This document shows positions 1 to 64,000 of a stretch of 64,000 nucleotides of DNA, piece after piece. A program made the position numbers and the translations under genes. The stretch comes from Brachyhypopomus gauderio (lineage: Eukaryota; Chordata; Actinopteri; Gymnotiformes; Hypopomidae), in contig NW_027506972.1 in assembly GCF_052324685.1 (NCBI RefSeq), positions 57,501 to 121,500 on the forward strand. The letters are read 5' to 3'. How positions within the stretch are numbered: the first letter of the stretch is position 1; each line of letters opens with the position of its first letter. The notes beneath the pieces were generated by a model. It made no database searches, was not told the origin of the DNA, and saw only the letters and a list, made by a program, of their open reading frames with translations.

Positions 1-7181
<7,181 letters not shown>

Positions 7182-7619
7182 AGCGGAAACAGGTGTGATG
7201 ACGAAATGGCTGAAAAACCATCCAAAACGAAGCCATGAAATCCTTCACTGTTATATACGACTTGATTAAACTGGAAGAAACCTCATGACACACTGAAGTA
7301 TTTGCGGTTTTGGATATATTCATACTGTTTTTAAATGATTGTCTTAAAGCCATTGTCTTGTTAATGAGTCTTGGTCTGTGTCTTTATGGTCCTTTGATGC
7401 CTTTCACCATCCCATGGTTTTCATCAAACTTTCTGTTCTCTATCATATATCTTCTATAAAATTATAAAGAGTAATTTAATTGTTTTTGGAAGGTAGTGTT
7501 TGGTCGTATTTTTGACTTTGAAGAACAACGCATCCTTTTCAGTAAAAATGCAGCTGAACTCAAGTAGCGGACAGAAAGGTGCTGGTCTGCGGGTTTGAAC
7601 ATATCTCCTGGACCCAGTG

Positions 7620-8400
7620 AGTCGCACGTGCGCCCGCCCCGTATGCGCGCACACGCGCGAGTGCCGAACCTTTATTAATACGTTATTGGCCGTTTTTCAC
7701 CACGAGCCTCTCGTGAAGTTCACGCGAACGATAAATCGACTCCAGTACCATTTAATATCGGAGCACGGACGCGTTTTTGTCATCGGGCGTCTGTGAGCAG
7801 GTAGTGGAGGGTGAGTTTAGTTCATGGTGTGTAAGTCCCGTCCATAATAAGACGGGTCCACCTTAGCGCGCCGAACCCGCCCGTGGACTGGGGCGCAGCG
7901 CCGGTGTGTGCGTGTCCGTGGAGGGGACGCTCGTGCGTGGCTCGTGCGGGGCTCGCGGGCACTGCACGCGCCCACGTCAGCACTGCCGGGTTTCTTTTTT
8001 TTCTCTCTCTCCCTCAAACGGGTTTCGGTGTTTCGGGCTGAGCAGGAAGTGATCAGAGAAGCTGGTGGAAAAAACACTACCAAGGCGATGGAGATGGTCT
8101 GTGAGAGTGGGACGTGTAGACCGTACCGGACGGCGGGCCAAGCGGGTCGTCAGTAAGTACCGTGTCCGTGACGGAGACGCAGTCGGGTACCGACGGGCTC
8201 GCGACGGGGCGTCAGCGCGCGCCCTGCGGACCCCGCGCGCCTGCGAGCGCAGCGGTGCCGGGCTGCACCAGAATCGGGTGTGGTGTCACGTTTGAGCCGC
8301 CGTCCCGGGAATATAGATTCGGGTTTAACGTGCGAGCTTTGCCTGGCGTGCATGCCGAGAAATGTGTTCGTGGGCTCGACAGGGCAGTACCGCCCGTTTA
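7620..8400 (+). promoter_or_regulatory. CpG-rich promoter region and probable 5' non-coding exon of zbtb8a
   Basis: CpG- and GC-rich stretch beginning about 440 bp after the gale stop. A consensus donor GTAAGT at 8153 would end a first non-coding exon at 8152, spliced to the acceptor at 10047-10049 that precedes the zbtb8a start codon. This is inferred from composition and splice signals. The transcription start is not visible. Confidence 0.55.
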
Positions 8401-8696
8401 ACATTTTTTGGGTTTTAATTGTCGTGGGAATAAATAAATTCAGTAAGTAGAGCCGCTAACGTGTGTTTGTGGACTGTTAAGGCGGTCTAACGTGGACCTT
8501 CGTCGTTCCCGTTTTATGCTTTGGCTCTCAAACGGGTGTTGTGTAACGGACAAACGGGCGCACCGCTCGTTTTCCGTAGTAAGCCCATTTCGTAACACTG
8601 ACCTCATGTTCTTCGCAACGTTACTGAAAAATAGAAATCACATATTTTAAATGACCGAAACCCAAAAGCGGGTCTATGAGGAGATGTTCCGGGTGA

Positions 8697-8701
<5 letters not shown>

Positions 8702-8742
<41 letters not shown>
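8702..8742. repeat. (CA)n microsatellite
   Basis: CA tract inside the presumed first intron of zbtb8a. The rest of 8400-10049 shows no gene or clear mobile element. Confidence 0.9.
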
Positions 8743-8744
<2 letters not shown>

Positions 8745-10077
8745 CTCTTTAGGCGTTTCCTTTTCACACGCTCGTGGGAAAAAATACATTTGACTATGTG
8801 GGCAGAAAGTCAGTGTGTGAGGGTGTTACTATAAGTTTGTACTGTTTAGTGCCTAACTTTTCCTCTTTTTTGCGTCCTGTGTTTTCTGGGCCACAATCTA
8901 CGCGACGCTTATTTATTTATTTATTTCTCGCTCCCCCACTCGTTACCCGATGCGGAGAGTCGGGTGTTGCCCCTTCCAGCGCTAGCACCTGACTGACGGG
9001 TGGTTCCACCAATCAGCGCTCAGGGTGTATGTTACACTCCCTTCCTTTCTGCGCGAAACAAAGGAGAGCTTGGGAATTTTAGGGTGGATAGCAGTCAGAT
9101 GACCCAGAAATCGTCTGCTTCTATTTTGGGGCAGACTACAGTTCAGGCGAATGATCTGAGGATAGTGTTGTAACTAGGCCTACGCTATTATATGTAAACT
9201 ACAGAAAGTGGACCATTTGTAGTGCAAAAACTAACCGGTGACTTCTTGATAAAATCTCCCTTCTTCCTTGGAGGCTGGTAAAACCACCAGCGAGTAGCTT
9301 GTTTTACCCCAAAAGAGTCATTAGCAGTGTCTATAAAAAACAGAGTGGGTGTGGTGGCCATTATTGTGAACCTGCAGGGATTACTTTGGGTCCTGCAGAT
9401 GCTTCTTAATACAGAGTCACTTTCTAATATGCAGTAGCTCTCTGTTTAAGCAGAGTGTACAGGAGAAGTATGAAATAACTCGTTCTAGCTTATACTGGCA
9501 AAAATGTGGCTCAGAGCTGCTCTGGGGGCGGAGACGTCCGCAGAGACGCTGGGGGGACATTGTCCCTCCCCCTCCTCGCACAGACGCACAAACATGTCTG
9601 CTTTGGACTAATATCACTGTCTTTTGGTGCTCTTGTACTATTTACTTATGTGCGTGTGGGCAGAAACAACCTGCCCTGCCTTTGTAGAATTAAGTCACAG
9701 AGTATGCAAATATTGCATCATTTTTGCTGACACGCACACATTTAAGTGTCTGCAGCCTCTCTTCTTTACAGCTTTGAAATCTTCTCTCTAAAGGTCTAGT
9801 TTAGATTTCTATGAGTTATCTTATTTTTTTATTTACGTTTTTGTAGGGAGAAAAAAAAATTAAGTTGCATAAATCTTGTGACTCTAAAAAAACCACCAAA
9901 ACCCCCTCCGGGATATTTTAAAACCAGCGAACTACAGTAGACCTGAACAAGTCACCAGCTGCTTAAAATACAAAATAATAAAACAAATGAAAGCAGACAG
10001 TGAGGCCACATGCTTTGTTGTCTTTAAATTGTCTGTATATATTTGTCAGGCAGCATCACAGATGGACAAGCGCAGAG

Positions 10078-11815
10078 ATGTCAGCCAATCACCAGAGCTG
10101 TCTCCTAAAACAGCTCGACCTGCAGCGACGCCAGGAACTCTTCTGCGACTGCAACGTGTTGGTGGAGGGACGGCTTTTCCGGGCGCACCGCAACGTCCTG
10201 TTCGGCAGCAGCGGCTACTTCCGCATGCTGCTGTCGCAGGGGGCCAAGGGCAGTCTGGAGCCGGTCAGCGCCTCCTTCGACACCTTCACCCCCGACACCT
10301 TCGCCGTCATCCTGGACTTCGTGTACTCGGGCCACCTGGACCTGGACAGCGGCAATGTGATCGAGGTGATGTCGGCCGCCAGCTACCTGCAGATGGATGA
10401 CGTCATCGTCTACTGTAAGTCCTTCATCAAGTCCTCGCTGGAGATCTGCGCCAAGGAGGGAGAGTCTGACTGCACCTTCCTGACGGACAGCCCACTCCCA
10501 GCTGAAGGAGGTGGGGAGCAGCCGGTGGTGGCCGACAGCGTGCTTTGGGCCCCGCCGGAGGATGCCCCGGTCCACGAGTACCCCAGAGAAGTGACAGGCT
10601 GCCAGGCCACGGACCTGACACAGGGCCCCCCCGCCCAGCCCGTCCTGGAGGTTGGGATGGAGGGGGAGCACAACGTACAATTCACAGCCATGATTCCAGA
10701 GTCCAGGAGGAGAGGGAACAAGAGAAGATCCGTCAACCATCACTTCACTTCCGACGACAGTTCTGCTGTCGACCTCCAGAGGGCGCAGAAAGCCGACGAA
10801 CTGTACGCTACCCTGCCCACTATTGTAGGGGTGGTGGGGGTTTTCAATAAAGGTGAGATTAAAATCTGCACCGTGTACCTAGCAGGATTACAGAAATAAA
10901 GTAAATAATTGTTATTGTAGTATGTGGAATGTGTTGCATAACTGAACTGCCCTTGTCTGTCTCTCTTCTGTCCCTGCCCCAGACTCCAGCCCATCCATGA
11001 GGTTCAAGTGCCCGTTCTGCACTCACACGGTGAAGAGGAAGGCGGACCTGAAGCGCCACCTGCGATGCCACACGGGCGAGAGGCCGTACCCGTGCCAGGC
11101 CTGCAGCAAACGCTTCACGCGCCTGGAACACCTACGCAGTCACTTTGAGACGGTGGGCACCAGGACGGGCGCGTCCCCCAGAGGGAGGCAGGCAGTGGGG
11201 GCTGTGCCCACTGGGAGGGAGGGGAACCCCCCATAGATTGACCAGGTTTTCTGGATTAGGATTAGGGTACAGTAATATAAACCAGCATGACACTGTAGCT
11301 CACTGGGTAAAGCCAGGTGCACCGAGGTCGTGGTTTAGTTCCCACACTGAAGGAAACACTCACACTCAAACTGATAAACGTATATAAGTCACTCATTTCC
11401 CAAATGCTGTAAATGTAAATGAAAACAGGTGAATCGTCATCAGCTCCAACCGAAACCTCTCCACCCTTCTCTCCTATTCCTCCTCCAGATCCACCAGGCG
11501 CGTAAGCTGGTGTGTCGTAAGTGTAAGCGTGGTGTGACGGAGCAGAGTGGTCGTGTGGTGTGTGAGGGCACACGGCGCTACCGTCTCTGCGGGGCCTGCG
11601 TCCAGGAGAACAGCGTGATGTCCGGCACGGCCGAGCTCGGCGGCGAAGACGCGGGTATGCTGCTCGGGGTGGACGGGGACCTGGAGGAGAACCGTGACAT
11701 CACCTGGGTGATGGACGACGACGAGGACGACGCCGATGACCTCGCAGAAGATTCGGGAACCGACCTCATCATTCAGGAAGTGGAGGACAGTGATGAAGAG
11801 CCTGATGTGAAGTGA
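10078..11815 (+). CDS. zbtb8a: BTB/POZ zinc-finger protein 8A
   Basis: Probable nuclear DNA-binding transcription regulator. Coding exons are 10078-10852, 10983-11152 and 11489-11815, giving 423 residues (human ZBTB8A is about 441). The start [13 protein letters not shown] was chosen because it aligns with the human N-terminus. An in-frame ATG at 10000 lies upstream of the acceptor CAG at 10047-10049, so it is intronic. Residues about 18-115 form the BTB domain ([42 protein letters not shown]). Two C2H2 fingers follow near residues 266-320 ([19 protein letters not shown], then [19 protein letters not shown]). A further CxxC pair (VCRKCKR) and an acidic tail end in [10 protein letters not shown]. 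The middle region, residues about 135-255, is poorly conserved. ZBTB8B is less likely because the finger and tail sequences match ZBTB8A better. Confidence 0.92.
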
Positions 11816-13170
11816 AATAGTGTGTGTGTGTGTGTGTGTGATTTTGGGGAGGTGTAATGGGACAGCAGGTGAGCTCGGTCTCTCAGAGATGTGTGTACAG
11901 TGACGGTGACACACCACCACTACACCCGATTCACCCGATTGCCTTACTGTCATTGCATTTACCTGCAGACCAGCCCGTACCAGTGTCTATTACACCTGAC
12001 CATGATGTTGGTGGATTCAGGCTGATTAACTGAAAACTGACCTTTGACCCTAGAGACTGGGGGTCTGCTGAATCCATGATGACAGCAATGATCTTGTCTT
12101 CCTTCTGCAGCTTTTATTTTTATGCAACATCGACGTTCGCCTGCTTACAGTGGGCACACGTTACCATGGACACGTTACCATGGGCACGTTACCTTGGGCA
12201 CACATTACCATGGGTACACATTACCTGATGCACTAGCTAGGCGCTAGCGCAGCTTGGCTAAAGGACGCAGTTATTGGAGATGTCAAATGACATTTTATTA
12301 ACAATGTGATTTAGACAAGCTCACAGATTCATTAGTATTAGAGCAACATGTGCAACATATTAACCTGTTTATTTCCTTGGTATTCCTTAGTGTGTGTGTG
12401 TGTGTGTGAGAGACAGAGAGAGTGAATAGAGCATGTAAGTAACCAGTGAGAAATTTGTGACAATTTGACATCTTGAGTTTGTTTTGAAAACTGACCTATT
12501 TGAACAAAACAACTTGAGTTTATTTACGTTTTCAAATGCCTAAGAGTTTTATAACAGTATAATTGTATAGTTGTAATATATAAAGTATGTAAATAGTTTA
12601 TTTCGATAATAGTTGGTTAAATTATAATTATTTACTAGTAGTTAGGATGGCTGGACGATCTTCCAATATTATATTTTGGCAAAATACTTGAACATTTTTT
12701 GTTATTTCCTAAAATTGGAGGAAAATATTAAACTTATTTTATTGTACCCTTGCCAAATAATCTACTTGTGAAGGTTCTTAGAACATGTCAAAAGGGAGGT
12801 TATTTAAACCAAATGTGTTTATTAATGTTTATTTGAATGACTTTCTTCAAAATCCTGTTTGAACAATCAAATTTTATTTTTGTCATGTTTTTAGTTTTGT
12901 GGAAATTAATCCAATTTGCACTCATTTATGTTAAGCGTGTTGTTCTGTAAGGTCACGATCATGGTAATTTATTATATTTTTTACTTTTTAAAGAAAAAAC
13001 ATTTATTATTGCCTTTGTTATAAATCTGAATTAAATGGTTACAATCTAAAGTATCTCAGACTCTGTATATGCTTTGCATTAATAACATTCTCAAAGTCAT
13101 TTAATGTAGCCGAAAGTCAAGCAGTGAAAGTCTGCTGGGAACGTGAGAAACATGCAATTCTGTGTTGAGT

Positions 13171-13490
13171 CACCTAGATAAACATCTCTTCAGGAAAACA
13201 TGAACAAGCTTAGCTAGTCCAGTAGGTTAAAACGACATTCTTGGATGACACTACAGGGTTTGGTTTTCCTTTACTCTTAACTTTAATGATTCGGTTCAGG
13301 AAGAGCCATTTAGAACAACCCTGTTTGTTGTCGTTGGTTGGTTCTGGAGGATGTGGTGGGTCGTCTGAGGTCTATGGACCCGCGTTGCTGCTTCTGACAC
13401 GTGCTCGATTCACGCCAGCATACTGCAGTAGCGATAGGCGAACTGGTTTACCGTGTCCATGTTTTCCTGAAGATATGTTTATCTAGGTGA
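13171..13490. mobile_element. Candidate MITE or inverted-repeat pair
   Basis: A 32-bp arm beginning CACCTAGATAAACATCTCTT (13171-13202) is repeated inverted at 13459-13489 with about one mismatch. The intervening 255 bp lacks a gene. No convincing target duplication is seen, so transposon identity is uncertain. Confidence 0.5.
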
Positions 13491-13879
13491 ATCGTGAAAG
13501 TATATCGTATATGTCGGTTCGAAGATTCGAGGCATTACATAATTGATATTCGACTCCAGAAAAGTGACATCTAGTGCTTTTCAGAAAGTAGAGCAGTCGT
13601 GGGTTCAAAATGGATTAGAACCGAAGCTAAATTATACAACATTTCAGCGTTTTCATATTTCATAACACATAATCATTCATGTTTATTCAAAGCATTTTTT
13701 AAATTATACACATAAAAAGTGAAAATGCATTGCTATAAAATGTTGCAAACTGTACTTGTAGCATAAGGAGAGACAATGAGGCGAAGCTCTGAACGTTTTT
13801 AACGTTTTTTCCCCGTCGCTGCTTTCATATTTTCCACATTTCGCGTGTCCTAGTGAGGACGCTTCCGTGCGACCGCGTC

Positions 13880-14096
13880 TGCTCACTCACAGGTTGTAGG
13901 ACAACGCCAAACCGCACGAGCCAGCCCGTCCCTGGGGTTTGGGTGCGCTCGCGGTGTCGGGCGCCATTGTGACGTCACCGCCGACGCAGGCTTCGATTCA
14001 CTGTGACGACTCGGTTCGAGCTTCGACGCGTCGACGCGTCGGTGTCGGCACGTCTTTTGCGTAAACATCCACGTGACGGACGCGTCAGGAACGAAC
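13880..14096 (+). promoter_or_regulatory. hmgcl CpG-rich promoter with CRE palindrome
   Basis: CpG-dense sequence just 5' of the hmgcl ATG. It contains a full cAMP-response-element palindrome TGACGTCA at 13970-13977, about 120 bp from the ATG, and repeated CGACGCGTCG units near 14025-14042. Any role in fasting control of ketogenesis is inference. Confidence 0.5.
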
Positions 14097-19327
<5,231 letters not shown>

Positions 19328-19364
<37 letters not shown>

Positions 19365-19745
19365 TTCTTTCTTCTTCCTTCTTCCTCTTCTTGGGAGTGG
19401 ACAGGAATGACTGTTGACATACATGTAGAAACAACGCTAACTCCTGCCCACTGTATTTTATGTCTGTACCAAAGACCTCAGACACAAGGCGCTTTGTCCT
19501 ACAGATGAACGTTTTTCCAAATTTCCCTCTTGGTTTCAAGCCAAGAATATATAGTTGCTGAGTTCAGGGAGGTGGCTCGGCTGTTCTGGGCTCTTCGTTC
19601 TGGTGGTGCCGTGCAGCAGGAAACAGCCATCCTGTTCTCTTTGATGTTGGACCTGAAGGAAACTGTTAGTCGTCTGGGTTGTAGCTTGTTTTTGGGAAAA
19701 AAACCAAAACAGCAGTACTGTTGGAGGACATTGCTGCCCTGTAAT

Positions 19746-19802
<57 letters not shown>

Positions 19803-22800
19803 GATCTCTGTTTAACAGGAAAGTGCTTATGAAGACTGTTTCTCGTCCAGAGAGCTCAGACATGACAAACTGTGAGTGTGTGTTTGTGTCGAGCTGTTCG
19901 TGGCTGGTGTGAACACCTCGGTGAGTGAACCTCGTGCTCCACAGTCCCGTGCCAGTTTTGCCTGTGACTGATCTGTTAGTCCTTCTACTTAAATATTGTG
20001 TTTTGGGAGCGGCGCGGCTCAAACAATCACCGGGACACGTGAGGCAGAATTCCCATGACAGAGGAGGATCCGAGTTCGGAGTCAGTTCTGCCTGACGGTG
20101 GGATGGTGCGGGTCTTGGGTGGGCATTGAGAGGGCTGACTTGGGATCAGTCAGGCTAGAAGCTTTCAGATGAAGTGGCACGCAGAACCCTGATAGGACCC
20201 AGTAATGCTAGTCACATGACCTCATGTCCAGGAGTGCCCATCAGTCTAATTTACTGAATTTGGAGTTAAATGTCACAACCTCTGCAAAAATAGACCAATG
20301 TGCTCAACATTGCCAAGATACAACCATAACAAACAGAATTTTCATGGCTTCTGATGCAGTGACGTCAGCTTCCTGCGAACCCCGAAGCACGAAGACCACA
20401 CCAGCGTGATTACAAATGCTCCCTCACGGTTCCAGAGGGTAGCGCACGATTCTGTCTCGCACACGTAATAAAATATTTGTACAAATATAATCTTGAAATT
20501 CTGGTCTATCACTGGTGTCGTGGAAATTCTCCGTTACAAAGGGAGACGTTTGACAGTTTGATGTTTCACGTATTTTTCTGTAGTGGAAGGGCGGTTGAGT
20601 TTTACGAGGAATTCCGAATGATTGAGAATGCCTCATGGCCTCTAGCTGGATGTGTGATTTCTGATTGGCTGGAGAGGTTTAACAGTGCTGGACTCCATCA
20701 TTCTGATTGGTTTTCCCCGTGTGAAGGACGTCTGTGAGGTTATTGCTCTCTGAGAAGACGGGGTACACAGGTGTACACAGGGATGCAGTGTTTCCATGTA
20801 ACTGGGAGGGATTCTAACAACATGAACATTGAACTTTTATTATGCTTAATTAAAATGTTATATTTAATGTCAGAATTGTTATAAAAAGGTTTTAAAAGAA
20901 AATTGTTAATAAATTGTTTGTGTAGTATGTTAGATGCTGCTAACATTGACAGTGACAGTTTATTGAGTAATCTAATAAAAACGGAGATAATGTGAAGTCT
21001 GGTGTCTTAATAAATGCAGCAGTGTGTTCTGATGGTGTGTAAGGGCCTCAGAACAAGCAGGAAGGTGCAGGAGCTTTGATCTTCCGCTCCCTCCTCTTCT
21101 CACGCTGGACTTCCTGACTCTGGCGGTGATTACATTGCAATCACAAGTTTCCTGCTTTGATTGCTTGATGTCCAAACTGAATCCAAGCCAGGAGCCCAGA
21201 TCTGCTTGTGTAGTGTGTTCTTTACAACCCCAGTGCATGTTGGTTGAGATGCTTTTTATTTAGTCCAGATCATCACTCTACATGGAATCACATGTTTGTT
21301 TGTTTGTTTGTTTGTTTTTGTTTGTTAAAGCGGTCGGGTCTCCCTGAGTTTGCATCCACGTGGTAGCTAGCTCGGTCCTCTACAGCACATCTACAGGACA
21401 TTTAGAGGAAGTCACTCATTATGGACATGAATGTCATAGCTGTCAGTTATATCTTTGAAATATTCTTGTTCTGGGGAACAGAATGCATGTGCAACATAAA
21501 TTTGTAATTATGGAAAAGTTGGTGATTTAAATGGAGGAGGTGGTAAGGTGTGTGTGTAAAGTCAACACTGTTTATCTTCGGGGTCACAACACTAACACTG
21601 ACCTTGACCCTAACACCGCTGGGACGACCTTGGTGGTAACATTCAACATTCTGTTTTTATCTTTCAGTCTGGTATTTTTTAGACGATGATTACTGCCGTT
21701 TTATTAACCTAATTTACTGTCAAGAGGTATGCTTGTTTCAGCACTGTGTGTTGATCTGTGTGGATCCCCGGGATCTTAGCCTTGTTATTCACCACACTGT
21801 TTCGCCTGTGTGTGTTTATTCATAAGGGCATTTACAGTGCAAGTGTGCATCACCCATCACTTGAGGTTTTGTCTCCTGTTTCTTGCATGTTCTTACAAGC
21901 TGGTTGTGAGTTCTTATAGGTTGCCAAAGCAACCTCCTTCCAAAGCAGATTCCTGCTGTGTTTGTCATGCTTGGCAACAGTATACTGCACGCGGTCCATG
22001 TTTTTGCTGTATCTCATATCAGCCATGCAGGAGATCGGTGGAAATGATGGAACATCTGTGACGTGAGCTGGATTAGAAGATTAGGAATGTGGACTGGATT
22101 GGGCAAAATTGCAGGTTATTCTGATTCAGTGCTCATAGTCATCGATGCCCCATTACCACACAGTTCCAGTAAGTCCTACTAATATAACCTGGAGTCATGA
22201 CAATGACTCAAGTGAGATTAATTATTTAATTAATTATTAACTCTTTTATCTACTTAATTAACCCCACCCTCTTATTAGATCTCTTACTCAACGGTGCACA
22301 TCAAAGGTGCACTTAGCTACCCCAGGGTACATTCTGTAACTTAAAAGGTACAACCTATCCCACACCGCTATAGCAACAATACAATGCTTCTTGTATTCCT
22401 GCTCCCATCAGACAATAGAGGGAAACCACTTCTGAAGAGCCACAGAAAGCCCTTTTACTGGGCTGGGTGTCCTGATTGGAATCACACTAGTGGTTGGAGT
22501 GGTTTTGGTTATCTAGGCTTGAGCGCTTAAATTCTTGGGGGGGGGGGGGACTGGACTGGTTTAGCGCGTTCTCTGCGCCAAACCATTCAGATTAATTTTG
22601 TTATGGAGCACTGGGACCAGGAGAAACTGCACAGGACAAAGTGGCGGTTCTCCAACACAGGGCGTTCCTCGTCCCTGCCCAACACAGGTACTCCAACACG
22701 ACATGAAATCCACTGGTTCTCCCACGCTTAGACTAAGGCAGCCGATCTGGCCTGACCTGCTCCTGTTTAACTGTCTCATGCTTACTTACACCGATTATGA

Positions 22801-22810
22801 GTGTTTTGCT
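19328..22810. other. Intergenic region downstream of hmgcl
   Basis: No coding exon recognised. It contains a (CA)n tract at 19748-19800, AATAAA hexamers near 20468 and 20974, the hmgcl 3' UTR (end not determined), a (GTTT)n repeat near 21296-21325 and otherwise unremarkable AT-rich sequence. Confidence 0.5.
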
Positions 22811-23662
22811 ACGGTGGCCCTGAAAGTCCATCGCGCTTGAATGTAAAAACACGCTGGTAATACGCGAAGCAAATTCATCAAAATGACAACGAGTGCGCTA
22901 CATTTCAGAAACACAACACAACGGAAGTGTTTATGGACAGATTATTTTATGCAGGGACTAAGTTTTTAGCCATAAACAATTGTATTGTACAGTGTCTCAT
23001 TACATTGAACATAAATAGTAAAGCTCTTTTAAATGTAGCTAGGTAGGTAATTGAGCCTGAAAAAGATTTAAGTCTTAGTTTTCGTCTAAACAGCTAGTTG
23101 GTTATCTAGTTCCATTTAAAGAGCTTTACTAATTCTGTCCAGTTGTGCCAAATTCCCCTCGTTTGCACACAAATAAAGACGCTACAGATGATATTCAGGA
23201 GTATTATTTCAACACCCTTGTTGAACATAGAGACGTGCTTTATATGGAATAGCCTATACATCCATATGTCAACAAAATTTAAAAATACATTAATTAATTA
23301 TAAGATGTGATTTTAACTTGGTAAATTGAGCACTCTAGATAATTAGACACAATTGGGGGATATTTGGCAAAAATCAGGTTGTACGTAAGATGTAGCTATA
23401 AGATGTAAGGTTGTCAGTAATGATGAGGAACAAAGTAATACTGCAAAGTCCTGTGGTCAGAGGTGAACTTTGATATAGCAAATATGTTACTGCTCCAGTA
23501 TGGAAGAAAATCTCACCAGACTTTGAATTTGTATTTGAAGCATTGAATTTGTAGCTCTGAATTTTTTTGCACCGAAATTATGCATCTGAATTTTGTTGCT
23601 TTTGAATTTAATGCTTGAACTTTTATTATTTATGGTTAATAAAATACAATGAAAAAAAATTC

Positions 23663-23915
23663 AAGCAGGGTAATCATGTTGTTTTAGAACTGTCTCTGTG
23701 GGGTAATGGTTAGTGAAGAGGGCTTAAAACAAAATGGACCTTGGTTTGATTCCACTGACTATCTATGTATGTATGTATGTATGTATGTAATACAATTATA
23801 ATAACAATTTGCTTGACAGTCACAGGCATCAAACCAAGGTCCATTTTGTTTGAAGCCCTCTTTGCTAACCATTACCCCATGGAGACAGTTCTAAAACAAC
23901 ATCATTACCCTGCTT
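23663..23915. repeat. Near-perfect hairpin with tRNA-like arms
   Basis: Two 88-bp arms (23663-23750 and 23828-23915) are inverted copies with few mismatches around a 77-bp loop that contains (ATGT)n. Each arm carries a GGGTAATGGTTAGTG block and GGTTTGATTCC, which resemble pol III A and B boxes, so the structure looks like two head-to-head tRNA-derived repeats. Confidence 0.75.
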
Positions 23916-23996
23916 AATGAAGACAGCTCAGAAAGAAAACTACTTGCCTGGTAATAAACGAATGTAATGATTTTATGATAAATATAATATCATAAG

Positions 23997-24206
23997 CGCA
24001 CACACACTACTTTTTATTGAACAGAGACACAGACTCAGGGAGAATTTGTCAGGGACTGCCAATTTACCTAATCTCCATGTTTTTTTACTGTGGGAGGAAA
24101 CCCACGCAGACACAGGGAGAACATGGAAACTCCACTCAGATAGGGACTTGAACCCAAGACCCCAGTGCTGAGAGGCAAATGTGCTAACCACCAAGCCACC
24201 GTGTTG
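23997..24206 (-). mobile_element. tRNA-derived SINE (second family)
   Basis: The minus strand reads GGTGGCTTGGTGGTTAGC (A-box region), then GGGTTCAAGTCC (B box), then a body with GTGGGTTTCCTCCCACAG, ending in a TTCAATAAAAAG tail. It is inserted within the left arm of the P-like element. A tail-only relative is at 5705-5795. Confidence 0.75.
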
Positions 24207-25422
24207 CTTTAGTGTTTTAGTTTGGAGCAAAAGGGACTAAAGAATTAAAAACAGTATGAACACACTTCAGTTCCTATGCTGATAGATTCTGGATATTTCC
24301 CAGTTACCCATTACTTATGTAGGTAAATCAGTACAATGTAATATATTCCTTTAAGGTAGCACCAAAAAAGGTGCAAGCAACAAAGAGCCAAACCAGGAGT
24401 CGCAACTGTTACGTGTTTCCTTAACGTTAGTTAATTATTGTTAATGTGTTACTTCATGTGTTGTTCATGGTAACTAATGCATTACTTCACGTTAGTAAGT
24501 AAACACTTAATGTAAAGTGTTATCAAAACATTTAACACCCATGGATCAGTGTGTCTTTGTTTGGATATAGATAATGCTGTGCTATTTGCTGTGATGGATA
24601 ACTAAAGATTAGTCCTTATTTACGCACAGAAACGGAAATGGCAAATATCATCTGTAGCGTCTTTATATGCGTAAATTCATTCATCGTAATGAGAGCCTGT
24701 TTGTGAGGGGATTTATGATTCACTGTCCAGGAAGCTCAATCAGACTTTGACATGTTGTTCATTCCCGTATCTGTGTGTCTGCCCCTCAGCAGAGCCATAT
24801 AGAGAGAGTCGCCACAACAGAAGTTCAAAATGCTTGATGGTCACGTGATTCACGGAGGCTTCAGATAGTTCTAGGAAGTTCAGTTTGAGCACATAAACAC
24901 AGAGACAGAACTGCGATTTGAGGATTATTGTGAACATATATCGACCAACTTTAGGCTAATGTTAGAGCACATTGCTGTTTAATGCTTTGATTGTTTTATA
25001 ATTGTTATATATTACGTTCATTTATATATTTAGAGGGACAGGAAAGGGTGAGAAATTCAGATTAGATTAATTTTCTGACATGAACATATCTTTAAATCAT
25101 GGTGATTTCTGTAATCCCATAGTATTGGGCACCTAAGTAATCTAAATGACTAATGTACATTTTCTGACAGAAGGAAAATTTTCTTTGACTTCATTGTGCA
25201 GAAATATGCTTTAAGAGGGTACATTAAAACACATTACATTTACATCCTGACAGTATATGACATTAAAATACATTGATAAATTATATATATCTTGTCTTTT
25301 TAATACACACTTATTTACAGCAATTAATTCATTAAATAAATCTCTAATAATCTCAAATATGAATATCATGTCAAGCAGTTTTTCTGTGTCCTTTCCTCCG
25401 TGTTGTTAGTGTAGTGTCCACC

Positions 25423-26141
25423 ATGGTTTGCTGTGCTGCATGGAGATGCTCCAATTGATCAGAGAAAGGAGCAAAAATTTATGGTTTCCCCACTGATACT
25501 GAGAAGAGAAAAAAAATGGTCTCAACTAAGCAGGAGCAATCTTACCCTCACTAAAGATTACAACAGCAAATATATGAGAGGTAATCATCAAACACTGCAT
25601 TTGAACTTTTCACAATAAACACACTATTGGAAAGCTTAATGCCTGATTTATTAAAATACAGAATAGTGAACAAAAAAAAAAAAAATCAAAGACTGCAGAC
25701 AGACTCGGGTGCAGGGTGAGGGTGCTATCTAGTTGCAGGCTCCATTGAATCCCCTATGGTTCTTTGGCTTAAAGAGAGAGAGGAGAAAAAGACAGGAGAA
25801 AATGATTATTATGAGTATTGATGTGATATGAATTTGAACTTGTTGCACATCCTTGGTTGTTTTTTATATGTGTAATGAGTGTATACGTATCCAGTAAGTG
25901 TTCTCTAATACTGTGTATTCACCCACTATGGGATATGTATATGGGTAGACAAAACTGAGTTGTCATGTGTGAGGAGTAAACTCACATCACTCTGCAGGCA
26001 CATTTTGAGGCAGACCAGTTCATCAAAACCAAACAGGGCAAGACTAGGCTGAGAGCAGATGCTGTTCCCACCATTTTTTGCATCGCCCCGCACTCAGAAA
26101 GAGGAAGCCCCCTGCACTACGATGCACCACTGGACCTGTAA
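25423..26141 (+). pseudogene. Broken THAP domain of a transposase
   Basis: The first exon-like piece is 25423-25583. It begins at an ATG in a good Kozak context, then reads VCCAAWRCSN, a TGA at 25456-25458 where THAP proteins normally have Arg (a single CGA-to-TGA change would explain it), and on to KIYGFPTDTEKRKKW. A donor-like GGTAATC follows. The second piece, after a CTGCAG acceptor near 25998, reads HFEADQFIKTK from 26001 and the THAP hallmark AVPTIF at 26061-26078. It stops with TAA at 26139-26141. As read, the junction is off by one base and the expected CSxHF cysteine is not seen. THAP is the C2CH zinc DNA-binding domain of P-type transposases and THAP proteins. No catalytic region follows. 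Confidence 0.8.
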
Positions 26142-27327
26142 AGACAGGGCCCACAGCTGCTGATCACAGCTATAGTGTTGACACAGGTATAAGTATGAAC
26201 TCCTAATAATTATATTATTTTGTTAAGTGATACTCCAAAATGGATATCCTCATTTTACCTCCTCGACCCAACACACTCTACAATCACACTCAAATGTTAT
26301 ATTTAACCAATACTAGCTACCCCGCAAAAACATCGCGTTTAGGTGAAATGGCATTAAGAGAGGAATTTACTATTAATAGGCTGTCAGTCGTTAATGTGAA
26401 ATCTCACTAACCGTATTCGCGTTGTCTTAGCATAGATTTAGTTCCCTAAATCTGCTTATTAAGAGGTGGATAATTCACTAAAATGCTTTAATGCACATTT
26501 TAATGCACATGTTAATTTGATTCTGATGTCCTTATAATACACAATCAGATTTTTTAAGCGTACTAACCTGTAAAAGTGTATCACAGATGGTCCACTGCTC
26601 CAGTTTGACTGCGCTGCTCGTATTTGCTGCTAACTTCCGGGAACTATTGACAGGCTTCACGATCCGCCATTGCTGTAAAAAACTGGTCCATTGGAGTGAA
26701 CGGAGATGTCGCGACTCTCTCTCTATAGGGATCTGCCCCTCAGGTACAATTTTTCTAAAGAGCTAAATGCTTTTAAATGTAGCTAGCTTGGCATTTAGAC
26801 AGAAAATAAGGCTTAAAAACCCTGATAAAGATCCCATTTAACTTAGTTTATGAGTTTTACTATTTAAGTTATGTTCAACGTAATGAGTAATGACTATAAC
26901 ACTAAAAACCACAAACCGTAAAAAAAAAAACTGACAAAAACTGACCGTCTGACAAAAAACAAGAACACTCTGTCATACGCGAACGTACGGGGGGGGGGGG
27001 GGAGTGTAAAATGGACACAGCAAAAGAAAAAAAACCGACGGATTTTAAGTGTGCAGAAACAGTCTAAATACTAACCTTGAACTAACCTAGTGAAAACCGA
27101 GACATTGATTTTTTTTTTTTTTTGCCGGGACCGAATATTAAAAAGAAGGAAAACCGGGACAGGTGGCAACACTAGTTCCTACAGAAACACTTCCGTTGCG
27201 TTGTGGCTGGATTTGCACTTTCTGAAATGCAGTGCACTCGTTGTCATTTTAATTAATTTGCTTCACGTATTAGCAGCGTGTTTTTCCGTTGCAGCGCGAT
27301 GGACTTTCGGGGCCACCGTATTTTGCT

Positions 27328-30047
27328 CTGTCAGGTGTTCACGAAGGTGACGTTTGCTCGAGAGTTTTTACATTAATAGTGACTAAGAAAATAAGGAAAA
27401 TTTTGTATTTCTCGAGCGGTCTAAAAATACAACCACTACAAGGAACTATTATATCGCGATTCAGTGGAAAAACATCCTCAAGGAAATGAATGTGTAGTGT
27501 CCTCCATCAGATTAGCGTTTACTTTCAAATGTCATTGTACTAAAGTAAAGACGACAGACATGAACGAAGTGCAACGATTCTGAACAGTGCTTCTATCACC
27601 CAAAGATTTTGGCTTGAGCTTGCTACATTTTTAGTGATTTATTATTTAAATGAATAAATAATACAAATTATGGCACCTAATGTCTGAATCTTAAATAAAT
27701 GTGACAATATCGCATATACTGCGCAGCCTGACTAACATATCGTATTTCATCTTGTAGTTGACGAGTTATGTGCTGTCGAGCTCTGAGGAGACGTCGCGAC
27801 GTTAAAAGAACAAACAACGGAAACATTAAACTCGCCAACAGGATAAACCCAGAAATTGTTAGTGATTCATGGGTTTATTAAGAGATCTTGGGGTAAACGA
27901 ACTCTGCGTTGTGGTTCTTTTGTTACAGTAGTTAAAAGTCGTTTTGACACTAAGCTACCTTAATCAAATATCCCCACAGGCTTTTCACCAAACACTCGAA
28001 CTATCTTAACTTCTGGGTAACAGGAGGTCCACAGAATTCACTTCACCTGAAGCTATTTAATAGATCAATCTAAGTACCTATTTAATAATTGAAGGGAATA
28101 AATGTGCTTGTTCTCGACACCAGTTCTGGACAGCAAGTCAGTTTACAGTTTAATTAGATTTACATTCATGATCTTTAAAAGAAAAGATAAATGTCATTTT
28201 TTTCTACCGAAAGGTCATATGTGGGTTATGCTGGCTGTAACATTTATCATAGTTACAGCTGGTGTGTAAAAATGTAACACTTGTTTTCGTTGTTTTTTTT
28301 TTTTTTAGCATTCCCTAAATCTAGTTCAATTTTGCCATATAAATGAACACCTCAGTTTTCAGATGTGGAATATTCACCTGGGTTTTGTGCAGTGAAGTCA
28401 TATCACATTTGCCTGGTTAGTTGACTCTAAATAGGGATTTAATCAAAGACGTCAGGTCTGAAAGGGCAGTGTAGCAGTGTCATGTTCTGTGTTTAACTCT
28501 ACACACAATGCTTTGAGGTTATACACTGCTCAAAAAAATAAAGGGAACACTTAAACAACACAATGTAACTCAAGTCATCCACACTTCGTGTTTAGATAGG
28601 AAGCAACACTGATTGTGAATCAATTTCAACTGCTCTTGTGCAAATGGAATAGACAACAGGTAGAAATGAGAGATTTTCAACTGATTCCAAAGATTTTTAT
28701 TAATTGAGATATAGGATGTGTTATTTTAGTGTTCCCATTATTTTTTGAGCAGTATAGATTTATATTTACTCAAAAGCTTAACTGCTTGGACCCCAGTTTC
28801 TTTAGTTCAGTTCTTCATTTAGGATCCATTTTAGCAGATGCCTCAGAGTGTAGTATACTTTCACTGCTTCTACACAAAGATACGGGTACCCGAGTCCAAT
28901 TTTAGAATATTTTTTATTTGTATAAAAATATATATACACCAGCATGCTGAAAAAATGCTTTGGTGTGATCGCATTTGTAGCCACATGCCAGAACCTTGAT
29001 CCGTAAGAAACACTCTCCAGACGGGTAAAGTTCCAATCTCTTTAAGCCTGACTACACCACAACTCAGCATTCAGTGGGCCTTCAGTCCTGTGTCTCGGTC
29101 AAATCTCTAGTGCCCTGACTTAACACAGCTCACATCATCACAGCCCACCACACTCCCCTGACAAAAACTTAATGATGAAAAAGAACCACAGATGTGTTCT
29201 TTACAGCTGGTACATCACACAATTGAACCATTAGTAGGCCACTGACTCTGTAAAGATCTTCTGTGAGCCCAGTACACTACACAAGCAGTGGAAAAGTTTC
29301 TGTTCTGATCTGGAATTCGAAAAAACCCAACACAGCTGTTCTCAGATCAGGCACTGGGCAGCCACTGTTGGTCTCCTGTTATGTAACAGTCACCTAAAAC
29401 TGCATAAAGTCTGAACTTTACAGTAAACAAGCTGCTTCTTCTGTGAATCTCAACCCTGCATTTTAATTACATATTTGTATTGTAGTGCATAAAACAAAGT
29501 TCATTATTTCCATGATCTGATCAGTTCTCTCTCTTTTCTGTTTCATTCAGTCTTTCCCCATTGTTTCTCTTTCATGTGTCTTTGAATCAATACTTTTATA
29601 GGAACTAGGTCCTAATAATTATTTATATGGTTCAAGTTAACTTGAAAACTGCTTCTCACTATATACCAGTTTCATTCTAAATTTTAGAACATAAATGTTC
29701 TGGTATCATTTGACAGCCCAGTGAAAGGAAGACATTTGTGTTCAATACCTGAAAAACTTTACAGTCTCTTACAAAATGCAGATGCAAAGGACTGGTTGAT
29801 TTTGAGGTATGATGATGTATGTTGTTCAGAACAGAAGGCAAAGAAAGCGGGAACAGCACAACTTTTTGAGCTACATTTTCGGTAAGACTTTAAGCGATAG
29901 TTATAGTTTATTTAGTTGGTATTTTTCAGGAGTGTCTGAGCAGGGGAAAGGCTAAGCAGCACTGTTGCCCTCCAGGATGAAACTGACCGCTCCGTCTGTT
30001 TGGTCTGGAGTCCTTGTCCTTTCTCTCGTGCCTCGGAGTTCGTCGTC
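27328..30047. other. Intergenic region between the P-like element and gjb3
   Basis: AT-rich and without recognised coding exons apart from a small Tc1-type MITE at 28524-28754. The end nearest 30047 is the gjb3 3' UTR: a minus-strand AATAAA lies at 29907-29912, about 135 bases after the stop. Confidence 0.55.
28524..28754. mobile_element. 231-bp Tc1/mariner-type MITE
   Basis: The ends CACTGCTCAAAAAAATAAAG and TTATTTTTTGAGCAGTA are inverted and flanked by TA dinucleotides (28522-28523, 28755-28756). The terminus is the common fish Tc1 type. There is no transposase. Confidence 0.85.
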
Positions 30048-30911
30048 CTAGGTCAGGCTCAGGTTGGGTGCGGAGGCCCTTAGGAACACGCTGGCCTTGT
30101 AGCCCGGGTGGAGATGGTCCTTCAGCTTGCTCTTGTCTTCGGGCTCGCGCGGGCCCTTGTGGTCCAGCTCGTGCATGGGCAGCGTGCAGCTGCTGTCCTG
30201 GTCACGGTACTGCGGGTGGTGGTACACGACCATGCCGCGATCCCGGTTCCTTCGCAAGCGCTTGGCGCAGGCCGCGATGCGCTTGAAGACCAGGTAGATG
30301 ATCTCACAGACACTCAGAACGATGCAGAGGGCCGAGGCACCCACCATGAAGTAGGTGAAGACCCTCTTCTCCATAGGCCGGCCGATGTAGCAGTCCACCT
30401 GGTTGGGGCAGGGGTAGATGTTGCACTTGACGAGCCGCGGCAGGTAGAAGCTGTCGTAGATATGGTGGAGGATGTAGAGGAAGGCTATCTCGATGATGGT
30501 CTTGGCGAACAGGCTGATGAGGTAGGTCCACCACAGGCCGCCGTGCTTCTTGCCCGTGTCGTCGTACAGCTTGGCGTCGGCGCCGTGCTTGGCCCGGTAC
30601 CTGCGCTCGCGCTCGTCCCTGTACTTGACGTGCATGACGACCATCAGTGACGGGCACGTGACGAAGATGAGCTGCAGCGCCCACAGGCGGATGTGTGAGA
30701 TGGGGAAGAAGTGGTCGTAGCACACGTTGGGGCAACCCGGCTGCTTGATGTTGCAGTCGAAGTCTCGCTGGTCGTCTCCCCACACGCGCTCGGCCGCCAC
30801 CACGTACACCAGCACGCGGAACACGAACACCACAGACAGCCAGATGCGTCCAAAGGCCGTCGAGTACCTGTTCACCCCGCTGAGCAGGGCCTGGAACGTC
30901 TTCCAGTCCAT
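30048..30911 (-). CDS. gjb3: Connexin, gap junction beta-3-like
   Basis: Four-pass gap-junction protein that oligomerises into connexons at the plasma membrane. It is a single uninterrupted coding exon of 287 residues, as usual for connexins. The first extracellular loop has the C-x6-C-x3-C pattern ([12 protein letters not shown], Cys53/60/64), and the second has C-x4-C-x5-C ([12 protein letters not shown]). Hydrophobic segments lie at about 21-40, 76-95, 128-150 and 188-212. [14 protein letters not shown] and [14 protein letters not shown] match human GJB3 (Cx31) closely, and the tail ends [10 protein letters not shown] like human QASAPNLTPI. A plausible acceptor (TTTCTGGTCATAG) ends two bases before the ATG, so a 5' non-coding exon is expected further right. 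A minus-strand AATAAA lies at 29907-29912. In zebrafish nomenclature it may be named by size (cx35.4-like). Confidence 0.92.
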
Positions 30912-30984
30912 GACTATGACCAGAAAGACTCTCTATCCGTCTCTCACTCTATTCCCTACTATCACTTGTTGCCCTTCTCTCTCT

Positions 30985-31028
30985 CCTCACTATCTATCTA
31001 TCTGTCTGTCTGTCTGTCTGTCTGTCAC
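30985..31028. repeat. (ATCT)n/(GTCT)n tetranucleotide repeat
   Basis: Short tract about 75 bp 5' of the gjb3 start codon, within the presumed 5'-UTR intron. Confidence 0.85.
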
Positions 31029-34000
31029 TGTCTGTGTGTCTGTGTACCCTCCCAGTCTCTATGTTTCTTGCTTTGCGTTTGTCTTCTTATGGACAGTGTC
31101 AGCATGGCTACCTGGGAAGACAGAAGCAGAAGTAGACATGAGGAAACGAAGACAGACCAGTACGACACACCTGCGTCCCAGGCTGAGCCCAGGGCAGGTG
31201 CAGCCTTGTTCGGCCATGATCACTGGAGGCGTTATGACACCGAGGCTTCAACACTCAAACCCAACAAAGAGAACAACACTCTTACTCCAGATTCCTAAAT
31301 ATCTCTGTTACATGGGGAAAACACAAACACTAATCTGGATTGCTTGTGTTGAAGCTGAAAACACGTGTGTGTTTTTTAAATATGAGATAGCTATACTAGA
31401 GCTATAGGAGAGCTAGATTAACAGTAATGGCAAATCTGTGAATTAAAATGATCAAATGCATCACTGGACAAACGCCTCGGGATGGAACACGTTCTAGAAC
31501 ATTCCAGGGGGGTTAAACAGCACGTCTCAAGAGTTTCACAACATTTATATACAGTGCAGGTGTAGGCATTCCTATGTTGTGTCTCTTAAGTGGCTATCTT
31601 TGAAAATAAACCTTGTCAATAAACTTGTCAATCAACCTCAGCACTATGTTTCTTAAAAAAAAAAAAAAACACTGAAAAAATGTTCCCAAACACACTGTGG
31701 CAGAACAAGACGCAGAATAATTTTATTTAATTATTAATTAAATGAAACGATACATAAATTATTAGTTTATGCTTATATTAAAATTTTTTATAACTATCAT
31801 ATGTAATAGGTAAATTATTTAGCGCTTTAATTAATTACATTAATAAATACAGTATATAAAATGTAAAAAATTTAAATGTATACAGTAAATGCTTTAACAG
31901 GGGTCTGCACACAGCACCGTTTTGGCGAGGTTTTAACCGGTTTCGTTATGTTGACAGGTTCGTTTCAAGCACGTGTGGAACTGGGTGCACGCGGGTGGGG
32001 TTCTGACCCGAGAGGTTCGGGTGTCCCGTGTAACTCTCACTTCTGCCTGTAATAACCGCACAGGTTTCGGCTGTGGCAGGAAGAACACCAGGACGACCAC
32101 TAAACTAGGACCAGTTTAACACAGTTCGCACTCCGGACTGCCTCAAATCCTAAATAATCTTCAGTCATATACAAAATGTTGGACCTGGCTTGGTTCTCCA
32201 GGAAAAAAACAAAGTCCTCTACGTTTCGGCAAAAGACAAAACATACCACTGTTTGATTATCGAAACATACAACTAAACTTCGACATTCGTGTAAATCGGT
32301 GTGTAAATCATGTGGCTAAATACGTTTTACGTTTTGCTGAAAGCGACTGAGATTGACAAAAACATTTCGTCTCATGTTCCATATGCTTCTATTAAAAGTG
32401 ATGAACATCAGATCTCTGCATATATAGGAAAGGTTATTACTTACTTAATTCCAGTCCATTTTGTTCTGTACAGCTCCTAAAAGTTTTGTTACTCACTTAT
32501 TGATCTGAATTAACCAAAATGTTGTCATTCAAAGTTTCGGACAGTCTTTCCACGATACTTTAGAAAAGGATAACTATCTCTTTGGGCGGGGCCAGTGCGC
32601 GGCCAGGGCGTGGCTGCTTCTGTGACATATGGCGACACGTCACATCAAATGAGATACGTCCAGAAATTAAGAGGTTTCTCTGATCAATTCTCAAATGGAA
32701 AACAAAACAGTATTTGATAATTGTGCACAAATGACGTCTGGAAGTTGTATCAAAGTGGCAATATAAACATTAAAAAGGGCAAATTATTTTTGGGCTTTAA
32801 CAAGTAACAAACAAATTTGAGTAACAAATTGTGTTTCCCAATGTGTGAACCGTGTTTCAGCAGTGTTCTCAAAAATAGTCTTTATAACCATTTAGATAAA
32901 ACCTGAGGTGGTATGTTTTAATCACTGTGACCTCAAACGTCCTGTCTGGAATGTTAATTGTAAGGAAACTGTTTCGCAATCTCTATTCTCCCGCCAACGT
33001 TTGTGCCTGTATCTGTCAAAACTTGCCCCAGACACGCAAGAAGCCGCACCTAAAGAATAACAGTCTTTGAGATTTCATCTAGTGGTTGATTTAAAAAAGG
33101 TTGCTTGGAAACCTGTTATTGTGTAATGATTGTTAAGTAAAGTAAAGGGTCCTCTGAATCGGACAGGTGCAAAGGTTCAGTTTTCACCATTTCGGGTGTG
33201 TTTGCCAGAACCGGTTTCCAACATCGCTTTGTGCTCATGGTATGGTGTCCACATGTGTAGTGCTGGACATACAGACTCCAAGTGTTTAAAGCAGGGGTGA
33301 CAGTGAGGTACCAGTGAGGTACCAGTGAGGTACCAGACCCCTACCCATTCATGTGCCTCAGATTATGTTGTCAACATGTCACCTTTTGTTGTCTGTGGGA
33401 GTATTGCACAAGCACTGCAATGTAATATTTTATGTAATGTAATATAATATTTTGTACTGAACTGAATAGAATGATCTTGACCAAGAAACCACCAGTGTTC
33501 AGCTTTTCACTGACATTAGTGATCCCTGTCATAATGAAATGAAGTGTTAATTAACCCTTTATTCCCCACTTTGATGAAGCTGCATTATCTTCACTGTGGC
33601 TTGAATCTTTCACCTTTTGCCAGTTACTATGTAGCAACAGACATGACAATGCCCTCTCAGTACAACACAGCTGTATAATGGACTCATATAAAGGCAGGCC
33701 AGACAAAGCTTCTTTGAATTAGCCTCCAGAAAAAAGACACCCCTTCTCTGGCTATGCAACAGGAGAAACCTGACGTATTCACTGATGTCTGTAATGGTCA
33801 TAGTCAAAGAAGTTTGCCTTTTGCAACTCTGCTTACACAACACCTATCATTCTTTTTTTTTAATGTAAAATGCCTTTCACTGTTCAATGAGCTCAGACTG
33901 TTTTGACTCTGTTCAGGTGTGGAAGGAAGATGACAGAGCCCTAAACCCTTCCGTATGGTACAAAGAACGCTTTATGGAACACGTATCATTCTACAGTGTC

Positions 34001-34652
34001 CTGGAACTTTAAAAAGGTCAAACACAATCTCATACTGTGAGAAGATCAGATACTGGTATTCTTTATGAGACTTAGAGAAAACAGAAGATCTTTACCCAAC
34101 ATCAGCAAAGTCATGCAATAAAATTAGTTATCGGGACCCTAAGAACCTAAACGCTGAGATGTTTAGTGCTTTGAGATGTCTTGCACCTGTTGTGGTTACT
34201 TTTTTAGTATTTTTTTGCATAACCATTTTCCTCAACACAAAGCTTGTGTGATTTTTAAAAATCTCGGCCCAGACCCATAGATGGATCTCAGCCATTACCA
34301 CATTTCACTTTATATAGCTTGAAGCACATACAGACATTTTCTTGGCTTGCACATGGATTGGGTACATGGAGTTCTCATCTTTCATTTTAACATGTTCTTA
34401 GCCGGCTCTTGGGCTTTAACAGATGTATGGGCAGATGTATGGGCAGATGTATGGGTGTATGGGGACGAGGAGGATCCCACGTCTCTCAGGTCATCGGTGT
34501 GCAGGTGCATAACCAACAGAAGCCCCTACAGAACATGAGGAACGTGTAATTACACTGTAGTGTCGGTGTGTAGGAAGAACATGAGAAGGTGATCTCTCTC
34601 TTACTGCAAGTGAAGCATTTAGAGTAATGGACAACAAGCAAGCAGAACAGGA

Positions 34653-34780
34653 ACTGGATTAAAGAGAAATGGATTAAATAACTGGATTAAAGAGAAATGG
34701 ATTAAATAACTGGATTAAAGAGAAATGGATTAAATAACTGGATTAAAGGGAGAAACGGATTAATGAACTAGATTAATGTG
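34653..34780. repeat. 28-bp tandem repeat
   Basis: About four and a half copies of a unit beginning ACTGGATTAAAGAGAAATGG, with starts at 34653, 34681, 34709 and 34737. The last copies are degenerate. Confidence 0.9.
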
Positions 34781-35009
34781 AGAAAAAAATGTGACTAAAA
34801 AATCGCACATGGAGACAGAAACACTGACTACACACAGGAGACTAAACCAAACCTGGTTACCACCTGGCGTGTAGCCGTCTGCAGCCCAGACAGGTGTGTA
34901 CGTCCTGGGCATCACTGCTCAGTGTCAGGCTGCAGAAGGACCTCAGACTCTTCTGCTCTCTCCTTCATGTAGGTCTCCAGCAGGCTGGGTGACAGAGTGC
35001 TACTGGAGC

Positions 35010-35098
35010 ACCATGTCCCTCCTCCTGACCTCTGACCTCCTCCCGACCTCTGACCTCCTCCCGACCTGAGCCACTAGACCTCTGACCTCCTCACGACT
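35010..35098. repeat. Short tandem repeat, CTCCTCCCGACCTCTGAC type
   Basis: Four or five imperfect copies of an 18-20-bp pyrimidine-rich unit. Confidence 0.8.
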
Positions 35099-36359
35099 GA
35101 GACGCCAGTGCTCTGACGTGCATGAGCAAAGGCAGTAAAGTGTAGTTACCGTGCAGGTAAAGGTGACCACACAGGTAAGGGCAGAATTGGTTGAGCCTTG
35201 ACGTGACACACAGCAGTTCTCTCCTTGTTATGCTGTAGTTGCACTCTGGAATGTTAATTGTCTGTGCCTCATATAGCCAAACACAGACAGCAGCGAACAC
35301 ACACGCAACCTTCTTGTTGCACTGGAATGCAAATCTCCTCACCGGTGTGATTCAGTGCAGCGTTCTGGTGATACTGGCACGTCTTCGCCAGGACCAGCAA
35401 CTCTTCCCAGTCTCCCCAGTGCCCCCTCAGCTGGCTGGATCTGCCTGTCAGGCGGCCGGTGTGAAGCAGGCTCCTGCCCCAGGCTACTGCCTTGAAGTCA
35501 GTGATTAACGACAGAAAGGTGGAGGGCAACTAAACAATACACACATCATAGCGACAGGAACACTTTCTGCACAAGATAGTCTTAACAAAAAGGGAAAGTT
35601 GAGGCTAACTAATGCAAATCAAATGCGCACATATGGACATAAATCAACTATTTAGAACAACACGTTAACATTTAATTAATTAACGGATTAATTAATTAAT
35701 TTAAATAATGTAATTACAGTGCAGACAGGGGGCGATGCTCTTGTAGTCCCTGCTGCAGCTGCTCCATGACCCACAATGTCCCAACACTGCTTGTCCAGAC
35801 TTGTCCATTCCAGTAAGGGAGACGCTTTGTACCTTTAGGGTTTGTCTGGAAATATGTGCAGTATGTATTTGTCTTTGTCAAAGACAAGGAGTGCCCTTAA
35901 GAAATTAAATTAATGAATGAACAAAAACTGGTTTCTGCCGGTCTAATTAGAAATCTTTGATCAAGAAAAAAATGAACCCTGGAGTCACTGAAAATCAGAA
36001 GGTGAGGTTAGATACTTGTGGTACCAAACACTGTGATGAGATCATTAAATAGGAAATTGTATTTGCTTCAACAGAAAACATGAGGGTGGACTGAACGAGT
36101 GAGAGAGGGATATGGAAGGAGGAGAGAGCAGAAAGACACAGAATTAGAGTCGCACAGCGAGACAGAGAGACAGAAGGGAGGAGATTTTAGCTGTTAAAAC
36201 TTGTCTGGTTGGCTGGGACAGTAAGTCTCTATACTGCTTGTCTACACATGCATTAGGAACACAACCTGATCTTTTCATCTCCAACTGAAAGTGATGATAA
36301 AAAAAATGGGAAGAGTGAAAGCACACCTGTGATCAGGTGAGGGAATGTTCCATATGTTA

Positions 36360-37398
<1,039 letters not shown>

Positions 37399-38865
37399 TA
37401 TGTTTGATGTGGAATTATATCCAATTTGGCTTTTTGACAATTCTTTTTGTGGCTTTCTATTGAAGACAAACTAAATGAACATTTTAATATCAAAGCATTT
37501 GTAATTGCAATCATTTTCTGGGAGATATCTGAGATATCTACTATTCTAATCATGTCAGTCTTGGGGACAAGACTGGGGCATATGTGTGGTTATTTTGGGG
37601 TGGGCGTCCACCTGATAGGGGCAATGCCAATCCAAATATCTCCAGCTTACACCTGCCATGCCATGGTTGGCTACACCTGTAGTCGATTGCAGAGAGGTCT
37701 CTAGAATATGCTCGTTAACTTCTGCTGGTTCATTACGACCTTTCTGTTCTTCTACTGAACATTCTGAACCTGAACATTCTGAACCTTAATGATGATATTT
37801 CAAGAGAATGATGGCAGAGTCTCCTGTGGGTTTGCAACCCTAATCCCATGGTTTCACAGTACAAACAACTAGGATTGGAAATGCCTTTTAAAAATTTGGT
37901 TAGCATGTCATTGTAATGTTCCAGTCAGACTCTTTCATAACATTTATCTAGAATCAAACATGTCATCCCTTCCTTATGGTAAATCAGCACATGAAATACC
38001 AAATAAAACCAATGAACCATAAATGGGGAATATTTGCAATTTATGTTTTGTTGTAGTGGCTGAATACATTTAAGTAAGTAAATGCAGTATTCTGGTGAAT
38101 AAAGAACTCATCGTGACTGTGTCTTTCTGCCTCATTCTTCACATATTTTGTTCTGCCTAAAGCTTTCTGGTTTTTTCAGAATTACAAGTTTGGCAACAAG
38201 AAGTGATAGTGATGCAGTCATATGTGACCTGTGAATCTCTCCAGTGTGGGACTAATCAAAACCATTTCAGTTTCAGGTTTAAACAGGTTTTTAAAAATTG
38301 GCACATAAACCTTAATCACAGGTTTACTCAAAATGTCTCCATTGTGTTATATTTCCTGAACTGGGAGACAAACGTCCACTTGATCCTCAAAAAGGCTCAA
38401 CAAAATATGTTGCTTCCTGCACAACCAAGGACCTAAGGACTACAGGAAGAGCGGAGTCTGTTCTACACAGCAGTGGTCCGTCTGTCACGTGCACGTTGAT
38501 CAGCGTGGTTTGGAGAAGCCACTAAACAGGACAGGACAGTGCGGACAGTAGAGAATATCACCACCCCAGGATGGACCGGGAAGTAATGACAGAACATTAC
38601 AGGAAGTTATTACACATCAGACACACAACCTCTGTCATCTCCAAACGGAGGATCGGTTTGTTTCCTTGTGTCGTCACTCTCACATTGTTCACCAGAACCA
38701 TCTGCTACTCCAGAGCTATTCCTGTTCATTCATATAGTTATCACACCTTCTTCAAATCTACAGTCATTGTGTTGTACAAATACTCATACATCACAACTGA
38801 AATCACATACATACGTTAGCACTACCATTCACTATATATGTTGTTAGTCCTGTACACAATCTGTG

Positions 38866-38952
38866 TAGTGCTTGTATGTCTGAATAGTGCTTCTAGGCCT
38901 GTATAGTGCTTGTATGTCTGAATAGTGCTTCTAGGCCTGTATAGTGCTTGAA
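38866..38952. repeat. 39-bp tandem repeat
   Basis: Two full copies and a partial one of a unit containing AGTGCTTGTATGTCTGAAT and AGTGCTTCTAGGCCTGTAT. Confidence 0.85.
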
Positions 38953-39993
38953 TACATTGTCTGTAATGACACAAATGGCCAAAACCAAATGTTTGCATGC
39001 TTTTAAAATAACCTGATTCTGATTGTGTTTGTGGATTGTCATCAGATCTCGTTGACCTAGACAATGTGATGAAAACCGTGAAGTCAACAGCAACCCAAAG
39101 ACTGTGAACAGCTATCAGGTGTAAACAGCCACTCAGGTGTGAACAGTCATCAGGTGTGCTGTGCAGGGTTTTTGTCGTTAACGTTTACAAGTATGACTGT
39201 TCTGTATGTATTCAGTGTGTGTAGTTCAAACTCTGTGGCTGATTGCTGCTTGGCTACTCTGTACAAACAGGACACACATTGTTTTATTAGTGTCTCATAG
39301 TGTATCAGTATTTTTCTGTATAAAATGTTAATGCTCTTGTATGACATCGAAGTAGTTGTACTTAGGATATCTGACATTTGTTTTGATTTGTGAAACTCTT
39401 GAAACTGAACAAAATGTCTGTGAAATTTTTTTCAAGATACGAAGAAGGTATTTGTGTGATATGAATGAATCACGAAACAATCAAACCAAACCTGTAATGT
39501 GAACTGACAATTCTGATTCCGAGGTACAATATCTGATCATACTTCATCTTAAAGTATTTACTGTTTCATTCCTTAGAATAAGGAAGAATTATTCTGCAGA
39601 ATTCCTCACAATAAGACCAAGCTCATAAAGAAAACAACAAAGTCAACTTTTAATGAAAATTGAAGATATAAACAGCTCAAAACAAGGGGAAACACTGGAC
39701 TGGCATAAGCCACATGCAACAGGAAATCCATCTATGATGATCTTGTTTACACTGAGGGGTGCATGTTTACAAGTGGAGCTCCAGCCCTGTTCCTCTGTGC
39801 CCCTCGCGCACTGTCTCTGCCCCGCCCACTCCTCTATGCCCCGCCCACTCCTCTCTGTCTCTCCCTGCACAATACAGAGCAGGGAGGCACAGGCAAAACC
39901 GATCTGGAGATTTGGAGTTCTCCCTGCCTAAAACACACTGGGCAGAGCTCAAACTCCACTGAGGAAGCTTCATGCCCTCCTGGAGCAACACTG

Positions 39994-40024
<31 letters not shown>

Positions 40025-40920
40025 AAAAACGCAACTTTCCAGTAACTCTGTAGTCACTACACTAGCAATATGCACATGTTCCCTGAGTACCTAGTTTGTC
40101 TGAGAAGCACAGGAATACGTTTTACACCTAAGAACTAAACATCTCAGGCCAACCTGCACAAACTAGCATTATTTACAGAAATGTAAAGAATATACAATAC
40201 TTTGTGTTAAAAACAAATCATAACAAGAACATGTAAGCATAAATTAACAACCAAAATCCTTCTGGTTAACAGATGTCAAAAGGATGTAAATATTTGGCAG
40301 AAACATTTGTTTACATGTTTACTTTCTCAAAATAATCAGAAAATCTATATATATATTTGACTTTTCTTTCAGTACAGATCCAGACGTTTTGAATACGGTT
40401 GCACATTTCTCATAGTCCCTGCAGAAGAACTGAGTCACCACGCAGACCGCTGGGAAACGAAGACTTTAGTTTGGTCAAAAGAAAAAAATGGGCCATCCGC
40501 AAGAGCCGCGGTGGAGAAGATGAGTCACAGGGCGATACTTTCACCCCGCTCTGCAGCACACTGGCTCTGGCTCACGCTCTTTGGTGTGGTGGGGTTTTAA
40601 AACATTGGATTTCAGTTTACTTGTTTTAAACACAGCTCATTTTGGAATCTGTGACATGACTCAAGTTAAATATGTGCTTTGTTTTTATGGCTTGTTCTCT
40701 AACCAGCGTGCCTGCAGTTCGAATCATCATTGTAGGCCAAGTCACAGCAGAAACACGGTGATACAGTGAGCCATTAACCTGAACATGAAACAGTGAGATG
40801 TATGCATTAGGAAACACAACCCTCAATTTGACATGTAACTGTGTTAATTCTAGCTGCTTGAACATTAAAGGGGAAAAAATCTCAAGGTATTCCTGCGTAG
40901 TTTGGCTATAATGCCACATT

Positions 40921-41075
40921 TTTAAAAAATTCTTATTTTTTATTCTTATTTAAAAAAAACATTTATTTTTATTTAAAAACATTCTTTTTTTAACATTTAT
41001 TTTTATTTAAAAACATTCTCATTTTTATTCTTTTTTTACATTTATTTTTATTTAAAAACATTCTTATTCTTATCT
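40921..41075. repeat. AT-rich tandem repeat
   Basis: Repeated ACATTTATTTTTATTTAAAA units, about four imperfect copies. Confidence 0.85.
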
Positions 41076-41972
41076 ATATTCTCTAAAACACCTTCATGTA
41101 ATGAACATGGATGTAAAGTGTTTTGCGTGAGGACACGTGAGCTAGGTCAAACTTCTGCTCTTGAGCACATTCTCCACGTGCTGGATTTCTACCATAAACA
41201 CCATAAAAACCAGTAAATGGTAAAAACAACCAGGAGCCGATTGCTACAACAACGTGGCTCTCTTTTGTCTGACCTAACCCTCGTTAGGGTGTGGGCAAGA
41301 CAACAGGGCATACTGTCATTCACTGGTTACATAATTTTTCAAGTTCTGAATGAAAGATTACAGTCTTAGCTTTTCAAGAGAATAACTTTTTTGGCTTGAT
41401 TCAGAGCGTAAATAATCCTGTATGAGTTTGTGCAAGGCAATTGAATGATGAGTGAGCTTGTCCTAGCCATGATAAAAAAAGGCTGTTAACCCCCTATTCA
41501 CCGTTCACTGTATTGATAAATCTCTTAGAGTTGTTGTGCATTCGTTCCATGGCTGTGTGGCATGTAACAGCCTCTGAAAGAACAGCCTAAGTGTAATTTT
41601 AACTGTGTTTCATAACAAATACAACTTAAAGGAGATCTGAAAGTGGGAGTCTTTGTGTAAACCACAGTTTCATGTGTGCCTCTTTCAGTCTTTGAGGGAA
41701 CACTCAGTGTTTGAGTTTAGTCCTTAATCACTCAGTTAGTTATGCTTAAACCTTTCTGCAGTCTTTGAGATGAGTCTCCTCAATTTCTTACGTAAACCTT
41801 TTTTGAAATCTTTGAGATGTTGTCTCAAACTTCTTTCTAAAGTTGTTGAACTTTTCTCACTGTTTAAACTCCACCTGTCATTCCCTTTGTTCATCTCTCA
41901 GGTCCCTTTAGAGTCTTAAACCCCTGGTCCTCAGGTCCCTTTAGAGTCTTAAACCCCTGGTCCACCTCATCC

Positions 41973-42770
41973 TCACGCCGACACCGTCACCGCGTATGAT
42001 GGCACCAGCTGGGCTTTGCCAGCCATGCAGCTGTTGGTGTTCTCCATCAGAGCGCTGGAGGTCTTCACGGTGGGGATGGATGTGGCTTGAGCGCCCTGGC
42101 GGCTGCCATGGATCCTGGAGAAACACTCACAGCACCTCTTGCCGACCAGGTAGAGGATCTCGCAAAGTGAGAGGAAGATGCACACCAGGCTGGTGACCAC
42201 CATAAACAGAGTGAAAATCCTCTTTTCCGTTGGTCGTGAGATGAAGCAGTCCACTGTGTTGGGACACGGCACCTCTGAGCACTTGACCAGCTTTGGGAAG
42301 TCGTAGCCCTCGTACAGATGGTAGAGGAGGTAGATGAATGTTCCATCCACGCCCATCTTGAAGACCAGCGAGAGGACGTAGGTCCACCAGAGACCTCCGC
42401 GCTTCTTGCCTGTGTCCTGGTACAGACGGCGGCAGGTGTCCCCATACTTGGCGCGGTGTTTGCGTTCACGTTCCTCGCGGTAGCCCACGTGGAGCACGAC
42501 CAGCAGCGAGGGACACGTGACGAAGATCAGCTGCAGCGCCCACAGGCGCACGTGTGACACGGGGAAGAAGTGGTCGTAGCACACGTTGTGGCACCCGGGC
42601 TGAGCCGTGTTGCACACAAAATCCTTCTGCTCGTCGCCCCAGACCTTCTCGGCAGCAACGACGAACACCATGACCCGGAAGAGGAAGACGATGGACAGCC
42701 AGATGCGTCCGAGCGCCGTGGAATACTTGTTGACTCCGCTCAGGAGGCCCTGGAGGAAAGCCCAGTTCAT
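41973..42770 (-). CDS. gjb4: Connexin, gap junction beta-4/beta-5-like
   Basis: Second single-exon connexin, 265 residues, same strand as the gjb3-like gene. The start [18 protein letters not shown] is identical in style to human GJB4 (Cx30.3). An upstream in-frame Met reading through a CT repeat was not used, because an acceptor (TCTCTTCTGTTAG) sits four bases before this ATG. The docking-loop cysteines are intact: [12 protein letters not shown] (Cys53/60/64) and [12 protein letters not shown]. Four hydrophobic segments are visible, and [11 protein letters not shown] after the fourth resembles GJB4 YLVGKRCMEIF. The short tail ends [13 protein letters not shown]4 and GJB5 are difficult to tell apart in fish, so the symbol is provisional (zebrafish cx34.4-like is an alternative). 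The tandem pairing with gjb3 parallels the human 1p34 connexin cluster. Confidence 0.85.
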
Positions 42771-42870
42771 GGTGCTAACAGAAGAGACGAGACACACAGA
42801 TGGAGGCCTGGATCTCAGGCACTTTACAGGGCAGGAAAGCCTACACACAAAGACCTGTGAAGTGTCAAAG

Positions 42871-42874
<4 letters not shown>

Positions 42875-42939
<65 letters not shown>
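42875..42939. repeat. (GA)n microsatellite
   Basis: Pure GA tract about 105 bp 5' of the connexin start codon. It reads as CT on the gene strand. Confidence 0.92.
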
Positions 42940-42943
<4 letters not shown>

Positions 42944-44276
42944 GGGAAAGATATGAACAATGTCCACGAACCTGCCTTTCTACTATATGTGGAAGTATCT
43001 CCAAGAGACATATGGGGATAAATAAATTAATCATAACAACTGTTACGAAGTGTCATTTCGCGATTCCAAATCATTTTAAACATATTAAGTGTATAATGAT
43101 ATTCCGTCGCGTTAAATGATTTAAGTCAATCACCCATAACTGCCGTCAAATACAGTTCGAGTTAAAATGTTAAGATTAAAATATTTTGAAATCTTTACAG
43201 TAGAAGAAAAGCCGGTAACGACAAGTAGAAACTAATCAACTTTAACCATCTTTCGGGCTTGCCAAACATCAGAGCAGTGTAAACATTTAATTTTCCAAAT
43301 GTATTTAAAAAGGAAACAACCAGAATACGTACACATGAACGACGTAAGGACGCGTGCGGAGCGTCTCCGTTAGGATGAGAACTTCAGCTTCGTATCTCCT
43401 GCTTTGAGACCAGAACACGGTGTGCGCTCGGCGCAACCTTGTATCGCCACATAAACACGTCCATTGGTGAAGTATCGTGGTGAAGGGTGTGTAACGTGAA
43501 GGGTGTGTAACGTGGTGAAGGGAGTGTTCCCCGTCGAGGCGGAGGTCCAACCTGACGCAGACCTGCAGACAGTCTCAGTACGAGGAGCGACGCAGTTTCA
43601 AACTTTTGCCGGCGCAGATTCCTGGCCACATCTGGACGCCACCTCGCGGTGCGCACGGGAACTGCACCCGCACCCCTTCACAACACCCTCCCACAGGACC
43701 GCTTATGTGAGGACGAGCGGGACTACATACTTTAAATATCTACTTAACCGGAGATCTAGCTTCTACAAAATCACTCACTGCAGAGACTCATCCTAAACGA
43801 ATACCCCTGAATCTTTGCTCTAAGACAAAAGTAAAGACGTGTAATGTCAAGTAATCTGAAAAACACCCGATTTCATTTCATTTAATCAAATGCACGCACA
43901 CGCGTCCTCAAGAGAACAAAAATGAATTTATTTCATTTAAACTGTACAACAGTCGTCGATATATTGTTTGCATGAAAAACGTTATGGTTGACGAAATTTG
44001 GAAACAACCATTTTCTAAACGTCAAAAAGTTGGAGCTTCACGAGCTTCCGGGAGGCGCGCGACACATCTTCCGCGCGTTCACATCTTCCTCCAATGTCGA
44101 GTTTTGCCGATGTGTTATTAAAAATAATTGGACACAAACAAGACCCCGCCTGATATTTCAGACAAACACACAAAGAAAGGAAAAAAAGTTATAAAAGAAC
44201 ATGGGGAAAGATGGTTTATAAACAGTCAGGTTATAAACATTTCTGGTTAGCTCGAGCCTGCGATCAGTATCGACAG

Positions 44277-44378
44277 ACCAGCGACCATCGGGAGAGCCCA
44301 ACCACGCATGCGCAATTCCTGGACCTGCGACCATAGGGAGACCAACCACGCATGCGCCATTCTTGGACCAGCGATAGC
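44277..44378. repeat. Two-copy ~48-bp repeat with CGCATGCGC
   Basis: Two imperfect copies of a unit with GCGACCATMGGGAG and CCACGCATGCGC. Each includes an NRF1-like palindrome core. Confidence 0.7.
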
Positions 44379-45087
44379 GTGGTACTTAAGAAAAGAGTTA
44401 ACGTGTGAGTACGCCAGTGTGGGTCTCAGCAGATGGTCTTTAAGAACTTGTGCATCATTTGCACTGCCAGGGCCGCTTCTCACCAGGACCCAGTCTTGCC
44501 TAATTGAAATTGTTCAATTTGAGGGCAAGCTTGATGTAGCAGCATCTAAAATCAAATTTAGCAGCCACACTCTGCTTATCAAGCATTGCAAATGGAGGGA
44601 CCAGAAACCCCAAAACACTGATATACTAATGGAGTTTTAATATTTCTGGGCAATTTAGAAGTATTACCCCAAAGCTGTGATTTTTCGCTGTACTGAACAT
44701 GTATACATATTGTATAAGGATACAATACATAACCAGACCAAGACCAACTTCTGCAGTACACGGGCAGAAGGTGTGGAACGCAGTTACCACAGCAACTGGG
44801 CAAACAAAAACACACAAGAGGAAGTCTGAGGTCAAATGTCAAAGGAACAGCGAGCAGGAGTTCAGGTCTGCTGTGCAGTTCTCAGACTGTCAGGTGGTGT
44901 CGCCGCCCTAGTGGCCGTCCTGTGTGAAAGCCACCCTCAGTCCAGAACCAAGCGGTTACTGGATTTCTAAAACAACATTTTTGTAATTTTTTTTGACAAT
45001 AAAATGAAAACAAGAAAAATAAAATGAAAGTATAGAGAAATCTTCTAGGATCCTTTCGTTATTTTTCGTTTCTGTTCAGTTTTGTTC

Positions 45088-48000
45088 TCACTCCTCTTCA
45101 CTCTCGTTTTCGGGGTCGAAGTCCAAGTCTGCGCGCGTTTTGCGCTCCTCTCTCGTGTCTTCTTCACCTTCGTGAGCTTTCCTGTCCATCACATCCATCA
45201 GTTCATCTTTCTCCTCATCCTCCTCCCAGCTCTGTCAGAAGGAACACGTAAATGTATTTGGGGTTTTTTTTTGTTGTTGTTGTTGTTATTTGGTAATGTA
45301 ATATCAGGAAGCCATAATGAGGGGAGCAGTGAAGTAACTAATTGTAAAATGGCCAAACTTTCCTAAAATCATTACAAAGACTGAGCCTGAAACCCGTGTG
45401 AGTGTGTGAGAGAGAGCGCGAGAGTGTGTGAGTGTGAGAGAGTGTGTCTCTCTTACATCAGAGTCATCCTCAGGGAGTCCTTCATCTCCTGAGCCTTCAT
45501 CCTCATCTGAGGAATCTGCAAAAACACACAGAGAATTAAAACACTAAAGCATGAGTGTTTCCCTGACGAAGACTAGCATATCAAACCCCACTGACGAAGA
45601 TGAAGACTACTGTACCTAAGCCCACTGAGGAAGACTACTGTACCTAAGCCCACTGAGGAAGACTAGCGTGTGTAATGCTCTGTAAGGGCTCCGTGACCTC
45701 TTACCCTCCTCATACACCAGTTTGGCCATGTGATCCAGGTCCTCTTCTCTGTGGGAACTGCTGCTTGACGCCACCTAGTGGACATTATGAAATAGAGGAA
45801 TTGGTCTTAACTCGTGTCCAAGGAAGCATTCACCATTTGACTTTCTGTGCACGGCCAAATTAATTTTTTCTCAGTTAAGAAACGCATCTTTTCAAGATGA
45901 AACGTGAAAAGTGATTTGGAAACAGAAGGAGAATAATGGTCGATATGTTACTCCATTACTCCAGAGAACACGCCTCCACTACTCTAAGAGTCCAGTGGCA
46001 GCGTGCTTTACACCACTGCACTTGGTGATGTATGGCTTGGATGCAGCTGCTCGACCATGAACATGAATCTCTCTGTTCACTGTTCTTAAGGTAATCTGAA
46101 GGCCACAGGAAGTTTGGATGTCTGTAGTGATTAACACTATGTGCTTCATCATCCGCTGACCCCACTCCATCAGTTTACGTGACCTACCACTTTGTGGCTG
46201 AGATGGGTGAGCGAACACTTTTGACAATAGTTTGCGTATGTGTGTGTACACACACACACACACACTAAACATCATCGTTCACAGTCCAAAACGGTCAGTC
46301 TGCAGTACTGCAGAAATGTTTAACAGCGCTGTTTACAGAATTCGACAGATGCATTAAAAACCTGACTGACCAATCAGAACATCTCTGTCAAGGTCATGAT
46401 GCAAGAGTCATGAGCACCATGGTAACAGAACAAGTAATCTTGGTGTGAATAAGCATTACGGTAGTTACAAGGTTTTCTTTATTATTCAAATATAACTGCA
46501 TGAATAAATGTTAATATATGGAGGTGTGGTCCAGGTGGGTCAGGCTCCACAGTGTGGCAGGTCCAGGTGTGCGGTACCCGAGTGCAGGTGTGCGGGTGCG
46601 GTACCTGAGTCATGAGCAGGTAGAGTTTTCCGTTGAGTCTGGTGAGCTGCTGGTAGACCTTCACTCTGCTCTCCATCATGTGGTACAGCGTCCCCAACTG
46701 AGTCACCAGGTCTGGCAGCTGTATCACAGTGAACACAACGATTAGTGAGGAAAGAGATGTTAACACACTTTTTAGAGAAAGTAGTTTCTTCACAACTCTC
46801 TTCCTTCTTACAAACAGAACATGTCAGTTATGTCAGTCTGGATTTAGACCCAATCACAGCACTGAAACGGCACTGACTAAAGTACTGAACAATCTCTTAA
46901 TATCCTCTGATAAAGGACACATTTCTTTTCTCATACTGCTAGACCTCAGTGCTGCTTTTGACACCATTAATCATAATATTCTACTTAATAGGCTGGAGAC
47001 ACTCATTGGCATAAGAGGTCAAGCACTCTCCTGGTTCAGGTCCTACCTGACAGATCGTTCGTTACCAATTTGTACGAGTAAATAACGAATGCTCAGAGCA
47101 TACTAAGGTAAAATATGGCGTCCCACAAGGATCTGTACTGGGCCCCATATTATTCTCATTATATATGCTAACACTGGGCACTATCATTCGTAGGCATGGT
47201 ATTAGATTCCATTGCTATGCAAATAATACTCAGTTGTATATATCTTCTAATCTGGATGATATCACTACTACTCAAGATTCAGAACTGCGTCCAGGACATA
47301 AAAAACTAGATGGCGTCTAATTTTCTTCAACTAAATTTCGATAAGAATGAGGTGCTGATTCTTGGACCCAAAGCTGCTAGAAGCAATTGGGCTGATATTC
47401 CTCTTACCCTAGATGGTTTTTCAGTAACACCTAAATCTACCGCAAAAAGTTTAGGTGTCACTATTGATTCTGATCTTTCATTTGACGGACATGTATGCAA
47501 TGTCATTAAGGCTGCCTTTTCCATTTACGTAATATCACCAAGCTGAGACACTTACTTTCATTAGCTGATGCAGAGAAGCTGGTCAATGCTTTTGTCTAGT
47601 CAAGATTGGACTACTGTAATGGTCTAATTGGATGCTCTAAACAGTCCATAAAGAAGCTACAATTTGTACAAAATGCCGCAGCTAGAGTCCTAACTAAGGC
47701 TAGGAACTTCGATCATATTAGTCCCACTCTCGCCGCATTACATTGGCTGCCGATTAAATATTGAATTTGAAATTCTTCTGTTAACCTATAAGGCGTTAAA
47801 TGGTCTTGCCCCACAATATCTGAGTGAACTCATTGCTTACTACAACCCATCTCGCCCCTTTGTGCTCCCAAAATGCTGGATTTCTCCAAGTTCCAAAAAT
47901 TAGTAAAACTACAGCCGGAGGCAGAGCTTTCTCCTTTAAAGCCCCTCAGTTATGGAATAGCCTTCCAGCTCCAATCAGAGATTCTGACACAGTTCCAATC

Positions 48001-48429
48001 TTTAAATCTAGACCTATTTAATCAAGACACCTATTCTATTAAATCTAGACACCTATTTAATCAAGCCTTCAGTTAATATTTCCCTTGTAAGGTGTGGCCC
48101 CCCCCCCAATATGTTAGAACTTTAGAAACTTTTGTCCACAAATACGGACTTGTGCTAAAGGGCCACCAATGGAGGATGGGTTCCCTTTTGAGTCTTGGTC
48201 CTCCCGAGGTTTCTTCCTAATCCCCACCATCATAGGGAGTTTTTCCTCACCACTGTCTCCTTTGGCTCATTAGGGATCTGGACCCATACGATTGTAAAGC
48301 TGCTTTGTGACATGTTGTAAAAAGCGCTATATAAATTAATTTGACTTGACTCGACACACACACACACACACACACACACACCTCCCCGTACCCCCGTCAC
48401 ACACACATACCCCACACACACACCCTTAC

Positions 48430-48464
<35 letters not shown>

Positions 48465-51400
48465 ACCGATGACAAGTAGGACGTGTGCTGAGTCAACACA
48501 GCCTTCAGCCACTGCACAATCAGCACTGCCCTGTAGGACACAGAGATTCAACACCACACACAGGTTCAACACCACACACAGGTTCAACACCACACACAGG
48601 TTCAACACCACACACCCAGTGGGTATTTTCAGAACCAAACAGAAACGGCTGAACACAAAGTTTTAACTTACGTGAAAGGATGGCCTTGTAACCTCCTGGA
48701 CAACTACAACACACACACAATCAGAGTGGGTAAACACACAGGTAAACAGACGCAAGTCATCACTAACACATGGCTGCCAGCAGAGGGCGGTGCACTGTGA
48801 CCTCACCTCCTCCAGCAGGGGCAGGACGGCAGGCGGGGGTATCCTAGCAACAGTATTCCTAATCAGGGGCTCCCTCTTCATTTGGAAGATTTTCTAGTAA
48901 GGGAAGAAAATAACATGAATGCATGTGAGACATCCTAACACCACCCTAACCCCAACAAACCCCACCCCTAACACCAACCCACCCCACCCTAACCCCACCC
49001 TAACCAACCCCACCCCTAACACCACCCCACCCCACCCCTAACCCCACCCCACCCCACCCCTAACCCCACCCTAACCAACCCCACCCCTAACACCACCCCA
49101 CCCCACCCCTAACACCAACCCACCCCACCCCTAACACCACCCTAACCCCAACAAACCCCACCCTTAACACCAACCCACCCCACCCTAACCAACCCCACCC
49201 CTAACACCAACCCACCCCACCCTAACACCAACCCACCCCACCCCTAACACCACCCTAACCCCAACAAACCCCACCCTTAACACCAACCCACCCCACCCTA
49301 ACACCAACCCACCCCACACCTAACCCCACCCCTAACACCAACCAACCCCACCCTAACCCCAACCCACCCCAACCCACCCCACACCTAACCCCACCCCTAA
49401 CACCAACCAACCCCACCCTAACCCCAACCCACCCCAGAAGTGGTAGAACCGTGTTGTATCTGGCGTCACACAGCCAGGTCCTCGTGAGCCAACTGGCTCT
49501 TGGATTATGAGAAGGAACCAGAATTTGTTCAAACATACGTGGAGGCGCGAGCTTGGCCTTTTATTTTACACACTGCAATTTTCTTTAAGCAAACGTATTT
49601 AGTCAAGATATTATTTTTCAAGCACTTTCTCAAAAAATTCCATCCAGCAGTTTCCAAGCCTGGAAAGCAAAACATTAAAATTCACCCGTACGCAGCCTGA
49701 GGATATTCAACTTCAACTCCCCTGGGGTAGCAGTAACGTTTCAGGTGTGAAGGCCTTTAAATGTGAACACTGCCAACACTCCTAATTTGACACAGTGGGC
49801 TCCATCATTCCAGGAGCTGTCGGGGCATTTAAGGGGGTCAGCGCGGTCACTCACGTTGAGCATCTTGTTGTCCCTGCTCTCCAACGCTTGAACCAGCAGC
49901 ACCGCACAATTGTCCACCTGCAGAGAGGCGGAGACGCCCTCTGACTCCGCCTTGTCACTAGACACACCCAACTCAATGTGCTGCAGTCTCTCCTCTATAG
50001 ACATCTGGGGGGGTGAAATGCAGAAACATTAATCCATCACCGTTTCAGAAACATGTTAACTTGAATTTGGGCGCCATGTGCAACAATCGTGTCCAGTCAT
50101 ACCTCTTTTGTACTGGGTCCTTTCTTCCTCTTCTCTGATTGGCTGGGTGTTGCTCTGATTGGTGCCTGATGTCCAGGAAGTCCTGGTATTAGAACTTTAC
50201 TCTTCTGGTCATTTACAATGGGAGTCTTTACCTGGGAGGGTCAGAGGTCACCAGTCAAACACTTCTACAGGTGCGTGAATAGCTCTCCTCCATCTCTGCT
50301 CCCCTTAATCAATGGCAGGTAGTTAACAATCACCAGGGGCGTGCACCACGTTTCAGCAGGACACTTGTTCATATGGATCATCTGAATGTGTGACTAGACT
50401 CAAGACTAATGAAAAAGACACAAAAGTGGATTTGTTACCTTGGAGACTGCAGCATCAACAGACAGCGAGAGTGCAGTGTGTAAATCTCGGACCAGACACA
50501 CATGCCTTTCTGACGTGTTTATGGGCTGAGGGAACACACACACACACACACACACTCAATCATGCCAGCAATGGAAGAAACTATAAACCAGACCTCCTCA
50601 CCAAGCTCCACCCCTTCCCACTAAGCCCCACCCTTGTGGCAATTCCCCCAACACGAGTCATGGGCTGTCAGAACCCGCGTCTCTGGAGAACCAGCATAGC
50701 TCTTCTCAGCTTCCATGGGGCCCACACCCCGCCCCCTGAGAACCTCACACCACCCCCCCGAGAACCTCACCACACTCTCCAGCACAGGCTGCAGGTGGCT
50801 GCCATAGGCCAGCAGGAGGCGCTGTCTGTCCGCACATAGAGAGGCAGCGAGCAGAGGCACAGGGACGGGCGTGTCCCCCGCCCTCACGCCAGACACCTGC
50901 AGCGAACACACTGGAGACAGGGGCTTCTTACACGGCCTGGGGACAGGGGAGGAGAGATATGGAGAGAGAACACGAGTGTGAGGGAAGCAGAGAGAGAGAG
51001 AGAGACAGGGAGGGAAGGAGAGAGAGAAGGGGAGAGAGAGAGAGACAGACAGACAGGGAAGGAGAGAGACAGACAGACAGGGAAGGAGAGAGACAGACAG
51101 ACAGGGAAGGAGAGAGACAGACAGGGAAGGAGAGACAGACAGGGAAGGAGAGAGACAGACAGGGAAGGAGAGAGACAGACAGGGAAGAGAGAGACAGACA
51201 GGGAAGAGAGAGACAGACAGGGAGAAGAGAGGCATTCTGTCACTGAAACAGTAATCACAGGAAGAGATCAATCCATTCTTGCTCTGGGCTTTCTGGCACA
51301 TTTCACTTCTCTACATGTGGCTGTCCAACACTTCACAAAAACACAGTCGTGCCAGGAACAGCAGAAGCCAAATAAAGCCACAGTGGGGAGACGTTCCAGG

Positions 51401-54400
51401 ACCCGACCCACGGGGGACCAGACCCACAGGACTTTAATGCCTTACTGAATGGCTGTGTCTGTCACTCACCCGTTGAGAAAGTGCTCAAAGAGGTGAAGCT
51501 GCCCGTCCTTACACACCACTGCTAACCGCACTGCCTGCAGAACAAAACAGAGCACACACACACACACACAAAGTTTAAGTGTAGTTACAAACAGGAGGTG
51601 GATTAAGGGCAGTGTCATTTCCAAACGGAATATGCTCATCCAAGCGGTCACGCCCCCAAACGTGCTGCGTCAGCCGCATGGCTGGGAGGGTCAGCACACC
51701 TGGGGCTGACCGAGCTCATTAGTCAACACAGGTACCGATAACTGCACCTGCGTCAGCCCAGGGTCAGGGTACATTTACATTTACGGCATTTAGCAGACGC
51801 TCTTATCCAGAGCGACTCACAAAGTGTAAGGGTACACTTACTCCAGTTGATGTTTACATTGGTCTAGTCACAAAACATGTTTGGAGTTGACGTGTTCACA
51901 TTTTTCTACCACGTCACCCAATGCTAACTGTGAGCCACAATCGGGGGGCGCTAGTATATGGCAACAGGTGATGCCACGGGGGAACGCAGAGTGCGATTAG
52001 CGGGGACGCTAGTGAACATTCCAGGAGAATAGTAGACTACTATGATTGTGAACGTAGCAAAACGGTGACTGAAGCTACAGCAGCGACTAAAATAATAGCA
52101 ACATAATAGCAACAGCTTAGTAGCTTTCACACGGCAAGCCTTTCGTGACACGCTCTTCCCTGTCGTCTTCTCTCACGATAATGTCGCGCTGAAAAACATT
52201 GACCAGTCTTGTCAATATATGGAGCCAGATCCGTAAACGTGAGAAGCCACTTTCGCCATTCCAGATGGCTCAGTCAAAACCATTACGTCTTAATGAACAA
52301 ATAAATACATCAGCGGCGAAAATGAGAATAAAAATATACCAGGGTTCACGTGTTTTTATTTTGTCACAAAAGGCTTCCAACATGGGCTAAAGCACAGGGT
52401 AGACTCTCAAATGATAAGTGTTTACAACTTCATCTTCAACCTTTTCAGCCCTGGCGCGAATGTTATCCTCACATATCCCTGGATTCACCAGTTAGAACTA
52501 CAGAGACACTAGAAAAAAAATCTTGTGTCTTATTTTATGTCACCATTAACTACACAGGGTTGATGCGAACTTAATAGGCCTATCTATCTACCTGTTTTTC
52601 ACAAGAGCTTGTGGCTAGCTCTGACAGTGATCAATGCAAGCTGTAGTGAATGGCAGTAACTTTGTTTTACCGCAAAATATGAAAACTATTGAAACCATTA
52701 ATCACCCAATTAAATCCACTGGGAAATGTACGATCTGGTAAATGTAGCGGTAAATGTATGCTCTTTTGCCTTGTTCCCGGCGTAGATAGCACTAGGTTCT
52801 GCTTCACAACATGAATGAAGAACGTTCGTATGATTTGAACGCAATTTGGCCTCTATGATGGTTCTGACGGAAATTGCTGGCCACTGTGCCATTGAAATAG
52901 CCGATTTCGGAAGTGCTCCGTTTGCTTAAGTAAATATGATAATATATATATTAGGGGTGGGTATCACCACTAATTTTCCAGTTCGATTCCGATTCACAAG
53001 GTCCCAATTCAATTCGATCCGATTCAATATCGATTATCAATATTGAATCGGATCGAATTGAATCGGGACCTTGTAGGGAAATTTCAGTTACAATAAAAAG
53101 TGTAGTTTGAATGTGAAATGTTGTAATGATACAAGGAACACTCAAACTTTATTAAAATGCATTAAGATAGTGTTTATACTGTGATTAGTGTTTTTTTATA
53201 TCAATTAATGCACACTTCCACATAGCTCCTTTACCAGAAAAGGCATTGAAAGCGGTTTAGAACAGCCCTTTAAAGTGCAAATTACGTTTTTTTTTTACAT
53301 GTAACAAACATTTATGAACATAGTTCTGAATATTGTAATATTGTAAAAAGATTTATTCATGACTGCTTGTAAATTGTCAAATTTTTCTGCAAGAAAAGGA
53401 GCTGATTTTGAGGAGTGAGACAGCTCAATTGTGCAGTAACAATATCGCCAGCTGTTGAAAAAACTTCACAGCTTTATACTGGACACGTCGCGACCGGCGT
53501 GAGGGTCCGCGCACCGAAAATGACGTAATCGCGGTGGCTCCGCCCGTGCCCTGTCGCTTTGCGAGGTTGTGCACCTCTCGAATATTGTAACTTCGCGCGC
53601 CGCGCTTCAGCGCAATGATCAAAGTCACATTTGCAGGGTTCATACACCTAAACAAGGTGGAATTAAAGCACGTCACGCGATATAAAACACGAGATGTTAA
53701 AATGGTACGCATATGCGGGGAAAATTAGCCAATTCTAAAGATCGATCTCAGGTTTAATAAATCGATATCGAATCATTCAAATGAAGATCAATTTGAATTG
53801 AAAAATCTATTTTTTAAACACACCCTAATATAACATATCTCCCGAACCCCCGTAGGTTTGCGTAAGTCACCCTTTTCAACTTCAAAACGGCGAATTTCGC
53901 CGAAAGGTGACAGATTTTCATGCCTGCACACTATTGTCTAGCTAGCTTACCTAGCTAAACAAGCTACAGCTAAAGGTTTGGGAGGGCTCAGAGCCAAAAT
54001 CACTTCTATTAGAAACCTCCAGTTAGCCAAACTTATCAAAGGCAGAGTAAAGGTGGATCGTCAAGATGTGTGTGGGGAAAGATGTGGTCCAGTGAAGGAA
54101 AATGTCTGCAGTTCTGCTGTTTGACCACCCAGAGGGTGTTTGATCTAGACAGGGCAACGTAGAACACGAGAACTCTGCCACACCAACAGACGGGCCTTCT
54201 CACCTCGTCCTTGCTGCTGGATGTCTGTAGGTCGATGTGTCGTGGTTCGTCCGTCAGGGTGAAGGACACCACCGCATTCTTGTCTTTGCCATCAGACCGC
54301 ACCTGCCTGTGGAGCGAAAGAGCAGATGAACGGCACTGTACCAGTCATTCCTGGTGATTACAGAACCGGTCCAACTGGGAGCAGCATTGACATCTACAGC

Positions 54401-56135
54401 CAAGAGAAGCGCCAATCCGTACCATGAGCACTCCAAATCTCAAGCATGGCTCGACTCGAAACACCATATTTGAAGTCTTGCAGAAGACAAACTTCAAGAC
54501 TGTTCTGTGTCCTGGCTCTGTGATGGTGGAACGATCTTCCACTAGCTGCTCCAACAGCAGAGTCTCTTGTGGTCTTCAAAAATAGACTCACCTGATCGTT
54601 GAGTAATTAATGAGCACCAACACTGCAGATAGTATATGTCCTTAAATTGTATGTTTATCTGTCTATGGTTATTTGTGCTTGGTGTAAGATTTAATTCCTG
54701 TTTAATTGGAATACTAGGTACTGGCATTGATTACTGTAGTTTAGTAGTAGTTTGGCTCAATGGGATCTTGAATTCTGGCCAATCTGTGCTACTATCTAGG
54801 CTGAATTCTGTGAACAGATGCAAAGCACTTTGTAATTTGTTCTGGATAAGAGCGTCTGCTAAACACCCTAAATGTAAATCCCAATCCAAGGAGGAGTTCT
54901 TCCCAATGCGTACCACACACTGAGGAGTCTGTCGTGGGACGCTCCCGACAGAAAGTAGAGGCCATCACTGTCTGGGGGTCGGGTTGTGGCGAAACACAGG
55001 TCCGTAACCATGGTGGAGTGACCTGTGAACTTCTGTAAGTGGTAGAGGGGAAAAGGCCCAGTTACACACAGCTGTAACAGTCCAAGCAGGTAAACTCACA
55101 GCTAACCAGTCCTTCCATAAAGATCACAAAGCAGAAAAAGCATCTTAAATCAGCTGTAAATACAGTAGAACCCCCGAACTCGACCGCCTCAATACTCGAC
55201 ATATTCGGAGTTTGACGGAAAATTCCGAGAAAATTGTGTTTCGGAGCTCGAAAAAAAAAAATGTCGAAATCCGACTCGACTTGTGACTTGTAAACAAAAT
55301 ACAGTCCGTGCTTCGGTGACAGGCCGCTAGTTTGCGTTAGTTGCTGTTGTTGTTCAATGGGTTTTAAACCATTTTGAAGATGTGCTCCAAGCTTTTGCTG
55401 TATTTGTGCTGTTTTTGTACTGTTTTAGACAAAAAACACGTGTCCCATGAAAGACATAACAGGAAAGCAGGAAAACGATAAGAACATCAATAGAGTTGAA
55501 AAAGGTGATCGTAGAGAAGTATGAAAAAGGCATTCATGTGACGGACTTAACATTGGAATTCAACTTGATGGTCGAGAACGGATTAATCCGTTTTCAGTTC
55601 TTTCTTATGGAGAAAATCTATTCGGAACTCGGAACTGCTACACCACGTACCCGGTACACCTCCTTGGTTTCCAGGTCCCACATTTTGATGGTCATGCCTG
55701 CAGAGAGGAGGAGTTTCCCATCTGGACTCACACACAGGCTGGTCACTGCTGCACGGTCTGCCCTCCACTTACTGTAGAAAACAACCACAGTACAGTCACA
55801 ATCACCCAACGAACATAACCACAGTACAATCACAGTACACAGTCACAATCACCCAACGTACAATCACAAACACCCAACGAACAATCACAGTACACAGTCA
55901 CGAACAGCCCAACGAACAATCACAGTACACAGTCACAAACACCCAACGAACATAACCACAGTACACAGTCACAAACACCCAACGAACATAACCACAGTAC
56001 AGTCACAAACACCCAACGAACAATCACAGTACACAGTCATGAACACCCAACAAACAGACTCTGAAGGTGAACTGGTACACTCAACCACAACCACGACATA
56101 ACTGCTGCTGTGCATACACACGCGTGTGTGCTCTC

Positions 56136-56195
<60 letters not shown>

Positions 56196-56338
56196 GGTAA
56201 AGGGGCGCGCACACACCAGCGTGTCTTGCCCGTCTGCAGGTCCCACTCAGCTATGTGCGTGTCATCTGACCCACTGTAGAGGAGGGAGTCCTGTGGGTGC
56301 CACTGAACACAGTTCACCCCACCACTGTGCCCTCCATC

Positions 56339-56388
<50 letters not shown>

Positions 56389-57400
56389 AGGAAGAGAGCC
56401 GTTGGGGAAGAGAGAGAAAAAGAGTTAAATTGGAAACGATTAACATTTGCTGCACTAAGCTATGGCCACTGAAATCAGACAACTCAATCCTCAAACATCA
56501 CACTCCATGAACATTTAGACACTCGCAATCCCTCCGAGCTGTTAATCTCTGTGCTTCTGAGCTCACTAAACAGAGTCCTCAGAACCACAGAGATGTTCCT
56601 CAGCTCAGCTCCACCTGTGGACCCAGGTATAGTGGGGCATCTGCTGAGACCAACTGGCCGGTGTAAGTTAGGAGAATGATGAAGATACGTACCAGCGTAG
56701 AGTGGAGGTCTCCCTTCACAGTACTGTAGATGAGAACAGTGCCAGCGGCCGTGCCCAGTGCCAACAGGTCCGTCTGTTCCACCAACTGACCCACCTCAGA
56801 CTTCCTCTTCTTCCTCTGAGGGCCCTCCTAGAAACACACACACAACTCAGTATAACTGTTTTATAAAACCCACAACAGAAGTGCAAGTTCACAGCCATTT
56901 CTAGTCACTTCAGGAACGTTCATCATTTATGAGCTCCTCAAATTCCAGATGTTAGAACATTAAGTGTCCGAGCTCGTAGCAGGAGTTTCTACAGGTGGCT
57001 GTCCAACACACACATCTAGTAAACAGGCCTCACCAGTTAACCACATATGACTGACCCAACCTGACAAAACCTGCTTCAGTTACCAACACCTCCAAAAAAA
57101 GTACAAAAAAGTAAAAACCCGACGAGTGTAGACAGACACCCGTCACCATCAGTACCTGAATCTACTGGGTCTGTTTGTACTGTTTTAAACACTCTTGTCC
57201 ACTCAAAACAGTTGACCACGTTTTATTACCAAAAGTTTGTTGAACGTTAGTTAGTTTAAAGCGTAATTAATGGCTCCAGTGTAAGTGCACATGGGCGCAG
57301 AACCGCTCGGACTGCGCCAGCAGCTCACACGCTGCCCACAGCCAGCTGCCCCACACGGGGCAAATAAAGTCCGCAAACACGACACGAGCACGAACATCCC

Positions 57401-57455
<55 letters not shown>

Positions 57456-57924
57456 CTCCGAGTACGACCAGAACCGCGGGGTTCGGGCCCAGCGCGGCCG
57501 CCGTGGAGGCGACATGTGCGGCGACATGTGCGTGTGGGCCGCGCGGTTCCGCTGCTAACGGCTAACAGGCTAACACGCCCAGCACGCGCGCTCCGGGCCC
57601 GGGGAACACCGACCCGCCACACCGACCCGCACCGGCTCCGTTAAACCCGTTAAACCGCGGCGCCCGCACGCACGCACGCACGCAGCAGGCCGCTCCGACT
57701 CGCTCCTCGTGACGAACCTGGGGCGCGCGACACGGTCCCCACGCGATGCACGTGCAGGTGGCGCTCAGGTGCGCGGAGGGCGCGTGCTCCTGCCGCAGGG
57801 TCCCGGTGTCGGGGTCCCAGATGCGCAGACGGCCGTCCGGGGCGCACGCGGCCAGGTAGCGCCGCGCGCCGGGGGAAAAGACGCAGGGGAGCGTCGCTGA
57901 GAAACTGCCTCCGTCCGCCGCCAT
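45088..57924 (-). CDS. wdr43: WD repeat protein 43 (Utp5-like, ribosome biogenesis)
   Basis: Nucleolar small-subunit processome (UTP-A/t-UTP) factor for pre-rRNA transcription and processing. It has 18 coding exons, in gene order: 57718-57924, 56693-56827, 56217-56338, 55651-55771, 54914-55032, 54204-54306, 51470-51534, 50771-50936, 50439-50525, 50103-50231, 49855-50004, 48807-48893, 48672-48703, 48467-48530, 46605-46718, 45705-45774, 45457-45515, 45088-45231. Phases join to 657 residues (human 677). Matches to human include [83 protein letters not shown] and HVCLVRDL. The Utp12 region lies near residues 460-567 ([18 protein letters not shown]). The acidic tail ends [11 protein letters not shown], like the human end. 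No coding lesion is seen despite repeat-laden introns, including an antisense L2 copy. Confidence 0.96.
45940..46235. mobile_element. Possible dispersed repeat fragment
   Basis: The segment with GTGTGCTTTACACCACTGCA-like and GACCTACCACTTTGTGGCTG text is of a kind I associate with a multicopy fish DNA-transposon repeat. No ends or target duplication are visible. It lies in a wdr43 intron. Confidence 0.35.
46800..48345 (+). pseudogene. L2/CR1-clade LINE, dead reverse transcriptase, antisense in wdr43
   Basis: Plus-strand reading resembles the reverse transcriptase of L2-type LINEs: [20 protein letters not shown] (46829 on), then [16 protein letters not shown] and [12 protein letters not shown]. 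After frameshifts comes CYANNTQLY at 47213-47239, where active copies have YADD. Then come [14 protein letters not shown] and the C-terminal [13 protein letters not shown]. The 3' tail contains CAATGGAGGATGGGTTCCC and ends near GCGCTATATAAATTAATTTG (to about 48345). It lies in the wdr43 intron between 46718 and 48467. Multiple frameshifts and the loss of both catalytic aspartates make it inactive. The 5' end is truncated. Confidence 0.88.
48354..48462. repeat. (CA)n-rich microsatellite
   Basis: CA tracts with ACCCC interruptions immediately after the LINE tail, ending four bases before the wdr43 exon at 48467-48530. Confidence 0.88.
48547..48618. repeat. 18-bp tandem repeat
   Basis: Four copies of AGGTTCAACACCACACAC beside the wdr43 exon at 48467-48530, in the upstream intron on the gene strand. 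Confidence 0.9.
48940..49437. repeat. Telomere-like C-rich satellite in wdr43 intron
   Basis: About 500 bp built of CCCTAACCCC, CCCACCCC and CAACAAACCCC units, with higher-order blocks repeated. On the wdr43 sense strand it is GGGGTTAGGG/GGGGTGGGG. These guanine runs could form G-quadruplexes in the nascent transcript. It contains no gene. Confidence 0.9.
50990..51232. repeat. Purine-rich tandem repeat (GACAGACAGGGAAGGAGAGA)
   Basis: Repeats of roughly 20-30 bp containing GACAGACAGGGAAGGAGAGA, in a wdr43 intron. They create spurious Arg/Glu and Leu/Ser open frames. Confidence 0.88.
51768..51832. mobile_element. SINE tail fragment
   Basis: TTTACGGCATTTAGCAGACG and CTTATCCAGAGCGACT match the tail of the SINE at 60992-61180. 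Only this tail is present. Confidence 0.65.
52952..53827 (-). mobile_element. hAT-like transposon remnant with terminal hairpin
   Basis: The ends TAGGGGTGGG and CACACCCTA are short inverted repeats. The flanks ATATATAT and ATATAACA match only partly. Near the left end, 52997-53034 and 53037-53074 form an almost perfect palindrome. On the minus strand near 53425-53470 the reading [13 protein letters not shown] resembles a degraded C-terminal FSTAGDIVT motif of hAT transposases. It lies in the 2.7-kb wdr43 intron. Confidence 0.5.
54480..54882 (+). mobile_element. LINE 3'-end remnant
   Basis: The plus strand reads [20 protein letters not shown] near 54529-54588, a typical C-terminus of a LINE reverse-transcriptase ORF. 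It is followed by a tail with CTGGATAAGAGCGTCTGCTA shared with local SINE tails. Confidence 0.55.
55788..56047. repeat. Minisatellite in wdr43 intron
   Basis: Irregular tandem array of CACCCAACGAACAATCACAG and TACACAGTCACAA units, with a period of roughly 30-40 bp. Confidence 0.85.
56140..56193. repeat. (CA)n microsatellite
   Basis: CA tract about 23 bp past the donor of the wdr43 exon at 56217-56338, on its intron side. Confidence 0.92.
56340..56382. repeat. (GA)n microsatellite at wdr43 exon 3 acceptor
   Basis: On the gene strand this is a (CT)n polypyrimidine tract running straight into the acceptor of the exon at 56217-56338. Confidence 0.9.
56841..56931 (-). ncRNA. Candidate C/D-box snoRNA in wdr43 intron 1
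   Basis: On the minus strand a C box ATGATGA (56926-56920) and a D box CTGA (56850-56847) are spaced as in a roughly 80-nt C/D snoRNA. The bases outside them, CATAA and TTGTG, can form a five-pair terminal stem. The human orthologue WDR43 is a known host of C/D snoRNAs (SNORD53, SNORD92). Against it, the D box is only about 20 nt from the intron's 3' splice site, closer than usual for vertebrate intronic snoRNAs. No guide match to rRNA was established. Confidence 0.3.
57402..57453. repeat. (CA)n microsatellite
   Basis: CA tract in wdr43 intron 1, in a CpG-rich setting. Confidence 0.9.
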
Positions 57925-58087
57925 TACCGGAGCGCTACGTACGACTGCGCACTCGGGCGGACTCACGGACCCGGAAACACGTGTTAACCTCACTGGGGCG
58001 GACGCGCATGCGCCGGAAACACGTGTTAACCTCACTGGGGCGGACGCGCATGCGCCGGAAACACGTGTTACCTCACTGGGACGGACA
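57925..58087 (-). promoter_or_regulatory. wdr43 promoter with tandem 42-bp module (ETS/E-box/NRF1-like)
   Basis: Directly 5' of the wdr43 ATG, a 42-bp unit starts at 57971 and 58013, with a shorter divergent copy at 58055-58087. Each full unit contains CCGGAA (ETS-like), ACACGTGT (E-box CACGTG) and GCGCATGCGC (exact NRF1-type palindrome). The third copy keeps the ETS and E-box parts. The motif names are established. Binding here is inference. Confidence 0.65.
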
Positions 58088-59499
58088 TTCACACGCATAT
58101 AAATAAATTCATACATAATTCATACACTGTTCATTTTTGAGGAATGTAAATTTAATTTTATAAAAGAGTATGATATATTCTAATTAATGCATAAATTTAC
58201 CATAAGTGACCAAATATAGCGATGCCAAAAGCTCGTTATTATTATTATTATCATTATTTTCATCATCATCATAATCTAATATGTATCTAAAATATAGGCT
58301 TTTATATCTAATATTGTAATTATGACAGTAATGGAGTCTACTTTGAACTGTACTTCAATTTTAATAAATGTAATTTAATTAATTTTTAATTATAATTCCG
58401 TGTATGAAAACAATTTAATAAAGCTCTACTTTGACACCAGTGCACTGTAGATTTTTTACATTGCCGAATGTTGATGGTGAAGGTATTTTCACATGTTCTG
58501 CGAAGTCTCCTATTGCGACTCACTAAAAAACAATGTACATGTACTGCACATTTTCGTTATTATTATTTTTTACCGTTTTTACCGTTTAAACACTCCATAG
58601 TCCCAAGTTGCCAGAATTATTTCATCTCTCCGTTGCAGTGATAGATATAATCAATCGCACTATTTCTCCAGTGCTGTTACAATAACTTAAACAGTGTTGT
58701 AGTAAAGTTGTAAGAAAGGTGAGGATTTTGTGTGGTTACTGTTTTGAAAGCATTCTTGAAAGTTTTCTCTCCGCGTTCACATTGGCTGTAGCTAGACGCT
58801 GCTGCCGACTCTCAGTCGCCGACTGCTAGATATTAAACATGCTAGATATCTGCCAGTCGTCTGCGACCAGTCGGCGACGGCTCGGCGAGCGTCTTTCAGC
58901 AGTTCACACTACACGACTGAGCGAGCGACGAGTGATCGCCGATTTGCCTCCGACCACAGTTTTTGTCGGCGATCAGTCGGCGACTGAAAAACCAGCCTAA
59001 AATCGTGTAGTGTGAACCAGGCTTAAAGTGAACATGAGCACTAACGTCTTCACTAACGTCTTCACGGCGCCCTCTAACGGCCACTTCACGCCCTCTAACG
59101 GTCGTTCCGGGTACTGCAGCAGCCCGAATTATTTGTCGCTTGTTAATGACGTAACAAATTTAACATGGCGCTGCCCAGTGACACTCACGCTGCGTTTATT
59201 TTATTTTATTTTTAGTCATTTCTTTGTTGTTATTACACTGACGTTATTAGTGAACATAAATGTCGTCGTGATCGTCAGTTAATACTCTTCTGGTCCACTG
59301 AAATGTTGCACTTTTTCCGTGTGCCGAAGACAACTGCAGTTTGACTGTGTAGATAAATATCAATGTGGAGGTTTAAAGCTGTGATTGTTTTCATGTAAAA
59401 CACAGATGAGCGATTCGTGACACGATGACTTACGTTGCGTGATGTGGTGAGTGTGGTGTTGCGGTCTGATCGCCTCCAGCAGGAGCAGCTCACCCCGAC
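58088..59499. other. Intergenic sequence between head-to-head wdr43 and trmt61b
   Basis: AT-rich from 58100 to 58780, then a possible mobile-element fragment (58785-59030), then sequence leading to trmt61b. No separate gene is seen. The two start codons are about 1.6 kb apart. Confidence 0.5.
58785..59030. mobile_element. Possible DNA-transposon fragment with GTCGGCGAC palindromes
   Basis: It holds many AGTCGCCGACT/GTCGGCGA motifs and TTCACACTACACGACT, with ATCGTGTAGTGTGAACCAGG at the right end. This resembles a terminal repeat of a multicopy fish element. No target duplication is identified. Confidence 0.4.
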
Positions 59500-60456
59500 A
59501 TGACGCACACACTCGCCCGGGTTCACATCGCCTGTTTAAGGCTCAACGTCCACCGTGCTGCTGTCCACACGTCCCCGGGGGTTTGGGCGTGTGACCCGAA
59601 GGCTTTTGGGACGGGTGCGAAAAGTCCAGACGGAGACGAAACCGGTTCAGAAGAGCCAGCGGCTCCGCTGTGGCGACGCGGCTCCGTGTGCGGGAGACGG
59701 CGGCCCCTGTGCCCGTTGGACCGCCTGACCCAGCTGCTGCCCCAGAACCTGACGGAGGAGCTGTGGGAACTGAGGGGGAATAAACCCCGGGAGGAGGAGG
59801 GACAAAGGGAGGAAGACTCTCTGGAGCCCGCAGTAGCAGCGGGTGAAGCAGGGGATGAAGGAGGTGTGGAGGCTCGGGTGGAGGACGGTGCTGTAGTTCA
59901 CAGAGAGGAGCAGAGCTCTAAGGACGCACGTGTGTCTCCTCACGGTCTCCTGCCCGGGGAACGTGTGATGCGCTTCGGGGAGGTGCTGATGGCGGAGCAC
60001 TCCAGCAAGCGCAGGCAGGAGTTCCAGAAGATGTTCCAGCTCCAGGAAGGAGTTAAGCTGCAGAGTACTTGGGGTGTAATACCCCACGATGCCATGGAGG
60101 GGCGCCCTGCTGGAATGTTCTTCTACACAAACCTTAGGCTGCCTATGCTCATCCGTAGACCCACGCTGGAGGAGTTCACCCTCTTCATGAAAAGAGGACC
60201 CGCCATCACATATCCTAAAGTATAATAACACACGTGTTTTGTGTGTGTAATGTGTTAATATCACAGAAATGGCAGTCATGGTCTGGTGGTAGGGAACTGG
60301 TCTTGTGACCGGAGGGTCGTGGGTTCTATTCCCAGACCTGAGGCCATGACTGAGGTGCCCTTGAGCAAGGCACCTAACCCCAACTGCTCCCCGGGCGCCG
60401 GGCTAGGGCTGCCCACCGCTCTGGGCACGTGTGCACCACAGCCCCCTAGTAATCAC

Positions 60457-60499
<43 letters not shown>

Positions 60500-62916
60500 C
60501 TCTAACTGCACAGATGGGTTAAAAGCGGAGGACAAATTAGATTGTGGTGAAAAATCACAATTGACAAAATATGGCACATTTACATTTAAATACAGGTTCT
60601 TCATGTCCATATATGCATGTTATTGAAAATCTGTTGCATTTTTATTTAGTTCAGTGTCCAGACTCACCAGTTGGCCAAGCAGACGTGGTGTTAAGGCAGG
60701 ATTTTAACACTGTTGACGTGTGTCTCTTGTGCGGGTGACCGTAGGACGCCAGTGCCATGGTGATGATGATGGACGTGAGTGAGGGCGACCGTGTGCTGGA
60801 GGCGGGGTCTGGCTCGGGCGCCATGGCGCTCTTCCTCTCCAGAGCAGGTGTGCAGGGTGTTGTCGTCATGGTAGCGCGCAGGTTGAACAACCTCAATGTC
60901 CTCACGAACACCTCTGTAGTTCTTCATGGTTGTTCACGCCGCTCTGGGACATGTTCTAATGAGTGGTTTGTAGTTTAACAACTTGGTATGTGATTACATT
61001 TACATTTATGGCATTTGGCAGACGCCCTCATCCAGAGCAACTTACATTTTTATACAAGTGAGCAATTGAGGGTTAAGGGCCTTGCTGAGGGGCACCTCAG
61101 TCATGACCTCAGGTCTGGGAATCAAACCCACGACCCTCTGGTCACAAGACCAGTTCCCTAACCACCAGGCCATGACTGCCCTGATTATGGCTTATCCATG
61201 CAGAGTTGTACAGTATAACGTAGCAAAACACTAGCGTTGATTTCTAATTGAAACTAGCATAGGCTGCTATGGTATTATCTGTCTTTTCTACCATACAGTC
61301 CTCAGTATTGTAACTTAACTGTGATGGTGTTTGGTATTTCCACCAGTGGCCTCTAGGGGCAGTGTGCTGAGCGTTGAGGTAAGAGAGGACCATCACAGAC
61401 GATCCAAGCTAAATTACGAGCGCTGGCGTTCTGCTTGGCGGGTGCGCACGGGGGAGGAGTGGCCTGATAATGTTCACTTTCACCACGGCGACCTGAGCAC
61501 TTCTGCACACTTGCTTGCTGGGCGGAGCTTCAATTCGGTAAGGAGATACATCCTTTGATCTTCCATAATTAACTTGAATATCTCATTTGTTTCTGCCTCT
61601 GTGCAGATCTCTGGATACGTGGGATTTTGGTGGAACTGTTTTCATTGCTAGTTTGGTGGTGTAGTTGGTGTTGTGCAACACGTGTGTGTGTGTGTTTCAG
61701 ATTGCTCTAGATATGATCAGCCCCCATTTGACTTTGCCTGCTGTAGTTCCGTACCTCAATAGTGGAGGTGTGTGTGCGGTCTACTTAGCTAAGTAAGTAA
61801 CACACACCCCCATGACTCAGTGGCAGTCAGACTACCTATGTGTTTATTTGTTCAGAGTATTCAAAGATCAAGTATTCAAGATCATCACTGAAATGACTCA
61901 GTAAAATCATCATCACTGTTATGACTCTTGAACACTAGTTTTACCATTTTGCTGTCATCTTTGTGGTTTGCAGTGTTTAGCAAACTGATCTCACAGCTTT
62001 ACAAAGTTATTGTTGACTTAAGGGTGTCTTCTGTTCCACATGCCAGCATCACGCAGGTTATTGATCTGGTGGAGGGGTTGAGATGCTCCAACCTTCCACT
62101 AGTGTGTGAACGCGTCATCGAGGTGCAGTACAGAGATTGGCTGCTGGCCCCATCATTAAAGAAAGATGGATCCTTCAACAAACGGAAAGCTCTGATCGAA
62201 GAAACCATAGAGTCTCAGGAAGATGACTCAAATGATGAACATGGTAAAAATTCAATTAAGCTGAATTATTAATTACAAAAATTATAATTATAAAATTAAT
62301 TATAATGGTTGTACTAAAGATGGTAGATGCAAACACCAACTGTTTGTGTTCACACGCGTGTAGAGGGGCAGGCTGGCGGGCAGCGTGCTCCGTTTGGGAG
62401 TGTACCCTACATCGCTCGCCCACATCCTGAACAGTTCGGACACACAGGTGAGCTGCTTCCACCGGGCTGTTTGATTCTCCGTACCACACATGCTGTGTGC
62501 AGACGCCAGACGTTTGTGGTATAGTGTGAAACACACACTGACCGTCTGAGATACAGATGAGCTAAGACAGAAGGACCTCGGTTGGGAGTTAGGACAGAAC
62601 AAACTCATGTGAGAAGAGGGAACCACACTACTGTCTTTTGACCACATCTACACAACCTTGAGCTGCCATTTGTGTTCTGTGATGCAACATGCATGAGCAT
62701 CAACAGTCCTGTATCATACCTGTTTGATCCTGGACCACAGGAAAGACCCTCAAATCTAATCCAAAAAGATCCGTTTACACAGCTATGAAAACATTACATG
62801 TGCTTGAACTCCTGTAATGTGAATTTAGGTGTACAAATGTGTTCCTTGTCTAACAATTTATTTTAATTTTTGTCATTTCAGCCTTTCTTGCGAAATTACG
62901 GAAAATCTCGAAATAG
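59500..62916 (+). CDS. trmt61b: Mitochondrial tRNA/rRNA (adenine-N1)-methyltransferase
   Basis: SAM-dependent m1A methyltransferase, known in mammals to act on mitochondrial tRNA position 58 and 16S rRNA. Exons: 59500-60219, 60745-60847, 61347-61537, 61701-61792, 62047-62243, 62364-62447, 62882-62916. Phases join to 473 residues (human 477). The N-terminus [20 protein letters not shown] is basic and acid-free, as in a mitochondrial presequence. A low-complexity Glu-rich stretch follows, then [22 protein letters not shown]. The SAM motif VLEAGSGSG is at residues 257-265. Next come [16 protein letters not shown] and [12 protein letters not shown], and the end is [16 protein letters not shown] at 62995-63000 gives a short 3' UTR. 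The sequence GTAAGA at 61380-61385 reads as Val-Arg and is coding, as in human, not a donor. Confidence 0.95.
60271..60580 (+). mobile_element. tRNA-derived SINE in trmt61b intron 1
   Basis: The head GGCAGTCATGGTCTGGTGG includes the A-box region. The B box is GGTTCTATTCC. The body has GAGGTGCCCTTGAGCAAGG and an internal (GT)n at 60461-60498. It is the same family as the copy at 1483-1738. Confidence 0.82.
60992..61180 (-). mobile_element. tRNA-derived SINE with alternative tail
   Basis: On the minus strand it shares the tRNA-like head of the copy at 60271, then diverges into GTTGCTCTGGATGAGGGCGT and CCAAATGCCATAAATGTAAA. The latter is the tail type also found alone at 51768 and 54840. Confidence 0.8.
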
Positions 62917-63679
62917 CTCAAGTTCAACTACATCGCCTCACATCCCTGAACACCAGCACTGTGACCACACAAATGGCTTCATGTTTGGGTTTCCAATAAA
63001 GCTGTGGAACAAATCATTTTGATTTCTTTCTTTCAAACACTGAAGAGATGTGAGAATCAGAGAATCAAACAGATTTGATGGTTTATTCACATTTTAACAG
63101 GGTGCTTGTTTCACAATGCTGTCAGCCTTCTACGGTATCAGACAAGTGCCAAATGTGAACTTGTAGTGCTACACAGAAGCATGAAAGCATTTAATAAATA
63201 AACAGATAATAAATAGTGACAGACGTGACAGGACAAACAGCTGAACACATGAAGCATTTGCACTCTAATGTTATTGTGGTATATCTGGTGAATTCATTAA
63301 ACAGAACAAATGTAACAAATCTGGCATTTTATAAGGCTCTGATAAAAGCCCAGAAGTAAATTTTTCGTAGAGGATGTGCAAATGTTAATACAGATGGATG
63401 CCATTACAATGACAAGGTAATATAGCTTAAAGCCGTATGTAATACTGCTCCTGAGTTCACTAAAGGTCATTTCATCCTTTCTGTCTGGTCTTTCTGGGAG
63501 TGGACAACTACTCTGGTCAAGAATACAGACCTTTAATTATGTTATTTGGTAAACTGATACTGTTGATCCAAGCCTTGACATTTTGAAATAAGGTGTATAA
63601 ATCTTACAGCAAACGGACGATGCTGAAATGGGAAAGAGTGCATGACCCTCTGATATGGGCTAGCGTGAGCAGCTGGAAT
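62917..63679. other. Convergent 3' regions of trmt61b and spdya
   Basis: It holds the trmt61b 3' UTR with AATAAA at 62995 and, on the other strand, the presumed spdya 3' UTR with AATAAA at 63082-63087. No other gene is seen. Confidence 0.65.
62995..63000 (+). terminator. trmt61b polyadenylation signal
   Basis: Canonical AATAAA 79 bases after the trmt61b stop codon. Confidence 0.75.
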
Positions 63680-64000
63680 CTACTCCTCATTGATCCAGTC
63701 CATGGAAATGTCAGGGCCAGAGTCACTGTCCACATCAGGCCCTGTTTGAAAATGTTTTTTTTTCATTAAAAATTAAAAACTCTTAGATTAGATTAAGAAT
63801 AGACTGGAAAAAAAAAAAGTTAAATGGTCTCAATATAAGGTAGCAGTATATTCCATAACTTGCCACCAGAGGGCTCACGCACCTTTGTCCAGGCAGCAGC
63901 AGGCCTGTGTGTGTCTGTGGTGGGAGGCCTGGGTTTTGGGAGGTGTGGCCTCCATGGTGAGAGGCAGCAGCAGTGAGGGGGAGGAGGAGGAGGAGGAGGA
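63680..64000 (-). CDS. spdya: Speedy/RINGO cell-cycle regulator A, C-terminal two exons (partial)
   Basis: SPDYA binds and activates CDK1/CDK2 independently of cyclin and acts in meiotic telomere attachment. Only the C-terminus is here: exon 63883-64000 (runs off the window) and last exon 63680-63741, joined in phase with AG/GT borders. The reading begins with a run of seven Ser (a TCC repeat), passes through SHHRHTQACCCLDK and ends DISMDWINEE. Human SPDYA likewise has a poly-Ser stretch and ends KSMEWFTGSEE. The position next to trmt61b and wdr43 matches human 2p23. The catalytic-partner-binding Speedy domain lies outside the window, so the identification rests on tail similarity plus synteny. 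Confidence 0.75.

Follow-up and report, generated by a model that had tools for sequence, protein, structure and literature searches.

Among the P-superfamily transposons described from fish, zebrafish Pdre2 is a full-length element with an 8-bp target-site duplication, ends that start with CA, and a place in the THAP9-type transposase family (PMC10983969). Medaka Izanagi is a non-autonomous P element which, as described, contains THAP exons only, and it too has an 8-bp duplication and CA-starting ends; the same source quotes YARNG as a P motif (PMC2820524). Galileo, a member of the P superfamily from Drosophila, is described with long arms and with duplications that are mostly 7 bp and rarely 8 bp (PMC4168063). 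In the IS3EU superfamily, complete families have been reported with TA..TA termini and duplications usually of 6 bp (PMC10045372), and fungal families with TAYGG..CCRTA ends, 6-bp duplications, and repeats of over 30 bp (PMC12730594). IS3EU has also been annotated in killifish genomes (PMC12763893). For non-autonomous elements, the Repbase rule as reported calls for equal duplication length and for positions 1 to 11 to align with at most one mismatch (PMC4455052).

We describe here the region 22810-27320 of a 64-kb window (the whole stretch of DNA that was analyzed). This region most likely consists of two dead cut-and-paste transposon relics, a small P-like one nested in an arm of a larger element of a different kind. 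The nesting of 24790-26735 within 22810-27320 is, taken by itself, highly probable, and the superfamily call for each element, IS3EU for the outer and P for the inner, is likely in its own right; together these put the whole reading, nested and with both superfamilies named, at a probability of about 0.6.

Ends and flanks of the outer element

The initial annotation had reported inverted ends, and these are present, with ACGGTGGCCC at 22811-22820 and its inverted copy at 27310-27319. The 8-bp flanks GTTTTGCT and ATTTTGCT match at 7 of 8 positions, also as reported. The T/A pair lying just beyond these boundaries is inverted as well, which gives ends TACGG..CCGTA and exact 6-bp target-site duplications, TTTTGC, at 22804-22809 and 27321-27326 (both plus strand). 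The longest exact repeat shared by the flanks is 7 bp (TTTTGCT), and the outer duplication might instead be taken as these 7 bp or, if one mismatch is allowed, as 8 bp. When two places in the window are picked at random, 6/6 agreement occurs at a frequency of 5.2e-4 and agreement of at least 7/8 at 7.2e-4, and because of these frequencies the 6/6 and 7/8 readings of the flanks are equally good by rarity. TAYGG starts at 135 of the 128,000 positions on both strands of the window.

The left terminal inverted repeat, which starts with TACGGTGGCCC, covers 22810-22935 (plus strand, 126 bp), and its partner at 27182-27320 (minus strand, 139 bp) finishes with GGGCCACCGTA. The two are identical at 113 of 126 positions, with a 13-base gap (E 1.4e-30 in a self-comparison). 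No further copies of these ends were found in the 64-kb window, and the outer-end DNA pattern had 0 matches among viral contigs.

The outer element shows the TA..TA and TAYGG..CCRTA termini, the exact 6-bp duplication, and the repeats longer than 30 bp that have been described for IS3EU. Its membership in IS3EU is probable, judging from the five terminal bases, whose motif comes from fungi, and from the duplication length; the ends were compared with IS3EU over the first five positions only, short of Repbase's 11. Within a nested arrangement, the outer element could instead belong to another long-armed superfamily with 7- to 8-bp duplications, e.g., hAT, MuDR, or Zisupton. The 7-bp exact and 8-bp one-mismatch readings of the flanks would suit such an element, and Zisupton duplications are 8 bp in length. 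We nonetheless regard this as unlikely, as TACGG..CCGTA and the exact 6-bp flank fit IS3EU at all five described terminal positions.

The inner element and its THAP exons

The THAP exons are enclosed by a second inverted pair of ends, absent from the initial annotation, whose flanks carry an exact 8-bp duplication. This pair delimits a P-like non-autonomous element of 1,946 bp at 24790-26735 (plus strand), flanked by exact copies of CCCCTCAG at 24782-24789 and 26736-26743 (both plus strand). The left terminal inverted repeat lies at 24790-24816 (plus strand) and its right partner at 26707-26735 (minus strand). Aligned, they read CAGAGCCATATAGAGAGAGTCGCCACA from 24790 and CAGATCCCTATAGAGAGAGAGTCGCGACA inverted from 26735, with 24 of 27 positions identical and a 2-base gap; the end sequence of the element is CAGAGCCATATAGAGAGAGTCGC, the other end being its diverged partner. 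The ends start with CAGAG on the left and CAGAT on the right, that is, with CA as in Pdre2 and Izanagi.

The significance of this pair was assessed against random controls, which here and below were first-order sequences matched to the region in dinucleotide composition; the comparison with Izanagi ends used shuffled letters instead. In a stricter test that combined 29-base ends with exact 8-bp flanks, the inner pair scored 17.5. No other pair in the 5.4-kb region or elsewhere in the window scored as high, and the 1,000 random sequences reached at most 13.5. A looser test (12-bp ends, at most 3 mismatches, 8-bp flank) was not significant: 51 of the 300 random sequences had at least one match, and the window had 27. 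The direct repeat of the inner flanks is in fact 12 bp long, and among the five exact 8-bp parses listed, CCCCTCAG alone makes the ends match (by eye; it also ranked best in the stricter test). At up to 3 mismatches, the inner end motif occurs in the window at these two ends only, where 0.08 are expected. Similarity between the inner ends continues for ~200 bases (score 40.75 versus a random maximum of 34.2; n = 200).

Neither pair of ends has a TTAA duplication in its flanks. The initial annotation had named copies with TTAA ends, the mark of Kolobok, among the signs that would count against a P element, and Kolobok was rejected.

The two-piece THAP domain previously noted, with its AVPTIF and an in-frame TGA (25456-25458), is borne out. 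Exon 1 is degraded and runs on the plus strand from an ATG at 25423 to 25579, a right limit that is a guess from the frame; it also contains a change of frame at an A-run (25509-25516) that had gone unmentioned. Exon 2, at 25998-26099 (plus strand), carries AVPTIF plus a few residues. By itself, it matches the Pfam THAP model at E 0.00059 and 21 bits, under the cut-off of 23.9, and the two pieces of exon 1 had no Pfam match singly. When the pieces are joined and each break is filled with X, they match PF05485 at 6.8e-10 (40 bits), and their best relative among solved structures is THAP2 (1.3e-6). That search returned three THAP matches plus three antibody chains at 0.066 to 0.092; the antibody chains were taken as noise, as was a weak Pfam side match of the joined pieces to AhpC-TSA (0.083). 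The third zinc ligand of a THAP domain is expected near the exon junction, and it is not visible in the pieces of exons 1 and 2. When exon 2 was used as a protein query against viral contigs, 6 pattern matches were obtained, 0 of them confirmed.

In a Pfam scan of the six frames of 22811-27319 (E up to 1), none of the matches was to a transposase core, an integrase, or a hAT domain; neither a THAP9-type DDE core nor a hAT dimerization domain was found. The other six-frame match, to SIDD_N (E 0.14), was under its own cut-off and was taken as noise. Internal deletion would explain the missing THAP9-type core of the inner element, and the lack of an IS3EU transposase in the outer one is expected of a non-autonomous or decayed copy. 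As there is no Pfam transposase core, neither superfamily is shown by protein, and both calls are made, as likely ones, from the ends, the duplications, and the THAP remnant.

What speaks for P in the inner element is the exact 8-bp CCCCTCAG duplication, the CA start, and the THAP domain in its joined pieces. YARNG fits the left inner end and does not fit the right inner end or the outer ends; because this motif is attached to hAT, the fit was given no weight. A CAGAG start also suits hAT, and it can be counted in favor of a nested arrangement in which the inner element is a THAP-carrying hAT transposon instead of a P element. Duplications of 8 bp are likewise reported as usual for hAT (PMC12730594). 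Against such an origin stand the lack of a hAT transposase or dimerization domain in the six-frame Pfam scan and the precedent of a THAP-only remnant with an 8-bp duplication in a fish P element, as described for Izanagi (PMC2820524). We thus find a hAT origin of the inner element quite unlikely and continue to read it as P-like.

It is also important to consider a single P-superfamily element at 22811-27319, internally deleted, with an 8-bp duplication and long terminal inverted repeats in the style of Galileo, which is close to what the initial annotation proposed. A THAP domain does lie inside, the flanks match 7/8, and the arms are long; Galileo offers a precedent for such arms, and a 7-bp exact flank is present here too. 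However, the outer ends, whether read as TACGG or ACGGT, are without the CA start of Pdre2 (CATACC) and Izanagi (CAATGAG), and the THAP exons sit within a separate end pair that has its own exact 8-bp duplication. Drosophila P ends likewise begin with CA. The single-element reading, which we consider very unlikely, was set aside because a second end pair surrounds the THAP exons and the outer ends lack CA. What survives of the original claim is a decayed, THAP-bearing, P-like element with an 8-bp duplication and no core, but this is the 1,946-bp element at 24790-26735. The long arms and outer ends probably belong to a different element, whose TACGG..CCGTA ends and 6-bp duplication fit IS3EU and not the CA start of Pdre2 and Izanagi.

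Arms around the inner insertion and other features of the window

Inverted similarity had been said to reach hundreds of bases inward from the outer ends, and this is borne out, if weakly: 22936-23260 against 26744-27181 scores 59.25, versus a random maximum of 46.8 (n = 200). Within these segments, the left subterminal arm at 22996-23127 (plus strand) has an inverted match to 26766-26887 (minus strand), which lies outside the inner insertion (62.8% over 137 columns, E 8.7e-5). A deeper part of the left arm, 23167-23195 (plus strand), is complementary at 27 of 29 positions to 24644-24672 (minus strand), on the inner side of the inner insertion, with an ungapped score of 24 (at most 13 in 500 random sequences). 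The pairing of left and right arms is collinear on both sides of the inner element, and when the flanks of the inner insertion are joined, the whole arm scores 70.0 by local alignment, versus a random maximum of 51.8. As a control, the two outside flanks were compared and gave a score of 20.0 versus a random mean of 24.8, i.e., background.

The deeper right arm is convincing over 29 bases only, and the gapped score of the inner-side right arm alone (33.0) is not above the random maximum of 34.2 (n = 200). The insertion point of the inner element falls in bases without a partner in the left arm, and the empty site is not visible by alignment; when the left arm was aligned by MAFFT with the right arm in its empty-site form, nothing informative emerged past roughly the first 130 bases. 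Some 290 bases of the outer right arm (26888-27181) are homopolymer-rich and lack an obvious counterpart in the left arm; they are possibly a further insertion.

Other repeats are present within the outer element. A fold-back repeat at 23663-23915, with 101-nt arms that are 90% complementary, is probably a later insertion; by eye, it shows tRNA-like motifs. A SINE-like repeat occupies 24011-24213 on the minus strand, with the strand and the limits past 24084 set by eye. Its first part, 24011-24084, matches 5707-5787 at 86%, and the reading of this repeat as a tRNA-type SINE was made by eye. ARAGORN found no tRNA genes in the window.

Elsewhere in the window, Rfam gave one match, a UnaL2 LINE 3' element at 51780-51833 (minus strand), outside the outer element. 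By eye, 46702-47082 (plus strand) holds a LINE-like reverse-transcriptase reading frame (region 46702-51833), and other reading frames in the window resemble GALE, HMGCL, and connexins. Judged by eye from these frames and the UnaL2 element, the DNA comes from a vertebrate, most likely a teleost. A minisatellite of ~500 bp with AACCCCACCCCTAACCCCAACC-like units lies at 48934-49436. A possible hAT-like element of 682 bp at 4850-5547 (ends CAGTAGCGAACCGT / CAGTGGGGAACCGT, exact 8-bp flank AGCGGCAG) came from a loose scan in which chance matches are common.

Two probably nested relics and their relation to known elements

Both end pairs with their duplications, the THAP pieces, and the arm similarity on either side of the inner insertion are directly seen. 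What we infer is which superfamily each element belongs to, which of them inserted first, and that each was mobilized by transposase made elsewhere. First, an element of IS3EU type, its ends TACGG..CCGTA and its arms several hundred bases long, would have inserted at what is now 22810-27320, duplicating TTTTGC; its transposase gene would be absent or too decayed to recognize. Later, a short non-autonomous P-like element would have entered its right arm at 24790-26735, duplicating CCCCTCAG and retaining, of its protein, the THAP DNA-binding exons alone. The outer element is presumably the older of the two, and each may have been moved by transposase supplied from elsewhere. As read here, neither element encodes what its own mobility would require. 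That the nested pair moved jointly, an IS3EU element gaining a P-type THAP domain by insertion and then spreading as a composite family, is highly improbable.

Taken together, both elements are most likely known kinds of transposon, and the impression of a P element with long arms would, on this reading, come from taking two elements for one. The value of the locus is mainly one of annotation: to a genome that looks like that of a fish it adds two relics, one probably an Izanagi-like P element and the other probably IS3EU. Nesting, as the locus illustrates, can mimic a long-armed P element; where a THAP remnant is found beside long arms, a second end pair should be looked for before such a case is put forward as a new family of long-armed P elements.

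Compared with known systems, the outer element resembles IS3EU (IS3EU/GingerRoot) in its TACGG..CCGTA ends, its 6-bp TTTTGC duplication, and its inverted repeats of over 30 bp. It differs in having no transposase that we could find and in arms of several hundred bases, and the motif comparison is with fungal families. The inner element is like Izanagi, as that element is described, in having THAP exons without a transposase core, an 8-bp duplication, and a CA start; it is 1,946 bp long versus 1,316 bp for Izanagi, with two THAP exons recognized versus three. The match of the ends themselves to those of Izanagi is marginal, with 13 of 27 positions identical at one end (reached in 4.4% of shuffles) and 12 of 27 at the other (10%). 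With Pdre2, the inner element shares the 8-bp duplication and the CA start, whereas the 13-bp ends reported for Pdre2, CATACCTGTCAAC, differ. Finally, Galileo as described unites long inverted arms and a THAP domain in one element, whereas at this locus the two features are apparently split between two elements.
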